Positions 1 through 64,000 of a stretch of DNA of 64,000 bases are shown here, one piece after another. This DNA is from Treponema brennaborense (GTDB taxonomy: Bacteria; Spirochaetota; Spirochaetia; Treponematales; Treponemataceae), in the NCBI GenBank assembly GCA_023666275.1, contig JAMPCJ010000005.1, positions 62,001 through 126,000 on the forward strand. Direction: 5' to 3'. Below the pieces are notes generated by a model that made no database searches, was not told the origin of the DNA, and saw nothing but the letters and a program-made list of their open reading frames with translations. The first letter of the stretch is position 1; each line of letters opens with the position of its first letter. Made by a program: the position numbers and the translations under genes.

Positions 1-1064
1 CTGTTGCGGTCTGCAAACTGCGCGCGTCCGCCCGCCTGCCGAAAACGATATTAAAAACTGCCGGCATTATAGTCGCTTCTTCTTTTATGCTGACGCTGCT
101 GGGACTGATTTCCGTTTTAATCGTGAAATTGCCGAGAATTCCGATTTCCGTCGAAAAAATTTCGCAGCCGCTGTCATTGAATATTACGGATAATATTTTG
201 GCGATTTTTCCGTATTCCGTATTTGAAATTTTTACCGACGGCGCGTTTCTGCTTCCGGTTTTTATTGCGGCGGGATTCATCGGAGCTGTATGCAGCAGCG
301 AAAAAGTTGCAGCTAAACCGGTTTTTACGCTGTTTGAATCGTTTTCGCGGATTATTTGGACAATATCCAATATTTTTATCGATGTATTTTCAATCGGTCT
401 GATTGCCGTTTCCTGTTCCTGGACAATTCAGTTTATCGATGTTTTGCAGACGGGCGTATTCAACAGACTGATTATTTTATTGTCCGCGGATTTGCTGATA
501 ATTGCATTTGTGCTGTATCCGGCGATTATGCGCTTTACTTTCAGAGAAATGCATCCCTATCGAATTTTGTATGCAGGCACGGCATCCGTATTTGCGGCGT
601 TTTTTACCGGCGACAGCAATATGACGCTTGCTGTGAATTTATTCCACGCAAAAGGAAGTCTCGGCATCAAGCGGAAAATGAACGCAGCGGTTCTGCCGCT
701 GTTTTCCGTTTTTGCCAGAGGCGGCGCGGCGTTTGTAACGGCTATTTCTTTTATACTGATTTTGCGCTCATATTCCAGTTTGGGGATTTCCGTATATGAT
801 ATATGCTGGATTTGTTTGGTTTCTTTTGCGGTTTCATTCGCTCTTGGTGCGCTGCCGTCCGGCGGGCCGTTTATCGCGCTTACGGTAATATGTTCTCTGT
901 ACGGGCGCGGATTTGACAGCGGCTATTTGCTTTTGAAGCCTGTCGCGCCGGTGCTGTGTTCATTTGCTGCCGCGATAGATGCAGTAACGGCAATGTTCGG
1001 TTCTTATCTTATCGCCTGGAAAAGCGGGCAGACGGAACATATTGAACTGAGAAAATTCATATAA
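1..1064 (+). CDS. Dicarboxylate/amino-acid:cation symporter (DAACS/SDF family), 5' truncated
   Basis: The reading frame is open from base 3 of the window, so the gene starts upstream and only its C-terminal ~350 residues are here. What remains is strongly hydrophobic with several membrane segments. The polar stretch GDSNMTLAVNL, the re-entrant-loop-like region after KRKMNAAVLPLFSVFARGG and a Gly/Pro-rich LPSGGPFIALTV segment match the C-terminal core of sodium- or proton-coupled dicarboxylate/glutamate symporters, which act in the inner membrane. The usual family signature is diverged, so the substrate cannot be named. It is followed by a terminator-like hairpin and convergent tex. The family call is inference from overall pattern; the internal ATG at 87 is not the true start. 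Confidence 0.7.
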   Translation, partial: VAVCKLRASARLPKTILKTAGIIVASSFMLTLLGLISVLIVKLPRIPISVEKISQPLSLNITDNILAIFPYSVFEIFTDGAFLLPVFIAAGFIGAVCSSEKVAAKPVFTLFESFSRIIWTISNIFIDVFSIGLIAVSCSWTIQFIDVLQTGVFNRLIILLSADLLIIAFVLYPAIMRFTFREMHPYRILYAGTASVFAAFFTGDSNMTLAVNLFHAKGSLGIKRKMNAAVLPLFSVFARGGAAFVTAISFILILRSYSSLGISVYDICWICLVSFAVSFALGALPSGGPFIALTVICSLYGRGFDSGYLLLKPVAPVLCSFAAAIDAVTAMFGSYLIAWKSGQTEHIELRKFI

Positions 1065-1096
1065 ATGCGGAACTGCGCATAAAACGGGCACTGAAT

Positions 1097-1131
1097 AAAA
1101 AACAGCCGCATTGTTTCGGCGGCTGTTTTTT
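1097..1131. terminator. Intrinsic terminator between symporter and tex
   Basis: A stem AACAGCCGC / GCGGCTGTT encloses a short loop and is followed by a T-run on the plus strand and preceded by an A-run. It can therefore end both the plus-strand symporter and the convergent minus-strand tex transcript. Confidence 0.8.
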
Positions 1132-1165
1132 ATTTTGTTTCTGCATTGCGGGGAAATTCCGCACG

Positions 1166-3595
1166 TTATTTATTTTTCAATAACGCTGCGAACGGGTTGT
1201 ACGTAAGTCCGTCGTCGCTCCCGTAACTGCGCGTACCTGTGCGGTTTTGTTTTCCGGGAACGGATTTGCCGCCGCCGGAATTCCGCCTTGCGGATTGAGT
1301 TCCGTTTTCGGCAGCCGCTGTCTTTCCGGCGTCTGTTCTGACAACACGGCGGACTTTTGCCTTGTCCGTTTTTACGGCGGATTCCGTATCGGAAGCGGAA
1401 GAGCGATGTTCCGGAGTTCCGCTTCGCTTTGTGTCTGCCGATGCGCCGCTTTTTAATGACAGACTGATTCTGCGCCGATCCGGATCAAGCGCAATAATAA
1501 CGCATTCTTTTATATCGCCGACTTTAAGAACATCCATCGGATCTTCTACGTAGCTGTCGCTCAGTTCCGATATATGCAGCAGCGCGGTTTCTTTAATACC
1601 GAGATCGACAAACGCGCCGAAGTCGACGACATTTTTGATTTTTCCGGTAACTTTCATGCCTTCTTTTAAATCTTCGAAAGTAACGACGCCCTTTTGCATA
1701 ATCGGTTTCGGATATTCATCACGCGGATCCCGATTCGGTTTTTTCAATTCATCGATAATATCCGTAATCGTTGTGTCGCCGATATTGTATTTTTCTTCGA
1801 TTTGTTTTTTCAAATCGGACGAAACTGCGTTTTGCGACTGTACAAACGGCAGGATTTCGCGCGCGGCGGCATAATTTTCCGGATGAACCCAGGTGTTGTC
1901 CAGCGGATCGGCACTTTCCGGGATTTTAAGAAATCCGGCGCATTGCTCAAACGCTTTCGGGCCGAGTCCGCTTATTTTTTTCAAATCGTCGCGGCTGATG
2001 ATTTTTCCGTTTGAATCACGATAGGCAACGATTTTTTTTGCGAGCGTGCTGTTGATGCCGGATACGTATTTTAACAGATGATACGAAGCGGTGTTTAAAT
2101 TCACGCCGACTTGATTGACGACGGAGCTGACGACTTCATCCAATTTTTCCGAAAGTTTTTTTTGATTGACGTCATGCTGATACAAACCGACGCCGATTGA
2201 TTTCGGATCGATTTTTACAAGTTCCGCAAGCGGATCCTGAAGCCGTCGTCCCATGGAAATAGCGCCGCGGATGGTGAGATCCAAGTCGGGGAATTCTTCG
2301 CGGGCAGTATCGCTCGCCGAATACACCGAAGCGCCGGATTCATCTACAACCGTATACATAACGTCGGGAAAATACGCGCTGATAACTTGCGCCGTAATTT
2401 CCTGTACTTCATGAGAACCTGTTCCGTTCCCGATTGCGATAAGCTGGATATTGTATTGCTTGATTGCCTGCCGCAGCGCGGCCGCAGCGCCGCTCGGATC
2501 CGCCGTTTGTTTGATAAGAAAATATCCGAGATATTTTCCCGTTTCGTCGAGCGCTGCGCATTTTGTTCCGGTACGGATGCCCGGATCCACACCGAGTACG
2601 CGTGTTCCTTTTATCGGGTGCTGCATCAGCAGATTTTTCAGGTTTTCGCTGAAAACGCTGATGCCGTGTTCATCTGCTTCGTCGCTTTTGTCGCCGCGGA
2701 TTTCCCGTACAACTGCCGGCGATAAAAGCCGCACCAGAGCGTCTTCTACCGCCTCGGACAAATATTTATTGCATAACGAATATTTGCGTTTGAGCAAATC
2801 AATCGCGCCGTCAACATCTACGTCGATTGCAACTTCAAGCGCGGCTTCCCGTTCGCCGCGGTTAATAGCAAGAATTCGGTGCGGCTTTATCTGATTGAGC
2901 GCTTCTGTATAATCCCAATACATTTGGTATACGGATGTTTTTGCCGCTTCTTCATCGCCGATGCCTTTCGAACGGATGGTTCCCGTTTTCAGATAAAAAT
3001 CGTGAATGTCGGCGCGGTTTTCGGTGTTTTGCGATACGCGTTCGGCGATAATATCTTTTGCTCCGTTCAAGGCGTCTTCTGCCGTCGGTACGGATAATTC
3101 CGGATTTTCTGCGTCTTCATGCACAAATTCCGCGGCTTTCGTTTCTATTTCCGCATCGGAAGATTCCATCATCGCGTCGGCAAGCGGTTCGAGACCTTTT
3201 TCCTGTGCAATCATGCCGCGTGTTTTTTTCTTTTTTTTGAACGGCGCCCACAAATCTTCCAGTTCCGTCAGCGTTTTTGCGTTCATCACTGCGTCGTAAA
3301 GAAAGTCTGTCAATTTTCCCTGAGCAAACACGCCGCGGACAATTTCGAGCCGGCGTGTTTCAAGGTTTGTGTAGCTTTTGAAAAGACGGTCGCATTCTCT
3401 GACTTGCAGTTCATCGAGGGAGCCGTGAGCTTCTTTCCGGTAACGGGAAATGAACGGAATGGTGCATCTCTCGTTGACAAGTGAAATAACTGCGCTTACT
3501 TGCGGCGTGCGAACGGCGAGTTCTTCCGCGATGCGCTTCATGATTGCGACTTCGTTGACAACGAGAGAATCGATTGTTTCCTGTGTAAATTCCAT
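1166..3595 (-). CDS. tex: Tex-family RNA-binding transcription accessory protein
   Basis: An 809-residue protein with the complete Tex architecture. It has an N-terminal helical HTH-like region, an RNase H-fold YqgF-like domain near residue 340 (VLGVDPGIRTGT), a helix-hairpin-helix pair (YVSGINSTLAKKIVAYRDSNG region) and a C-terminal S1 domain at about 645-720 (GKIKNVVDFGAFVDLG). Tex proteins bind nucleic acid in the cytoplasm and influence transcription and ribosome-associated RNA. A Ser/Lys/Arg-rich low-complexity tail of about 90 residues follows the S1 domain, longer than in most relatives. No Shine-Dalgarno precedes the ATG. A TAAAAT box ends 8 nt before it with TTTACC 17 bp further upstream, so the transcript is probably near-leaderless. 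Confidence 0.95.
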   Translation of the reverse strand: MEFTQETIDSLVVNEVAIMKRIAEELAVRTPQVSAVISLVNERCTIPFISRYRKEAHGSLDELQVRECDRLFKSYTNLETRRLEIVRGVFAQGKLTDFLYDAVMNAKTLTELEDLWAPFKKKKKTRGMIAQEKGLEPLADAMMESSDAEIETKAAEFVHEDAENPELSVPTAEDALNGAKDIIAERVSQNTENRADIHDFYLKTGTIRSKGIGDEEAAKTSVYQMYWDYTEALNQIKPHRILAINRGEREAALEVAIDVDVDGAIDLLKRKYSLCNKYLSEAVEDALVRLLSPAVVREIRGDKSDEADEHGISVFSENLKNLLMQHPIKGTRVLGVDPGIRTGTKCAALDETGKYLGYFLIKQTADPSGAAAALRQAIKQYNIQLIAIGNGTGSHEVQEITAQVISAYFPDVMYTVVDESGASVYSASDTAREEFPDLDLTIRGAISMGRRLQDPLAELVKIDPKSIGVGLYQHDVNQKKLSEKLDEVVSSVVNQVGVNLNTASYHLLKYVSGINSTLAKKIVAYRDSNGKIISRDDLKKISGLGPKAFEQCAGFLKIPESADPLDNTWVHPENYAAAREILPFVQSQNAVSSDLKKQIEEKYNIGDTTITDIIDELKKPNRDPRDEYPKPIMQKGVVTFEDLKEGMKVTGKIKNVVDFGAFVDLGIKETALLHISELSDSYVEDPMDVLKVGDIKECVIIALDPDRRRISLSLKSGASADTKRSGTPEHRSSASDTESAVKTDKAKVRRVVRTDAGKTAAAENGTQSARRNSGGGKSVPGKQNRTGTRSYGSDDGLTYNPFAALLKNK

Positions 3596-3603
3596 AATGC
3601 GCT

Positions 3604-3632
3604 ATTTTACGGAAAAAACAGCGTCTGGTAAA
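3604..3632 (-). promoter_or_regulatory. Putative near-leaderless promoter of tex
   Basis: On the minus strand, TTTACC (3632-3627), a 17-bp spacer and TAAAAT (3609-3604) end 8 nt before the tex ATG. The predicted start of transcription lies 1-2 nt before the start codon. Confidence 0.45.
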
Positions 3633-3686
3633 GTACAAAAGGCACTGTGCGCGTCCGCCGGAATCGGTTTCCTGCCGAAGCGCGGC

Positions 3687-5543
3687 TTATTCCACTGTGA
3701 CGCTTTTTGCAAGATTCCGCGGTTTGTCGGGGTCATTGCCGCGTTGAATGGAACAGTAATATGCAAAAAGCTGCGCGGGAATGACGGACAGCATCGGCGA
3801 AAGGTTTTCGTTGATCTGCGGAATAAGAAAAACTTCATCCGCGATTTTATTGAAATATCCGCTGTGATCCTGCGTAATTGCCAGCGTCGTGGCGCCGCGT
3901 GAATCGACTTCTTTTATATTGGAAGCGTTTTTATCATACAGTCCCGGACGGGTCGCTATGGCAATAACAAGCGTGCCGGTATCGACAAGGGCAATTGGTC
4001 CGTGTTTCAATTCTCCCGAAGCAAATGATTCGGAATGTACGTAGCTGATTTCTTTTAATTTGAGCGCGCTTTCCAGACTGACAGCGTAATCAAACTGCCT
4101 GCCCATAAAAAATACTTTGTTTTTGCTGAACTGCCGCGATGCGAATTTCTGAATTACGGATTTTTCTTTTAATATTTCTTCTACTTTTTGAGGAATTGTT
4201 TCCATTTCGGCAAGAATCTGCTGATATTCTTCTTTTTGTATGGAACCGCGCAGCTGCGCCGTTTTGAGTGCAAGCAAGTATAAACACATCAGCTGCGTGG
4301 TAAATGCTTTTGTAGACGCCACGGCTATTTCCGGTCCTGCCGCGGTGTACATAACGGAATCTGCTTCGCGGGTAAGCGTAGAACCTACCACATTTGAAAT
4401 AGCGATGATTTTTGCGCCGTTTTGGCGGGCAAGACGCATAGCCGCGAGCGTATCGGCTGTTTCGCCCGATTGGCTGATGATAATGAAGACGTCTTTGTCC
4501 ATTGTTATCGGATTGCGGTACCGATATTCCGAGGCTATGTCGGTTTCTACCGGAACGCGCGCAAAATGCTCGAACGCGTATTTTCCTACAACGCCGGCAT
4601 GATACGCGGTACCGCAGGCAATGATAACTATGCGCCCCGCGTTTTTCAATAAATCGTCGGCATGGATTTCTTCTATATTTATGTCGCGCACTATGCCGGA
4701 ATCTGTTTCTGTTTTTACCAAACGCAGGCGGAGCGTGTTTGCAAGTGCTTCAGGCTGCTCGTGAATTTCTTTGAGCATGAAGTGTTCGTATCCCGATTTT
4801 TCCGCCGATGAAATATCCCAGTCGACATGATATGTTTCTCTGTTTATTTTTTCCCCGTTCGCACCGAAAAGTTCCGCATGATCGCGGTACAAAACCGCAA
4901 TTTCATCGTTTTCGAGAAAGTAGACTTCCCGCGTATGTTTGAGCAGCGCAGGCACATCCGAAGCGATGAAATTTTCGCCGCTGCCGCTGCCGATTACAAG
5001 CGGACAGTCTTTGCGGCAGGCAATAATTCGGTCGGGATAATCGCGGCAGAGAACTGCGAGCGCGTACGAACCTTCGATTTTCCGCAGCGTTTTGCGGACA
5101 GCCCGAAAAATATCATGGTTTGCTTTGTCATTGTAAAAATAGTTGATTAACTGCGCTACAACCTCTGTATCGGTTTCGCTGCGGAATTCCACGCCCTGTT
5201 CTTGAAGCCAGGTTTTCAGCTTTGCGTAATTTTCGATAATGCCGTTATGCACAACGGCGATTGTGCCGGATACGTCCGTGTGCGGATGCGAATTGAGATC
5301 CGACGGTTCGCCGTGCGTCGCCCATCGTGTGTGGCCGATGCCGACAGTTCCGGGAATGACTTCCTGCGCTATTTTTTGTTCGAGGAATTTAAGCATCCCT
5401 TTTGTCTTGCGGATGATGATGTCGCCTTTGTCAAGGACTGCAATGCCGGCAGAGTCATATCCGCGGTATTCGAGTTTTTTCAGCGCGTGTATCAAAACCG
5501 GAGTTGCTTGTTTTTCTCCGATATAGCCGACAATTCCACACAT
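3687..5543 (-). CDS. glmS: Glutamine-fructose-6-phosphate aminotransferase (isomerizing)
   Basis: A 618-residue enzyme that makes glucosamine-6-phosphate from fructose-6-phosphate and glutamine, the entry to peptidoglycan and amino-sugar synthesis. The start is set at 5543 because the mature enzyme needs Cys as its first residue (MCGIVGYIG) and an AGGAG site lies just upstream; an in-frame ATG 23 codons earlier would bury that cysteine. The N-terminal class II glutaminase domain carries GHTRWATHG and HNGIIEN. The C-terminal half has two SIS domains (SQSGETADT; SGELKHGPIAL) and ends in the typical KSVTVE. No glmS ribozyme core was recognised in the leader. It lies downstream of no other gene and about 90 bp from tex. 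Confidence 0.97.
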   Translation of the reverse strand: MCGIVGYIGEKQATPVLIHALKKLEYRGYDSAGIAVLDKGDIIIRKTKGMLKFLEQKIAQEVIPGTVGIGHTRWATHGEPSDLNSHPHTDVSGTIAVVHNGIIENYAKLKTWLQEQGVEFRSETDTEVVAQLINYFYNDKANHDIFRAVRKTLRKIEGSYALAVLCRDYPDRIIACRKDCPLVIGSGSGENFIASDVPALLKHTREVYFLENDEIAVLYRDHAELFGANGEKINRETYHVDWDISSAEKSGYEHFMLKEIHEQPEALANTLRLRLVKTETDSGIVRDINIEEIHADDLLKNAGRIVIIACGTAYHAGVVGKYAFEHFARVPVETDIASEYRYRNPITMDKDVFIIISQSGETADTLAAMRLARQNGAKIIAISNVVGSTLTREADSVMYTAAGPEIAVASTKAFTTQLMCLYLLALKTAQLRGSIQKEEYQQILAEMETIPQKVEEILKEKSVIQKFASRQFSKNKVFFMGRQFDYAVSLESALKLKEISYVHSESFASGELKHGPIALVDTGTLVIAIATRPGLYDKNASNIKEVDSRGATTLAITQDHSGYFNKIADEVFLIPQINENLSPMLSVIPAQLFAYYCSIQRGNDPDKPRNLAKSVTVE

Positions 5544-5610
5544 ATATTTTCTCCTTAAAAATGCGGCACCGCAGGAAATTTTCGGTTTTTGAAAACCTGC
5601 ATTTGTTCGC

Positions 5611-5664
5611 ATGGCACAGCGATATAGTCAGTGCCATATTGAAATTTTAACGGATATATGTCAA
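5611..5664 (-). promoter_or_regulatory. Putative glmS promoter with inverted repeat at the start region
   Basis: On the minus strand, a perfect TTGACA (5664-5659), 17 bp and a weak CAATAT (5641-5636) precede glmS. A 7-bp inverted repeat, ATGGCAC / GTGCCAT (5611-5617 and 5631-5637), covers the predicted -10 and start site and could be an operator or a 5' stem-loop. The leader before glmS is about 85 nt. Confidence 0.4.
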
Positions 5665-5834
5665 TAGCGCGTTAAACAGCCGTATTATGACATGAATGCA
5701 CCGCACTTGCAAACGCAAGACTTTTCCAATCGGCGGATAATATGATAAAATAAAAAAAGGTAAAAAATTTTGTTTTATCTGGCATTTATTTATATGAAAA
5801 TACCGATGAAATAATTTTTAAAACGGAGCATTCG

Positions 5835-6809
5835 GTGAAAAAAAAAATATCAGCGTCCGCTGTCTGCGGCGCAGGCGCCGTCCGGAAACAGCGCGGAATT
5901 TGTTTTTGCATTGTGTGCGCATTGTTCGGTGTCATTCCGGGAACCGCCGCCGCTGCTTTTTGTCAGGAAATATCCGATTGTCAAATGACATCCGTGCCGC
6001 GTGCGCCGCAAGTATGTGCGGAAAACGAAAATATGAAAGAAGCGGCGCTGACGCAGCAGGGATTTTTTTCCGATTTTTTTACGGGCGATAAATTTTTCAA
6101 ACTGCATCCCGCCGCGGACAGCCTGGCTGTTTCTTCCGGCGTGCTTTTTAACGCGGCGCTGTTTCTTTTTAAACCGGAAGGACAGCTGTATACCGGTTCC
6201 AAACTGAATATTGACGGCGTCAACAGATTCGACCGCTGGGCGGCGCGCCGATATTCGCATGCCGGAGACATTGCCGGAACTGTTGTGCAGATGGTTTCTG
6301 TTCTCACGCCGGCGGTATTTTTTTCTATGCCGCGTAATGAATGGGGCTCGCTCGGCGTAATGTATCTTGAATCGGTTTTGTTTGCATACGGCTTCAAAGA
6401 AACCGGCAAAGCGCTTGTTTCACGTTACCGCCCGTACATGTATTTTGACGGATTTTCCGCCGCAGATAATTTTAATGACGGCGACTACAAAAAATCCTGG
6501 TTTTCCGGACACACCACAATGGCATTCAACGGCGCGGTTTTTACAAGCTATGTGTTTTCCGTTCGCTATCCGGATTCGAAATTCAAAATTCCTGTAATTG
6601 CCGGCAGCCTTTCGCTCGCTGTCGGAACGGCGGCGCTTCGGATTATAAGCGGAAACCATTTTTTAAGCGATGTTCTTACCGGCGCTGTTATCGGAAGTAC
6701 GACAGGTTTCCTCGTGCCGTTTGTACATCATCTGTATGCAAAAAGAGTTTCTTCGGCAGCTGAATTTTCTTTGCTGCCGAACGGTTTTGTTTTCCGCTGC
6801 CGCTGGTGA
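5835..6809 (+). CDS. PAP2-family membrane-associated phosphatase
   Basis: A 324-residue protein with the three-part acid-phosphatase signature of the PAP2 superfamily: the K...RP motif (KALVSRYRPYMY), WFSGHT in the place of PSGH, and the SxxHxxxD motif (ISGNHFLSDVLTG). Hydrophobic segments surround these motifs. Family members dephosphorylate lipid phosphates such as phosphatidic acid or undecaprenyl diphosphate at the membrane. The N-terminus has a basic start followed by a hydrophobic stretch ending near AAAAFCQE, likely a signal peptide. The start is GTG with CGGAG 7 nt upstream. Substrate cannot be told from sequence. It sits upstream of ftsK, in the same direction but about 90 bp away. 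Confidence 0.85.
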   Translation: MKKKISASAVCGAGAVRKQRGICFCIVCALFGVIPGTAAAAFCQEISDCQMTSVPRAPQVCAENENMKEAALTQQGFFSDFFTGDKFFKLHPAADSLAVSSGVLFNAALFLFKPEGQLYTGSKLNIDGVNRFDRWAARRYSHAGDIAGTVVQMVSVLTPAVFFSMPRNEWGSLGVMYLESVLFAYGFKETGKALVSRYRPYMYFDGFSAADNFNDGDYKKSWFSGHTTMAFNGAVFTSYVFSVRYPDSKFKIPVIAGSLSLAVGTAALRIISGNHFLSDVLTGAVIGSTTGFLVPFVHHLYAKRVSSAAEFSLLPNGFVFRCRW

Positions 6810-6898
6810 AAAAATCGAAAAATGCTTTGCATATTTTGCGCCGCAAACATGAGAATTTTTTTCTAACTTCTGTCTTGTGAAAATCCGATATTGTACGT

Positions 6899-9871
6899 AT
6901 GAAATATTCAGGCAAACAGGCGGCACTATGCGGAAGTCTTCTTCTTCTCGGCGCCGCGTTTTTCAGCATCGCGTATATAATCAGGCTTTTTAATTTCGGC
7001 GTTATTCAAAGCGGGCTGCCGCTTTTTTTGTTCACGGCCGGACATATTTTTTACAGCATATACGGAATTTCGTGCGTGCTTATTCCCGTCTTTTTATTTA
7101 TATCGGCACTGCTGCTTTTCCTGCCGGATTGGACGATAAAACGCGGCATGTATTTAGCTGTTTCCGTAGTGCCGTTTTATACCGTTGTGGCAGCGGAGCG
7201 AATGTGCCGTTTTGTAAATGACGGAACAGCGCCGCTGATTGCTGCCATGAAAATTATCGGAATACTGTTCGCTGCGGTTTTGCTTATCGTAATCGAATAT
7301 CTTACGGCAGGCATTGCGCTCGATGCGTACCTTGATATTTCAAAGCAAAAAGGAAAACGGCGTTTCAAAAAAACATTGCTTCCCGATTTTCAGCCGGAAA
7401 ATAATGATGATTCCGAAGAAGAAAATCATTCCGATGTCAATGCCGCCGCGGAAAATGCGCATTTGACGGAAGCTGACGCCGCGTTTCAATCGTTTCCCGA
7501 AACGGAATCGGAACATAATGATGAGTACGCGCCGGCGCATAAAAATATTCGGGATGATGAAAGCGGCGGAGAAGAAAACGCTGCCGATGCGGAAAAATCT
7601 TTTCGGGCTGCGGCTGAAAGCGAACATGCGGCATCCGCGGAATCTGCCGCGGATACCGATATGCATATTTCAGATTACGCGGAATACCGAATGCAGGAAA
7701 ACAACCGTGCCGAAGAAACGGCGGAACTGACCGAGCTTTCCGGCACCGAAGAGGAAAACGCCGCGCCGCCGGAAACACTTTCGGAAGACGAAAATTCTTT
7801 TCAGACGGAGCAGACGGAACATATTATACAAATGGATTTTTCGCTGCCTGCTGTCGATATTTTGGGAAATCCCAGAAATGTTTCCGAACAGGATGCCGCG
7901 CCAAGCGAAAGCGGCGCTTCCGCGGAAACGGAAATAATTTCTCCGGAGCCGGACATTCCGAATGCGCCGGACAATTTCGATTCCGCCGATTTGCAAACCG
8001 ATGAAAATTATATAGACGAAGCTTTAGATATAGCTGAATTTTTCAATCGGCAAGAGGAATTGTTTTTGCAGGATCCGTTTTACGACGACATGGCTGAAGA
8101 AATATATGATGAAGCAGTTCCCGATAATTTTTCCGCCGCGGAATCGAAAGACGAAGAAATCGGCATAGAAGAAACCGGCGATGAAGATACGGAAGAAGAT
8201 GATGCCGACGAAAACGAAGATGAAACAGAAGAACCGGAAGACGATTCGGAAGATTTTTCGTTTTCGGGAAACATTGCGGAACAAACAGAACTTTCATCTG
8301 ATTCAGCTGAATGCGGTGCGGACGCCGCGCAGGAAACTGCGGAAACGAATGCGGAATTTTCGGATATAAATTTTCGTGCGGGCACAGCGCCTGCCGCGGA
8401 CGGCGCTCGGTTTTCAAACGGCGTTGTGCCGGTTGTTCCGCCTCGCCAGCGCGGCAAACCGTATTCCGTTCCCGCGGAAGGACTGCTGACTGCTTATCCC
8501 GACGGAGCATACTGGATAATTGATGAGGACACACAAAAAGCCGCGCAGCAGCTGAAAAACACATTGAGTGAATTCAAAATAGAAGCGGAAGTTACCGGAA
8601 TAAGAAAAGGTCCCGTCATAACTATGTTTGAAATCCTGCCTGCGCCGGGTGTCAAGCTGAGTAAAATTGTCAATTTGCAGGATAATATCGCGCTGCGCCT
8701 TGCGGCGTCAAGTGTTCGTATTGTTGCGCCGATTCCCGGAAAAAGCGCGGTCGGCATAGAAGTTCCGAACAAAGAGCGTGCCATTGTCAGTTTCCGTGAA
8801 CTGATAGATACCGATGCTTCGGCTTTCAGAAAAATGGCGGTTCCCGTAGTGCTCGGCAAAGACATTACCGGAGAAGCGCAGATTATCGATTTGACAAAAA
8901 CGCCGCATCTTTTGATTGCCGGTTCTACCGGTTCCGGAAAATCGGTCTGCGTCAATTCAATGATTCTTTCTATTTTATACAAACGTTCGCCGCAGGAAGT
9001 GAAGATGATTTTAATCGATCCGAAAGTGGTAGAACTCAAATTATATAATGAAATTCCGCATCTTTTGACGCCGGTTATTACGGAACCGAAAAAAGCATTT
9101 CAGGCGCTGCAATACTGCCTGTGCGAAATGGAGCGCAGATACGCGCTTCTCGACGGCATGGGCGTGCGCGATATTTCAAGCTATAACCGGCGCATCGCGG
9201 AACGCAATATTGCTGCGGAACGGCTGCCGTATATCGTGGTGATTATCGACGAATTTGCCGATCTCATGGCAACAACCGGAAAAGAGCTGGAATCTACATT
9301 GGCGCGCCTTGCCGCAATGAGCCGCGCGGTCGGCATTCATTTAGTGCTTGCTACGCAGCGCCCTTCGATAGATGTTATCACCGGTCTTATCAAGGCGAAT
9401 ATTCCTTCCCGCATCGCATTCATGGTTGCGTCCAAAATGGACAGCCGAATCATTATTGACCAAATCGGCGCGGAAAAATTGCTCGGCAAAGGAGACATGC
9501 TTTATGCCAGCGCGGCGGATCCGTTCCCCGTTCGCATTCAGGGAACATTTATTTCCGACAACGAAGTTGAAAACGTCGTCGATTATGTGAAGCAGTACGG
9601 CGAACCGGAATACATCGATGATGAAATTTTTGTGGACGATGAAGACGGCGAAGACACATCTCCGGCGTTGTTTGGAGAAGGCGAAGATCCGCTGTATGAT
9701 AAAGCGCTTGACATTGTTGTGCAGGCAGGAAAAGCGTCTGCTTCGTATATCCAGCGCCGGCTGAAAATCGGTTATAACCGCGCGGCGCGCCTTATCGAAG
9801 AAATGGAAGCCCGCGGACTTGTCGGACCGCAAAACGGTTCCAAACCGAGGGAAATTATCCATGTGCCGTAA
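6899..9871 (+). CDS. ftsK: DNA translocase FtsK/SpoIIIE
   Basis: A 990-residue septal DNA pump. Four or so N-terminal membrane helices occupy residues ~10-150. A very acidic Glu/Asp/Ala-rich linker runs from about 160 to 500. The motor follows: Walker A AGSTGSGKSVC near residue 678 and Walker B VVIIDEFADL near 785. The C-terminal winged-helix gamma domain (ASYIQRRLKIGYNRAARLIEEME) reads the KOPS-type sequences that orient translocation. The enzyme clears chromosome ends through the closing septum with XerCD. No Shine-Dalgarno is visible before the ATG; GATATT ends 6 nt upstream, so it may be leaderless, though no good -35 is seen. The long acidic linker is the only unusual part. Confidence 0.96.
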   Translation: MKYSGKQAALCGSLLLLGAAFFSIAYIIRLFNFGVIQSGLPLFLFTAGHIFYSIYGISCVLIPVFLFISALLLFLPDWTIKRGMYLAVSVVPFYTVVAAERMCRFVNDGTAPLIAAMKIIGILFAAVLLIVIEYLTAGIALDAYLDISKQKGKRRFKKTLLPDFQPENNDDSEEENHSDVNAAAENAHLTEADAAFQSFPETESEHNDEYAPAHKNIRDDESGGEENAADAEKSFRAAAESEHAASAESAADTDMHISDYAEYRMQENNRAEETAELTELSGTEEENAAPPETLSEDENSFQTEQTEHIIQMDFSLPAVDILGNPRNVSEQDAAPSESGASAETEIISPEPDIPNAPDNFDSADLQTDENYIDEALDIAEFFNRQEELFLQDPFYDDMAEEIYDEAVPDNFSAAESKDEEIGIEETGDEDTEEDDADENEDETEEPEDDSEDFSFSGNIAEQTELSSDSAECGADAAQETAETNAEFSDINFRAGTAPAADGARFSNGVVPVVPPRQRGKPYSVPAEGLLTAYPDGAYWIIDEDTQKAAQQLKNTLSEFKIEAEVTGIRKGPVITMFEILPAPGVKLSKIVNLQDNIALRLAASSVRIVAPIPGKSAVGIEVPNKERAIVSFRELIDTDASAFRKMAVPVVLGKDITGEAQIIDLTKTPHLLIAGSTGSGKSVCVNSMILSILYKRSPQEVKMILIDPKVVELKLYNEIPHLLTPVITEPKKAFQALQYCLCEMERRYALLDGMGVRDISSYNRRIAERNIAAERLPYIVVIIDEFADLMATTGKELESTLARLAAMSRAVGIHLVLATQRPSIDVITGLIKANIPSRIAFMVASKMDSRIIIDQIGAEKLLGKGDMLYASAADPFPVRIQGTFISDNEVENVVDYVKQYGEPEYIDDEIFVDDEDGEDTSPALFGEGEDPLYDKALDIVVQAGKASASYIQRRLKIGYNRAARLIEEMEARGLVGPQNGSKPREIIHVP

Positions 9872-9884
9872 AAGCGGAACTCAT

Positions 9885-9943
9885 AACGGCGTTCTGCGGT
9901 TGCAGTCCGCCGCAGCAAAGCGGGATTCGTCAGTTACGCCGTT
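9885..9943. terminator. Possible bidirectional hairpin between ftsK and the HDOD gene
   Basis: An outer inverted repeat, AACGGCG / CGCCGTT (9885-9891 and 9937-9943), encloses an inner CTGCGG / CCGCAG stem. It lies between convergent stop codons and overlaps the HDOD stop. No long T-run follows, so termination strength is uncertain. Confidence 0.35.
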
Positions 9944-11427
9944 TGCGAAAATGCGTTTTCCAGCTTGTTTGAAACGGCGCTGAGCGTTTCTTCGGTTTTT
10001 ATGCCGAAGTGTGAAAGCACGCCTTTGTCAAACTGATAAAATTCGATTTCGCCGCATTGATAGCCTGCAAGCATATTTGCGAAATATACAAGCCCCGCGA
10101 TATCGGCAAAATCCGGCGGAGCCTCATCGGGGATGTGATGATAGCGGATTGCCGCGCATATAACATCGGGGAAATGCCACTTTTCGGCGATGCGCGCGCC
10201 TATTTCCGCATGATTCGCGCCGGCAAATAATTTTTCCATTATTTGTACGCTGATATTTTTTTGTCTGCGGAGTTTTTCGTAATACGAAGCCAATTCGGAA
10301 TACGTATCGCTGAACAATACTTTTCCTATATCGTGCAGCAGTCCGCAAACATAGGCATCCTGAACAAGTGTATGATTTGAGCTGCATAAATTTTTCGCAA
10401 TATTGTGCGCATAAAATGCGACGCGATAACAATGCCGCCATAGTTTTTTTGTTTGTTCCGATTGTCTGCCGAAATTCCGAAATGTTCCCAAAGAATACAA
10501 TAGATTTTTTATGCCGCGCGTGCCGACAAGCTGTACTGCCTTGCCGATGTCGGGACACGGCTCCCGCAGAGAAAACGCTGCGGAATTAACAAGTTTAAGC
10601 AAATCGGCAGTGAGCGCGACATCGTTGCTGATCTGCCGCGCGATTTCCGGTATAGTCGAAGAAGAATCGTTGAGCATTCTGTTGATGGCTGCGATATTAT
10701 CGGGAAAATGCGGCAGGCGGTCTATGCTTTCGGCAATGTCTTTTGCGAGCGTGCTGATAGCAGTGTGCGTGTCATTTTTTACCGGCAGAATTATGCGGGT
10801 AATTGTTTCTTCGTTTTCGGAAAAAATTTGGAAGCAGTCTTCCGCAAATCCCATTTTTTCAAGCATCAGCATCATTATGATAAGACCGAGACCGGCGCCC
10901 TCCGAGTCATCGAGCACATGCCGGAACGCTTCGTCTGCCGATGTGTACTGTCCGGTGCGCGCCAATTTGTCGTGAATGCGCTTGTATTCGAAAAACGTCA
11001 TGCGCACATTATTGCGCACTTCAATGAGTATTTTTCCGCCGTGAAACTGAAGAATCAATTTTATGAATAAGCCTTCGTCTTTTTGCATTTGCAGATATTT
11101 TTGAATATTATTGAGCGTGTCCTGCTTGAAAGTTTCCATTCCGATTTTGTAATCGTATTCGTCGAAAAGATTGAGTCCGCATTCTTTGAAAAAAACGCGT
11201 TTTGTGTTTGCTTTTTTTGCGTTTGTAATAAGTTCGCAAAGACAGTACGATAAATATTCCGCAAGATTTTCCTGGTTCAGTTCTTTCAGAAAACAAGAGA
11301 GCAATTCGGAAACATATATTTCGGTTTCACGCGGAAATGTATATGTCGTGATCATCAGGGGAATTTCGGCAGAAATTGCGTTTTTTATTTTTGCTTTGTC
11401 AACTGATATGTATGTGTTTTCCTGCAT
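9934..11427 (-). CDS. HATPase-HDOD signalling protein
   Basis: A 497-residue cytoplasmic protein with two recognisable parts. The N-terminal half resembles a GHKL/histidine-kinase ATPase domain: an N-box-like SYCLCELITNAKKAN and a G-box DSEGAGLGLIIMMLMLEK. The C-terminal half is an HDOD domain (LPHFPDNIAAINRML; LLHDIGKVLFSD; HAEIGARIAEKWHFP), related to HD phosphohydrolases and usually involved in signalling. The HD residues in LLHDIGK are kept. The frame stays open for 61 more codons upstream, but a TATACT box at 11461-11456 lies inside that extension, so the ATG at 11427 is the likely start, with a leader of about 22 nt. No kinase phospho-acceptor domain is present. Function is not known. 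Confidence 0.85.
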   Translation of the reverse strand: MQENTYISVDKAKIKNAISAEIPLMITTYTFPRETEIYVSELLSCFLKELNQENLAEYLSYCLCELITNAKKANTKRVFFKECGLNLFDEYDYKIGMETFKQDTLNNIQKYLQMQKDEGLFIKLILQFHGGKILIEVRNNVRMTFFEYKRIHDKLARTGQYTSADEAFRHVLDDSEGAGLGLIIMMLMLEKMGFAEDCFQIFSENEETITRIILPVKNDTHTAISTLAKDIAESIDRLPHFPDNIAAINRMLNDSSSTIPEIARQISNDVALTADLLKLVNSAAFSLREPCPDIGKAVQLVGTRGIKNLLYSLGTFRNFGRQSEQTKKLWRHCYRVAFYAHNIAKNLCSSNHTLVQDAYVCGLLHDIGKVLFSDTYSELASYYEKLRRQKNISVQIMEKLFAGANHAEIGARIAEKWHFPDVICAAIRYHHIPDEAPPDFADIAGLVYFANMLAGYQCGEIEFYQFDKGVLSHFGIKTEETLSAVSNKLENAFSQTA

Positions 11428-11636
11428 ATCCGATTGCCGATTTTGGATAACCTTAAGTATAAAACATATCAAATGTCCGCGCAAGTCTTTATCGGCCGGT
11501 TTGCAAACGCCTAATCGTAAAATTTCCGCGCGGTTTTTGAGAATTTCGATTCGGGATTTCCGGCAGACATCGGCATCGGGCGGCTGCATCCGAAAAAAAT
11601 AATATTTCAAGCTGCCGATGCGGCAGCCGCGCAGTG

Positions 11637-11665
11637 TTGAACAAATATCAAAACAATTGTATATT
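11637..11665 (+). promoter_or_regulatory. pckG promoter
   Basis: TTGAAC (11637-11642), a 17-bp spacer and TATATT (11660-11665) give a good housekeeping promoter about 85 bp before pckG. A small CCGGT / ACCGG hairpin lies just before its ribosome-binding site. Confidence 0.6.
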
Positions 11666-11751
11666 CTTACTACCGTTTATTTTAGAATGTATATGCAATA
11701 ACGGCATATTTCCAGAACATTGTCCGGTAAAACCGGCTGAAGGAGATTTTT

Positions 11752-13593
11752 ATGACAATAAATGACATTCGCCATGCAAAAATCAAAGCATGGATTGAAG
11801 AAACGGAAAAAATGTGTCAGCCCGATTCCGTGTATGTCTGCGACGGATCGGCTGCCGAATACGATCGCCTCATGAAGGAAATGGTCGATTCGGGTCTTGC
11901 AACGCCGCTTGCGAAAAAACCGAACAGTTTTTTGTTCCGCTCGCTTCCGTCTGATGTAGCGCGTGTGGAAGCCCGCACATTCATTTCCAGCAAAAAAGAA
12001 GAAGATGCAGGTCCTACAAACCATTGGATTGATCCTAAAGAATTAAAAGCAACGATGTCCGGCTTGTACAAAGGCTGCATGAAAGGGCGTACAATGTACG
12101 TTATCCCGTTTTCAATGGGACCGGTCGGATCGAATATCGCAAAAAACGGCATCGAAATTACGGATTCCGCTTACGTCGTCTGCAACATGCATATCATGAC
12201 ACGCGTCGGCACGAAAGTCCTTGATGTTATCGGTTCCGACGGCGAATTCGTTCCCTGTCTGCATTCAGTCGGAAAACCGCTTGTCGACGGCGCGAAAGAC
12301 GTCGACGAAAACGGAAAAGCTGTCTGGCCGTGCGCCGATATGGATCACAAATATATCAGCCAATTCCCGGAAGAACGCATGATTTGGTCATACGGTTCCG
12401 GTTACGGCGGCAACGCGCTGCTCGGCAAAAAATGCTTTGCGCTGCGCATTGCTTCTGTTTTGGCGCGGGATGAAGGCTGGCTTGCGGAACACATGCTTAT
12501 TCTTAAATTGACGAATCCTGCCGGCGAAGTAAAATATGTTACCGGCGCGTTCCCGTCTGCATGCGGCAAAACAAACCTCGCTATGCTTATCCCGACAATT
12601 CCGGGCTGGAAAGTAGAAACAATCGGTGATGACATAGCTTGGATGAAATTCGGCGCGGACGGACGTTTGTATGCCATCAATCCGGAAAACGGATTTTTCG
12701 GCGTTGCGCCCGGAACATCGGAACAGTCCAACAAAAACGCAATGGCTGCCGCCTCCAAAAATACCATTTTTACAAACTGTGCGCTCACGGAAGACGGCGA
12801 TATTTGGTGGGAAGGAATCGGATATCCCGCGAAAGGCAAACTGGTTGACTGGCACGGAAACACAAAAGACGCGCCCGCTGCGGATAAATCCCCGAAAGGC
12901 GAAGAACTTGCGCATCCCAATGCTCGTTTTACGGCGCCTGCGAATCAATGTCCGTGCATTGCAAAGGAATGGGAAGATCCCAACGGCGTTCCGATTTCTG
13001 CATTCTTGTTCGGCGGACGCCGTCCGTCTACAATTCCGCTGGTGCATCAGGCGCGGGACTGGAACCACGGCGTGTTCCTCGGTTCGATAGTCGGTTCCGA
13101 AGTAACCGCCGCGGTTATTTCGGATCAAGTAGGCCAGGTGCGCCGCGATCCGTTTGCCATGCTTCCGTTCTGCGGATACAACATGGGCGATTATTTTGCG
13201 CATTGGATCAACATCGGCAAAAAATCTTCCGCCGATAAACTGCCGAAAATTTTCTATGTAAACTGGTTCCGCAAAGATGCCGACGGTCATTTCATGTGGC
13301 CCGGATACGGCGACAACAGCCGCGTCCTTGCCTGGATTTTCGACCGCTGCGACAACAAAGACAACTACATTGATACAGCTATCGGCTTTATGCCGAAAGA
13401 CGGCGCGCTCAATACGGAAGGATTGGATGTTACGCCGGAAACAATGAAAGCAATTACTTCCGTAGACAAGGAAGGCTGGCTGAAAGAAATCGATGATATT
13501 CGGAAAAACCATTATCCGAAATTCGGAACTCATTTGCCGCCGGAATTGAAAGAGCAGCTTGACATTCTGGAAAAGAATTTGAAAGCCATGTAA
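11752..13593 (+). CDS. pckG: Phosphoenolpyruvate carboxykinase (GTP)
   Basis: A 613-residue GTP-dependent enzyme that interconverts oxaloacetate and phosphoenolpyruvate. In a fermentative spirochaete it may run in the carboxylating, energy-conserving direction. Visible motifs are the P-loop/kinase-1 segment [13 protein letters not shown] with the reactive cysteine of the GTP family, [10 protein letters not shown] (metal binding), and [18 protein letters not shown]. Length and order match the family. The start has GAAGGAG 6 nt upstream of the ATG, and a TTGAAC-17-TATATT promoter lies about 85 bp before it. A strong terminator follows, so it is probably monocistronic. A 499-codon ORF on the opposite strand is a codon-bias shadow. 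Confidence 0.97.
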
Positions 13594-13642
13594 TTGTTTG
13601 TGCTCCCGATTATGCGGCGATTTTCGCCGCGTAACGGCGCAT

Positions 13643-13684
13643 AAAAGGACTGTCTCGGAAAACCGCAGGCAGTCCTTTTGTTTT
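13643..13684 (+). terminator. pckG terminator
   Basis: The stem AAAAGGACTG / CAGTCCTTTT (13643-13652 and 13670-13679) is followed by GTTTT. It sits between pckG and the exporter and shows that the exporter start must lie at or after 13685. Confidence 0.85.
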
Positions 13685-14707
13685 ATGGATATTTTGCAGC
13701 CGAACAGGTTTTCCGTGAATAAAAAATCGATTGCTTTTTTTGCCGCAGCGGGAATTATTGCCGCCACCGTCATTTGGGGTTTTGCTTTTGTCGTTGTTAA
13801 GAATTCGCTTGACGATATACCGGCGCTGTATATGATGGCGATTCGCTTTTCTGTTGCGGGAGCTGCACTTTCTGTTATATTTTTCAAAAAACTGCGCCGT
13901 GCGGCAAAGAAAGAATGGCTGCATGGACTGGTTATCGGTATTTTTTTGTTTGCGGCGTATCTGTTTCAGACTGTCGGATGCAAATACACAACGGCAGGGA
14001 AAAACGCGTTTTTGACAACAATATACGTTATTCTTGTGCCGTTTTTGAATTGGCCGTTCTGCCGCCGCCGGCCGGATATGCGCAGCATAATTGCCGCCGT
14101 GCTGTGCGTAACGGGAATCGGACTGCTGTCGCTGCAAGATAATTTTACGCTGAACAAAGGCGACGCCCTGACAATTGTCTGCGGTCTGTGCTTCGCGCTG
14201 CAAATTATGTATATAGCACAATATTCCGCACACGATGATCCTGTAACGCTGACAGTGATTCAGATATTGTGCGCTGCTTTTTGTTCCTGGATATCTGCCG
14301 CTGCAGCAAGCACATTCCCGATAAGCGCGCTGCGGCGCCCCGATGTATGGATGAGCATGCTGTATTTGGGAGTGATGAGCACGCTGCTTGCTTTTTTGCT
14401 GCAAAATGTCTGCCAAAAATATTTGCCGCCGGCTATGGCAGCTTTGCTGATGTCTTTTGAATCGGTTTTCGGGATGCTGTTCAGTGTCCTTCTGCTGCAT
14501 GAACAGCTGCGTTTGCGAAGCATTGCCGGTTGTCTGCTTATGTTTGCGGCACTCATGACGGCGCAGATAAAATTTCCTGTTCATCATGATGGTTCGATGC
14601 GTAAACATCATGCAAGTCGCGGCGCTTTTTCCCGCTGCGGACTGTCGGCGCCGGAACAGGAATTGTCTGCCGGCAAAAAGGAAACAGATGCGTCCCATAG
14701 CAAATAG
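13685..14707 (+). CDS. EamA-family (DMT superfamily) transporter
   Basis: A 340-residue inner-membrane protein with about ten hydrophobic helices. Two EamA repeats are visible: ATVIWGFAFVVVK with ALYMMAIRFSVAGA in the first, and LGVMSTLLAFLLQN with SFESVFGMLFSVLLLHE in the second. Members export or import amino acids, nucleosides or other metabolites; the substrate is unknown here. The frame reads back to 13598 through the pckG terminator, so the start is either ATG 13685 or GTG 13715 (VNKKSIAFF). The C-terminus carries a hydrophilic tail of about 40 residues. No strong ribosome-binding site is seen for either start. Confidence 0.85.
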   Translation: MDILQPNRFSVNKKSIAFFAAAGIIAATVIWGFAFVVVKNSLDDIPALYMMAIRFSVAGAALSVIFFKKLRRAAKKEWLHGLVIGIFLFAAYLFQTVGCKYTTAGKNAFLTTIYVILVPFLNWPFCRRRPDMRSIIAAVLCVTGIGLLSLQDNFTLNKGDALTIVCGLCFALQIMYIAQYSAHDDPVTLTVIQILCAAFCSWISAAAASTFPISALRRPDVWMSMLYLGVMSTLLAFLLQNVCQKYLPPAMAALLMSFESVFGMLFSVLLLHEQLRLRSIAGCLLMFAALMTAQIKFPVHHDGSMRKHHASRGAFSRCGLSAPEQELSAGKKETDASHSK

Positions 14708-15043
14708 AATTCAGCGGAGAAAAATGTGCGCTGGATTGCCGCGCCGCGAAACTGGCGGCGGAAAATAAATTTCCTATAGCAAAACGGCGACATCCGTATT
14801 GCTTCGCTGCACTCGCAACGACAAATGCCGCGGACTGATTCGCTGCCGGTTCGTGCATCAGATGTTTAAAGCTGTTTTTCAGTTGAAAAAGAAACTGCGT
14901 TCGCCTAACAGAAGCTTAAATGTTTTGCGGCAGATTCGTTCGGTTTAAATCTTGAGTTTCGGCGCAAAAAATGATACCGTAACATTATAAATAAATGATG
15001 CACGGCTGAATGCCGATTGTTCCTGTTATTTTCGGAGGAAATT
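14708..15043. other. Intergenic region upstream of the amino-acid ABC operon
   Basis: No convincing gene is present in these 336 bases. Within it, 14794-14823 (core ATTGCTTCGCTGCACTCGC) resembles a dispersed GC-rich repeat that I recall from intergenic regions of many bacteria; only one copy is present. No remnant of a conventional first binding-protein lobe can be read here in any frame, which matters for the permuted protein that follows. A promoter for the operon is not clear; TATAAA near 14984 is a weak candidate. Confidence 0.4.
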
Positions 15044-15859
15044 ATGAAAAAAATATGTATGCACGGTTTTTTCTGTGCCGGATGCCGCATTCCGCTGATA
15101 TGCGCCGCAATTATTACGCTTTTTCTGTCCGGCTGCGCAAAAGAAAAAGCTGTCATCGCCTGCGCAGATGATTTGGCAGGCAAAAAAATAGGCGTGCAGG
15201 CAGGCACTACCGGCGAAACATACGTGCAGGAAAATGTACGCGGCGCGAAAATCTCTTCTTTCAAAAGCGGCATCGATGCGGCGCTTGACCTTAAAACCGG
15301 AGCGATTGACGCGGTCGTGCTGGACGAACTTCCGGCAAAAGAAATAGCTGCGCGGAATCCCGAACTTGCAATTGTGCGTGATTCTTTCGCGCGCGAAGAA
15401 TACGCGATTGCGGTGAAAAAAGGCAATTCTGCGCTGCTTGAAATAATAAACAATACTATAAAAGAAATAAAAGCGAACGGCGAATACGAAAAACTTATCG
15501 CGGCGTTCATGCCTGCAGACAGCAATATTATTGTGCCGGAATCGGAAGTTCTTGAGGGAACCGACGTTATAAAACTCGGAACGAATGCCGCATTCCCGCC
15601 GTTTGAGTATGTGGACGGCAAAACAATTACCGGTTTTGATATTCTTACGGGACAAAAAATAGCGCGCTCCTGCGGGGCTCGGCTTGAAGTTGTCGATATG
15701 TCATTCGACAGCTTGATTCCGGCATTACAGTCCGGCGCAATTGATTTTATCGCCGCGGGCATGTCTGTTTCGGAAGAACGCAAAAAAAACGTTGATTTCT
15801 CGGTTCCGTATTACGAATCGGAACAAGTCATCATTATCCGCAAAGCGAAAGAAAAATAG
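15044..15859 (+). CDS. Circularly permuted amino-acid-binding lipoprotein of an ABC importer
   Basis: A 271-residue lipoprotein: hydrophobic signal then LSGC with Cys31 as lipid site. The start follows GGAGG by 6 nt. All blocks of a polar amino-acid binding protein (SBP_bac_3) are present but in swapped order. Residues ~41-156 hold what is normally the second half: DDLAGKKIGVQAGTTGE, AIDAVVLDELPA and the C-terminal family end NGEYEKLIAAF. Residues ~173-270 hold what is normally the first half: IKLGTNAAFPPFEYVDG, GFDILTGQKIA, FDSLIPALQSGAIDFI, SEERKKNVDFS and YYESEQVII. The arginine of SEERKK and the aspartate of VVLDE, which in the family hold the ligand carboxylate and amino group, are kept, so it is likely functional. 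Its permease and ATPase follow directly. Confidence 0.9.
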   Translation: MKKICMHGFFCAGCRIPLICAAIITLFLSGCAKEKAVIACADDLAGKKIGVQAGTTGETYVQENVRGAKISSFKSGIDAALDLKTGAIDAVVLDELPAKEIAARNPELAIVRDSFAREEYAIAVKKGNSALLEIINNTIKEIKANGEYEKLIAAFMPADSNIIVPESEVLEGTDVIKLGTNAAFPPFEYVDGKTITGFDILTGQKIARSCGARLEVVDMSFDSLIPALQSGAIDFIAAGMSVSEERKKNVDFSVPYYESEQVIIIRKAKEK

Positions 15860-16527
15860 TGCTGCATTCTTTTTTTGTTACAATGATTGACAATCAGCGC
15901 TGGCATCTTATTTGCCAGGGGCTCGGCGCGACGCTTCTTATTGCGCTGTGCGCCATTCTCATCGGTACTGCGCTGGGCTGTCTGTTTGCGCTGATGAAAA
16001 TATCCGAAAATAAATTCCTGCGCTTTATTGCGGATTTGTATACAACCGTGCTGCGCGGCATTCCGCTTGCGACGCAGCTGATGATTTTCTATTTTGTTAT
16101 TTTTGCGCCGCTGGGAATGAATAAAATGCTTGTCGCGATATTGGCGTACGGCATCAATTCCGGCGCGTACTGCACAGAAATATTCCGCGCGGGCATTCAG
16201 GGGCTTGATCCGGGACAAACGGAAGCAGGCCGCTCGCTCGGTCTTAATAAATGGCAGACGCTGTTTAAGATTGTGCTACCGCAAGCCGTCAAAACGGTAC
16301 TGCCGACATATACGAGCGAATTTATCGTTCTTATAAAAGAAACTTCTGTCGCGAGTTTTATTGCCGTAATGGATTTGACAAAAGCGGGCGACATGATAAA
16401 AAACGCGACATACAACGCCTGGATTCCGCTTTTAACCTGCGCGCTCATATATTTGTGCCTGACTGTCGGACTGACTAATTTATTCGCGCTTGTTGAAAAA
16501 AGGATGGCACGCAGTGATAGACGTTAA
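15859..16527 (+). CDS. Polar amino-acid ABC transporter permease
   Basis: A 222-residue inner-membrane protein of the HisM/GlnP type. It has about five hydrophobic helices and the EAA loop typical of binding-protein-dependent permeases, here [24 protein letters not shown]. The start is taken as GTG at 15859, whose G is shared with the TAG stop of the binding protein, indicating translational coupling; ATG at 15883 is the alternative. It overlaps the ATPase gene downstream. One permease gene is present, so the membrane part is expected to be a homodimer. Confidence 0.92.
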
Positions 16528-17236
16528 AAATCTGAAAAAAAACTTCGGGACTTTGGAAGTTCTGCGCGGCGTAAATGTTTCCATCGGAAAAAGTGAAAAA
16601 GTCGTTGTCATCGGTCCGTCCGGATCGGGAAAAAGCACGTTTCTGCGCTGCCTGAACCGTCTTGAAGAACCTGACGGCGGAACGATTCTGTTTGAGGGCG
16701 TGGATATAACCGATAAAAACACGGATATCGATACATGCCGCCGAAAAATGGGAATGGTATTTCAGCATTTTAATTTGTTTCCGCATTTAACTGTTCTGCA
16801 GAACATTACGCTTGCTCCGGTAACGCTGAAAATTCAAACGCAGGAACAGGCGGAAAAAAATGCCATGCTGCTGCTCGAACGTGTCGGGCTGCCGGAAAAG
16901 GCGCAAGTATATCCGTCAACGCTTTCCGGCGGGCAGAAACAGCGGATTGCCATTGTGCGTTCGCTTGCGATGAATCCCGACGTTATGTTGTTTGACGAAC
17001 CTACGTCTGCCTTGGATCCCGAAATGGTCGGAGAAGTGCTTGCCGTCATTAAGCAGCTGGCGGATGAAGGCATGACAATGGTCTGCGTAACACATGAAAT
17101 GCGTTTTGCGCGGGAAGTTGCCGACAGAATATTGTTCATGCATAACGGAACGATTCTTGAGCAGGGCGCGCCCGAAAAAATTTTCGCTTCGCCGGAACAT
17201 GAAAGAACCCGGCAGTTTTTGCAGCGGGTGCTCTGA
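16514..17236 (+). CDS. Polar amino-acid ABC transporter ATPase
   Basis: A 240-residue ATPase with Walker [11 protein letters not shown]-loop [13 protein letters not shown], signature LSGGQKQR, Walker [15 protein letters not shown] and the switch histidine in VCVTHEM. It matches the GlnQ/HisP group and drives the permease encoded just before it. The chosen start is GTG 16514, with AAGGA about 9 nt upstream, overlapping the permease by 14 nt; an upstream TTG at 16490 has no such site. The three-gene order (binding protein, permease, ATPase) and the overlaps indicate one operon. The specificity is probably a polar amino acid. Confidence 0.94.
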
Positions 17237-17243
17237 ACAAATC

Positions 17244-17272
17244 AAGACAGAGTATTCCGTATCTGATATACT
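17244..17272 (+). promoter_or_regulatory. Putative leaderless promoter of polA
   Basis: AAGACA (17244-17249), a 17-bp spacer and TATACT (17267-17272) end 6 nt before the polA ATG. Transcription is predicted to start on the A of the start codon; there is no Shine-Dalgarno. Confidence 0.55.
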
Positions 17273-17278
17273 TACGAC

Positions 17279-20098
17279 ATGACAGATGCGTTTTATATTC
17301 TCGATTCTTACGGATTGATTTACCGCGCATATTATGCGTTTGTAAACAGACCGCTGATAAATGAAAACGGACAGAATGTTTCCGCTGTTTTCGGTTTTTT
17401 CCGCAATTTTCTGAATATTCTCCGAAAATATACGCCTCGTTATGCCGCCGCCGCGTTCGATTCAAGAACGCCGACTTTTCGTCATCAAATGTACGCGGAA
17501 TACAAAGCTACGCGGCAGAAAACTCCGGAAGATCTCCATGCGCAAATTCCCATTATCGAGGAAATTCTCGCGGCGCTTCATATTCCCATACTTCGTCATG
17601 ATGGTTTTGAAGCAGATGATATTATTGCTACAATGGCAAAACAGTGTGAACAAAAAAAATACGGCTGCCGCATTTTATCAGGCGATAAAGATTTGGCGCA
17701 GCTTATAACAGATAGCGCGCTGATGCTCAGACCGGACAAAGCCGGCGGCTGGGAACGAATCGATGCCGCGGCAATCCGTGCCGAGTGGGGAGTTTCTCCG
17801 AATCAAATGCTTGATATTTTATCGCTTATCGGCGACAGTGCGGATAATGTTCCGGGCGTAAAAGGCATCGGCATAAAAACCGCCGAAAAGCTGCTGATGC
17901 AGTACGGTTCTCTTGACAACATATACGCTCATTCGGATGACATATCGGGCGCCGTCGGTGCGAAAATCCGCGCAGGAAAAGAAAGCGCATATTTTTCAAA
18001 ATCGCTTATCGCATTGCGTTCCGATGTTCCGCTGGAAATGCATTTTACCGATTGCTCTGCGGAACATCCGGATTATAACGCCGCCGCACAGCTGCTTCTG
18101 CGCTGCGGATTGCCTGCTGTCGCACGGCAGTATGAAGAAGCCGCTTCTGCCCCGATTGCCGCCGCAGCTTCCGGCCCCGCATTCGGCGAAACAATTTCAA
18201 GCGGAAACGAAGAACATTCCGGCGCCTCTGCCGTACAGATATTTTCGGAAACAGCGCCGGCAGGTTTAAAGGAAAACACCGGCGTATACACGGCTGTAAC
18301 CGATTCCGCCGCGCTTTCGGCAATTATCGATGCAATTCTTTCTTCTGCGGAAAAAATCGCGGCGTTTGACTGCGAAACAGACGATTTGAATACGCGCAAA
18401 GCGCAGCTCGTCGGCTTTTCTATTTCCGTGAAAAGCGGATACGGCTGGTATATTCCGCTCGTTTGTCAGGATATTCTGCTCGCGTCGGAAAATGCCGTTT
18501 GCAAAAAAGACGCGCTTTCCCAGCTTGAGCGCTTGTTTTTGAATCCGGATGTAACGCTTATCATGCATAACGGAAAATTTGACTGCGAAGTGCTGCTTTC
18601 AAACGGCTTGATCAGCGGAGCAGATAAAAAAATCACATGTACCGTCTATGATACCATGATTGCCGCATGGCTTCTTCAAAGCGACCGCACGTCTTTTTCG
18701 CTTGAATCGCTCGCGGAGCAAAAACTCGGACTGTCGGTAACGCCGTATGATGCCGTTGTGCCGAAAGGATGTACGTTCGCAGATGTGCCGCTTGAACAGG
18801 CGGTGCATTATGCTGCCGAAGACGCGGATCTTACCTGGCAGCTTTGGCAGTTGTTCAAGCCGCGCCTGGAACAGCAAAATCTGATGAAACTGTTTACGGA
18901 ATTGGAAATGCCCATTCTGCCGATTTTAACGCAAATGGAACTGAACGGCATTCATATCGAAAAAAAAGAACTTTCGGCGTATTCTTCGGAACTTTCCCGA
19001 AAAATCGCAGGAATACAATCCGATATTTTTGATTTGGTCGGACATGAATTCAATGTTGCGTCGCCGAAGCAGCTGCAGGAGGTTTTATTTGCGGAGCGCA
19101 ATCTGCCGACCGGCAAAAAAACAAAACGCGGCTATTCCACAGACAATTCCGTGCTGGAAGACCTTGCGCCGCTGGATCCGGTTCCCGCGAAAATCCTTGA
19201 ATACCGGCTTTTGGCAAAACTGCTGTCAACGTATGTCGATGCGCTGCCGCTGCTTGCCGACAAAGACGGCCGAATCCACACAAATTTTATTCAAACCGGC
19301 ACGGCGACAGGAAGGCTTTCAAGCCGTGAACCGAACCTTCAGAATATTCCCGTAAGAGATGAAGAGGGCAGACGCATCCGCCGCGCATTTACGGCAAAAG
19401 AAGGCTGCCTGCTTATTTCTGCCGATTATTCGCAAATTGAATTGGTAATTCTCGCGCACCTTTCCGGAGATGCAAAACTTTGCGCCGCGTTTATCGAGGG
19501 CACTGATGTGCATCGTGATACAGCTGCGCGCATTTTCGGTGCAGCTCCCGAACTGGTAACGCCGGATATGCGCCGCGCGGCAAAAACGATAAATTTCGGC
19601 GTTATGTACGGCATGAGCGCCTTCCGGCTTTCGAATGAATTGGGAATTCCTCGCGGGCGGGCGGCGGACTTTATCAAGTCGTATTTTTCCATGTATTCCG
19701 GCATACGCGAATTCATGGATGAAACGATTCGGCAGGCAGAAAAAACGGGCTTTGTGGAAACAATTTTCGGGCGCCGGCGCTATATTCAGACAATAAACAG
19801 CAGAAACAAAGCAGAAAAAGCGGCTGCGGAACGAATTGCCGTAAATACGCCGATACAAGGTTCTGCGGCGGATATTGTAAAAAAAGCGATGATTGCTGTT
19901 GCTGCCGCGCTCGAAAAAAACTGTCCGGAGGCAAAGCTTCTGCTGCAGGTTCACGACGAACTTATCGTTGAGTGCCCCGAATGTCAGTCGGAACGCGCGG
20001 CGGCAATCATAAAAACGGAAATGGAACAAGTTGTCCGCTTAAAAGTTCCGCTGCGCGTTTCTGTGGAAATCGGCAGATGCTGGGGAGAATTCCATTGA
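17279..20098 (+). CDS. polA: DNA polymerase I
   Basis: A 939-residue polymerase for Okazaki-fragment processing and repair. The N-terminal ~290 residues form the 5' nuclease (DSYGLIYRAYYAF; GDSADNVPGVKGIGIKTA). The 3'-5' proofreading exonuclease appears intact: DCETDD (Exo I), MHNGKFDCEV (Exo II) and YAAEDADLTW (Exo III). The polymerase domain has motif A DYSQIELVILAHLSGD, motif B RRAAKTINFGVMYGMSA and motif C QVHDELIVE. An Ala/Pro/Ser-rich hinge joins the nuclease and exonuclease. coaE starts inside the polA stop codon, so the two are coupled. No Shine-Dalgarno precedes the ATG. Confidence 0.97.
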   Translation: MTDAFYILDSYGLIYRAYYAFVNRPLINENGQNVSAVFGFFRNFLNILRKYTPRYAAAAFDSRTPTFRHQMYAEYKATRQKTPEDLHAQIPIIEEILAALHIPILRHDGFEADDIIATMAKQCEQKKYGCRILSGDKDLAQLITDSALMLRPDKAGGWERIDAAAIRAEWGVSPNQMLDILSLIGDSADNVPGVKGIGIKTAEKLLMQYGSLDNIYAHSDDISGAVGAKIRAGKESAYFSKSLIALRSDVPLEMHFTDCSAEHPDYNAAAQLLLRCGLPAVARQYEEAASAPIAAAASGPAFGETISSGNEEHSGASAVQIFSETAPAGLKENTGVYTAVTDSAALSAIIDAILSSAEKIAAFDCETDDLNTRKAQLVGFSISVKSGYGWYIPLVCQDILLASENAVCKKDALSQLERLFLNPDVTLIMHNGKFDCEVLLSNGLISGADKKITCTVYDTMIAAWLLQSDRTSFSLESLAEQKLGLSVTPYDAVVPKGCTFADVPLEQAVHYAAEDADLTWQLWQLFKPRLEQQNLMKLFTELEMPILPILTQMELNGIHIEKKELSAYSSELSRKIAGIQSDIFDLVGHEFNVASPKQLQEVLFAERNLPTGKKTKRGYSTDNSVLEDLAPLDPVPAKILEYRLLAKLLSTYVDALPLLADKDGRIHTNFIQTGTATGRLSSREPNLQNIPVRDEEGRRIRRAFTAKEGCLLISADYSQIELVILAHLSGDAKLCAAFIEGTDVHRDTAARIFGAAPELVTPDMRRAAKTINFGVMYGMSAFRLSNELGIPRGRAADFIKSYFSMYSGIREFMDETIRQAEKTGFVETIFGRRRYIQTINSRNKAEKAAAERIAVNTPIQGSAADIVKKAMIAVAAALEKNCPEAKLLLQVHDELIVECPECQSERAAAIIKTEMEQVVRLKVPLRVSVEIGRCWGEFH

Positions 20099-20715
20099 AA
20101 AAGCGGATGATTATTGCCGTAACAGGTTCCATAGCGGCCGGAAAAAATGCCGCCGCGGAAATTTTGGAGCAGGCAGGATTTCTTTCGATAGATGCGGATG
20201 TGCTTGCCCGCGCCGCCGCCGAGCAGGCAAAAGATGATATTGTGCGTGCCTTTAATGCGGAAGCGGAACAGCGCGGCGTATCGCTGCTGCGGCCGGACGG
20301 TTCGCTCGATCGGCGTGTGCTCGGAAGCATTGTTTTCGGTTCGCCGGAAATGCTTGAAACGCTGGAAAAGATAACGCATCCGCTGATAAACAGCATGATG
20401 AACGAGTTTATCGATGCGCATCCGAATGATAATATCATATTGAATGCCGCGGTGCTTTTCAAAACGCCGGTGATTTCCCGATGCGACTGCATTTTTTTCA
20501 TATATGCGCCGGCGCTTATTCGGTTCTTTCGTGTGCGCAGACGCGATAAACTTCCGCCGCGGCAAATTTTCAAAAGATTTTCGGCGCAAAAACATATCTT
20601 TGCTCAATATAAAATTCTAAATGCCGATATGTATATAGTAAAGAATATCGGTTCGCGGGAAAAACTGCGCAAGCGTTTGTTTTATATTTTGCATATCCGC
20701 GAAAAAAGAGGATGA
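20095..20715 (+). CDS. coaE: Dephospho-CoA kinase
   Basis: A 206-residue kinase for the last step of coenzyme A synthesis. It begins KKRMIIAVTGSIAAGKNAA and has SIDADVLARAA (substrate-binding Asp-Ala-Asp), a KITHPLI segment and INxRD-like basic lid RVRRRDKLPPRQIFKRFSAQ. The start is taken as TTG 20095, which overlaps the polA TGA and has GGGGAG 8 nt upstream; ATG 20104 lies too far from that site. The Walker A reads GSIAAGKN: the usual Ser/Thr that binds magnesium after GK is Asn. The rest of the fold is kept, so it may be a lineage variant rather than a broken enzyme. Confidence 0.85.
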   Translation: MKKRMIIAVTGSIAAGKNAAAEILEQAGFLSIDADVLARAAAEQAKDDIVRAFNAEAEQRGVSLLRPDGSLDRRVLGSIVFGSPEMLETLEKITHPLINSMMNEFIDAHPNDNIILNAAVLFKTPVISRCDCIFFIYAPALIRFFRVRRRDKLPPRQIFKRFSAQKHIFAQYKILNADMYIVKNIGSREKLRKRLFYILHIREKRG

Positions 20716-20721
20716 AACACT

Positions 20722-21651
20722 ATGGATCAAAAAAGAATTTTATGGATTGTTGCTTCTGTCGGGATATTTTTGCTTGTTGTTATCGGCGCTGCGCTGATTT
20801 TATATGCGCCTGTGCGCAATTCCGATCCGGTTCTTGCGTCGCTGCAAACGAATAAGCCGTATAGGGCGGAAAACGGGCAGATTATTCCCGCGGCGGCAAA
20901 TGCTTTCAAGCCGCAGTCGGAATCCAATTCAAGTATAAATGCATCGCCGCAGAACGGAAGCCCGATGTCCGCAAAAGATATTACTGTCATAGCGGAGAAT
21001 GCGACGGTGTATTCGGATAAATCGATATATGCTGCCGGTTCCGCCGAACCTGCATTGACAGAACGGAATGCTGCGCGCGAAGAGGAAAATGCAGTTCCTG
21101 CGCTGCAGAACCAAAATCAGTATGCGGCGTCGGTTCAGCAGCCGCAGCAGCAAACCGCTCCCGCTCAAATACAAATTCAGGTGCAGCCGCCGAATGCTGT
21201 TTCGGAACAAGTTCCGCCGTCCGTGGCACAGACAAAACCGGTGGACGTTCCTGTTTCGGCAAAATCTGCGGCACCAGCAAGAGTGTCCGCGGCTGTTGTT
21301 TCTTCAAAGCCTGCTGCTGCATCGGCAAAGCCTGCTGCCGCGGCTCCCGCGAAAAAAACGTCGGCTCCCGCTCCCGCAAAACCGGCGGCACATTATTGGG
21401 TGCAGGCGGCGTCGTTCAACAATAAAAAGAATGCGGAAGAAGCGCGTTCTATTCTTGCGGAAGAGAAAATCCGAAGTGAAATATTCACATATACAGACGA
21501 CGGCGGCAAAATGTTTTACCGTGTCCGTGTCGGTCCGTATATAACAAAAAACGAAGCGGAATTCTGGAAATCGAAAATCTGCATGATTGATCGGTTCAGC
21601 ACGGCATCAAGTTATGTAACGAACACATCCGAACCTGCTGCAAAAAAATAA
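20722..21651 (+). CDS. SPOR-domain membrane protein
   Basis: A 309-residue protein with one N-terminal membrane helix (residues ~7-29), a Pro/Ala/Gln-rich extended periplasmic linker (~60-225) and a C-terminal SPOR domain of about 75 residues starting at HYWVQAASFNNKKNAEEA and containing YRVRVGPY. SPOR domains bind denuded glycan strands at the septum, so a role in division or cell-wall turnover is expected. AGAGGATG precedes the ATG by about 9 nt. It lies 6 nt after coaE and ends the polA-coaE-SPOR run. Confidence 0.9.
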   Translation: MDQKRILWIVASVGIFLLVVIGAALILYAPVRNSDPVLASLQTNKPYRAENGQIIPAAANAFKPQSESNSSINASPQNGSPMSAKDITVIAENATVYSDKSIYAAGSAEPALTERNAAREEENAVPALQNQNQYAASVQQPQQQTAPAQIQIQVQPPNAVSEQVPPSVAQTKPVDVPVSAKSAAPARVSAAVVSSKPAAASAKPAAAAPAKKTSAPAPAKPAAHYWVQAASFNNKKNAEEARSILAEEKIRSEIFTYTDDGGKMFYRVRVGPYITKNEAEFWKSKICMIDRFSTASSYVTNTSEPAAKK

Positions 21652-21667
21652 TTTGTACATGGCACGG

Positions 21668-21695
21668 CGGGGAGAAATAATATTTTTTCTTCCCG
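21668..21695. terminator. Possible guaA/SPOR terminator hairpin
   Basis: CGGGGAGAAA and TTTCTTCCCG pair over 10 bp with one wobble around a short AT loop. It lies in the 187-bp gap between the convergent SPOR and guaA genes; the rest of the gap shows nothing clear. T-runs are weak on both sides. Confidence 0.3.
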
Positions 21696-21838
21696 GAAAA
21701 CCGGTGCGGCGCAACGTTTTGCAAATTCGCATTGCGAAGCTGCGTTTGCGGCATCATCGAAAGCTGAAACTTTCTGCGTGCCGCAAATTAAGGAACTTAT
21801 TGCTGCACCGGAATTCCCGATTTCAAATCCGACGGCGG

Positions 21839-23755
21839 CTATTCCCAGCCGAATGTTGCCGGCGGTTTATTCGTTATATCATAAAACAGCGCGTCGACAA
21901 ATCCGAGTTCGGCAATGCGGTTAACAATGCGCAGGAGCAATTCTCTGTCCAAGTGCGCAAATCGTGCTGTCATGACATCTTCCGAAACGACCGGACGCAG
22001 AACAATGGAACAGTGATCTTTTTTCGCTGCATACGGCAGGTTGATTGTCAGGTGCTGAAAAATTTTTCGGTACCAGCCGCCGGCATGAAGTTCGTCAAGT
22101 ACAATTGCATCCGCTTCGCGCGTTTGGTCAAGCCGCAGTTTGTCGCAGTATCCTTCCTGCAAAGTACAGCCGTTTTCGCGGTACAAAACAACGACGGTTC
22201 TGTTTATTTCCGAAACACTGTTTGTCAGAAATGACGATGTTTTTTCAAGCGCATCCCATGACGGAAGCGAAAATATTGTGTTTGCAGCATTTTCTTTGCT
22301 TGTCCCGCTGTCTTCGGGGGCAGTGTTTCCTGCTTTTGATGTATCGCTGCTGCATGATGAAAAGTCAAGCGCGGCAGGAAAGCGGTATGTGCGGAAATCG
22401 CCTTGCACGCCGACAGATTTTACGGGGAGCGCAAAGAGTTTTTTCGGTTCGCTACCGGCATATACGGAAATTTTCTGAACCGCCAGCTGCCGCTGCGCGG
22501 ATTCCAGTTCTGCCTGTTCCGAATCGAGCAATGCACCGCTGCTGCACAGTACATTTATCGAAAGCCCCGGCCCCGGAAAAGGATGCCGCATGACAAGGTT
22601 TTCCGGCAGTCCGATTTTTGTGCCGAGCAGGCGCACTTCATCTTTATATAAATCTTTCAGCGGTTCGATAATCAAACCCTGTTCTATAAGTTTTTGAATT
22701 CCGTCGACGCGGTTGTGATGTGTTTTAATTGTTTTGGAATTTTTCGTGCCGCCGGATTCGATTATATCGGGATAGAGCGTTCCCTGTGCCAAAAGCCATT
22801 CGTTTTCGTCAAGATGCATCCGTGCCGTAACAGTATTCCGCACCGTAATAAAATTTTCTCCGACAGCCATTCGTTTTTTCTGCGGATCCGTCAAACCGTG
22901 TACCGCGGCAAGAAAAGATTCCGAAGCGTCTTCTGTAATAAAATTATGAAATCCGGCTTTCTGATATGTTTCCGCAATGAGGCGGCTTTCGTTTTTCCGC
23001 ATGAATCCGTTGTCAATATGCAGACCGAGCACCCGTTCTTGACCGAGCGCTTTGTTAAGCAATGCGAACGCTACGGTAGAATCAACGCCGCCGGAAAGAA
23101 ACAGCAGAACTTTTTTATCTGTGGCGGCGGTTGTTATGGAGTGCAGAATATGTTCCAGTACTTGATCTTGGCTCCAGTTTTTTTCCATTCCGCAAATTCC
23201 GGCGAAATTTTCGAAAATCCGATTGCCGCACAAAGTGTCTTTTACTTCCGCATGAAATTGAAGCCCGAAGCGTTTTTTTTCGAGATTCTGCACGGCTGCG
23301 TACCGGCAATTTTCCGTATAGGCAGCGGCTTCGAATCCGGGCGCACAAACGGAAATTTCATCTTGATGGCTCATCCAAACTTGCGAAGGAAATTCGATGC
23401 CGGAAAAAAGCGGGCTTTCTTTGCCGGATGTTTTCCGCAAAGACGCAAACCCGAATTCGCCTGTTTGCGCACGGGCTGCGGTGCCGCCGTAAAACTGCGA
23501 TACGACATAATGTCCGTAGCATAAACCTAAAATAGGAATAGGCAGGGCGAATATTTCCGCGTTGTATTCCGGCGCGTCTTTTGCATATATGGAAGAAGGA
23601 CCTCCGGAAAGAACAATGCCTTTTGCGCCCTCGAAAGCGGAAATCGGCGCAGACGGCAGCATAATTTCGGAATAATATCCGAGCAGACGGAAGCGTTTGG
23701 CTATCAAATGCGCATACTGGCTGCCGAAATCAAGTACTATAATTTTATCTTTCAT
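21839..23755 (-). CDS. guaA: GMP synthase (glutamine-hydrolysing), long form
   Basis: A 638-residue enzyme, over 100 longer than most bacterial GuaA (~515). It converts XMP to GMP. The N-terminal class I glutaminase has the triad: Cys in ILGLCYGHYV, and His/Glu in GLQFHAEV. The ATP-pyrophosphatase has the P-loop LSGGVDST. The extra length is in the C-terminal dimerisation region: PVKSVGVQGDFRTY occurs first, then a Ser/Asn-rich insert, then NRTVVVLY, then READAIVLDELHAGGWYRKIF and a second degenerate module (IVLRPVVSEDVMTARFA) before YDITNKPPATFGWE. This order resembles human GMPS, which has two dimerisation subdomains. AGGAG lies 5 nt before the ATG. It follows pyrG in the same direction. 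Confidence 0.95.
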   Translation of the reverse strand: MKDKIIVLDFGSQYAHLIAKRFRLLGYYSEIMLPSAPISAFEGAKGIVLSGGPSSIYAKDAPEYNAEIFALPIPILGLCYGHYVVSQFYGGTAARAQTGEFGFASLRKTSGKESPLFSGIEFPSQVWMSHQDEISVCAPGFEAAAYTENCRYAAVQNLEKKRFGLQFHAEVKDTLCGNRIFENFAGICGMEKNWSQDQVLEHILHSITTAATDKKVLLFLSGGVDSTVAFALLNKALGQERVLGLHIDNGFMRKNESRLIAETYQKAGFHNFITEDASESFLAAVHGLTDPQKKRMAVGENFITVRNTVTARMHLDENEWLLAQGTLYPDIIESGGTKNSKTIKTHHNRVDGIQKLIEQGLIIEPLKDLYKDEVRLLGTKIGLPENLVMRHPFPGPGLSINVLCSSGALLDSEQAELESAQRQLAVQKISVYAGSEPKKLFALPVKSVGVQGDFRTYRFPAALDFSSCSSDTSKAGNTAPEDSGTSKENAANTIFSLPSWDALEKTSSFLTNSVSEINRTVVVLYRENGCTLQEGYCDKLRLDQTREADAIVLDELHAGGWYRKIFQHLTINLPYAAKKDHCSIVLRPVVSEDVMTARFAHLDRELLLRIVNRIAELGFVDALFYDITNKPPATFGWE

Positions 23756-23844
23756 GGAATTCTCCTGTCATGCCGCGTTTCATTATGTGCATTCGACACG
23801 CATTCGGTGTGCAAATCGGCGCTTGAAATATGCGATTCGCCGAT

Positions 23845-25455
23845 TTATTTTTTGGCGGTCATTGCGGCTGCAATAAATTCACGGAACAGCGGATGCGCGC
23901 GGTTCGGGCGGGACTTGAATTCCGGATGAAACTGCACGCCGATCATCCAAGGATGTCCGGAAGACTTGTCAAGCTCGACAATTTCCACAAGATTCCGTTC
24001 CGGATTGATGCCGGTTAATTTAAGCGCGCTTTTATCATATAATTCGCGGTATGCATTATTGAATTCATAGCGATGTCTGTGGCGTTCCCATACGGAATCC
24101 GAGCCGTACGCCGCCGCGGCTTTTGAGCCGGGCACGAGCGCGCATTCATATTTTCCGAGCCGCAGCGTTCCGCCTAATACAACGCCGTTTTGATCCGGCA
24201 TTAAGTCAATAACGGGATGTTTTGTGTCTTTATTCATTTCTGTCGAATTCGCGCCGTCGAGTCCGAGTTCGTGCCTTGCGTATTCTATAACGGCAATTTG
24301 CATTCCGAGACAAATGCCGAAATACGGTACAAAATGCTTTCGTGCGTATTCGGCGGCAAAAATCATTCCCTCTATTCCTCTGCCGCCGAATCCTCCGGGA
24401 ATAATGATGCCGTCGGCGCCGGCAAGCCGTTCCGCTGCTGTTTCCCGCGAGGAAAGCGATTCCGCGTCAACCCAATCTATGCGCACTTCGGTCATATTGT
24501 GAATGCCGCCGTGCTGCAGCGATTCCACAACGGATAAGTAGGCATCGCGCAGTTCCACGTATTTGCCTACAAGCGCGATAGTTACGGAATGCCGCGGATG
24601 CTGCATCCGGTACACCATATCATTCCATTCGGAAAGATTCGGCTGTGTGTTTTCAATGCCGAGCGCGCGGCAAACCGCGGTGCCCAAGCCTTCTTTTTCC
24701 ATCATCAGCGGAACTTCGTAAATCGAATTCGCATTCAAATTCTGGATTATCGCATCGGACGAAACGTTGCAAAACAGCGCAAGTTTTTCACGGACTGAAG
24801 TGCTGATCGGTATTTCGCTGCGCAGCATGATAATATCCGGCTGAATTCCCAATCCCTGCAGTTCTTTTACGCTGTGCTGCGTCGGCTTTGATTTTAATTC
24901 CTGCGCTTTTTTCATGTACGGAAGCAGTGTCAGATGAATATATGCGCAGTTTTCCGCGCCGACTTCGTATTTTATCTGGCGGATGGCTTCTATAAAAGGA
25001 AGCGATTCTATGTCGCCGACCGTGCCGCCTATTTCGGTAATGATGACGTCGGCGTTTGTTTCTGCGGAAGATAGAAGCATTCGCCGGCGAATTTCATCCG
25101 TAATGTTGGGGATAACCTGCACTGTGCCGCCGTGAAAAGCGCCTTCGCGTTCTTTGTTCAGCACTGCAAGATATACGCGTCCTGCCGTGGTATTGCTGCT
25201 TTGCGATAAATTTTCATCAGTGAAGCGTTCGTAATGTCCGAGATCGAGATCGGTTTCCGCGCCGTCGTCGGTAACAAAAACCTCGCCGTGCTGATACGGA
25301 TTCATCGTTCCGGGATCGATATTCAGATACGGATCGAATTTCTGGTTTATCACTTTTAAGCCGCGGCTTTTCAGAATCAATCCCAACGATGCCGCCGCGA
25401 TGCCTTTGCCCAGCCCGGAAACAACGCCTCCCGTTACAAACACAAATTTGGTCAT
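23845..25455 (-). CDS. pyrG: CTP synthase
   Basis: A 536-residue enzyme that aminates UTP to CTP using glutamine. It starts [18 protein letters not shown], the typical synthetase-domain P-loop, and includes GTVGDIES. The C-terminal class I glutaminase has YFGICLGMQ (nucleophile Cys) and [12 protein letters not shown] (His, Glu). The frame continues 122 codons upstream, but those codons lie in the 3' end of the neighbouring gene; GGAG about 8 nt before the ATG at 25455 fixes the start. pyrG and guaA are adjacent and co-oriented, giving a nucleotide-amination pair. Length matches the family. Confidence 0.97.
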
Positions 25456-25496
25456 TTCATCACTCCACTGATAACGCGAAAGTATACCAGATACCG

Positions 25497-26795
25497 TTAT
25501 TTTCGTCCATAAATCCCGGCAAAGTACCGCATGATAATTGTCATGGCTTTTTGCGCGGCGGACGGATTTGTCTGCATCAGCTGATAAAACATATTGCACG
25601 GAATATGCAGCAGCTGCGTTTTTTGAATCGCGTGAACGCTCGATGTCCGTCTTGTATGCAAAATGCATTCTTCCTCGCCGAAAGATGCGCCGGTGTCTTT
25701 GTAAGCGCAGTTGGTTATGCTGATAATTTCGACTGCTCCGGAAATAATGTAATAAATGCCGGTGCTGGCGTCGCCTGGTGTGTATAAGAATTTTCCGGCA
25801 TCCAAAGAAACGGACGAACAATTTCCGTATGCTCCGGAAATTAGAAATCTGTCGGGGCGAATAAACAATAAACGCTGCGAAACGGCGAGCAGTTTCGTTT
25901 CTTCTCGGTCCGGCAGCAAATACAATTCCGACAGCAATAAGGAATCAAAAAACTGCCGGATAAAAATATACTGCGCGAAAAAAAGAAACAAATAAAAAAA
26001 TATGCATAATTCAAGCAGAATGATAATTAAGTTTCCCAAAACGCCGTAAATCAAATTATATCGTGCGGCATTTAAAAAAAGGTCGAAAAATTTCTGAACA
26101 AGAAAAAAACTGCCTGTAGTGCAAAGTGCGGATAATGCGCATAATCCGATATCCGGCTTTGTCCGCGGCGCAAAGCGGAATGCAAGCATCAGTATAAAAA
26201 ACAGCAGCGCGTACGGCGCGAGTTTTATCAGCAGCTGCATAAAAGCGGGAATAAATAAAATTCCGAATTTTCCTGCGAAAAAATCGGAAAACAACGAACG
26301 AATGGTAATGAACAAAAAAATAACGGTTCCCGTTCCAAGCACAAGAATGGCTTCTCCGGCAAATATAAATACATTTTCAACCAGCGGGCGGCGTTCAACT
26401 TTATCATGAAATATAAATCGAATGCTTTTCATAATAGAAAAGAAAAACCGCTGTGCCATCCAGAAAACAGACACCATAATTAAAACTTCAAATAATCCGG
26501 CTTTTTGCACGGTGAATAATGTTTCTATTAAGTCATGCAGCTGTCTTGTGTCGAAAATTATATCAAAGTCATAAAACTGCATAATCGCTTCCGGCGCTGT
26601 GTGCCAAAATCGAATGACAAATGCGATTATTAAAATCAAGAACGGAACTGCGGAAAACAAAAAACCCAGCGCGCAGGATGAAGCGTACATGAATAAATTG
26701 TTTTGAAAAAAGAACATAAAAGTCAGATACAGAATCTGAATCGTTGTAAGTGCGGTTTTTTTTGCCTGATTTTCGGGATTCTTTTTCTGAAACAT
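25497..26795 (-). CDS. YihY/BrkB-like membrane protein fused to a cyclic-nucleotide-binding-like domain
   Basis: A 432-residue protein. Residues ~20-290 contain about six hydrophobic helices in the pattern of the YihY (once called BrkB) family, including an [20 protein letters not shown] first helix and [19 protein letters not shown] near the end. Residues ~305-430 form a Crp-like cNMP-binding fold: [24 protein letters not shown] and [22 protein letters not shown]. The phosphate-cassette glutamate and arginine of FGExxxLxxxxRTS are kept, so nucleotide binding is plausible. The start at 26795 is 6 nt after TATACT and has no Shine-Dalgarno, suggesting a leaderless mRNA. What the membrane part transports, if anything, is unknown. 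Confidence 0.82.
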
Positions 26796-26801
26796 AAGAA
26801 C

Positions 26802-26851
26802 AGTATAACAAATTCGTTTTGCTTGTGGAATGACATCGAGCGTGATATTAT
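26802..26851. promoter_or_regulatory. Divergent leaderless promoter region, yihY-cNMP / DRTGG
   Basis: The 62-bp gap holds a minus-strand TATACT (26807-26802) ending 6 nt before the yihY ATG. It also holds a plus-strand TTGTGG (26823-26828), 17 bp, and TATTAT (26846-26851) ending 6 nt before the DRTGG ATG. Neither gene has a Shine-Dalgarno. Confidence 0.45.
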
Positions 26852-26857
26852 GTATGT

Positions 26858-27232
26858 ATGACAATAAAATCAGTTGCGGAAATACTTGACGCGGAAATTA
26901 TCTGCGGAAAAGAAAACATGGATTTTGAAATCGAAGCGGCGTGCGGGTCGGATCTTATGAGCGACGTTATGGCGTTTGTAAAAGATCCGGCGCTGCTGCT
27001 TACCGGCTTAATAAACGTTCAAGTGATACGCACGGCAAACCTTATGGATATAGGAGCTGTCTGTTTTATCCGCGGAAAAATGCCCAATCAGGAAATGATA
27101 CAAATGGCGGAAGAATTCGGCATAGTTCTGCTTGCAACGGATCTGCTGATGTTTCCCGCATGCGGCAAATTATACGAAGCGGGAATTCGCGGCGGCAGTC
27201 ATGCCGATATGCAGACAGACGGTGAAAAATAA
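26858..27232 (+). CDS. DRTGG-domain protein
   Basis: A 124-residue single-domain protein. The order SVAEILDAEIICG, GSDLMSDVMAFV, LLTGLINVQVIRTANLMDIG and CGKLYEAGIR matches stand-alone DRTGG proteins, which are often found near hydrogenase or HprK/PTA-like genes and are thought to be sensory or regulatory. No enzyme motif is visible. A TATTAT box ends 6 nt before the ATG, without Shine-Dalgarno. Its 3' end overlaps the next gene by about 32 nt (or 11 nt if the later GTG is used), so the two are likely co-translated. The function is unknown. Confidence 0.75.
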   Translation: MTIKSVAEILDAEIICGKENMDFEIEAACGSDLMSDVMAFVKDPALLLTGLINVQVIRTANLMDIGAVCFIRGKMPNQEMIQMAEEFGIVLLATDLLMFPACGKLYEAGIRGGSHADMQTDGEK

Positions 27233-27914
27233 ATCCGGCGGAACATTGCCGCGCCAGCCGCGCCCAAAAGATTCGGACGGGCATTCGGAAGAAATTTCGA
27301 GCAAAGCTGAAATACGGCATCAGATGCGTGCGATGTTGTCTTTGTTCGGGAAAGATTCCGTTCAAAAGCGGCATGCCGACCGTCTTGCTGCTTCCGTGCT
27401 GCTGAAAAGCAGTTTATACCGTGCCGCAAAAACAATTCTGGCGTTTGCATCGCTTCCGGCGGAAATACAAACCGACCCCATACTCAAGCAGGCACTGCAT
27501 GATAAAAAACGCGCAGCAGTACCGAAAGTCTTCGGCAGCGATATGGCTTTTTTTTACCTTGACGCGGAAACAAATATATCGGCGCAGCTTGAACGCGGCG
27601 CGTTCGGAATTCGGGAGCCTGCCGTCTGGCTCGAAAAAGCAGATGAACATCATTTATTTCCTCCTGTGCTGATTATTGTGCCGGGAATTGCGTTTGATTT
27701 TTACGGCAGCAGAATCGGTCATGGGAAAGGATATTACGATCGTTTTTTTGGGAAACTGCATGATGCAAATATTTTGCAGAACGAAACAGTTTGCACAGCG
27801 GGCTTTTGCTACAATTTTCAGATATTGCCGAAAATCCTTTCGGAAGCGCATGATATGGCGGTTTCGAATCTTATTTCGGATGCCGGCGTTTTCGGCTGTA
27901 TGCGGAAGATTTAA
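27201..27914 (+). CDS. 5-formyltetrahydrofolate cyclo-ligase family protein
   Basis: A 237-residue protein that should convert 5-formyl-THF to 5,10-methenyl-THF with ATP. Family blocks are KAEIRHQMRAML at the N-terminus, AFASLPAEIQTDPIL, and the C-terminal signature VPGIAFDFYGSRIGHGKGYYDRF, whose GxGxGYYDR segment binds ATP and substrate. The first ~30 residues are Lys/Pro/Ser-rich and not part of the fold; start candidates are ATG 27201 and GTG 27222, both overlapping the upstream gene. It links to the folD-folE2 folate genes about 10 kb away only by function. Confidence 0.88.
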   Translation: MPICRQTVKNKSGGTLPRQPRPKDSDGHSEEISSKAEIRHQMRAMLSLFGKDSVQKRHADRLAASVLLKSSLYRAAKTILAFASLPAEIQTDPILKQALHDKKRAAVPKVFGSDMAFFYLDAETNISAQLERGAFGIREPAVWLEKADEHHLFPPVLIIVPGIAFDFYGSRIGHGKGYYDRFFGKLHDANILQNETVCTAGFCYNFQILPKILSEAHDMAVSNLISDAGVFGCMRKI

Positions 27915-27961
27915 TATGCTCCTGCTGCGCTGCAAACGGCGCAAATATGCTGCTTGGATTT

Positions 27962-28705
27962 TCAAAAATATTTTTTTACGGAACATCCGCACTGAAATCC
28001 GTTTTTCACGTATGAACTGACGCTGCCGTACAATAATCCGTCTGCGTAAAACAGCTGTTTCCAGCCGATAAACAGATCAACAAGGCAGCGCTGCGGAAAA
28101 AAACGTATCCGCGGCAGCGGCAAAGGAAAGCGCACGCCCAGCCGATACGCGGAAGACAAAACCGAAGTATGCGATGCTTTTTCTTCAACGTTTTTTCCGA
28201 AATAATTCAAAAAATCTATGCCCGATCCGATGCCGATGTATGCGTACCGCAAATCCTTGCTGAACGGATACCAATTTACCAGAAAAAGAAGTCCGACGGT
28301 AGTGCAGTATAAATCCTCAAGATTTGTTGCGACTGTTGTATGCGAAAAACCTCCGGAAAATGAAAAATGCGGTAAAAAGCGATGCTCATACCGAATACCG
28401 AGTCCCCAGCCGTTGTTTTGTATGCCGAATCTCAAAAAAGAAAAATCGAGCGACAGAATGCGCGTGATTTCTTTTTTTTCCGCTTCTTTCGGGGATGCTT
28501 CCGAGTCGATTTTCGGAGCCGGCGTGTTTTTTTCGGTGCTTTCCGTTTTGACGATTTCAAGTGCCGGATATTCCGGCATCAGATTTTTGTTCCGAAGAGA
28601 ATCTTGCCCGTTTTGTGCCGATGCAGGCAAAAGAAAAAAATATGAAATCACGGCAAAAAACATAACCGATGAAAAAAATCGTGCAGGAAAATCCGTCATG
28701 CTCAT
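27962..28705 (-). CDS. Predicted outer-membrane beta-barrel protein
   Basis: A 247-residue exported protein. It begins with a signal peptide (FFSSVMFFAVISYFFLLPASAQ, cleavage likely after ASA), then a Glu/Lys/Pro-rich stretch (~25-65), then alternating amphipathic strands rich in Gly, Tyr and Phe, for example LDFSFLRFGIQNNGWGLGI and YAYIGIGSGIDF, ending in Phe. That pattern suggests a small barrel. No named family is recognised. The ATG at 28705 overlaps the MATE stop codon as ATGA, so the two genes are coupled; the longer upstream frame runs inside the MATE gene and is not used. Confidence 0.7.
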   Translation of the reverse strand: MSMTDFPARFFSSVMFFAVISYFFLLPASAQNGQDSLRNKNLMPEYPALEIVKTESTEKNTPAPKIDSEASPKEAEKKEITRILSLDFSFLRFGIQNNGWGLGIRYEHRFLPHFSFSGGFSHTTVATNLEDLYCTTVGLLFLVNWYPFSKDLRYAYIGIGSGIDFLNYFGKNVEEKASHTSVLSSAYRLGVRFPLPLPRIRFFPQRCLVDLFIGWKQLFYADGLLYGSVSSYVKNGFQCGCSVKKYF

Positions 28706-30111
28706 GCGGGCAATCCGGCAGTTAGGGGCAGTGAACGCAGTGCTTTTTTGAATTGCGCGGAAAACAGCACCGCGGTGAACGTTACCGCAAGTATGTCGGC
28801 GGCAGGTTCCGCAAAGTATACGGCAGTTGTCATGCTTCCCGAAAACAGCGCAGGAAAAAATGCTGCCAGCTTGGGCATCGCGTATATAAACGGCAGCAGT
28901 AAAACAAATTTCCGTACAATGGCAACGATTGCAGATGCGCGGGCATTCCCTAAGGAAATAAATGTCATTTGACACGGCATTTGAATGCCGAACATGAACA
29001 TTGCGGCGCAATATACACGCAAAGCGTTTGCCGTAAAATCAATGAGTGCCGCGTCGGAAGAAAACATGCGGGAAAATGCGGCAGGGAATAATTCGACTGC
29101 TGCCCATAATATGATGCTGTAGCACAGGCAGCACAATAATAACAGCCGAAAGGTTTTTTTTACACGCACAGCATTCCCTGCGCCGTAATTGTAACTTGAA
29201 ATAGGCTGCGCTCCCTGTGCCAGTCCTTGTATCGGCATCAGCGCGAACTGCATGACGCTTGTTAAAATGGTCATTGCACCCACGGCAATATCGCCGCCGT
29301 ATTTCAGCAAAGACGAATTAAAGCAAACTGCGATAAAACTTTCGCTTGACTGCATGATGAAGGGCGCAAAGCCCAATGCAATGCACGGAAAAATGACATC
29401 GTGCCGCAGATGCAAATTGCGAATGCGCAGTTTCAAAATCGTTTTTTTGCCCGTCAAAAAACGAATTGTCCATGCCGCTGAAATTGCCTGCGACAGCACT
29501 GTTGCAAGCGCAGCGCCGCGGACGCCCAATCCCGCGCCGAATATAAACAGCGGATCTAGAATAATATTCGCAGCGGCGCCGATCAGAACGGTTTTCATGC
29601 CGACAAACGCAAAGCCCTGCGCGGTGATAAATGCATTCATTCCCAGCGTTAATTGTACAAACACCGTTCCGGCAGCGTATATCTGCATATACCGGCATGC
29701 GTAAGGCAAAGTATTGGCGCTTGCCCCGAAGACACGCAGAAATTTCTCACTTCCCGGCAAAAGAGCCGCTGTTAATATTGCGGAAATGCATAGCTGCATC
29801 GAAAAGCAATTTCCGAGTGTTTGTTCTGCCGATGAAATATCACGCTGCCCCATAAATACAGAAGCGCGCGGCGCGCCGCCCATGCTGACAAGCGCAGCGA
29901 ATGCGGAAACAATCATGATTACGGGAAGACATACGCCGACGCCCGTTAAAGCGAATGCGCCGTCTCCCGGAATTCGCCCGATATACATGCGATCGGCTAT
30001 GTTATAGAACATATTCACTAACTGCGCAGTAATTGCCGGAACGGAAAGACGGAACAGCAATTTTCCTATAGGTTCGGTTTCCAAATGTCCGCTCGATGAT
30101 ACTGCCTGCAT
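28702..30111 (-). CDS. MATE-family efflux transporter
   Basis: A 469-residue inner-membrane protein with twelve predicted helices in two similar halves. Typical blocks are GKLLFRLSVPAITAQLVNMFYNIADRMYIGRI at the first helix, ALTGVGVCLPV, IILDPLFIFGAGLGVRGAALATV, and PIQGLAQGAQPISSYNYGAGN in the second half. Such pumps export cationic drugs or metabolites using a sodium or proton gradient. AGGA lies upstream of the ATG but at long spacing. It is coupled to the small barrel protein downstream. A second MATE gene at 40258-41655 is from a different subgroup by sequence. Confidence 0.93.
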   Translation of the reverse strand: MQAVSSSGHLETEPIGKLLFRLSVPAITAQLVNMFYNIADRMYIGRIPGDGAFALTGVGVCLPVIMIVSAFAALVSMGGAPRASVFMGQRDISSAEQTLGNCFSMQLCISAILTAALLPGSEKFLRVFGASANTLPYACRYMQIYAAGTVFVQLTLGMNAFITAQGFAFVGMKTVLIGAAANIILDPLFIFGAGLGVRGAALATVLSQAISAAWTIRFLTGKKTILKLRIRNLHLRHDVIFPCIALGFAPFIMQSSESFIAVCFNSSLLKYGGDIAVGAMTILTSVMQFALMPIQGLAQGAQPISSYNYGAGNAVRVKKTFRLLLLCCLCYSIILWAAVELFPAAFSRMFSSDAALIDFTANALRVYCAAMFMFGIQMPCQMTFISLGNARASAIVAIVRKFVLLLPFIYAMPKLAAFFPALFSGSMTTAVYFAEPAADILAVTFTAVLFSAQFKKALRSLPLTAGLPA

Positions 30112-30383
30112 TGCGCTCTATTTCCTGCCGGCATATAATTCGCGAAATTTGCTGTTTTCGGTATATGCATTGCCGGATAAGTTTTTCGTTTTTTACTTTA
30201 TGCGTAAAATATTCTCTGAGAATAATTGTTTCGTGTGCGATGATTTATATAACAGTCCGCAATGCGAATTCCGGTCAAAACATCTATGTAATTTCGGCAG
30301 ATGAAATTGATTTTATATAAGTTTGCCGGTTTATTGCGTATCTGTTTATATAAAATTCCGTTTGTACATTTAAAATAAACAAA
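30112..30383. other. AT-rich intergenic region
   Basis: No gene is supported here. The region is AT-rich, with a 15-bp palindrome TATTCTCTGAGAATA (30210-30224) and three TTTATATAA motifs (near 30244, 30312 and 30344). It lies between the start of the MATE gene and the tRNA-Asn terminator and may contain the MATE promoter. Confidence 0.4.
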
Positions 30384-30402
30384 GCTGTCCTTTTAGGACA
30401 GC
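30384..30402 (-). terminator. tRNA-Asn terminator
   Basis: GCTGTCC / GGACAGC with a 5-nt loop is followed on the minus strand by TTTGTTTATTTT. It lies about 70 nt after the tRNA on the same strand. Confidence 0.8.
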
Positions 30403-30471
30403 CTGTTTTCGGGCGCATTAAAAATATAATGCACAAAACAGCTGCGGCAGAAAATCCGCCGCGCAATAAAA

Positions 30472-30544
30472 CTCCCCCGCCAGGGCTTGAACCAGGGACC
30501 CACAGATTAACAGTCTGTTGCTCTACCGACTGAGCTACAGGGGA
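30472..30544 (-). tRNA. tRNA-Asn (anticodon GTT)
   Basis: A full cloverleaf of 73 nt on the minus strand: acceptor TCCCCTG / CGGGGGA, D-arm with AGCTCAGTCGGTAGAGC, anticodon loop CTGTTAA, and T-arm CCTGGTTCAAGCCCTGG region. The discriminator base is G. CCA is not encoded and must be added after transcription. Confidence 0.97.
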
Positions 30545-30559
30545 ATGACCGCTTTCACG

Positions 30560-30614
30560 GCATATTCATTACTGAATATGCATAAATCATACAGAATTAT
30601 AAAAATTATGTCAA
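30560..30614 (-). promoter_or_regulatory. tRNA-Asn promoter and leader hairpin
   Basis: On the minus strand, TTGACA (30614-30609), 17 bp and TATGAT (30591-30586) are followed by a 9-bp perfect hairpin GCATATTCA / TGAATATGC (30581-30560), which covers the predicted start of the transcript. The pre-tRNA leader is about 35 nt. Confidence 0.7.
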
Positions 30615-30641
30615 TGGTTTTGCGCCGCGTTCCGTACACAA

Positions 30642-30685
30642 AGACAAAGGAGAAAATCAGCCGAAAGCGGTTTTCTCCTTTGTCT
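30642..30685. terminator. Long terminator hairpin after amt
   Basis: A perfect 15-bp stem, AGACAAAGGAGAAAA (30642-30656) with its complement at 30671-30685, follows the Amt-PII gene on the minus strand. It probably insulates the tRNA promoter from readthrough. Confidence 0.75.
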
Positions 30686-30712
30686 GCGCAAAACGGAATG
30701 AATGCGCGTTAT

Positions 30713-32464
30713 TTATTTTTCGTCGTCATTTTGGAGCGCTGCGTATCCTTCTTCGCCGGTGCGCACTTTAACGACATTCTCAAGGTTGTACACAAAGATT
30801 TTGCCGTCTCCGATATGTCCTGTATACAGCGCTTTCTTTGCTGCTTCTATGACAGTCCGAACGGGAACTTTGGACACGACGATTTCCACTTTTATTTTGG
30901 GCAGCAGATTTATTTCAAGCGGAACGCCGCGGTAATATTCGCTGGCTCCCTTTTGCATGCCGCAGCCCATAACATTTGAAACAGTCATTCCGGTTACGCC
31001 GACGGCATTCATAGCATTTTTAAGCTGATTGAATTTGTTCTGCTTTGCAATAATGACGATTTTCGTGTATGTATGCCCGTCCGCGGATGCTGTTTTTCCG
31101 CTGCCGGAATTTTCCGTTGTAACGTGCGTAACCGGTACGGTATCTTCCGGCGTGAATGAAGCGTCGCTTTCTTCTGCGAATCCGCTCTCGTGCATTGCCG
31201 GCATAAAATCCGCATAACTCGACGGAATGCCGTGTTCCAATTTGTCAAGACCGATGATTTCTTCCTCGCGCGTAACACGCAGTCCGTGAAATTTCTTTAT
31301 CAGCAGAAATGCGATAATCATGCAAAGCGTCGTCCACAAAATAATGGCGATGACGCCGAGCAGCTGTACACCGAGCTGATGAAAGCCGTGTCCGTACAAT
31401 AAGCCGTCGGAAACCGAAAATAAACCGCATGCCGCGGTGCCCCAAATTCCGTTTGCCATGTGTACGGCAACGGCGCCGACAGGGTCATCGATATGAAGTT
31501 TCAGGTCAAGCAGTTCGACGACAACTACGACAAGGATGCCGGAAACAAAACCTACCGCTATTGCGCCGGCAGCATCCATGACAGCGCAGCCTGCGGTGAT
31601 TCCGACGAGCCCCGCAAGAGATGCGTTCAGCGACATGGAAACATCCGGTTTTCCGTTTTTAATCCAAGTGAATGCCATGGTTACGCAGGTCGCGATGGCG
31701 GGGGCAATTGTCGTTGTTACGAATATCGACGCAAGTCCTCCGACGCCGTCTAACGCTGTTGCCGCCGCGCCGTTGAATCCGTACCAGCCGAACCACAGAA
31801 TAAAGCAGCCGAGTGCACCGAGTGTCAGCGAATGTCCGGGAATGGCGTGAACTTTCGAAATTTTGCCGTTTTTATCGCGGGAATACTTGCCGATGCGCGG
31901 ACCGAGAATAGCGGCGCCGATCAAAGCGGCTGTTCCGCCGACCATGTGGATAGCCGCGGAGCCCGCAAAGTCAATAAATCCCAATTTTGCAAGCCAGCCT
32001 TCCGGATTCCATACCCAGCCGGCTTCTATCGGATATACAACTGCGCTGATAATGCCGGAATAAATGCAGTACGCGCTGAATTTTGTACGTTCCGCCATTG
32101 CGCCGGATACAATTGTGGCGGCTGTCGCACAGAACACCAGATTGAATACAAAGCTGGACCATTCAAAATGCGCGTAGTCCGTAAAAATCTGCCAGTTCGG
32201 TTTTCCTATCACGCCGAAAAGATAATTTTCGCTCATCATTAAGGCAAAGCCGATCAATATGAACATAACCGTACCTATGCAAAAGTCCATCAGGTTTTTC
32301 ATAATGATGTTTCCGGCGTTTTTTGCCCGCGTGAAACCGGTTTCTACCATCGCAAAACCGCACTGCATAAAAAAAACCAATGCGGCGCCCATTAAAAACC
32401 AGACACCCCAGATGTCGCCGGAAGCCGCTTGCGCAGCAGCCGAAATAACCGACTCTGTTTCCAT
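30713..32464 (-). CDS. Ammonium channel fused to a PII signalling domain (Amt-PII)
   Basis: A 583-residue fusion. Residues ~1-410 are an Amt/MEP/Rh channel: CGFAMVETGFTRAKNAGNII, DFAGSAAIHMVGGTAALIGA (pore histidine) and AVHMANGIWGTAACGLF (second pore histidine). A linker of about 50 residues follows. Residues ~465-583 are a complete PII domain: YTKIVIIAKQNKF, a T-loop with ASEYYRGVPLEINLLPK including the modifiable-tyrosine region, and the second signature HIGDGKIFVYNLENVVKVRTGE. PII proteins normally bind and plug Amt in trans when nitrogen is plentiful; here the regulator is tethered. The start at 32464 is set by GGAGG 9 nt upstream; the upstream extension of the frame is not used. Glutamine synthetase lies just upstream. 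Confidence 0.95.
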   Translation of the reverse strand: METESVISAAAQAASGDIWGVWFLMGAALVFFMQCGFAMVETGFTRAKNAGNIIMKNLMDFCIGTVMFILIGFALMMSENYLFGVIGKPNWQIFTDYAHFEWSSFVFNLVFCATAATIVSGAMAERTKFSAYCIYSGIISAVVYPIEAGWVWNPEGWLAKLGFIDFAGSAAIHMVGGTAALIGAAILGPRIGKYSRDKNGKISKVHAIPGHSLTLGALGCFILWFGWYGFNGAAATALDGVGGLASIFVTTTIAPAIATCVTMAFTWIKNGKPDVSMSLNASLAGLVGITAGCAVMDAAGAIAVGFVSGILVVVVVELLDLKLHIDDPVGAVAVHMANGIWGTAACGLFSVSDGLLYGHGFHQLGVQLLGVIAIILWTTLCMIIAFLLIKKFHGLRVTREEEIIGLDKLEHGIPSSYADFMPAMHESGFAEESDASFTPEDTVPVTHVTTENSGSGKTASADGHTYTKIVIIAKQNKFNQLKNAMNAVGVTGMTVSNVMGCGMQKGASEYYRGVPLEINLLPKIKVEIVVSKVPVRTVIEAAKKALYTGHIGDGKIFVYNLENVVKVRTGEEGYAALQNDDEK

Positions 32465-32865
32465 AACATACCTCCAAAGTAACCATAAAATCAGCAGCCC
32501 GTCCGCAAGCGGCGGGAATGTTGTTCTCATAACGTGCCGGATAACGTTTTATGCCGCCGTGATATCCGCATAAAGTGCGTGCGTATTGGCATAAAACTTC
32601 CGCGCAAAAAAAAACGCGCGTCATTCCGCAGATATATTTGCATCGATAAAGATGTATCCGGGAAAAACGCACGTCATTGTGCTGTTTTGCGCTCCGAAAA
32701 CCGCATAAAGCGTTTTCGGAAACGCATATATATTTTTACAGTCCGAATTTATTTCACGCCAAGCACGATATTCCGCAAAATAAAACGGCGTTTCGGTGCT
32801 TGACGTGTTCGGTGTTTATTGCGGATTATCCGCAATCCGCAATAAAACTGCGCTGCGCCTGCGCA
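32465..32865 (-). promoter_or_regulatory. Structured region between glnA and amt with direct repeats and inverted repeats
   Basis: This 400-bp gap has no gene. From glnA outward on the minus strand it holds: a 9-bp stem TTGCGGATT / AATCCGCAA (32820-32843); a 12-bp stem CACGTCAAGCAC / GTGCTTGGCGTG around a 28-nt loop (about 32757-32809); an 8-bp stem CCGAAAAC / GTTTTCGG (32694-32719); and two near-identical 16-mers, AAAAACGCGCGTCATT (32610-32625) and AAAAACGCACGTCATT (32663-32678), 53 bp apart. The first stem may terminate glnA; the repeats look like paired regulator sites upstream of amt. No sigma-54 GG-N10-GC promoter was found. Confidence 0.5.
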
Positions 32866-34968
32866 TTACACGCGGAACAGCAAATCTCCATACGTCGGCA
32901 TCGGCCAGTATCTAGCGCCGACTTGTGTTTCAAGTTCGTCGACTGCTGCGCGCAGTTCCGTCATGGCAGGAATAATTTCCGCTGTATAAAATTTCGCGCA
33001 GCTTGTAAGATCGGCGCATTCTTTGCTTCTCAGAAAAACGGCTTCCAACGCTTCGAGTTTTTCCGCGCTTTCATCAACCAACGAAGAAACTGCCACAACC
33101 AGTTTTTCTTCTGCTTTGCACGCTGCCGACGGTACGTATTGCTTTATTTTCAGCGCGGCGGAAGCCGTGTCTTTCAGGAAAGCAAACGCTGCCGGAAGAA
33201 TGTCCCGTTTTACCATTTCTATCATCGTGAGAACTTCGATTTTCAGCGCTTTGCAGTATTCATCCATTTGGATTTCATAGCGGGCTTCTATTTCTTCCTG
33301 CGTATGCACGCCGTGCCGCAAAAACAGCTCCACGTTTTTCTTTTCCAAAAAGTACGGCATTGCGTCCGATGTCGTTTTCAAGTTCAAAAGTCCGCGGCGC
33401 GCAGCTTCGTCTATCCATTCATCGGAATAACCGTTGCCGTTGAAAATAATGCGCTGATGTTCTTTGAGCGTCCTTTTTATCAGTGCGTTCAATGCGTCGG
33501 TAAAATTCGCTTCGCCGGCTTTTCCCGTTTTTTCGAGTTCGTCTGCGAATTGGCTCAATTCCTCTGCCACAATGGTGTTCAGCATGATATTCGGGCAGGC
33601 AATCGAAAGGCTTGAGCCGAGCGAACGGAACTCGAATTTGTTGCCGGTAAAGGCAAACGGCGATGTTCTGTTGCGGTCCGTGTTGTCTTTCGGAAATGCC
33701 GGCAGCACGCTGACGCCGAGTTTCATGACTTTTTTTGTTTTTTTGTCATAAGGAACCTCGTTCATAATCGAATCGAGAACTTCCGTCAGTTCATCGCCTA
33801 AAAACATGGAAATAATCGCAGGCGGTGCTTCGTTTGCGCCGAGCCGATGATCATTTCCCGCCGACGCGACAGACAAGCGCAGCAAATCCTGATATTCATC
33901 GACCGCTTTGATGACGGCTGTCAGGAACAGCAGAAACTGCGCGTTTGCTTCGGGCGATTCACCCGGCTCAAGCAAATTGACGCCGGTATCCGTGGAAATC
34001 GACCAGTTGTTGTGCTTGCCGGAACCGTTGACGCCCGCGAACGGTTTTTCATGCAGCAGGCAGACAAGCCCGTGGCGTTCGGCGACTTTTTTCATCATTT
34101 CCATAGTCAGCTGGTTTTGATCCGTCGCGAGATTCGTCGTGCTGAAAATCGGTGCCATTTCGTGCTGTGCGGGAGCAACTTCATTGTGTTTGGTTTTCGA
34201 AAGAATTCCGAGTTTCCACAATTCTTCATCCAGTTCTTTCATAAACGCCGAAATCCGCGATTTTATGGCGCCGAAATAATGATCTTCAAGCTCCTGGCCT
34301 TTCGGAGGCTTTGCGCCGAAAAGCGTCCGTCCGGTAAATATCAGATCTTTCCGCTGATCGTACAGTTTTTTGTCAATCAGAAAATATTCCTGTTCCGAAC
34401 CGACTGTCGAAAGAACCCGTTTTGCCGGCGTGCCGAAAAGTTTTAATATGCGGAGCGCCTGCTTGTTCAGCGCTTCCATGGAACGCAGCAGCGGCGTTTT
34501 TTTATCGAGCGCCTGCCCGCCGAAAGAACAAAACGCCGTGGGAATGCACAGCGAGCCGTCTTTGATAAACGCATACGATGTCGGATCCCAAGCCGTGTAG
34601 CCGCGTGCTTCGCATGTTGCGCGCAAACCACCGGAAGGGAAACTGGATCCGTCCGGTTCGCCTTTTATCAATTCTTTTCCGGAAAAATTCGTCAAAACCT
34701 TGCCGTTGCCTGCGGGCGAAATAAAACTGTCGTGTTTTTCCGCGGTAATTCCGGTCATCGGCTGAAACCAGTGAGTAAAATGCGTTGCGCCTTTTTCTAT
34801 TGCCCAGTTTTTCATGGCATTTGCCACGGAATTTGCCACATCCGGCGCAAGCGGCGCGCCTTCTTCCATGGTTTTTTTCAGCGACTTGAAAATTTCTTTC
34901 GGCAGCCGTTCCTGCATAACTGTTTCATTGAAAACATTGCTTCCGAAGATTTCGGAAATAGTACTCAT
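32866..34968 (-). CDS. glnN: Glutamine synthetase, type III (GlnN)
   Basis: A 700-residue enzyme of the long GSIII class, which condenses glutamate and ammonia with ATP. Signature blocks include [19 protein letters not shown], the ATP/glutamate-binding [31 protein letters not shown] and [18 protein letters not shown]. The GSIII class lacks the adenylylation loop of GSI, so control is expected to come from transcription or from effectors. The start at 34968 has AAGGAG 8 nt upstream; the longer frame reads into the leader. It lies upstream of amt-PII, forming an ammonium uptake and assimilation block. The leader contains a terminator-like hairpin. Confidence 0.95.
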
Positions 34969-34993
34969 CTGCGTCTCCTTCACTTTCATTTGA

Positions 34994-35040
34994 AAACAAA
35001 AAAGGCGATACGGACTTTTCAGCAAGTCCGCATCGCCTTT
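34994..35040 (-). terminator. Terminator-like hairpin in the glnA leader
   Basis: A 17-bp stem with one wobble (35001-35017 pairing with 35024-35040), a 6-nt loop and a following TTTTTTGTTTT on the minus strand. It lies between the likely promoter and the ribosome-binding site of glnA, so glnA transcripts must read through it. It may also stop the upstream lipoprotein transcript. Confidence 0.75.
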
Positions 35041-35056
35041 GATGCTAACTGACAAT

Positions 35057-35085
35057 ACAGTACAGAGTTCTCAAAAAAATGTCAA
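35057..35085 (-). promoter_or_regulatory. Putative glnA promoter
   Basis: On the minus strand, a perfect TTGACA (35085-35080), 17 bp and a poor TACTGT (35062-35057). It lies between the lipoprotein stop and the leader hairpin. The poor -10 suggests activator dependence. Confidence 0.45.
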
Positions 35086-35104
35086 GTACAGACAAAAAAC
35101 AGCG

Positions 35105-36349
35105 TCACTCGCAATTCCATTCGCCGCGAGACGGATAATATCCCCATAAGTAATCGTATTTTGAAGAATCGTCGTCGCCGGTTGAGGCGTAAATCGCACC
35201 TGCGCCCGAATTACCTGATGCGGCGCTTTCATCGGTGTCTGTTACAAGCGGCGCAAAAACAGCGACCACGGAATGCGCGCTGCCGAATTGATTTCCCGAA
35301 TTGTCGTCGGGGTCTTCGAAAGAGCCGTCCGGCGTTCCGTCTGCTTGCAGCGCCAGTTCTTCAAAGCCGCGGCTTTTGCCGATAAGCAGGCAGGGTTTTC
35401 CTTCTCGGCGCAGGGAATCGTCGCCGGCATAATATGCGAGCGAATACGCTGTGCCGATGCCGACATCTTGGGAGTCCCAGTTTTCGCCGTCTGCCGAATA
35501 ATAAATTGCGCTTGTGTCCGACGGTTTCGCTTTATAAAACATATTTGTTCCGTCAGATGCAATTAAAGGACCTATGCCGGGTGTCGGCGGACGTTTTGTC
35601 AGAATAACCGTTTTGCCGCCGGCGTATGCCGCGGCTACCGCTGTTTCAGGAACAGCAGCATCACCGCCGGCATCAAGCAAATACGTATCGCCGTCGTCGC
35701 CGGTTTTTCCTTTGAGCGGTTCGGAATCAAGCGAAAGGTTTCCGTCCGCCGTTTTCAGTTCAAAAACGCCGGCTTTCCGCACTTCGGGTGTGTCTTTTTC
35801 TGTCGTTAATCCGCCGAGGATATGCCCTGAGTCTGTATCACACGGGAACACTATAAATGCGCGCCGCCCGCTGCCTTGCTGTCCGTTGCCGCCGCCATGC
35901 CCGTTGTCAAACAGATACGGCATGTACTCGTTGTCTTCGTCATCATCGGAGTCAAAATCGATTATAATTTTGAAAAACTGCTTCCAGGTTTCGCCGTCTT
36001 CAGTCCAGTACAGCTGAAACTCCTGCGACTCATCTTCTTCCGGCGTTGATGCGACAAGCGCAAAAAGAGTATCTTTCGAAGAAGCAAGTTTTACCACAAT
36101 TCCCTTCGGCTTGTCGGTTTTTTCCCAGCTGCGCTGTTTGAGCGGATCTTTTTTGTAAATGCTTCCGCACGAAACATACAGCGAACCGTTGAACGGCACA
36201 AGCGATGTCGGACTGCCGACAACGTTATGTTCGAGCAATTTAATTTCCTTGGCAACCTCCGAAAGCATTCCGCTGTCTGTGCAGCCTGATACGGCAGCTG
36301 TCAGCAGCGCCGCACCTAAAAAAAATAATTTGGTTATGTTTTTTCGCAT
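35105..36349 (-). CDS. Predicted lipoprotein, possibly beta-propeller-like
   Basis: A 414-residue lipoprotein: basic start, hydrophobic segment and lipobox AVSGC near residue 23. The mature part is acidic (many Asp/Glu runs) and repeats short units such as LYWTEDGETW, IYYSADGENWD and LYVSCGSIY, where aromatic residues follow Asp-Gly turns. This resembles sialidase/BNR-type propeller blades, so a repeat beta fold is likely. No catalytic motif is seen. It is upstream of glnA on the same strand, but their leader hairpin makes separate transcription likely. Surface or periplasmic location is probable; function unknown. Confidence 0.7.
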   Translation of the reverse strand: MRKNITKLFFLGAALLTAAVSGCTDSGMLSEVAKEIKLLEHNVVGSPTSLVPFNGSLYVSCGSIYKKDPLKQRSWEKTDKPKGIVVKLASSKDTLFALVASTPEEDESQEFQLYWTEDGETWKQFFKIIIDFDSDDDEDNEYMPYLFDNGHGGGNGQQGSGRRAFIVFPCDTDSGHILGGLTTEKDTPEVRKAGVFELKTADGNLSLDSEPLKGKTGDDGDTYLLDAGGDAAVPETAVAAAYAGGKTVILTKRPPTPGIGPLIASDGTNMFYKAKPSDTSAIYYSADGENWDSQDVGIGTAYSLAYYAGDDSLRREGKPCLLIGKSRGFEELALQADGTPDGSFEDPDDNSGNQFGSAHSVVAVFAPLVTDTDESAASGNSGAGAIYASTGDDDSSKYDYLWGYYPSRGEWNCE

Positions 36350-36369
36350 GAATATTCCCGATATTTCAA

Positions 36370-36963
36370 TTAAAAATGATACCGAACACTTATGCCTGCG
36401 GTGGCAATATATCCGGTATAATTATTTTTTTCGTTTTTAAACCATTGCGGCAAAATGTACATTCCGCCGACAATACCGATCGACCAATCGGGCAGAAATC
36501 GAAAAAAGCAGCCGATTTCAGGATTGATAGTAAGTCCGAAGTACGTTTTTTCATTGTACATCTGAAAACTTCCGCCGATTCCGCACAGTATCGGAATTTC
36601 AAACTTCCCGAATTCAAGCTGAAGCAGCGGACGAAGCATTATCGGAACAAAATAATACACATTCGAACCGATTGTTTCCGAATAGGCAAAACTGAAGTCG
36701 CCGCCGAGCGCAAAAAAACTTGTCAGGAAACGATAGTATCCGAGCGTGCCCGAACCGCCGATAAACAAATGATCCAAATCCGGTTTTATGGGAAAATCGA
36801 CATCAAGTGTCATGCGGATAAATTGGTCGCCTTTTTGATTCATTTTATACACGAAATTTTCTTTGTTTTCCGCTTCCGGCGGATCTTCGCTTTCGGAATT
36901 ATCCGCGAATGTCGGCAGAAAACATATAAAAAGCGCGCAGCAAAGCGCACAAAATCGTTTCAT
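36370..36963 (-). CDS. Small predicted outer-membrane barrel protein
   Basis: A 197-residue exported protein with signal peptide MKRFCALCCALFICFLPTFA, a short acidic stretch, and then strands rich in Phe/Tyr/Gly (for example LFIGGSGTLGYYRFLTSF and FVPIMLRPLLQLEFG). It ends VRYHF, a C-terminal aromatic residue typical of BAM-assembled barrels. The start at 36963 has GGAGAAG about 8 nt upstream; an ATG seven codons earlier lies in front of that site. It precedes the lipoprotein gene by 20 nt on the same strand, so the pair may be one operon. Confidence 0.7.
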   Translation of the reverse strand: MKRFCALCCALFICFLPTFADNSESEDPPEAENKENFVYKMNQKGDQFIRMTLDVDFPIKPDLDHLFIGGSGTLGYYRFLTSFFALGGDFSFAYSETIGSNVYYFVPIMLRPLLQLEFGKFEIPILCGIGGSFQMYNEKTYFGLTINPEIGCFFRFLPDWSIGIVGGMYILPQWFKNEKNNYTGYIATAGISVRYHF

Positions 36964-37132
36964 TATTATCTTCTCCGTAATCAAAAAACAGTGCCGTATT
37001 TATATATGGAATAAAAAGCATCAAATCTGTATACTGTTATCATACAGCATTGTTATGTTTGCGTCCACAAGCACAAATTAAACAGCAAAAACGGCATTTG
37101 GTTACGGATAATCATGCCGCAGGAGGTTTTGC

Positions 37133-38023
37133 ATGAGCGCACATATTATTGACGGATTTCAGATTGCGTCGGATGTCCGTGCCCGCGTAGCACAGCAGAC
37201 TGCACAGCTCAAGCGGCAGGGCGTAAATCCGTGTCTTGCCGTTATTCTTGTCGGCGACAATCCGGCGAGTGTGTCCTATGTTTCCGGCAAACAAAAGGCG
37301 CTGGCGGAAACCGGCATGACAGATCGTTCCATAAAACTGCCGGAACAAACTTCCGAAGACGAGTTGCTGTCGCTGATTGCGTCGCTTAATGCCGATTCGT
37401 CGGTGCACGGCATTTTGGTACAGCTTCCGCTTCCGGCTCATATAAATGAAGATAAAATTATCTGCGCAATTGCGCCGGAAAAAGATGTGGACGGTTTTCA
37501 TCCGATGAACACCGGCAATATGCTCATCGGCAGAAAATCTTTTTTGCCCTGTACGCCGCACGGTGTTCTTGTACTGCTGAAAACAGCAGGAATACGCACG
37601 CAGGGAGCGCATGCGGTTATTGTCGGGCGCTCCAATATTGTCGGCAAGCCGCTCGCCGTGCTGCTGGCGCGGAAAGACGCAAATGCCACCGTAACGCTGT
37701 GCCACACCGGTACGCCGGATACTGCGGTTTTTACCCGCCAGGCTGATATTCTTATTGCCGCCGTAGGAAAACCGCACGTCATTACCGCGGACATGATAAA
37801 ACCGGGTGCGGCAGTCATAGACGTGGGCGTGAACCGCATTCCGGACAGCACGAAAAAAAGCGGATTCCGGCTTACCGGCGACGTTGATTTTGAAGCTGCC
37901 TGCGAAGTCGCATCTTATATTACGCCGGTGCCGCGCGGCGTCGGTCCTATGACGATAGCAATGCTCATGCAAAATACGCTGGAAGCGGCGGCGAATACGC
38001 TTGACGGAAATCTTCATGATTGA
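37133..38023 (+). CDS. folD: Methylene-THF dehydrogenase / methenyl-THF cyclohydrolase
   Basis: A 296-residue bifunctional enzyme of one-carbon metabolism. It has [13 protein letters not shown] with the catalytic lysine and tyrosine, [46 protein letters not shown] for the NADP-binding turn and [18 protein letters not shown] at the end, all as in FolD. AGGAGG lies 6 nt before the ATG. folE2 begins at its stop codon, and miaB follows, so the three genes form one transcript. A small dyad CTGTAT / ATACAG lies about 90 bp upstream, between this gene and the divergent barrel gene. Confidence 0.97.
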
Positions 38024-38024
38024 C

Positions 38025-38909
38025 ATGCAGAATCAGACGGATACCCGCGATGTGCCGCTGCAAAAAGCAGGCGTTCGGGGCTTGCGGTATCCGATTCGGG
38101 TGCTTGACCGCGCAAAAAAATTCCAAATGACAACGGCTACTGCGGATTTATTTGTGAATCTGCCGCGGCGCTATAAAGGCACGCACATGAGCCGCTTTAT
38201 TGAAATTTTTCATGCCTATCACGGCGATCTGTCTATGAAGCGTTTTCTTTCCATGCTGGAAGAAATCCGCACAAAACTTGACGCAGAGCAGGCATTCGGC
38301 ACGGTTTCGTTTCCGTTTTTCACGGAAAAAAAGGCGCCCGTATCGGGACAGTCGGGATTTATGGAATGCACATGCACGTATGACGGCGTTGTTTCCGCAC
38401 CGCACGAAAATGCTGCGCCGCATTCGCCTGAAGAAAACGCATCTCATGTCCGTTCGGAAAACAGCAAATTTTTTGTGTCGGTGGAAATCCCTGTTACCAC
38501 ACTGTGTCCGTGTTCAAAAGCCATCAGCGAAGCAGGTGCGCACAATCAGCGCGGCGTTGTCAAAGTAAAAGTGCGCAACACGTGTTTCTTTTGGATAGAA
38601 GATATTATCGCGCTTGTGGAATCGTGCGCATCATCGCCGGTGTATCCGCTGCTTAAGCGGGAAGACGAAAAATACGTTACGGAACATGCATACAATAATC
38701 CGCGTTTTGCGGAAGACATTGTGCGGGAAGTATATCTCGGCTTAAAAAAATTTCCGGAGCTGTTCGGTATTGAAAAACCGTTTATCTGGTTCAGCGTGGA
38801 AGCCGAAAATTTCGAAAGCATTCACACGCATAATGCGTACGCGTATGCCGAGTTCGACGGAAATGCCGCGGAGCGGACAGCGCACCGAATTGAAGATAAC
38901 GGAAAATAA
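38025..38909 (+). CDS. folE2: GTP cyclohydrolase FolE2 (type IB)
   Basis: A 294-residue enzyme of the FolE2 family, which opens GTP to dihydroneopterin triphosphate, the first step of folate or of queuosine synthesis. Family blocks are GVRGLRYPIRVLDRAKKFQ, LPRRYKGTHMSRFIE, VTTLCPCSKAISEAGAHNQRG with the metal-binding cysteine, and NFESIHTHNAYAY. ATG 38016 and ATG 38025 are both possible; the first overlaps the folD stop. There is a poorly conserved acidic insert (ENAAPHSPEENASHVRSE) in the middle. FolE2 is used by bacteria that must work with low zinc in place of FolE. It is co-transcribed with folD and miaB. Confidence 0.94.
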   Translation: MQNQTDTRDVPLQKAGVRGLRYPIRVLDRAKKFQMTTATADLFVNLPRRYKGTHMSRFIEIFHAYHGDLSMKRFLSMLEEIRTKLDAEQAFGTVSFPFFTEKKAPVSGQSGFMECTCTYDGVVSAPHENAAPHSPEENASHVRSENSKFFVSVEIPVTTLCPCSKAISEAGAHNQRGVVKVKVRNTCFFWIEDIIALVESCASSPVYPLLKREDEKYVTEHAYNNPRFAEDIVREVYLGLKKFPELFGIEKPFIWFSVEAENFESIHTHNAYAYAEFDGNAAERTAHRIEDNGK

Positions 38910-38914
38910 ATACA

Positions 38915-40240
38915 ATGACTTATTTTTTTGAAACATACGGCTGCCAAATGAACAAAGCGGAATCGGCGTCTGCGGAACAGCTGCTTATTTCCCGCGGATG
39001 GCAGAGGGCGGAATCGGCGGAAACAGCGGATCTTGTCATCATAAATACATGTTCCGTCCGCGCCACGGCAGAGAACCGTATTTTCGGCAGGCTCGGCTGG
39101 TATGCCGCGCTGAAAAAGAAACGCGCTGAAAATCCGTTTACGCTTGCGGTTATGGGCTGCCTGGCTGAACGAATGCGCAATGAATTGAAAGAACGCTATC
39201 CGATTGTCGATTATGCTGTCGGTATTTTTCGGGAAAGCAGACTTGCCGAAATAGCCGCCGCCTGCGAACATAATACGCTTGTATCGGACGGGCAGGAAAA
39301 ACCGGCATACAGTTTTGCGGCACTGTCGTATGAGCAGGGCGCATTCAAATCTTTTGTGCCGATAATGCACGGATGCAATAATTTCTGCACGTACTGCATC
39401 GTGCCGTACCTGCGCGGAAGAGAAATTTCGCGCGATCCGGCGGCAATTCTTGCGGAATTGGATCAGCTTTCTTCCCGCGGCGTCCGCGAAATTACGCTTT
39501 TGGGGCAGAATGTCAATTCCTACCGCTGGACGCAGAACGGACGCGCCGTCGATTTTCCCGAATTGATGCGGATGATTGCGCGCCATTTACGGGAAACTGC
39601 TTCAAGCATCGGCTGGGTGCGCTTTATGTCGAGCCATCCCAAAGATCTTTCCGATGAACTTATCGAAGTAATCGGCAAAGAACGGGTTTTCTGCCGGCAT
39701 ATACATTTGCCGGTGCAGCACGGCGCAACTTCCGTGCTTGAGCGCATGAACCGCGGCTACACGCGCGATCGGTATCTGGACTTGGTTTCGCGCATTAGGA
39801 GCGGAATCGGCGATGTGTCGCTTTCGACGGATATATTGATAGGTTTCCCCGGAGAAACGGAAGACGAATTCGAGCAGACAATGTCGCTGATGTCGGAAAT
39901 CCGCTATGAAGCGGCGTATATGTATTATTATAATCCGCGGGAAAACACGCCTGCGGCAAGCTATCCGCAGCAAATTCCTATGGAAATAAAAAAAGAACGC
40001 CTTGCACGCATCATCGCGCTGCAGCTTGAAATAACGCAGTCCGAAATGAAACGGCGGCTCGGCAAAACAGTGCGCGTGCTTGCGGAAAGTGTTTCCCGCG
40101 ATGACAGCAGGGAGCTGCTCGGCAGAACCGAACGAGACGAACGCGTTGTGTTTGCCGCGGAAGAAAAACTCATCGGTACATTTGCCGAAGTGTCGCTCGA
40201 CAGTTTATCCGGAAACACGTTCAGAGCGGCGCTTCGTTAG
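38915..40240 (+). CDS. miaB: tRNA-2-methylthio-N6-dimethylallyladenosine synthase MiaB
   Basis: A 441-residue radical-SAM methylthiotransferase that modifies A37 in tRNAs reading U-starting codons. The N-terminal domain has the three cysteines of the auxiliary cluster (FFETYGCQMNKAES; NTCSVRATAENR; MGCLAER). The radical SAM motif CNNFCTYCIVPYLRGRE carries the CxxxCxxC. A TRAM domain occupies the last ~65 residues. It starts 6 nt after the folE2 stop, with no clear Shine-Dalgarno, so translation is probably coupled. Confidence 0.95.
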   Translation: MTYFFETYGCQMNKAESASAEQLLISRGWQRAESAETADLVIINTCSVRATAENRIFGRLGWYAALKKKRAENPFTLAVMGCLAERMRNELKERYPIVDYAVGIFRESRLAEIAAACEHNTLVSDGQEKPAYSFAALSYEQGAFKSFVPIMHGCNNFCTYCIVPYLRGREISRDPAAILAELDQLSSRGVREITLLGQNVNSYRWTQNGRAVDFPELMRMIARHLRETASSIGWVRFMSSHPKDLSDELIEVIGKERVFCRHIHLPVQHGATSVLERMNRGYTRDRYLDLVSRIRSGIGDVSLSTDILIGFPGETEDEFEQTMSLMSEIRYEAAYMYYYNPRENTPAASYPQQIPMEIKKERLARIIALQLEITQSEMKRRLGKTVRVLAESVSRDDSRELLGRTERDERVVFAAEEKLIGTFAEVSLDSLSGNTFRAALR

Positions 40241-40257
40241 AATTCCGGACGCCGCCG

Positions 40258-41655
40258 TCATATCAGTTTGCGCTGCTTCCATTTGCCGCCGCGGAAACGT
40301 CCGCAGAACAGTATCGAACGGAACAGCCAGTCTATTACCATGGACCACCACACGCCGAGCGCGCCGAGATTCGTTACTGCGGCAAATACATAACTCATGC
40401 CGACGCGCATACTCCACATTGAAATCATTGAAACAATCATTGTGTATTTTGCGTCATTCGATGCGCGCAGTGCGGCAGGCAGCGTGAATGAACACGGCCA
40501 TATCGCCATGGCGCATAAACCGTGAACCATCAGCATTTTGTAGCCGAGCCGCGTTGCTTCTTCGGAAAGTCCGTATGTGCCGAGCAGCAGTTTTGAGCAA
40601 AGCAGGAGCGGAATATTCAGTACTGCCATTGAAAGATATGCCGCAGCCATCAATTTTTTTGTGTAATATACCGCTTCGTCATAGCGGGAAGCGCCGACGC
40701 ACTGTCCGACCACTGTCAGCATGGCAAGCCCGATAGAAGACGCCGGCAGTACTTCGAAAGAAGCAAATGTGTTCGCGGCGGCGTTCGCGGCAATCGCACT
40801 GGTACCGAATGATGCGGTGAGTGACATAACGAGCAGTTTTCCTATTTGAAACATGCTGTTTTCAAGACCGTTCGGAATGCCGATTTTCAAGATTCGCTTT
40901 ACGAGCGGCATATCCAATTCCACTTTGTGCAGTCCTGCAATTGAAATAATCTGTGCATCGGCACGGGGCGCCGCTGCGGCAGAGTGGCTTCTGTTTGACG
41001 TATTTTTTCCGCGGAGCAGCACGAGCAGCACAACAGCTGCGGCGGTACGGGCGGCGAATGTCGGAATAGCAACACCCGCAACGCCGAAGTGAAGCACATA
41101 CAGCATGAGCGCATTGCCGCCGATATTTATTACGTTGACAAGCAGCGCCGTAAGCATGGATATTTTTGAATTGCGCTGGGAACGAAACAGTGCCGCGCAT
41201 GCATTATACAGTCCTACGGAAGGCAGTCCCGCAAGCATATACAAAAAATATTCGCGAGCATTTGCCATGACATCCGCTTCTATATTTCCGAATATGCCTT
41301 TGAGCACGGCTGTATGCAGCGGAAAACCAGCGCACATCAGAAAAACGGCAATCCCGATGACAACATAAATGAGCTGGCGCGCCGTTTTGGATGCCATTTT
41401 TTGATCGCCCTTGCCGAGATACTGCGCGCACACCACCGTTCCGCCGGTAGCCAGCGCCGCAAACACTTGATTGAGCAGCACGAAAATCGCGTCTACGAGA
41501 GAAACGCCGGAAACTGCCGCTTCTCCGAGCGATCCGACCATGATAATATCGGCAATGCCTAACGTAATAGCCAAAAATTGTTCCACAACAAGCGGCCATA
41601 TAAGCTGCCACAAATCTCTGCCAGAGAACATCCGTTTTTGCATATCAATTTCCAT
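40258..41655 (-). CDS. MATE-family efflux transporter (second copy)
   Basis: A 465-residue twelve-helix membrane protein. It begins SGRDLWQLIWPLVVEQFLAI and has GIADIIMVGSLGEAAVSG in the first helix pair, GGTVVCAQYLGKGDQKMASK, and the second-half repeat FEVLPASSIGLAMLTVVGQCVGASR, as in NorM/DinF-like pumps. The substrate is unknown. The start is ATG 41655 or ATG 41643. A CATACT-like box ends 7 nt before the first and no Shine-Dalgarno is seen, so it may join the leaderless class, though its -35 is poor. It converges on miaB with only 17 bp between stops. Confidence 0.92.
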   Translation of the reverse strand: MEIDMQKRMFSGRDLWQLIWPLVVEQFLAITLGIADIIMVGSLGEAAVSGVSLVDAIFVLLNQVFAALATGGTVVCAQYLGKGDQKMASKTARQLIYVVIGIAVFLMCAGFPLHTAVLKGIFGNIEADVMANAREYFLYMLAGLPSVGLYNACAALFRSQRNSKISMLTALLVNVINIGGNALMLYVLHFGVAGVAIPTFAARTAAAVVLLVLLRGKNTSNRSHSAAAAPRADAQIISIAGLHKVELDMPLVKRILKIGIPNGLENSMFQIGKLLVMSLTASFGTSAIAANAAANTFASFEVLPASSIGLAMLTVVGQCVGASRYDEAVYYTKKLMAAAYLSMAVLNIPLLLCSKLLLGTYGLSEEATRLGYKMLMVHGLCAMAIWPCSFTLPAALRASNDAKYTMIVSMISMWSMRVGMSYVFAAVTNLGALGVWWSMVIDWLFRSILFCGRFRGGKWKQRKLI

Positions 41656-41871
41656 AAAATAAAGTATGGAAATTTTTGCTGTCTGCGTCTATGCATTTTT
41701 TGATGTTTTTATGAAAAAAATGCATATTTCGGCATTCGTAAACATGTTTCGGATAACAAAATTGCTGCGGCATGCGGTATAATCGATTTATAATTTGCTG
41801 TCAAAGGAAAAACGCGGAAAAAAGAATGCTCGGCGGAGAACAGCGGCTTTATGCAGTTTGCAGAAATGTAA

Positions 41872-41944
41872 TGGAGTATACCGGACTTGAACCGGTCACC
41901 TATTGATTGCGAACCAATCGCTCTACCAGATGAGCTAATACCCC
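41872..41944 (-). tRNA. tRNA-Ala (anticodon CGC)
   Basis: A 73-nt cloverleaf on the minus strand with acceptor GGGGTAT / ATACTCC, which includes the G3-U70 wobble that identifies alanine tRNAs. The anticodon loop is TTCGCAA and the T-arm ACCGGTTCAAGTCCGGT. The discriminator is A. CCA is not encoded. Confidence 0.97.
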
Positions 41945-41964
41945 GTGCTAATAAATACCGTTTC

Positions 41965-41993
41965 AGTATATATCTTTTTTATAAGCGTGTCAA
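41965..41993 (-). promoter_or_regulatory. tRNA-Ala promoter
   Basis: On the minus strand, TTGACA (41993-41988), 17 bp and TATACT (41970-41965), a near-consensus promoter about 21 bp before the tRNA. Confidence 0.8.
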
Positions 41994-42025
41994 TTGTTGT
42001 CTGCATTTCGTGATAATGCCGATAA

Positions 42026-42054
42026 TTGACAAGAATATTTGAAATTCGGATAAT
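42026..42054 (+). promoter_or_regulatory. tRNA-Gly promoter
   Basis: TTGACA (42026-42031), 17 bp and GATAAT (42049-42054). The predicted transcript starts about 3 nt before the mature tRNA 5' end, leaving almost no leader for RNase P. Confidence 0.8.
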
Positions 42055-42063
42055 AAACGAAAT

Positions 42064-42135
42064 GCGGATGTCGTATAACGGCTATTACAGGCGCTTCCCA
42101 AGCCTCAGACGGGGGTTCGACTCCCCTCATCCGCT
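42064..42135 (+). tRNA. tRNA-Gly (anticodon CCC)
   Basis: Acceptor GCGGATG / CATCCGC is perfect, the T-arm is GGGGG TTCGACT CCCCT, and the loop TTCCCAA gives anticodon CCC. The anticodon stem GGCGC / GCCTC has a C-C mismatch at 29-41 and a wobble at 28-42. Discriminator T; CCA not encoded. Confidence 0.9.
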
Positions 42136-42223
42136 GAAAAACTGTACCTTTCTTTATGCGTCATCCGCATCGAAATAGAATTCATTCTGCCCGAACGGGC
42201 GCTGTTCAGGCAGCCGCATTTCC

Positions 42224-42272
42224 CCGATAAAAACGAATCATTTGAAGTTCCGAAACAATCCGTTTTTATCGG
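42224..42272. repeat. 12-bp inverted repeat after tctA
   Basis: CCGATAAAAACG (42224-42235) and CGTTTTTATCGG (42261-42272) are perfect inverse copies around a 25-nt loop, 16 bp past the tctA stop. It probably folds at the 3' end of the tct transcript; there is no classical T-tail beyond the T-run within the stem. Confidence 0.6.
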
Positions 42273-42288
42273 ATACCATTTGCCGAAA

Positions 42289-43800
42289 TTATTCGGCGCT
42301 ATTGCTTTGCTGTTTTGCCAGCTGCCGTTTTACGATTTTCCGCTGATTTATGATTGAAGACACAAGCGATCCGACGGCAAGCAATATCAGAATCAGACAA
42401 ATCGGTCTGGTAAAAAGCATATAGAACCTCCCGTCCGCAATCTGCATGAAGCGGCGCAGATTGCTTTCCGACATGGGACCGAGAATAAGCGCAAGCAGTA
42501 TCGGCGACAGCGGAAATTCGTATTTCTGGAACAAATATCCGAGCAGCCCGAAAACAATGGCAAGTCCGACGTCGAAAATATTGCCGTTAATGGCATAAGC
42601 GCCGACAAGCGAAAGCACCAAAATACTCGGCAGCAGTACTTTTCTTTCGATAGTAATAATTTTCGAAAAAAATCTGATGCCGCACATGCCGACAATGAGC
42701 ATTGCGAAATTGGCGAGAATCAGCGCGGCAAAAACACTGTATACCGTGGAAAGATGATCCACGTACATCATCGGCCCCGGCTGGATTCCTTTCATGATGA
42801 AGGCGCCGAGCAGTACGGCGGTATTCGAGTCGCCGGGAACGCCTAATGACAAAAGCGGTATCATTGCGCCGCCCGAACAGCCGTTGTTCGCGGATTCCGC
42901 CGCGGCGATGCCTTCCGGAATGCCGCTTCCGAAGTCTTCCGGATGTTTTGAGGAACGCTTTGCTTCGCTGTAAGAAACAAATGCCGCAATATCTCCGCCG
43001 GCGCCCGGTATGGCTCCGATAAACGTGCCGATAACGCCGCCGGTTGCGACATTCCTGATGATTTTCTTAAAATCGCTCCAGGAAGGCAGAATGCCGTTGA
43101 TTTTTGCATCGACCGGACTTGAAGTAAGGATTTTTTCAATGCCGCCGAAAACTTCGGACAGCGCAAACAAACCGATCAGTGCCGGAATAAAAGGAATTCC
43201 GTCATACAATCCGCGTAATTTAAAGAAGCGCAGATATGCGCAGGTTTTATCCATTCCGACGGTAGAAATAAGGAGCCCGAAAAGCGCCATAATCAAGCCT
43301 TTGGTAACGGATTTTCCCGATATTGACACAATTACCGACAACCCGAACAGCGCAAGCGTAAAAAATTCTCCCGGACCGAATTTCAGCGCCATTTTCGACA
43401 CAAACGGCGACAAAAACGTCATGATCAGCGCGCCGATAATTCCGCCCGTAAAAGACGAAATCATCGCGATGGAAAGCGCACGTCCGGCTTCGCCTTTCTG
43501 CGCCATCGGATAACCGTCCAGCACCGTTGCCGCAGCTGCCGGCGTTCCCGGCGTATGGATCAAAATCGCGGCAATCGAACCGCCGTACATGCCGCCGCAA
43601 AAAATACCGAGAAGCATGCCGACGCTGGGCAGCAAATCCATTCCGTAAGTAAACGGAATGAGCAGAGCAATTCCCATCGTTGCCGTAAGTCCCGGAATTG
43701 CGCCGAGCACTACGCCGCCGAGCGCTCCGATAAAAATCATTAACAGAGTATGCGGCGTTAAAACATTCAAATAACTTGAAAACAGCAAACCAAAATCCAT
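42289..43800 (-). CDS. tctA: Tripartite tricarboxylate transporter, large permease TctA
   Basis: A 503-residue protein with about twelve membrane helices. It has the TctA hallmark GGVVLGAIPGLTATMGIALLIP near the N-terminus and GAIPGAGGDIAAFVSYSEAKR in the second half, matching the two related substrate-site repeats, plus NNGCSGGAMIPLLSLGVPGD. It takes up a carboxylate delivered by the binding protein TctC using an ion gradient. It follows tctB by 21 bp with a GAGGAG-like site, so tctBA form one unit. The substrate is not defined by sequence. Confidence 0.94.
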   Translation of the reverse strand: MDFGLLFSSYLNVLTPHTLLMIFIGALGGVVLGAIPGLTATMGIALLIPFTYGMDLLPSVGMLLGIFCGGMYGGSIAAILIHTPGTPAAAATVLDGYPMAQKGEAGRALSIAMISSFTGGIIGALIMTFLSPFVSKMALKFGPGEFFTLALFGLSVIVSISGKSVTKGLIMALFGLLISTVGMDKTCAYLRFFKLRGLYDGIPFIPALIGLFALSEVFGGIEKILTSSPVDAKINGILPSWSDFKKIIRNVATGGVIGTFIGAIPGAGGDIAAFVSYSEAKRSSKHPEDFGSGIPEGIAAAESANNGCSGGAMIPLLSLGVPGDSNTAVLLGAFIMKGIQPGPMMYVDHLSTVYSVFAALILANFAMLIVGMCGIRFFSKIITIERKVLLPSILVLSLVGAYAINGNIFDVGLAIVFGLLGYLFQKYEFPLSPILLALILGPMSESNLRRFMQIADGRFYMLFTRPICLILILLAVGSLVSSIINQRKIVKRQLAKQQSNSAE

Positions 43801-43821
43801 TTTATTTCTCCTCTGTTAAAA

Positions 43822-44286
43822 CTAAAACCATGCTTCCATAAAGCCGAGCGGCATTTCAATGCCGAGCAGCAGTTTGAATAGGAAGAAAATCGCAAGCGTG
43901 GCGCACACGGAAATTACGGACATTTTCGAATACGAGCGCATTCCAAGCAGAAACTGAATTGCGAATAAAATAAGCGGAGTGGCAAGAATAAATCCTATGA
44001 CATTCCAAAGCGCAACATATATGCAGATTGCGGCAGTGGCTGTCAGCATTCTGCGGATTCCCGCGTCTTTCGGACTTAACGTAGGAGACGGTTCGGTTGA
44101 TTTGCTTTTTATATTTTGGATAAGCAGCACAAGGCAGCAAATAAACAATCCGACTGATAAATAGCGGGGAAAAAATTCGGGACCGACAGGAACATTTTTA
44201 AATTGCTTAAATGTAAATGTTACGATAAATGCATAGCCGGAAAATATCATTCCGACGATTGCTGCAATAATATTTGCTTTTTTCAA
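43822..44286 (-). CDS. tctB: Tripartite tricarboxylate transporter, small permease TctB
   Basis: A 154-residue protein with four hydrophobic helices in the TctB pattern: IIAAIVGMIFSGYAFIVTF at the start, GPEFFPRYLSVGLFICCLVLL, then IGFILATPLILFAIQFLLG and a last helix LAIFFLFKLLLGIEMPLG. It pairs with TctA in the membrane. Weakly conserved, as is usual for the family. It lies between tctC and tctA, downstream of an internal terminator. Confidence 0.88.
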   Translation of the reverse strand: MKKANIIAAIVGMIFSGYAFIVTFTFKQFKNVPVGPEFFPRYLSVGLFICCLVLLIQNIKSKSTEPSPTLSPKDAGIRRMLTATAAICIYVALWNVIGFILATPLILFAIQFLLGMRSYSKMSVISVCATLAIFFLFKLLLGIEMPLGFMEAWF

Positions 44287-44388
44287 AACGTTTCTCCCGT
44301 AAAAAAATCGATGCGTCTGTAATTGCGAAATACGCTGACTGCGTACAAAACGGATAAATTCAGACTGTAAAATTAAGTTTTGCCCTAT

Positions 44389-44429
44389 AAAAAAGCGGGC
44401 GTTTCCCGTACCGGATATAACGCCCGCTT
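44389..44429 (-). terminator. Internal terminator between tctC and tctB
   Basis: On the minus strand, AAGCGGGCGTT and AACGCCCGCTT form an 11-bp stem (44429-44419 with 44403-44393) followed by a T-run. It comes after tctC, upstream of tctB, so it should reduce tctBA relative to tctC. Confidence 0.85.
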
Positions 44430-44450
44430 GAAATATCTTTTTTCTGCTTC

Positions 44451-45425
44451 CTAGTTGTCAAGAAGATGCGTTTCAAGAAGCGTTTTGGTAACAGATTCGT
44501 AATTGTCCTTCAGGAATGCGGCGAATTCTTCCGGCGCCTGATATGCAAGATTCAAATTAAGTTTTTCCGCAGTTGCTTTGAAATCGGGATCGTCCATGGC
44601 TTTTGTAAAAGCGTCAAGAATAACTGCTTTTACTGCGGGATCCACGCCTTTCGGGAGCGCCATTCCTCGCCAGGTGAAATACGCGATGTCAAAACCCTGT
44701 TCCTTGAATGTGGGGATATCGGGATATGCCTTGCTGCGGCGTTCATCCATGATGCCGAGCACTTTTACGTTGCCCGCATCAAGCTGCGATTTTACTTCCG
44801 CAAGAGAAACGGACACGGCATCGATATGACCGCCGGCGAGTGCCGTAACAGCGCCTGCCGCGCCTTCGAATGCGATATGCTTTACTTCTATTCCGGTTTC
44901 GTTTGCCAGAAGTCCCGCGCCGATATGCCATACGGAGCCCGGCGCGCTGTTGCCGATAGAAAGTTTTCCCGGATTCGCTTTTGCGTATTCGACAAAGTCC
45001 GCAACCGTATTATACGGAGCGTCGGCTTTTACCGTCAAAGTAGCGGCATCCGCATTGACGCGGATAAGCGGATCGTAATCCTGATACGTAAAATCAATCA
45101 ATCCCTGCTGCGGGAGCGAATTCAGCTCAAACGTAATCATGCCGATTGTGTATCCGTCCGGCTTTGCGTCTTTTATAGCGGCATGACCGATTGCGCCGCC
45201 GCCGCCGGTTTTGTTTTCGACAGTCATTGTAACGCCGAGATTTTTTTCCGCTGCGGAAACAACAGCCCGCAGGATAGCATCAGTACCGCCGCCGGCAGCC
45301 CAGGGACAAATAACGGTTATGTTCTTTGTCGGGAAATCAGCTTTATTCGCTTTTTTGGTGCATCCCGCAAAAACCGCAAGCACAGCGAAAACCGCGGCAA
45401 CAGAAACTATCATCTTACGTTTCAT
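44451..45425 (-). CDS. tctC: Tripartite tricarboxylate transporter binding protein TctC (lipoprotein)
   Basis: A 324-residue carboxylate-binding protein of the Bug/TctC family. The signal ends VFAGC (lipid cysteine near residue 22). The mature part has VICPWAAGGGTDAILRAV and KTGGGGAIGHAAI, the two loops that hold the substrate carboxylates, and KPDGYTIGMIT. The start at 45425 has GAGGAGG about 9 nt upstream. Upstream lie a TATACT box and a dyad AATAAAAT...ATTTTATT. It is the first gene of the tct unit and is separated from tctB by a terminator, as expected when binding protein is needed in excess. Confidence 0.94.
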   Translation of the reverse strand: MKRKMIVSVAAVFAVLAVFAGCTKKANKADFPTKNITVICPWAAGGGTDAILRAVVSAAEKNLGVTMTVENKTGGGGAIGHAAIKDAKPDGYTIGMITFELNSLPQQGLIDFTYQDYDPLIRVNADAATLTVKADAPYNTVADFVEYAKANPGKLSIGNSAPGSVWHIGAGLLANETGIEVKHIAFEGAAGAVTALAGGHIDAVSVSLAEVKSQLDAGNVKVLGIMDERRSKAYPDIPTFKEQGFDIAYFTWRGMALPKGVDPAVKAVILDAFTKAMDDPDFKATAEKLNLNLAYQAPEEFAAFLKDNYESVTKTLLETHLLDN

Positions 45426-45444
45426 GAAATTCCTCCTCAAATGT

Positions 45445-45468
45445 ATTCAGTTGTTACCGAAACTGAAT
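45445..45468 (-). promoter_or_regulatory. Stem-loop in the tctC leader
   Basis: ATTCAGTT and AACTGAAT form an 8-bp stem with an 8-nt loop, ending 19 bases before the tctC start codon. No T-run follows. Confidence 0.5.
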
Positions 45469-45487
45469 GACTCGTAATTATTTAAAT

Positions 45488-45548
45488 AGTATAGGGCGTA
45501 TTTTTTGTGCATACACTAATAAAATATTGCTAAATATAGCATTTTATT
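45488..45548 (-). promoter_or_regulatory. tctC promoter with upstream dyad
   Basis: A minus-strand TATACT (45493-45488) has a poor -35 (GTGTAT). Just upstream is a bulged dyad: AATAAAAT and GCTA on one side, TAGC and ATTTTATT on the other (45518-45548), placed where an activator would bind. Confidence 0.4.
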
Positions 45549-45674
45549 GAACAAAAAGCACGGCAGTTATCAACCCGCGTATATTCGCTCAACAGTCCGC
45601 GAAAACTGTCAAAACGGCTCGTCAGCGGCGCTTTCCCGATTATGCATCTGCCGAAAATCTGATATAGTTTTGCC

Positions 45675-46469
45675 ATGACAGAAAAACAATGGGATGCTTT
45701 TTCGCATTTCCGCCGCCTGTTTCGCGAGCAGTGTGCGCGCTGGGCAGGCGAGGCGGAAGATTTGCGGCGGCTCCAGCAAACAATTGCGGAATCCGACGGC
45801 GTGCCGCCGTATCCGCTGGAAACGCCGGTTGTGTATAACCGCGCGCTTGATGAAATAACGGCGGAAGATGACATTAAATTGATAATTGTCGGCGATAACC
45901 CCGGCAAAAACGAACAGCTTGCGAAAAACTGCCGCTATCTTGTCGGGCAGTCAGGAAAAACAGCGGAAAATTTTTTCCGCAGGAATCCCGAACTCGGCAT
46001 CGATTTCAGAAAAAATGTTATTATTTTGAACAAAACGCCGCTGCACACGGCAAAAACAAAAGAACTCGCGCGGCTTTCCGCATCGAGCCGCATGGCAAAA
46101 ACCATTTTGCGGGAAAGCCAATTGTGGATGGCGGAACATACCGCCTGCCTTCATCGGCAATTGTCTGCATATTCGCGAGCCGGCGCTTCCTGCGCGCTTT
46201 GGCTGGTCGGCTATGCGGAACTGAAAGACCGCGGAATTTTTCTGGCGTACCGCGACAGGCTGCTCGCTTCATATACGGCACCGCATCCGCCGGAAAATGC
46301 AGCGCATCCTGCCTGCGCGGAAATATACGTGTTTCAGCATTTTTCCATGAACCGATTTTTCATAGATTTGAAGCAGCATACGGATCCGCTTTTGTCTTTG
46401 GAACAAAATATTCGGAATGTCGGCATTATGCACAGAAACGAAATTCTCGGAACGCACTTTTTTGCGTAG
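45675..46469 (+). CDS. Uracil-DNA-glycosylase-superfamily-like protein
   Basis: A 264-residue protein. LIIVGDNPGKNEQ and YLVGQSGKTAENFF lie where the UDG superfamily has its water-activating motif and the uracil-stacking loop, NVIILNKTPLHTAKT follows, and VFQHFSMNRFFID sits where motif 2 (HPS-like) is expected. Motifs differ from classical Ung and family 4 enzymes, so enzymatic function is unproven. The N-terminal ~60 residues are charged and helical. A TATAGT box at 45663-45668 ends 6 nt before the ATG and no Shine-Dalgarno is present, so the mRNA is probably leaderless. Confidence 0.55.
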   Translation: MTEKQWDAFSHFRRLFREQCARWAGEAEDLRRLQQTIAESDGVPPYPLETPVVYNRALDEITAEDDIKLIIVGDNPGKNEQLAKNCRYLVGQSGKTAENFFRRNPELGIDFRKNVIILNKTPLHTAKTKELARLSASSRMAKTILRESQLWMAEHTACLHRQLSAYSRAGASCALWLVGYAELKDRGIFLAYRDRLLASYTAPHPPENAAHPACAEIYVFQHFSMNRFFIDLKQHTDPLLSLEQNIRNVGIMHRNEILGTHFFA

Positions 46470-46580
46470 CGCGCCGTCGTTCGCTTTGCAGCAGCCGTTA
46501 TCGCATTCCTGCAAAATCGCCGCCTGCCGAAAAAACGCATTCCGCCCCCGAAAAATTTCCTGCCGCTTAGTACGTACGAG

Positions 46581-46651
46581 ATAATCTTTTTGTACCAAAA
46601 ATATTATCTTTTTGGTACAAAAACATTATCTCTTTGTACCAAAAAGATTAT
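46581..46651. repeat. 22-bp tandem palindromic repeat, three copies plus a fragment
   Basis: Copies at 46581-46602, 46603-46624 and 46625-46646 follow each other without gaps, then a 5-bp fragment. The unit is near ATTATCTTTTTGTACCAAAA with a central GTAC flanked by T-runs and A-runs, so each is close to a palindrome. The period equals about two helical turns. It lies in a 486-bp gap before a lipoprotein gene. Confidence 0.85.
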
Positions 46652-46955
46652 GCTGACAGTCTGTATGTATAGAAAACCGCATTTTTGCCTGCGGATTTCA
46701 GATGCTTGCCCCCTCACACAATAAAATTCCGCAAATTTTTTTTCATTATTGCGAAAAAAAGGAACGTTTAAATCACGAAACGACAGGCGCGCGGTTTGAT
46801 TTTTGCGCCTGCCGATTTTTCCTTTGAAACGCACAAAAAAGCGTGATTTTCCTTGCTTTTCAGCGCAGTTTCAAGTCTTTTTACGCAATTTTCTGTTTTC
46901 CAACTATATCACAATTTTGCGAAAAAAACGTTCGTTTTTTTTTAAGGAGGAAATT
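46652..46955. other. Long AT-rich leader region of the lipoprotein gene
   Basis: No gene is supported. It contains a terminator-like CAGGCGC / GCGCCTG stem followed by ATTTTT (about 46779-46812), A/T-runs, and the recurring motif TTGCGAAAAAA near 46748 and 46917, which occurs again at 47743 before the EAL gene. An AAAAAAACG / CGTTTTTTT dyad lies just before the ribosome-binding site. Confidence 0.4.
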
Positions 46956-47570
46956 GTGAAAAAAACAACACGCATTGCCGCGCTTTTGGCTGCCGCGGCG
47001 CTTATTTTCGGGGGACTGTTCTGCTCATGCTCGGACAGCGATGACGGTGTTAACACAGGCGCAGGAGGGAACGGCGAAACAACAGCCGGCGAACCGACCG
47101 ATACCGGAACCGGCAGCGGCCCAAGCACTCCTGCTGCGTACACGCTGGACATCACTTCAATTCCTGAAACAACGGGTAGCACTTCGAAAATCGATGATAC
47201 TGTAACGGTCGTTTCAACGATACAAAATTCTTCAGGTAAAGACCAGACAATCAAATATTCATCTAATGGTTATTGTCAAATGAGCGGAGCGAAAGCGCAA
47301 ACCGGCTACGGTTTGCAACTTACATTGACTGGCGCAGCGACAATTACCGCAACTGCAACCGAAAAAAATGACAGTACGAGCGGTACAAAACTCGTACTTC
47401 TTAACAGTGAGGGAACTGCCGTTTCTACAAGTGAAGCTTCTATTGATGCCAACGGCACTGCCAAAGAATCTCTCAAGGAAATTTCATTAAGTGCGGATGC
47501 CGGGACATACATTTTCGGACCTTCTGCTGGCGGTTGTTTTTTATATAGCCTTGTAATCACTTATAAATAA
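46956..47570 (+). CDS. Predicted lipoprotein with C-terminal beta-sandwich-like domain
   Basis: A 204-residue lipoprotein. The GTG start follows AAGGAGG by 7 nt; upstream codons of the frame lie in the leader. The signal ends LFCSC, with Cys23 or Cys25 as lipid site, followed by a Gly/Thr/Asp-rich flexible stretch (~27-62). The C-terminal ~130 residues (LDITSIPETTG...ITATATEKNDS...KLVLLNSEG...AGTYIFGPSAGGCFLYSLVI) resemble the beta-sandwich modules attached to pectate-lyase-like proteins in some bacteria, but no catalytic domain is present. Function is unknown. It has its own terminator downstream. Confidence 0.75.
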   Translation: MKKTTRIAALLAAAALIFGGLFCSCSDSDDGVNTGAGGNGETTAGEPTDTGTGSGPSTPAAYTLDITSIPETTGSTSKIDDTVTVVSTIQNSSGKDQTIKYSSNGYCQMSGAKAQTGYGLQLTLTGAATITATATEKNDSTSGTKLVLLNSEGTAVSTSEASIDANGTAKESLKEISLSADAGTYIFGPSAGGCFLYSLVITYK

Positions 47571-47600
47571 AAACCGCAGTTAAAGCGGCTTGCTTTTATC

Positions 47601-47636
47601 AAGGCGGAACACATCACGGTGTTCCGCCTTTTTTTT
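47601..47636 (+). terminator. Lipoprotein-gene terminator
   Basis: AAGGCGGAACAC and GTGTTCCGCCTT form a perfect 12-bp stem followed by eight T residues, an excellent intrinsic terminator. Confidence 0.95.
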
Positions 47637-47734
47637 GCGTACACTCCTCGGCGGCGGATTGCTTCGCCCGCCCGCTTTCGGCAGACCTCATCAGAAAGCA
47701 AGAACAATTTTATCCGCAAAAAAACGCTGAATTG

Positions 47735-47790
47735 TCGCAAATTGCGAAAAAATATGCTATAATTACCATGCTTGCCGGTTTTCCGGCAAG
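47735..47790 (+). promoter_or_regulatory. EAL-gene promoter with operator-like palindrome and 5'-terminal hairpin
   Basis: The palindrome TCGCAAATTGCGA (47735-47747) lies at the -35 position. An extended -10 TGCTATAAT ends at 47763. Transcription should start near 47770, directly before a perfect 8-bp hairpin CTTGCCGG-TTTT-CCGGCAAG (47771-47790); the Shine-Dalgarno AGAGGAAG begins at the foot of the hairpin. Confidence 0.6.
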
Positions 47791-47800
47791 AGGAAGAAAA

Positions 47801-49906
47801 ATGAAACAGTTGGCAAACACGAATCCTGCATATATAGACAATCTCACCGGCATTTACAACCGCGAAGGATTTCAGATTCGCGTTCAGGCTTTATTCAAGG
47901 AAAACCCCGAAACACAGTTCGTACTGCTTCGCGGCGATATATCCCGATTCAGAGTAATCAACGATATGTTCGGCGCGGAAACCGGCGACAAACTGCTCAA
48001 ATCGATAGCGGAAGAAATCGCCGAATATCTGCCGGAAAACGGCGCCTGCGCCCGTATGCACGGCGACAATTTTGTCATCTTTTACCCCGAAAACCTGCTC
48101 GACATCGAACAGATGATGCAAAAACTGGACGCGCTGCTTGCCCGCACATTTCCTTCGTATCCGATAAAAGTTTACGTCGGAATTTATTATATCACGAACC
48201 CTGCCATGCCGGTGGATTTGATGTGCGACAGGGCAAAACTCGCGCTTGAAACAGTCAAAGGCAACTACATTCACAACTATGCCGTATACGATGACACAAT
48301 CCGCAGCAAACTGATGGAAGAACAGCAAATCGTTGCGGAAATGGAAACAGGACTTGCGCAGGGACAGTTTTTTGTCGAATATCAGCCCATTTTCAGCGCA
48401 ACAACAAACGAACCGGTCAGTGCAGAAGCGCTCGTGCGCTGGAAGCATCCGAAAAAAGGAATCATCAATCCGGGAATATTTATTCCCTTGTTTGAAAAAA
48501 ACGGTTTCGTTACAAAGCTTGATTTTTACGTCTGGGAGCAAGTGTGCAAATTTCTGCATGAAGAACTGGAAGCAGGACATCATGTCATTCCCATTTCCGT
48601 AAATGTGTCGCGCCGCAATTTTTTCAATACCGATTTATGCAATAAACTGCTCGAACTTACCGGCAAATATCACATCGATACATCGCTTTTGAAACTCGAA
48701 ATAACCGAAAGCGCATACACGGACAATCCCGTGCTGCTTGAAAATATTCTGCTGAATTTGCAGACGCACGGATTCAAAATTTTGATGGACGATTTCGGCA
48801 GCGGATATTCTTCTTTGAATATGCTCAAAGATATTCCCGTCGATATTCTTAAAATCGACATGAATTTTATCCGTGAAATAGAAACCTCCGAACGCGCGGC
48901 AAATATCCTGAACAGTGTCGTCCGCATGGCAAAATGGCTTTCCATGAATATTGTCGCAGAAGGCATAGAAACCCGCAAGCAGCTGGAATTTCTGCGCAGC
49001 ATCGGATGCGACTGCATTCAAGGTTTTTATTTTTCGAAACCGCTGCCGGAAAAAACGTATTCATCGCTGATAAATTCCGGCATCAAGGAAAAGGCAACAG
49101 ACGAAATTATTCGGGAAGAAGACATTGCAAAAGATTTCGATGTGTTTTGGACGGCAAACAGCACAACAAACTTTTTAATGAACAGCATGATCGGCGCTAT
49201 GTGCATTTTCGAATTTTCGGGAGATTCGATTGAGCTTCTGCGCGCAAACGAAGCATACATCAAACTCATGGGCGGCTCCGACCTGAACGTATTTCCGTCA
49301 AATCGGAATATTCTGTCTTCAATTCAAGAAGAGGATCGCCGAAAAATTCTGGACGCGTGCACCGAAGCGCAGACAACAAAAGAGCTGCGGCAGATAATTG
49401 TGCGCAGCGGTTCGCCGTCGAAAATTATCTGGCTTGAAATAAAAATAAAATACATCGGAAAAACTTCCCGAAGCGCGCTGTATTACGCCGCGCTGACCGA
49501 TATAACCAATCAAAAAGATTTCGAACAAAAAAATGCGTTATACCGCTACACAACTATTTTCCGCGGATTTTTCGGCACGATTTCGGAACTGGATTATACC
49601 GACAACACGGCGCATCTTATTTTATTCAATACGCATTCGCTGTATCAAGAAACAAATGTTCGGGACTTGGACGAAGCGATGGCGGAAATGTGCGAGATTA
49701 TTCATCCGGATGACCGGCAGCGGTTTTTGGAATGCACAAAACTGGAAAATTTAAAAGCCGCAACCGCGAAAAACGGCGAAATGACGCTTGAACTGCGCGT
49801 AAAACGAAAAGACGGAAATTATCACAAGACAGTACATATATACGTGCCCGAAAATAATCCGGACGGAAAAAATATTTTTATGGTATTTACCAAAAAAGAT
49901 TTATAA
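47801..49906 (+). CDS. GGDEF-EAL protein with C-terminal PAS-like region (probable c-di-GMP phosphodiesterase)
   Basis: A 701-residue cytoplasmic protein. The GGDEF domain (~10-165) is degenerate: HGDNF at 87-91 replaces GGDEF, so it is probably not a cyclase but may bind GTP. The EAL domain (~175-430) keeps its catalytic set: EAL at 209-211, NVSRRNF, LEITES, MDDFGSGYSSL, LKIDMNFI and AEGIETR. It should therefore cleave c-di-GMP. The remaining ~270 residues look like one or two PAS/PAC modules (IKLMGGSDL; IWLEIKIKYIGKTSR), an unusual position after EAL. The start at 47801 is preceded by AGAGGAAG at 8 nt; in-frame ATG 47768 lies before the expected transcription start. Confidence 0.92.
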   Translation: MKQLANTNPAYIDNLTGIYNREGFQIRVQALFKENPETQFVLLRGDISRFRVINDMFGAETGDKLLKSIAEEIAEYLPENGACARMHGDNFVIFYPENLLDIEQMMQKLDALLARTFPSYPIKVYVGIYYITNPAMPVDLMCDRAKLALETVKGNYIHNYAVYDDTIRSKLMEEQQIVAEMETGLAQGQFFVEYQPIFSATTNEPVSAEALVRWKHPKKGIINPGIFIPLFEKNGFVTKLDFYVWEQVCKFLHEELEAGHHVIPISVNVSRRNFFNTDLCNKLLELTGKYHIDTSLLKLEITESAYTDNPVLLENILLNLQTHGFKILMDDFGSGYSSLNMLKDIPVDILKIDMNFIREIETSERAANILNSVVRMAKWLSMNIVAEGIETRKQLEFLRSIGCDCIQGFYFSKPLPEKTYSSLINSGIKEKATDEIIREEDIAKDFDVFWTANSTTNFLMNSMIGAMCIFEFSGDSIELLRANEAYIKLMGGSDLNVFPSNRNILSSIQEEDRRKILDACTEAQTTKELRQIIVRSGSPSKIIWLEIKIKYIGKTSRSALYYAALTDITNQKDFEQKNALYRYTTIFRGFFGTISELDYTDNTAHLILFNTHSLYQETNVRDLDEAMAEMCEIIHPDDRQRFLECTKLENLKAATAKNGEMTLELRVKRKDGNYHKTVHIYVPENNPDGKNIFMVFTKKDL

Positions 49907-49923
49907 TTGTTCCGCATATTTCA

Positions 49924-51855
49924 TTATATATTTTCCGTATTTTCCGCCGCAGTATTTTTCACCGCGCGGCAGATAAACTCCCCGTATTTTTCGGCTTTTA
50001 CCGCACCGATGCCGTATATATTCAGAAGTTCTGTTTTTTCCGCCGGCTTTTTCACTGCCGCGTCTTCAAGCGTTTTGTCGCTGAAAATGACATACGGCGG
50101 AACCTCGGCTTCATCCGCCAGTTTCCTGCGGATTTTCCGCAATTCGCTGAAAATTGCCTGTCCCCATTCATCATTTGCGGCAAGGTGCGCTGCGCCGCGC
50201 TTTTCCGCAGTCTGCGCGGGAGCAAAAGAGGCTTGCGGAACACTGCGCTTTTCGGACGGAACAAACGGCAGATACACAGAGCCGCGGGCAAACAGCGTAT
50301 CTTTTGCGTCGCGGGTAAGCGAAAGCACGCCGTATTCTTCCGATTTGCGCAAAAAACCGGCTTCTGTCAGCAGACGGACAAGCTCGAACCAATCATCACG
50401 CGTGTATTCTCTGCCGATTCCCCAAGTTGAAAGACGGTTGTGCCCGTTATCCAAAATACGCTGCCGGCGGGAACCGAGCAGGACATCAATAATGTACGCC
50501 GCACCGTAGCGTTCATTGGTCCGCATAATGCAGGAAAGCAATTTTTGAACGGGAACCGTAACATCTGTATCGGCAGCGGGAAGAGAATCGCACACATCGC
50601 AGCAGCCGTTTTCCTGCGGCGTTTTAAACTGTTCATTCGGCGGATACGATTCTCCGAAGTATGCAAGCAAATACGCGCGGCGGCACGTTCTGCATTCAGC
50701 ATAATCAGTCATCGCTTTGAGCTGCTGTTCCGCTGCCGCACGTTCTTCCGGAGTTTTATCCTTAAAAAAGAATCGGATTTTCCGCGTATCGGCATAGCTG
50801 TAAAAAAGCACGGCACGCGCGGCATCTCCGTCCCGTCCTGCGCGTCCGATTTCCTGATAGTATTGTTCTATGCTTTTCGGCAAATCGAAGTGAATCACGT
50901 AGCGGACATTCGGTTTATTGATTCCCATGCCGAACGCGACTGTCGCGACAATAACCGGAATATCATCGCGGACAAAGCGTGTCTGGTTTTCCGCGCGGGC
51001 AAAATCGCTTAACCCCGCATGATACGGCAGTGCCTCAATCCCGCTGCTGCATAGCGCGGCTGTCAGCTCATCCACTTGGCGGCGGGAAAAACAATACACA
51101 ATTCCGCTTTGTTCTTTGCGGGAACGGATAAATTCTATCAGCATTTGCTGCGCCCGTTTTCCGCCGCCGGCACCCGTTTTGCCGACAACTTCCAAATAAA
51201 TATTCGGGCGGTTAAAACTTGATACAAATTCCTTGAAGCGGCTGCCGCTTTCGGAATGCCTGCGCGGCGCAGCATCCGCAGATGTCATGCCGAGGCAGCG
51301 CTGTATATCGCGCCGCACTTTTACCGTTGCCGTAGCCGTCAATGCAAGGCAAACAGCATCGGGAACAAGCTCCCGCAAATGAATTATTTGGCGGTACTCC
51401 GGTCTGAAATCGTGTCCCCATTCGGAAATGCAGTGCGCTTCATCGATTGTCAGGCAGTCGACGCGGACAGCGCAAAGCAAATTCCGCAGCCGTTCCGTGG
51501 CAAGCGTTTCCGGCGCAACGTACAGCAGCTTTACGCTTCCGTCGCGGACATGTTCCATATTTTTGCGATATGTATCTTTATCAAGCGAACTGTTCAGAAA
51601 AACCGCAGGAATGCCAATAGCATCGAGCTGGGCAACTTGATCCTGCATCAGCGCAATAAGCGGCGAAACCACAACCGTCAAACCGTGAAAAAGCATTGCG
51701 GGAATTTGATAGCACAGCGATTTTCCGCCGCCGGTAGGCATAACCGCGAGTGTGTCTTGCCCCGCAAGTACGGACGTGATAATTTCTTCCTGCCCCGCAC
51801 GAAACGAATTATAGCCGAAATACTGTTTCAGAACAGCAAGCAGTTTTTCATGCAT
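49924..51855 (-). CDS. recQ: ATP-dependent DNA helicase RecQ
   Basis: A 643-residue 3'-5' helicase. It has motif I MPTGGGKSLCYQIPAM, the DEAH box TIDEAHCISEWGHDFRPEY with the RecQ aromatic loop, motif VI QEIGRAGRDG, zinc-binding cysteines CRTCRR and CCDVCD, a winged helix and a C-terminal HRDC domain (KPAEKTELLNIYGIGAVKAEKYGE). It processes stalled forks and recombination intermediates. No Shine-Dalgarno: TATACT ends 7 nt before the ATG, with TGGACA at 18 bp, in a promoter interlocked with the divergent FAD-oxidoreductase gene. It converges on the EAL gene with a gap of 17 bp. Confidence 0.97.
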   Translation of the reverse strand: MHEKLLAVLKQYFGYNSFRAGQEEIITSVLAGQDTLAVMPTGGGKSLCYQIPAMLFHGLTVVVSPLIALMQDQVAQLDAIGIPAVFLNSSLDKDTYRKNMEHVRDGSVKLLYVAPETLATERLRNLLCAVRVDCLTIDEAHCISEWGHDFRPEYRQIIHLRELVPDAVCLALTATATVKVRRDIQRCLGMTSADAAPRRHSESGSRFKEFVSSFNRPNIYLEVVGKTGAGGGKRAQQMLIEFIRSRKEQSGIVYCFSRRQVDELTAALCSSGIEALPYHAGLSDFARAENQTRFVRDDIPVIVATVAFGMGINKPNVRYVIHFDLPKSIEQYYQEIGRAGRDGDAARAVLFYSYADTRKIRFFFKDKTPEERAAAEQQLKAMTDYAECRTCRRAYLLAYFGESYPPNEQFKTPQENGCCDVCDSLPAADTDVTVPVQKLLSCIMRTNERYGAAYIIDVLLGSRRQRILDNGHNRLSTWGIGREYTRDDWFELVRLLTEAGFLRKSEEYGVLSLTRDAKDTLFARGSVYLPFVPSEKRSVPQASFAPAQTAEKRGAAHLAANDEWGQAIFSELRKIRRKLADEAEVPPYVIFSDKTLEDAAVKKPAEKTELLNIYGIGAVKAEKYGEFICRAVKNTAAENTENI

Positions 51856-51892
51856 GACACAAAGTATACAGAAGTGTATACTTACTTGTCCA
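51854..51892. promoter_or_regulatory. Interlocked divergent near-leaderless promoters, recQ / FAD oxidoreductase
   Basis: Plus strand: ATGACA (51854-51859), 17 bp, TATACT (51877-51882), then 9 nt to the ATG at 51892. Minus strand: TGGACA (51892-51887), 18 bp, TATACT (51868-51863), then 7 nt to the recQ ATG at 51855. Each -35 overlaps the other gene's start codon. Confidence 0.75.
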
Positions 51893-53520
51893 TGATATAC
51901 GAACTGACAATCACGGTGCGCCCCGAAGACGAAACGAATAAAAAACTGATACGGAAAAAAATCGCAGAAAAACTTTCGGAAAAAAATCCGATGTCTGCGC
52001 AGGACAGCAGCTGTTCATTTGTTCTCGAAAAAAAATCTATCGACGCGCGGCACGGAAAAATAAAGCTTCAATTAAAATACGCAGTCCACATCGGAGAAGA
52101 TTCGCAGGAATGCATGCAAGACGATGCCGCAAAAAAACCATTCGCTCCCGCATGGAAAAACGCCGATCCGAAAAAGCGCGTCGTCATCATCGGCTGCGGT
52201 CCCGCAGGGCTTTTCGCCGCGCTGCGGCTTCTTGAAAACGGCATTACGCCTGTCATTCTCGAACGCGGAACCGATACGGCGCATCGCAAAACAGATATTG
52301 CAGCTATCAGCCGGACGCAGACAGTCAATGCCGATTCAAATTACTGTTTCGGCGAAGGCGGCGCCGGCACTTTTTCGGACGGAAAACTGCGCACACGTTC
52401 CCGAAAACGCGGCAATCCGTCGCGCATTTTGGAAATTCTTCATTATTTCGGAGCAGATGAATCTATTTTAACCGACGCGCATCCGCATATCGGCACAGAC
52501 AAACTGCCTGTTATTATCAATGCGCTCACGTCGGCAATACGCTCATTCGGCGGGCAAATCCATTTTAATACAAAATGCGAATCGCTGATTATTTCAAACA
52601 ACAAAGTCTGCGGTGCTGATGCCGTGAATACAATATCAGGAAGCCGCAGCAGCTTTGAGGGGCGCGCCGTCATCGCTGCTTCGGGACATTCTGCGCCGGA
52701 TATATACATGATGCTGGACGGCATCGAAAAAAACATCGGCGGCCGCATTCTGGAACCCAAAACATTTGCAATGGGCGTTCGCGTAGAACATCCGAGAAGC
52801 ATTATCGACGCAATTCAATATCACGGGAAGGCGCGCAGCCGAGTGCTTCCCGCTGCGGAATATCAGCTTGCCGCGCAAATCGACGGACGCGGCGTATATT
52901 CATTCTGCATGTGTCCCGGAGGACTTGTCGTGCCTTCCGCGGCGGACAACAGCAGCATCGTGGTAAACGGCATGTCGCCCGCAAGCAGGAACACGCGCTG
53001 GTCAAACGCCGCCATTGTCGCAGAAACACGACCGGAAGACATTCCCGAACAATTCGGCAGCGGCGCGCTGAGCGGACTTCGATACCGCACATGGATAGAA
53101 CAAACCGCACAGGCAGAAAGCGGCGGCGGACAAAAAGCGCCCGCACAAATGCTTGAAGATTTTCTTGCCGGAAAAAAATCGGCGGCATTGCCGGAATCTT
53201 CATATACGCCGGGGCTTGTGTCTTCCCGCCTCGACAGATGGCTGCCGGAACATATAACATCCCGCCTGAAACAAGCGTTCCTGCAATTCAACGCAAAAAT
53301 GCGCGGATTTATTTGTCCCGAAGCGCTTTTAATCGCACCGGAAACGCGTACTTCTTCGCCGCTGCGTATTTTGCGGGAAAACACAACATTCGAAAATCCG
53401 TCGCTGCGCGGATTGTTTCCCGCAGGAGAAGGCGCAGGATATTCGGGTGGAATCGTTTCTTCCGCCATTGACGGCGAAAACGCGGCATGCGCTGTCTGCA
53501 ATACGTATTTTCGGGAATGA
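51892..53520 (+). CDS. FAD-dependent oxidoreductase (uncharacterised dehydrogenase family)
   Basis: A 542-residue flavoprotein. After an ~90-residue N-terminal part there is the Rossmann FAD site VVIIGCGPAGLFAALRLLENG with an acidic end (LERG), then FGEGGAGTFSDGKLRTRSR, AVIAASGHSAPDIY, and the C-terminal FAD-binding GLFPAGEGAGYSGGIVSSAIDG. The order fits the widespread NAD(FAD)-dependent dehydrogenase group often annotated COG2509; its substrate is unknown. The frame is open 212 codons upstream inside recQ antisense, but the promoter at 51854-51882 and MIYELTITVRPEDET set the start at 51892. There is no Shine-Dalgarno. Confidence 0.88.
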   Translation: MIYELTITVRPEDETNKKLIRKKIAEKLSEKNPMSAQDSSCSFVLEKKSIDARHGKIKLQLKYAVHIGEDSQECMQDDAAKKPFAPAWKNADPKKRVVIIGCGPAGLFAALRLLENGITPVILERGTDTAHRKTDIAAISRTQTVNADSNYCFGEGGAGTFSDGKLRTRSRKRGNPSRILEILHYFGADESILTDAHPHIGTDKLPVIINALTSAIRSFGGQIHFNTKCESLIISNNKVCGADAVNTISGSRSSFEGRAVIAASGHSAPDIYMMLDGIEKNIGGRILEPKTFAMGVRVEHPRSIIDAIQYHGKARSRVLPAAEYQLAAQIDGRGVYSFCMCPGGLVVPSAADNSSIVVNGMSPASRNTRWSNAAIVAETRPEDIPEQFGSGALSGLRYRTWIEQTAQAESGGGQKAPAQMLEDFLAGKKSAALPESSYTPGLVSSRLDRWLPEHITSRLKQAFLQFNAKMRGFICPEALLIAPETRTSSPLRILRENTTFENPSLRGLFPAGEGAGYSGGIVSSAIDGENAACAVCNTYFRE

Positions 53521-53591
53521 AAAATTACCGCACGCGTTTTTTGCGGTGCTGAAATTGCAGCATTTTTCAAGTCAAGCGCATCAACGATATA

Positions 53592-53620
53592 TTGCCGGTT
53601 ATTTTTTTTTCCTGTACATT
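53592..53620 (+). promoter_or_regulatory. Putative leaderless promoter of the ABC exporter
   Basis: TTGCCG (53592-53597), 17 bp and TACATT (53615-53620) end 6 nt before the exporter ATG. No Shine-Dalgarno is present. Confidence 0.4.
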
Positions 53621-53626
53621 TTAAGT

Positions 53627-55372
53627 ATGACATCGCAAAAAAAGAAATCCTCTATTCTGTTATTTTTTTCGTACTATAAACCGCACTGGAAACTGTTCGC
53701 TGTCGATATGTTCTTTGCCTGCGTCATTGCCGCGGTAGATTTATCATTTCCGGTGCTGACTCGATTCACCATGCAGAAATTGCTGCCGAATCAATTGTTT
53801 CGATTTTTCTTTCTTATGATTGCGCTGATGGTAATGCTCTATTTACTGCGTTCGGCAGCGACCTGGCTTGTTACGTATATCGGGCACCTTTTCGGTTCGC
53901 TTGTCGAAGCCGACATGCGGCGCGACCTATTTCTGCACATAGAAAAACAGCCGTTTGCGTTTTTCGATAAAAACAGAACAGGACACATTATGTCCCGCCT
54001 CACCTACGATTTGTTTGAAATAACGGAACTTGCGCACCACGGACCGGAAGATGTATTTCAGTCCATGCTGACGCTTATCGGTTCATTTATCATCATGTTT
54101 TCCATACGCTGGGAACTTGCCGTTACCGTAACGGCTGTCGTTCCGCTGATGATTTTCATTACTTCCACAACCCGCAAATCCATGACGGAAACATCGCGGC
54201 GGGTAAAAGAAAAAACGGCGGAAATCAACGCTTCGCTGGAATCCTGCATTTCCGGCATCAGAGTTACAAAAATTTTCACAAACGAAGATTACGAAAAAAT
54301 GCGTTTCGGCGAAAGCAATGCCGCACACCTGAACGCGAAAGCCGAATATCAAAAGGCAATGGCGGGATTTCATTTTAAAACCGAATTTTTTACCCATATA
54401 CTTTTTGTCATCGTATTAGCCTGCGGCGGAATTTTAATCATGCGCGGCAGCATGCAGGTATCCGACATCGTAGCGGCAAACTTGTTCATAACAGCTTTTC
54501 TTCAGCCGATCCGCCGGCTCACGAATTTCGCGGAACTGTTCACAACCGGAACAGCCGGCTTTCACCGCTTCCGTCAGCTGATGGACACAAACGAACAGAT
54601 TTACGAAAAACCGAATGCGGAAAAACTTTCCGCCGTGCGCGGAGATATTTCCTACGAACATATAACGTTTGGATACGGCAGCCGGCAAGTAATTCTTTCC
54701 GATTTATCGTTCTCGATACAAGCGGGGCAGACAGTCGCGCTTGTAGGACCTTCCGGCGGCGGCAAAACAACAATATGCCATCTTCTGCCGCGTTTTTATG
54801 ACATCACATCCGGACGCATTGCAATTGACGGCACCGACATACGCGACATCACGCTGAAATCACTGCGGCAGCAAATCGGACTTGTTCAGCAGGACGTATT
54901 TTTGTTTGCGGGAACCGTCCGCGAAAACATTGCCTACGGAAAACTCGATGCCACCGACGAAGAAATAATCGAAGCGGCAACGCGTGCAGAAATGCACAAT
55001 GATATCATGAAAATGCCGGACGGCTATAATACCATGGTCGGCGAACACGGCATAAAACTTTCGGGCGGGCAAAAACAGCGCATATCCATTGCACGGATAT
55101 TTCTGAAAAATCCGCCGATTCTTATTTTAGATGAAGCAACATCCGCGCTCGACACCGAAACGGAAATTCACATTCAGCATTCATTCGATGAACTGTCAAA
55201 AGGACGCACAACGCTTGTCATTGCACATCGGCTTTCCACAATACGCAGCGCCGACAAAATTCTTGTAATAGACAACGGACAAATTTGCGAATCGGGCACG
55301 CATGAACAGCTAATCGCAAAAAACGGATTATACAAAAAACTGCACGACGCGCAGTTCAAAGCGTTTTCGTAA
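53627..55372 (+). CDS. ABC exporter, fused membrane and ATPase domains
   Basis: A 581-residue half-transporter of the MsbA/MdlB type. Residues ~15-310 carry six membrane helices (SYYKPHWKLFAVDMFFACVIAAVDL first). The ATPase follows with Walker A LVGPSGGGKTTICHLL, Q-loop QQDVFLFAGTVREN, signature [11 protein letters not shown], Walker B ILILDEATSALD and the H-loop VIAHRLSTI. Such proteins export lipids, peptides or drugs as dimers; a partner gene is not adjacent, so it may be a homodimer. The frame extends 60 codons upstream into the preceding gene, but the start at 53627 is best. Confidence 0.93.
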   Translation: MTSQKKKSSILLFFSYYKPHWKLFAVDMFFACVIAAVDLSFPVLTRFTMQKLLPNQLFRFFFLMIALMVMLYLLRSAATWLVTYIGHLFGSLVEADMRRDLFLHIEKQPFAFFDKNRTGHIMSRLTYDLFEITELAHHGPEDVFQSMLTLIGSFIIMFSIRWELAVTVTAVVPLMIFITSTTRKSMTETSRRVKEKTAEINASLESCISGIRVTKIFTNEDYEKMRFGESNAAHLNAKAEYQKAMAGFHFKTEFFTHILFVIVLACGGILIMRGSMQVSDIVAANLFITAFLQPIRRLTNFAELFTTGTAGFHRFRQLMDTNEQIYEKPNAEKLSAVRGDISYEHITFGYGSRQVILSDLSFSIQAGQTVALVGPSGGGKTTICHLLPRFYDITSGRIAIDGTDIRDITLKSLRQQIGLVQQDVFLFAGTVRENIAYGKLDATDEEIIEAATRAEMHNDIMKMPDGYNTMVGEHGIKLSGGQKQRISIARIFLKNPPILILDEATSALDTETEIHIQHSFDELSKGRTTLVIAHRLSTIRSADKILVIDNGQICESGTHEQLIAKNGLYKKLHDAQFKAFS

Positions 55373-55512
55373 TAAAACAGCGCAGCCGTATTTCCGCACG
55401 GAAAACTTCGCTGCGTACTGCGCGGGGGAATAACTTAAAAAGCAAAACGGAATCAGGCTGAACAGCGAAGCTTCCGGCAAATTTCCGCATCAGCTTTTAC
55501 AGGAGAATAAAA

Positions 55513-56292
55513 ATGGATGCCGCAAATTCAAACACTTCCGTACATACAGACGACACAACGCTGCTGCGCGGACTTGAAGAACTGAATATTCCCGACATTC
55601 CCGATACGGCGCAAAAACTTTCCGCGTATATTCATGAAATAGAACTTTTCAATTCCGCGTATGATTTGACAGGCGCCGCCACACACGAAGATATTGTCGT
55701 CCGCCACATTCTTGACAGCCTTGCGCCGTATTCGGAAATTGCGCAGCTCATCAGCGGACAAAAAAAATATGCCGCACAAACACTTAAAAGCGCCGAAAAC
55801 GTAACAACGGAACATGCCGCACAGAACAGTGCGGCGCAGCATATCGAAACGACGCCGATAATTGCCGACATCGGAAGCGGCGCCGGACTGCCCGGCATTC
55901 CCCTTGCAATATGTTTTCCCGAATGCCGATTTTTCCTTGTGGAACGCATGTCCAAGCGCTGTTCGTTTTTGGAAAACTGCATCGCGGTTCTCGGTTTGAA
56001 AAACACCGTTGTCCGGAACATGCAGGCAGAACGAATTCCGCAGAACAGTTTTAACATCGTCGTTTTCAGAGCTTTCAGACCGCTTGATAAAAAAATAACG
56101 CGCATATTGCTGAGAACGCTTGCTCCGAACGGATATCTTGCAGCATACAAAGCCAAAACGGAAAAAATACATGCAGAAATGACCGCAATTTCCGCACAAA
56201 TACCGGAATGGGAATGCAGGAAAATTCATGTTCCGTTTTTGCCTGACGCGGAACGACATCTTGTCATCATTCCGGCGGCAAAAAAACAGTAA
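55513..56292 (+). CDS. rsmG: 16S rRNA (guanine-527 N7)-methyltransferase
   Basis: A 259-residue SAM-dependent enzyme that methylates G527 of 16S rRNA. It has NSAYDLTGAATHEDIVVRHILDSL, the SAM-binding ADIGSGAGLPGIPLAI, FLVERMSKRCSFLEN and a VFRAFRPL segment, as in RsmG/GidB. A family-atypical hydrophilic insert (about residues 76-113, rich in Ala/Thr/Gln) sits before the SAM motif, making it longer than the usual ~210. AGGAG lies 8 nt before the ATG. Confidence 0.94.
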   Translation: MDAANSNTSVHTDDTTLLRGLEELNIPDIPDTAQKLSAYIHEIELFNSAYDLTGAATHEDIVVRHILDSLAPYSEIAQLISGQKKYAAQTLKSAENVTTEHAAQNSAAQHIETTPIIADIGSGAGLPGIPLAICFPECRFFLVERMSKRCSFLENCIAVLGLKNTVVRNMQAERIPQNSFNIVVFRAFRPLDKKITRILLRTLAPNGYLAAYKAKTEKIHAEMTAISAQIPEWECRKIHVPFLPDAERHLVIIPAAKKQ

Positions 56293-56405
56293 AACGGAAT
56301 TGCAAAATTTTATCGGCAGCGGGAAAATTCGGCTTCCAGAAAACGCTTGATGCCCGTGTCTGCTGCGTACAAGCAATTCCTCCGCGGCAGCGGGGCCGGT
56401 TATTA

Positions 56406-57764
56406 TTATTTTGCCGAAAGCGGAACAGTATCCACTTTCGCGAGAATTTTTACAAGCGAATGTTTTTCGATAAGATCCAGAGGACGCCCATCGGCATATT
56501 TGCGGGCTTCATCGGTATAGGTGCCGGCAGTAAAACAAATTCCCCGTCCGGCTTTTGCATCCCGCAGGCGTCCGTGAAAATCACGAACGAACAATTCGCC
56601 GGTAGAACCGGTCGTTCTGTAAAAACGGAACACGACAGTATCTTCCCATTTATCGGTTTCTATTTCCGTAAGAAGTTCCGCATATTCCGTCTGAACAACA
56701 ATGTCGATGATCCGCACACGCGAATGACGGAAATACGAAAGTGCAACTTTGCGGCACAGCGCGACAAAATCACTGTTGCCGGACACAAGATATATTTGAA
56801 GATTTTTATTTTGATTCAATTCCTGATAGCGCGTAATCAATACGGGAACATCTTTGTATGTCGGCGCAACATTCTGAATTTCTTTAAGCAGCGCAAGTCC
56901 GTGCGATATATCATTTGTTTTCAAATAAACTTGCGCAAGCCGGTATCTGATATTCGTCTGCAAATCAACCGGCGCCGTTGTATGCCGCAGCCCTATTTCA
57001 AAATCCTGCACGGCTTTTTCATTGCGGTTCGCGTTGGAATGGATTGTACCGGACGCCAGACATGATCTCGCTCCGAACTCCGGATCCGCGCGCAAATGCG
57101 TGAACAATTTCAGCGCACGGTCGGTATTTCCCGTTTCATACAAAGCATCCGCCATATCAAACAGAAGCTCTTTGTTTTCCGGATGCGTGTCAAGCGCACG
57201 CTTCAAATATAAAATAGATTCTTTAAAATTGTGGTTGCCGTACAAAGCCATTCCGGCATACATATATGTATCGGAAACTTCCGGATTTACGGCTATGGCT
57301 TTTTTCAAAACAGGAATAGCTTTTTCGTATTCTTTATTCTGCAAAAGCGTCTGGCCAAGATAATAATTCACTTCAAAATCATTCGGAACATATTGTTTTG
57401 CCTGCGTCAGCGCACGCAGTGCATCCGCCGGACGGTTCAATTTCACCGCGCAAACGCCGAGCCGGACGGCAACTCCCGCAGCTTCGGAAGCAGAATGTGC
57501 CTGCAGCACGTTAAGCAATGTTTCCAGAAGCGGCAGCGCTTTATCCCATCGCTGTTCTTTATAGTATAAATCGGAAAGATCTTTTAAACCGCTGACATTG
57601 TGAGGATCGGCAGAAAGCTTTTTCGTTGCTTCCCTGATAATAATCTGCCGTGATTTCTGCTTTTCTTTGCCTTTGCGCCCGTTTTTCGAGCCGCCGATAA
57701 AAGACAAAATAACAATGACCGCCGCCACTGCCACAATCACAATCAATATAAGGATAGGATCCAT
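56406..57764 (-). CDS. Membrane-anchored TPR protein with a C-terminal Mrr-like domain
   Basis: A 452-residue protein. One N-terminal helix (residues ~4-26) is followed by a basic stretch (NGRKGKEKQKSR), so the bulk probably lies in the cytoplasm. About eight TPR units fill residues ~55-310 (for example YYLGQTLLQNKEYEKAIPVL). The C-terminal ~110 residues (VRIIDIVVQTEYAELL, GRLRDAKAGRGICFTAGTYT, EARKYADGRPLDLIEKHSLV) match the core of Mrr/restriction-endonuclease-like domains; the usual D-ExK catalytic set is not clear, so it may only bind DNA. A consensus promoter places transcription start at the ATG. Confidence 0.75.
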   Translation of the reverse strand: MDPILILIVIVAVAAVIVILSFIGGSKNGRKGKEKQKSRQIIIREATKKLSADPHNVSGLKDLSDLYYKEQRWDKALPLLETLLNVLQAHSASEAAGVAVRLGVCAVKLNRPADALRALTQAKQYVPNDFEVNYYLGQTLLQNKEYEKAIPVLKKAIAVNPEVSDTYMYAGMALYGNHNFKESILYLKRALDTHPENKELLFDMADALYETGNTDRALKLFTHLRADPEFGARSCLASGTIHSNANRNEKAVQDFEIGLRHTTAPVDLQTNIRYRLAQVYLKTNDISHGLALLKEIQNVAPTYKDVPVLITRYQELNQNKNLQIYLVSGNSDFVALCRKVALSYFRHSRVRIIDIVVQTEYAELLTEIETDKWEDTVVFRFYRTTGSTGELFVRDFHGRLRDAKAGRGICFTAGTYTDEARKYADGRPLDLIEKHSLVKILAKVDTVPLSAK

Positions 57765-57770
57765 GTTTAT

Positions 57771-57799
57771 ATTATGCCGTTCATTTCGGCAGGTGTCAA
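57771..57799 (-). promoter_or_regulatory. Leaderless promoter of the TPR-Mrr gene
   Basis: On the minus strand, a perfect TTGACA (57799-57794), 17 bp and CATAAT (57776-57771) end 6 nt before the ATG. This is the clearest leaderless promoter in the window. Confidence 0.75.
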
Positions 57800-57851
57800 T
57801 AAAATCACTTGTGAATGCCGCGCTTTTCCGGAATTATGCACGGACAATATC

Positions 57852-57880
57852 TTGATACCGATTTCATTATGCGCTATACT
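57852..57880 (+). promoter_or_regulatory. fusA promoter
   Basis: TTGATA (57852-57857), 17 bp and TATACT (57875-57880). The predicted start coincides with an ATG at 57888 that opens a 78-codon frame ending just inside fusA. Confidence 0.65.
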
Positions 57881-57887
57881 GTAAAAA

Positions 57888-58124
57888 ATGTTCATAAAAA
57901 CAATCTTTGCGGGGCGTCGATTCCCGAAAACGGTTGTTTTATCTGCGCAAGCGAACATGCATAAAGACAGTTTTCGGTATAAACTGCCGGTTGCAGGAAG
58001 CCGTGCTGTTTCGGCGGCTGCTTGTAAATCTTCATATTCCGCATATAATTGCAGAATACGCGTCTGTCCGCAGATGCATACGCAAAATCCCTTTATAGCG
58101 AGGTACATATATTATGAGCTTTGA
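57888..58124 (+). CDS. Possible leaderless upstream ORF before fusA
   Basis: A 78-codon frame whose ATG is 7 nt after the fusA promoter -10 box, exactly where leaderless genes of this window start. Its stop overlaps the fusA start by 11 nt, so ribosomes finishing it could pass to fusA. The product ([17 protein letters not shown]...) is basic, with no recognised domain, signal or membrane helix. It could equally be a chance frame within the fusA leader. Confidence 0.25.
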
Positions 58125-60207
58125 TATTTCCAAAATGAGAAATATCGGTATCAGCGCCCATATCGACTCCGGTAAGACAACTTTGTCAGAACGTATTTTG
58201 TTCTATTGCGATAAAATTCACGCAATTCATGAAGTTCGCGGCAAAGACGGCGTCGGCGCTGTTATGGACAACATGGAATTGGAACGCGAACGAGGAATCA
58301 CCATTCAGTCGGCGTCAACGCAGGTAAAATGGCAGGATTATACGTTCAACGTTATCGATACTCCCGGACACGTTGACTTCACCGTTGAAGTAGAACGCTC
58401 GCTCCGCGTTCTTGACGGCGCAATTCTTGTTTTGTGTTCCGTCGGCGGCGTACAGTCGCAGTCAATCACCGTTGACCGTCAGCTGAAACGCTATCATGTT
58501 CCGCGCATCGCGTTTGTGAACAAATGCGACCGCACCGGAGCCAATCCGTTCAGAGTTTGCAACCAGCTCCGCGAAAAACTGGGACTCAACGCGCACATGA
58601 TGGAAATTCCGATAGGGCTTGAAGACAAACTTGAAGGCGTCGTTGATTTGATTTCGATGAAAGCGCTTTATTTCGAAGGAGAAAGCGGAACGGATATCCG
58701 CAGCGCGGAAATTCCGGCACATTTGAAAGCGGATGCGGAAAAATATCGCGAAAGCCTGCTCGATGCGGCTTCAATGTTCAGCGACGAATTGATGGAAGCC
58801 GTGCTTGAGGGAAATGTTTCGGAAGACATGATAAACGCTGCCATCCGCAAAGGAACATTGGCGGAACAATTTGTCCCTGTGTACCTCGGTTCCGCATACA
58901 AAAACAAAGGCATTCAGCCGCTGCTCGACGGCGTTATAAAATTTCTGCCGGATCCGACGGAAGTAAAGAATATTGCGCTTGACCTCGACAATAACGAAGC
59001 TCCGGTCGAGCTGAAATGCGATGAAAAACTGCCGTGTGTTTCGCTTGGTTTCAAACTGGAAGACGGACAGTACGGACAGCTGACGTATGTCCGCATTTAT
59101 CAAGGCTGCATCAAAAAAGGCGACGAGCTGTACAACACGCGCTCCCACAAAAAATTCAAAGTCGGGCGGCTTGTACGCATGAATTCCGCCTCTATGGAAG
59201 ACATAAACGAAGGCGTCCCCGGCGATATTGTGGCATTATTCGGCATCGACTGTGCATCCGGCGACACATTCTGCGGAAACGGATTGAATTATGCGATGAC
59301 ATCAATGTTTGTACCCTCTCCGGTTATTTCTCTGTCAATCACGCCGAAAGATAAAAAAGCCGCGGATCAAATGGCAAAAGCCCTGAACCGCTTTACAAAA
59401 GAAGATCCTACGTTCCAAACATACGTTGATCCCGAATCGAATCAAACGATTATCAAAGGCATGGGCGAACTGCATCTCGACGTATACGTGGAACGAATGC
59501 GCCGTGAATATAACTGCGATGTTGAAACCGGAATGCCGCAGGTTGCGTACCGTGAAACAGTTACACAGCAGGCGGACTTTAACTATACGCACAAAAAGCA
59601 GACAGGCGGTTCGGGACAGTACGGCCGCGTTGCGGGTATTATGGAACCGCTTGAAGGCAAAGATTACGAATTTGTCGATGCTATCAAAGGCGGCGCCATA
59701 CCGAACGAATACATTCCGTCCTGCGACAAAGGTTTCCGCGCATCATTGGCAAAAGGTTCGCTGATCGGCTTTCCGATTGTCGGCGTAAAACTTACTATAA
59801 ACGACGGTCAGTCCCATCCTGTGGACTCTTCCGACATAGCGTTCCAGCAGGCGGCAATCGGCGCATTCCGCGAAGCATACGCAAAAGCAAAGCCGTGCAT
59901 CATGGAGCCGATCATGAAAGTTTCCGTCGAAGGTCCGACGGAATTCCAAGGAAATATTTTTGCTTCAATCAACCAAAGACGGGGCATTATCGTTTCGTCC
60001 ACGGAAGACGGCAATTTTTCACGCGTTGATGCGGAAGTTCCGCTGAGCGAAATGTTCGGATATTCAACGGTTTTGCGTTCTCTTACGCAGGGAAAAGCGG
60101 AATTTTCCATGGAATTCCTCAAGTACGGAAAAGTTCCGAACGCCATTTCCGAAAAACTCATCGCCGAGTATCAGGAAAAGAAACGCAAAGAACAGCAGGG
60201 AAAATAA
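58114..60207 (+). CDS. fusA: Elongation factor G (mitochondrial-like spirochaete type)
   Basis: A 697-residue translational GTPase that moves the ribosome after peptide transfer. It has G1 AHIDSGKTT, switch [12 protein letters not shown]3 DTPGHVDF, G4 NKCD, and domains II-V in normal order ([31 protein letters not shown]). The Ser in AHIDSGKTT and overall sequence match the spirochaete/mitochondrial EFG1 branch rather than the common bacterial FusA; a second EF-G elsewhere is likely. GAGG lies about 12 nt before the ATG. It is followed by a small ATPase at 15 bp. Confidence 0.95.
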
Positions 60208-60222
60208 AACAAGGAGTGAGCG

Positions 60223-60885
60223 ATGGGTAAACAAGAACTTATTGACCGCAGTCCTGTCCGTTTTTTTGAAAAAGCTACAAACGGCGGACTCAAAGCAGGC
60301 GAAATCGGCGTTTTGGCGTCAAAAAAAGGACTCGGAAAAACTTCTGTCTTGGTTCAAATCGGGCTTGATATGCTTCTTCAGGATAAAAAAGTTGTCCACG
60401 TATCGTTCAATCAGCAGACGCTGCGTGTCATGACTTGGTACGAAGATATTTTCAATGAAATGGCAAAGAAAAAAGCTATCATAAATCTCGGAGAACTGAA
60501 AACGGAATTGAATAAAAACCGCATTGTTCTTAATTTTAATCAAGATGCCGTTTCTTCGGAACAAATTGTAAGCACGCTGCGTGCGCTTGCTTCCGGCGGG
60601 ATACGCACCGACGCACTGATTATTGACGGCGTTGATTTCAGCAAGGTTTCGGAAGCGAAAATCAACGTGCTCAAGGAATATGCAAAAGAAGCGCAGATGG
60701 TTATCTGGTTCAGCTGCAATACGGAAAGCACGCTGCCGGATGCACTTGCGCATGCCGATGCGGTAATTCATCTCGAACAAAAACCGGATGCAATAGAAAT
60801 GGTTGTTGAAAATATCCGCGGGGAAGCGCTTAAAAATTCGAATTTAAAACTTGATTCAAAAACGCTTCTTATTGCGGAAAAATAG
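60223..60885 (+). CDS. RecA-fold ATPase-like protein of unknown function
   Basis: A 220-residue protein with a RecA/DnaB-like core. The loop ASKKGLGKTSVLVQIGLDML sits where Walker A is expected but has Ser in place of the first Gly; ALIIDGVDFSKV is the Walker B-like strand and VIWFSCNTES the sensor strand. It resembles KaiC- or RadA-like ATPases trimmed to one domain. AAGGAG precedes the ATG by 6 nt, and it lies 15 bp after fusA, so it is co-transcribed with it. The association with EF-G suggests a conserved pair, but no function is known to me. Confidence 0.7.
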   Translation: MGKQELIDRSPVRFFEKATNGGLKAGEIGVLASKKGLGKTSVLVQIGLDMLLQDKKVVHVSFNQQTLRVMTWYEDIFNEMAKKKAIINLGELKTELNKNRIVLNFNQDAVSSEQIVSTLRALASGGIRTDALIIDGVDFSKVSEAKINVLKEYAKEAQMVIWFSCNTESTLPDALAHADAVIHLEQKPDAIEMVVENIRGEALKNSNLKLDSKTLLIAEK

Positions 60886-60898
60886 CTGTCTGCAAAAT

Positions 60899-60944
60899 AA
60901 AAAGCCGCCCGCCGGAATTTTAAAAATTTCTGCGGGCGGCTTTT
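60899..60944. terminator. Bidirectional terminator
   Basis: AAAAGCCGCCCGC and GCGGGCGGCTTTT form a 13-bp stem with A- and T-runs on both sides, between convergent genes. Confidence 0.9.
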
Positions 60945-60947
60945 CTA

Positions 60948-62687
60948 TTATTTTTTATACTGTCGTTTTACTTTTTTTGTCGTGGTCATTTCAAGCGGAG
61001 CTTTCAGCAGCGTTATCTTGCCGATACGGGCATAAGGCTGCGCGGCTTTATTCACTTTGTTTACAATATTTTCAACCGCAGTGCGTACAGCGGCTTCCGA
61101 TTCCGCAGCACCGCGGACAACGCCGAGTTTTTTCAGCAAGCTATCCGACGGATACACGAGCGCTTCTATTCCTTCGGATTTTGTTTGTTCGTCCATAATG
61201 AAGCCCTGCACGGTTATCTGTTCGATATCGTCGTACAATTGGAATGCATTTTCTATTTCTTCGGGGAAGACGTTTTTTCCGCCCGATGTAACAATCATGT
61301 TTTTTGCTCTGCCCGCAAGATACAGGAAATTTTCGTTGTCGAGTTTTCCGAGATCGCCCGTTTTGAACCAGCCGTCTTCGGTAAAAACGGCGGCAGTTTC
61401 TTCCGGCATGTTGTAATATCCGAGCATAACCATAGGACCTTTTACTTGTATCTCGCCGACGCCGTTTTCATCCGCATCTGCAATCCGCATTTCCATGTAC
61501 GGCGCAAAGTATCTTCCGACGCTTTTGATTTTGAAATGCTCTTTCGGATTAAGCGCAATAATCGGCGAGGTTTCTGTCAAACCGTAGCCTTGGATAAAAT
61601 CGATGCCCATTTCGTTATATACGCGAAACACGCTCGGAGCAAGCGGACCGCCGCCGCAAATCGCGATTCTCAGCGAGCCGAGGCTTGCTTTGTTCAAAAC
61701 GGATTTAAATAGTATCCGTCCGGGATTCACGCCGAATATTTTTTTCACGAAGTACGAAATTGCCATAAGCATTTTCATCAATCCGTAAACTGCCGCGCCT
61801 TTTGCGCGGATTCCTTTGAGAATGCCGGCAAGCAATTTATTAAACAGCAGCGGCACGCCCAGCAGCATAGTTATTTTTCCGTCTTTCAATTCCCTCAGCA
61901 TTGAAGAAACAGCCATTGATTTGCCGAACACTATTTCCGCGCCGACGGAAAGACTTTCGAGAAATACTGCCAGCATCGTATATGCGTGATGAATCGGAAG
62001 CAGCGCATAAAAAACATCTGTGCAATAAATAGCAAGATTGGTCTGCGCAATATAGCAATCCGAAACAAGATTGCGATGCGTAAGCATAACGCCTTTCGGT
62101 GTGCCGGTCGTTCCCGATGTAAACAGAATTGCCGCGACATCCTGCTCGGAAGCAGTGACAGCAGCCGGGGATTGTTCTGTTTCCAGCAAATATACGTAGC
62201 GTTCGGGATATTTTTTATTCAGAGAATATACTTGCATATCAAAAGAGGCAATGTTCGATTTTTCCGAAAAGTATTCGAACTTTTCTTCATCGACAAAGAA
62301 TAATTTCGGTTCAGCCGCACGAAGCAAATTTTCAATTTCATTATCATGCAGCGCGTAATCTATCGGAACAATAATGCCGCCGGCTGTCAGCGCGGCAAGA
62401 TACACGGTTCCCCATTCCGGAGAATTTTTTCCGGACACAGCGATGCGGTCGCCTTTTTTTATGCCGGCGGACAGCATCCAGTCCGCCAGTTTTTCTGTAT
62501 TCCGCAGCACCTGCGAATATGTAAGCGTATTGCGCTCCGGCAGGAATTCCGTAAAGCACGGACGGTCGGGGAAACGTGCCGCCGTAATTCTGAACATCTC
62601 AGGCAATGTCGGCCATTCGCCTGCAAAAAATTTGCCTTTAAAATCCTGCAAGAAAGAAAACGGCGTTTCTGTCCGCGGCTGTTTCAT
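60948..62687 (-). CDS. Long-chain acyl-CoA synthetase (AMP-forming)
   Basis: A 579-residue adenylate-forming enzyme that activates fatty acids to acyl-CoA. Core motifs are ILFTSGTTGTPKGVMLTHRN (AMP binding), YGLTETSPIIALNP, GWFKTGDLGKLD and the C-terminal KVKRQYKK lysine region. Spirochaetes of this type scavenge host fatty acids, and a ligase of this family feeds them into phospholipids. The start at 62687 has TAGGAG 6 nt upstream. It converges on the ATPase with a strong terminator between. Confidence 0.93.
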   Translation of the reverse strand: MKQPRTETPFSFLQDFKGKFFAGEWPTLPEMFRITAARFPDRPCFTEFLPERNTLTYSQVLRNTEKLADWMLSAGIKKGDRIAVSGKNSPEWGTVYLAALTAGGIIVPIDYALHDNEIENLLRAAEPKLFFVDEEKFEYFSEKSNIASFDMQVYSLNKKYPERYVYLLETEQSPAAVTASEQDVAAILFTSGTTGTPKGVMLTHRNLVSDCYIAQTNLAIYCTDVFYALLPIHHAYTMLAVFLESLSVGAEIVFGKSMAVSSMLRELKDGKITMLLGVPLLFNKLLAGILKGIRAKGAAVYGLMKMLMAISYFVKKIFGVNPGRILFKSVLNKASLGSLRIAICGGGPLAPSVFRVYNEMGIDFIQGYGLTETSPIIALNPKEHFKIKSVGRYFAPYMEMRIADADENGVGEIQVKGPMVMLGYYNMPEETAAVFTEDGWFKTGDLGKLDNENFLYLAGRAKNMIVTSGGKNVFPEEIENAFQLYDDIEQITVQGFIMDEQTKSEGIEALVYPSDSLLKKLGVVRGAAESEAAVRTAVENIVNKVNKAAQPYARIGKITLLKAPLEMTTTKKVKRQYKK

Positions 62688-62879
62688 ATCGGCTCCTATC
62701 AAATAAATGAATATCTGCAATTTAAAACTGCCGCACAGACACACGTCAGTTTTATCTGCCGTTTGCGCACAAATTATTTTAATCGGCACATTTTTCTGCA
62801 CAGGCGGCATAATTCATTTTCGGAAATTGATATTTCCTGCGATTTTTATTTCGCAGAAAACTTATTATACCATGATACT

Positions 62880-63008
62880 ATGAAAAATTATCGGCGGGAA
62901 ACGATAATTTTATTTGTGGATATTTATGTTATTCTATTATATACTGCCGAAAAATTACCGAAAATAAAATTCGCAGGGAAATGCATGCCGCGAAATTTCG
63001 CAGAATAA
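62880..63008 (+). CDS. Possible small ORF before the NlpC/P60 gene
   Basis: A 42-codon frame (MKNYRRETIILFVDIYVILLY...) with one hydrophobic segment that could be a membrane helix, ending 6 nt before the next ATG, which itself has no Shine-Dalgarno. No Shine-Dalgarno is seen for this one either. Either a coupling leader or chance. Confidence 0.25.
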   Translation: MKNYRRETIILFVDIYVILLYTAEKLPKIKFAGKCMPRNFAE

Positions 63009-63014
63009 ATAATT

Positions 63015-64000
63015 ATGAATAAATTAAATGCTTTCATCATTGCAGCCGGAATTTTATGCTGCTCAAGGCTTCCGCTGAGCGCCTTATCTCCGCAGGAACA
63101 ACGCACTCAGTTTATCGAAATATGCAAAAGCTATCTCGGAACGCCTTATGTATACGGCGGCACATCAAAGCGCGGCATGGACTGCTCCGGACTTATTTTT
63201 GTTGCCGCGAAGAATTTGTGTCCCAAACCGCTGCCGCGGACTGCTGCCGATTTATATTCATTTTCGGAAAAAATAGCGGATGCGGAACGGGAACCGGGGG
63301 ATCTTGTATTTTTCAAAACTGCCGGAACCAGAATATCGCATACGGGTGTATATCTCGGCAGCGGATCTTTTATCCATTCCGCCAGTGACGGATTGAAAAC
63401 CGGCGTCATTATTTCATCGCTTTCCGATTCATACTGGAAAAAAACATACGCCGGCAGCGGGCGCATTTTTAAAGCAACAGGTTTCGGCGATCAAAAATTT
63501 CTTTCAGGAGAATTAAGCGCGGCAAAAAAACAGGCATCGGCAGTTAAGAAAACAACGGCAAAAGAAAAATCTGCGCAAAATCAAAATGCCAGTACAGCAA
63601 AAACACAGGAAAAAGAAAACAGCACATTGCCTGCATTTCGCGGCGGCGGTCTTTTTTCAATTGATGTAACCGCGTCATTTAATTGGAACATACAAAATGA
63701 CTTTTCCGCATCGGCCGCATACGGAGGTTCCTGCACAGCATTGCTCAGCATCGGCAAACGACCGGTAAAGCCCGGTATTTCCGCCGGATTCAGAATAACT
63801 CCATGGCTCGGCATCGTGCAAATTCCCGTTTGCGCAGTATTATCAATTTCACCGTTTTTTTCCGTATACACAGGAATCGTTCTCACCGCCGGCACGCCGA
63901 TTTACGAAACCAACATTCGGCAGCAGCTAAAATCACCGCTGTATCCGGGCACATTCGGCATAACAGTGAATACTCCTGCCCTGAAAATATCCGGCTGCAA
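63015..64000 (+). CDS. NlpC/P60 peptidase fused to an outer-membrane-barrel-like region, 3' truncated
   Basis: An open frame that runs off the window end (more than 328 codons). A signal peptide covers ~1-24. The NlpC/P60 domain (~28-145) keeps its triad: Cys57 in GMDCSGL, His109 in ISHTGVYLG and a polar third residue at His121 (FIHSASD). It should cut D-gamma-glutamyl bonds in peptidoglycan. A Lys/Ala/Gln-rich linker (~160-205) follows, then alternating beta-strand sequence (FSIDVTASFNWNIQNDF, GISAGFRITPWLG) typical of a barrel. This combination would place a wall hydrolase on an outer-membrane anchor. Confidence 0.85.
   Translation, partial: MNKLNAFIIAAGILCCSRLPLSALSPQEQRTQFIEICKSYLGTPYVYGGTSKRGMDCSGLIFVAAKNLCPKPLPRTAADLYSFSEKIADAEREPGDLVFFKTAGTRISHTGVYLGSGSFIHSASDGLKTGVIISSLSDSYWKKTYAGSGRIFKATGFGDQKFLSGELSAAKKQASAVKKTTAKEKSAQNQNASTAKTQEKENSTLPAFRGGGLFSIDVTASFNWNIQNDFSASAAYGGSCTALLSIGKRPVKPGISAGFRITPWLGIVQIPVCAVLSISPFFSVYTGIVLTAGTPIYETNIRQQLKSPLYPGTFGITVNTPALKISGC

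Follow-up and report, generated by a model that had tools for sequence, protein, structure and literature searches.

Bidirectional promoters, as defined by Warman et al. (PMC10268837), have divergent transcription start sites 7 to 25 bp apart, with -10 elements and starts that overlap reciprocally. It is accepted that RNA polymerase binds such tightly spaced pairs in one direction at a time (PMC12825309). In five E. coli bidirectional promoters with starts 10 to 23 bp apart, however, no measurable competition between directions was found at basal activity, and interference appeared only upon strong activation of one direction (PMC12825309). Known bidirectional promoters often join functionally linked genes. 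A second relevant class comprises the TA-led genes described by Zheng and co-workers in 2011, in which a box resembling TATAAT lies about 10 bp 5′ of the start codon and no Shine-Dalgarno-like sequence is present. Leaderless TA-led genes occur in 6 of 18 Spirochaetes genomes and make up a mean of 3.9% of genes (PMC3160421).

Here, we analyzed a divergent gene pair within a window of 64,000 nucleotides, which is part of a 2.35-Mb draft genome from the Treponemataceae. One gene encodes the DNA helicase RecQ, which scored 681 bits against its family profile (cut-off, 640) and possesses the helicase, RQC, zinc-binding, and HRDC domains. The other encodes a flavin adenine dinucleotide (FAD)-dependent oxidoreductase, whose C-terminal domain was recognized with 229 bits. 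Exactly 36 bp (51856-51891) lie between the two ATG codons, as the initial annotation had stated. The start of the FAD gene was assigned to position 51892 because orthologs begin at the residue encoded there. The + strand frame of this gene is open for a further ~210 codons on the 5′ side, up to an ATG at 51256, and this region (51256-51891) runs antisense to recQ. The extension is not used in orthologs, and automatic annotation could misplace the FAD start.

A promoter scan revealed a sigma-70-type promoter for each gene, ATGACA-17 bp-TATACT on the + strand for the FAD gene and TGGACA-18 bp-TATACT on the - strand for recQ (Table 1). Each matches the consensus at 10 of 12 positions, with the -35 hexamers matching at 5/6 and 4/6. 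The two are divergent and overlap (51854-51882, + strand; 51892-51863, - strand). Because both promoters lie hard against the start codons, they interlock, each -35 hexamer reaching the first codon of the other gene by 2 bases or 1 base. This arrangement bears out the initial proposal of two good promoters whose -35 elements overlap the opposite start codon. Within 6 kb, counting both strands, only three 10/12 sites occur, and two of them are these promoters. In simulated gaps of 36 bp, the chance of two divergent promoters of at least 10/12 was 2e-5 with the composition of the gap itself and 3e-6 with that of the window; two facing 10/12 promoters would still be unexpected by chance even given the few hundred divergent pairs in a genome. 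From the positions of the -10 hexamers, the transcription starts of recQ and the FAD gene are predicted to lie about 33 bp apart. A literature search found no published start-site maps for treponemes.

Table 1. Features of the recQ/FAD gap and of two close divergent pairs elsewhere in the same genome. Coordinates are those of the window, except for the last two rows
Feature	Coordinates	Strand	Remarks
recQ, ATP-dependent DNA helicase, 643 aa	49924..51855	-	ATG 51855-51853; TIGR01389
FAD-dependent oxidoreductase, 542 aa	51892..53520	+	ATG 51892-51894; PF21688 C-terminal domain
-35-like hexamer ATGACA, FAD gene	51854..51859	+	Promoter scan; 2-base overlap with recQ start codon
-10 hexamer TATACT, FAD gene	51877..51882	+	Promoter scan; end 9 nt from FAD ATG
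-35-like hexamer TGGACA, recQ	51892..51887	-	Promoter scan; 1-base overlap with FAD start codon
-10 hexamer TATACT, recQ	51868..51863	-	Promoter scan; end 7 nt from recQ ATG
Predicted recQ transcription start	51856 (±1-2 nt)	-	Inferred; 7 nt past -10 hexamer
Predicted FAD transcription start	51889 (±1-2 nt)	+	Inferred; 7 nt past -10 hexamer
22-bp inverted repeat, AAGTATACA-GAAG-TGTATACTT	51862..51883		Arms mainly the two -10 boxes
Abhydrolase_3 / homoserine O-succinyltransferase, divergent, 47 bp apart	G000:C12:132257-132305		Near-leaderless -10s on both sides
HAD hydrolase / GDSL lipase, divergent, 64 bp apart	G000:C12:43120-43185		TATAAT 8 nt and TATGAT 6 nt before the ATGs, respectively

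Like the E. coli bidirectional promoters, the recQ/FAD gap would give rise to two divergent mRNAs from a segment smaller than one polymerase footprint, and its sequence is pseudo-symmetrical, with binding expected in one orientation at a time. In the E. coli class, however, the -10 is shared and the starts are 7 to 25 bp apart, whereas the two -10 elements of the recQ/FAD gap are separate, do not overlap (51863-51868 and 51877-51882), and stand 8 bp apart. With predicted starts ~33 bp apart, the gap would fall outside the class of Warman et al. Furthermore, no functional link such as often accompanies known bidirectional promoters is evident between recQ and the FAD gene. Both genes do fit the description of TA-led genes: each start codon is preceded, at a distance of about 10 bp, by a TATAAT-like signal, and no Shine-Dalgarno-like sequence is visible 5′ of either ATG. 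There is no essential difference from that class, and the locus can be viewed as two TA-led genes placed head to head.

The promoters were then compared with those of relatives, taking one upstream region per distinct ortholog in the family and scoring as -10-like any hexamer with at least 5/6 matches to TATAAT or TATACT that lay 4 to 11 nt before an in-frame start. Such a box was present in 45 of 53 FAD orthologs (5.4 expected from dinucleotide shuffles; z, 18.5) and in 25 of 34 recQ orthologs (5.1 expected; z, 12.2); for recQ, the start was picked among several candidates, which raised the expected count, and the shuffles were given equal freedom. For both genes, the boxes were mostly 6 to 7 nt before the start, and the distances of 7 nt (recQ) and 9 nt (FAD) seen here are consistent with this pattern. 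With the -10 boxes held fixed, the likeness to TTGACA across spacers of 8 to 29 bp peaked at 17 bp for both genes (mean, 2.73/6 for FAD and 2.48/6 for recQ, versus ~1.5 elsewhere), although the spacing of the -35 had played no part in picking the -10 boxes. Conservation of the -35 itself is weak across the orthologs. The FAD -10 box, usually 6 to 9 nt before the ATG (for example, in loci L006, L008, L010, L022, and L026), shows clearly that the near-leaderless position of a promoter can be conserved. No -10 box was evident by eye 5′ of the FAD gene outside the Treponemataceae.

The ortholog evidence for the promoters is stronger than the consensus match. Together, the -10 boxes and the spacer peak point to housekeeping-type promoters on both genes that would start transcription at the ATG itself or only a few bases away. 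Near-leaderless transcription thus appears to be an ancestral trait of recQ and of the FAD gene, separately, and compared with the TA-led class in general, the recQ/FAD locus has a box on both orthologous genes that is kept through most of the Treponemataceae sampled. Given the 9 and 7 nt that separate the ends of the -10 hexamers from the ATGs, the predicted leaders are ~1 to 4 nt for FAD and 0 to 2 nt for recQ, and both mRNAs would be translated in a leaderless manner. The near-leaderless mRNAs proposed in the initial annotation are therefore supported as a prediction, in that leaderless-type -10 boxes are kept in relatives for each gene separately. In line with this, in a 464-kb sample of the same genome, on which the genome-level promoter figures rest, long open reading frames showed a peak of -10-like hexamers 6 to 7 nt 5′ of their first ATG, and a -10-like box at 5 to 8 nt preceded 10.3% of genes versus 2.0% of internal ATGs. 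The 9-nt distance of the FAD -10 places it at the edge of this leaderless peak.

The pairing of the two genes, on the other hand, is not conserved. As the genus is represented by a single genome in the collection, the comparison was made beyond it, across the family. In two family-wide searches of 274 genomes each, read by eye, no recQ-FAD adjacency was seen in other Treponemataceae among the matches listed; there, the two genes were on separate contigs or at least ~15 kb apart. A scan of named genomes also returned no such arrangement. In a tblastn test of all loci retrieved, both genes occurred together only in the genome studied here and in five loci from the Bacteroidota, where they are not divergent. 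Conservation of the 36-bp arrangement in relatives, a check suggested at the outset, thus turned out negative, the genes never being neighbors in the other Treponemataceae examined. Since the two are not neighbors in any other family member examined, the interlock seems to have arisen incidentally through a rearrangement. In a distant phylum, the two are again found near each other, although in another layout: in four flavobacterial loci of the Bacteroidota (L085, L086, L090, and L094), recQ and the FAD ortholog are on the same strand, ~0.8 to 2.2 kb apart, and in the fifth (L107) the recQ match is partial.

The gap is very probably made up of two ordinary housekeeping-sigma promoters back to back, each ancestral to its gene, that were joined by a lineage-private rearrangement. 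Under this explanation, recQ and the FAD gene would each have inherited a compact near-leaderless promoter from a Treponemataceae ancestor, in which a TATACT box lies 7 to 9 nt from the ATG and is preceded by a -35 at a spacing of about 17 bp, and a rearrangement private to this lineage would have brought the genes head to head. Each time, polymerase would occupy the gap in a single orientation, initiate no more than a few bases from the ATG, and then escape, after which the promoter would be free again. As long as firing rates are ordinary, the expression of recQ and that of the FAD gene would be largely independent.

The predicted starts lie well inside one polymerase footprint, so occupancy of the gap must be mutually exclusive at any instant if these positions are correct; the initial idea that polymerase could not be engaged in both directions simultaneously is a consequence of this geometry. 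No support was found for the further claim of exclusivity between recQ and the oxidoreductase: E. coli pairs that are spaced even more tightly show no basal competition, and the pairing is unconserved. By analogy with those E. coli pairs, near-independent expression is expected, with mutual interference arising only under strong induction of one side. An evolved exclusive switch, in which the interlock was selected so that firing of recQ represses the oxidoreductase and vice versa, would make use of the one-polymerase geometry and of the competition that strong activation of one direction brings about in E. coli (PMC12825309). Yet the pairing is missing from every other member of the Treponemataceae examined, which leaves no sign of selection for exclusivity, and each promoter is present without the other in relatives. 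In addition, the five E. coli pairs, although tighter, do not compete at basal activity, no functional tie connects a RecQ helicase with an FAD oxidoreductase, and similar interlocks at other places in the genome link genes that are unrelated; such a switch is therefore extremely unlikely. We are very doubtful, too, of a reading in which the interlock is lineage specific and competition couples the repair helicase to the flavin oxidoreductase upon induction of either side, possibly with the help of a dimeric regulator bound to the 22-bp inverted repeat. The recQ/FAD arrangement is tidy but ordinary, with no evidence for opposed switching.

The sequence symmetry of the gap invites other explanations. 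A strict bidirectional promoter, in which both directions would use a single symmetric -10, is suggested by the self-complementary GTATAC, which gives each arm a -10-like box on both strands; nevertheless, each gene has its own 6/6 TATACT and its own -35, and the spacing of the predicted starts is beyond the limit of the bidirectional class (PMC10268837), making a shared element hardly credible. The inverted repeat might also be an operator, on which a dimeric repressor would cover both -10 boxes and silence both genes together. Its perfect 9-bp arms are centered in the gap, they match for 3 bp beyond what the two hexamers require, and a genome-wide search found no other perfect copy. Divergent pairs often have a common repressor site, as at acrA/acrR, where AcrR represses both directions. 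However, when the hexamers and start codons were fixed and the other bases were shuffled, the symmetry of the whole gap was typical (p, ~0.55) and hence no greater than these elements impose. TATACT preceded by G is nearly self-complementary, so that facing -10 boxes make a repeat by themselves, and the repeat would seem to be largely explained by the two boxes. The next best copies, two with 2 mismatches each, lie in unrelated single promoter-like regions with no common theme. The genome-wide search found no regulon for the repeat, and no such repeat was seen 5′ of the orthologs. A repair helicase would be expected to be under LexA control, but no LexA was found either, there being no PF01726 match in this 97.7% complete genome. 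With no regulon and with the symmetry accounted for by the promoter hexamers, the operator was rejected as a very improbable candidate. SOS control was considered as a separate candidate and rejected, the LexA repressor not having been found. Finally, a consensus match is by itself no proof of a promoter, and the main promoter of one gene could lie elsewhere, for example inside the other gene, with the box in the gap weak or silent. The family-wide retention of the box at leaderless distance and the peak of -35 likeness at a spacer of 17 bp argue against this, and we consider it improbable.

Two ordinary promoters placed back to back would make the recQ/FAD gap a small, clean example of how compact leaderless promoters may let genes move, pack head to head, and keep their own start signals. 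More generally, two unrelated genes of housekeeping type have kept near-leaderless promoters across much of the Treponemataceae sampled, and about one-quarter of the genes in divergent pairs in the 464-kb sample are similar, having a near-leaderless -10 at 5 to 10 nt. Four other divergent pairs in that sample carry such a box on both sides, close to the 3.1 expected under independence; the recQ/FAD pair is absent from this count because the FAD start had been set automatically at an ATG further upstream. Two of the four two-sided pairs are close together (Table 1).
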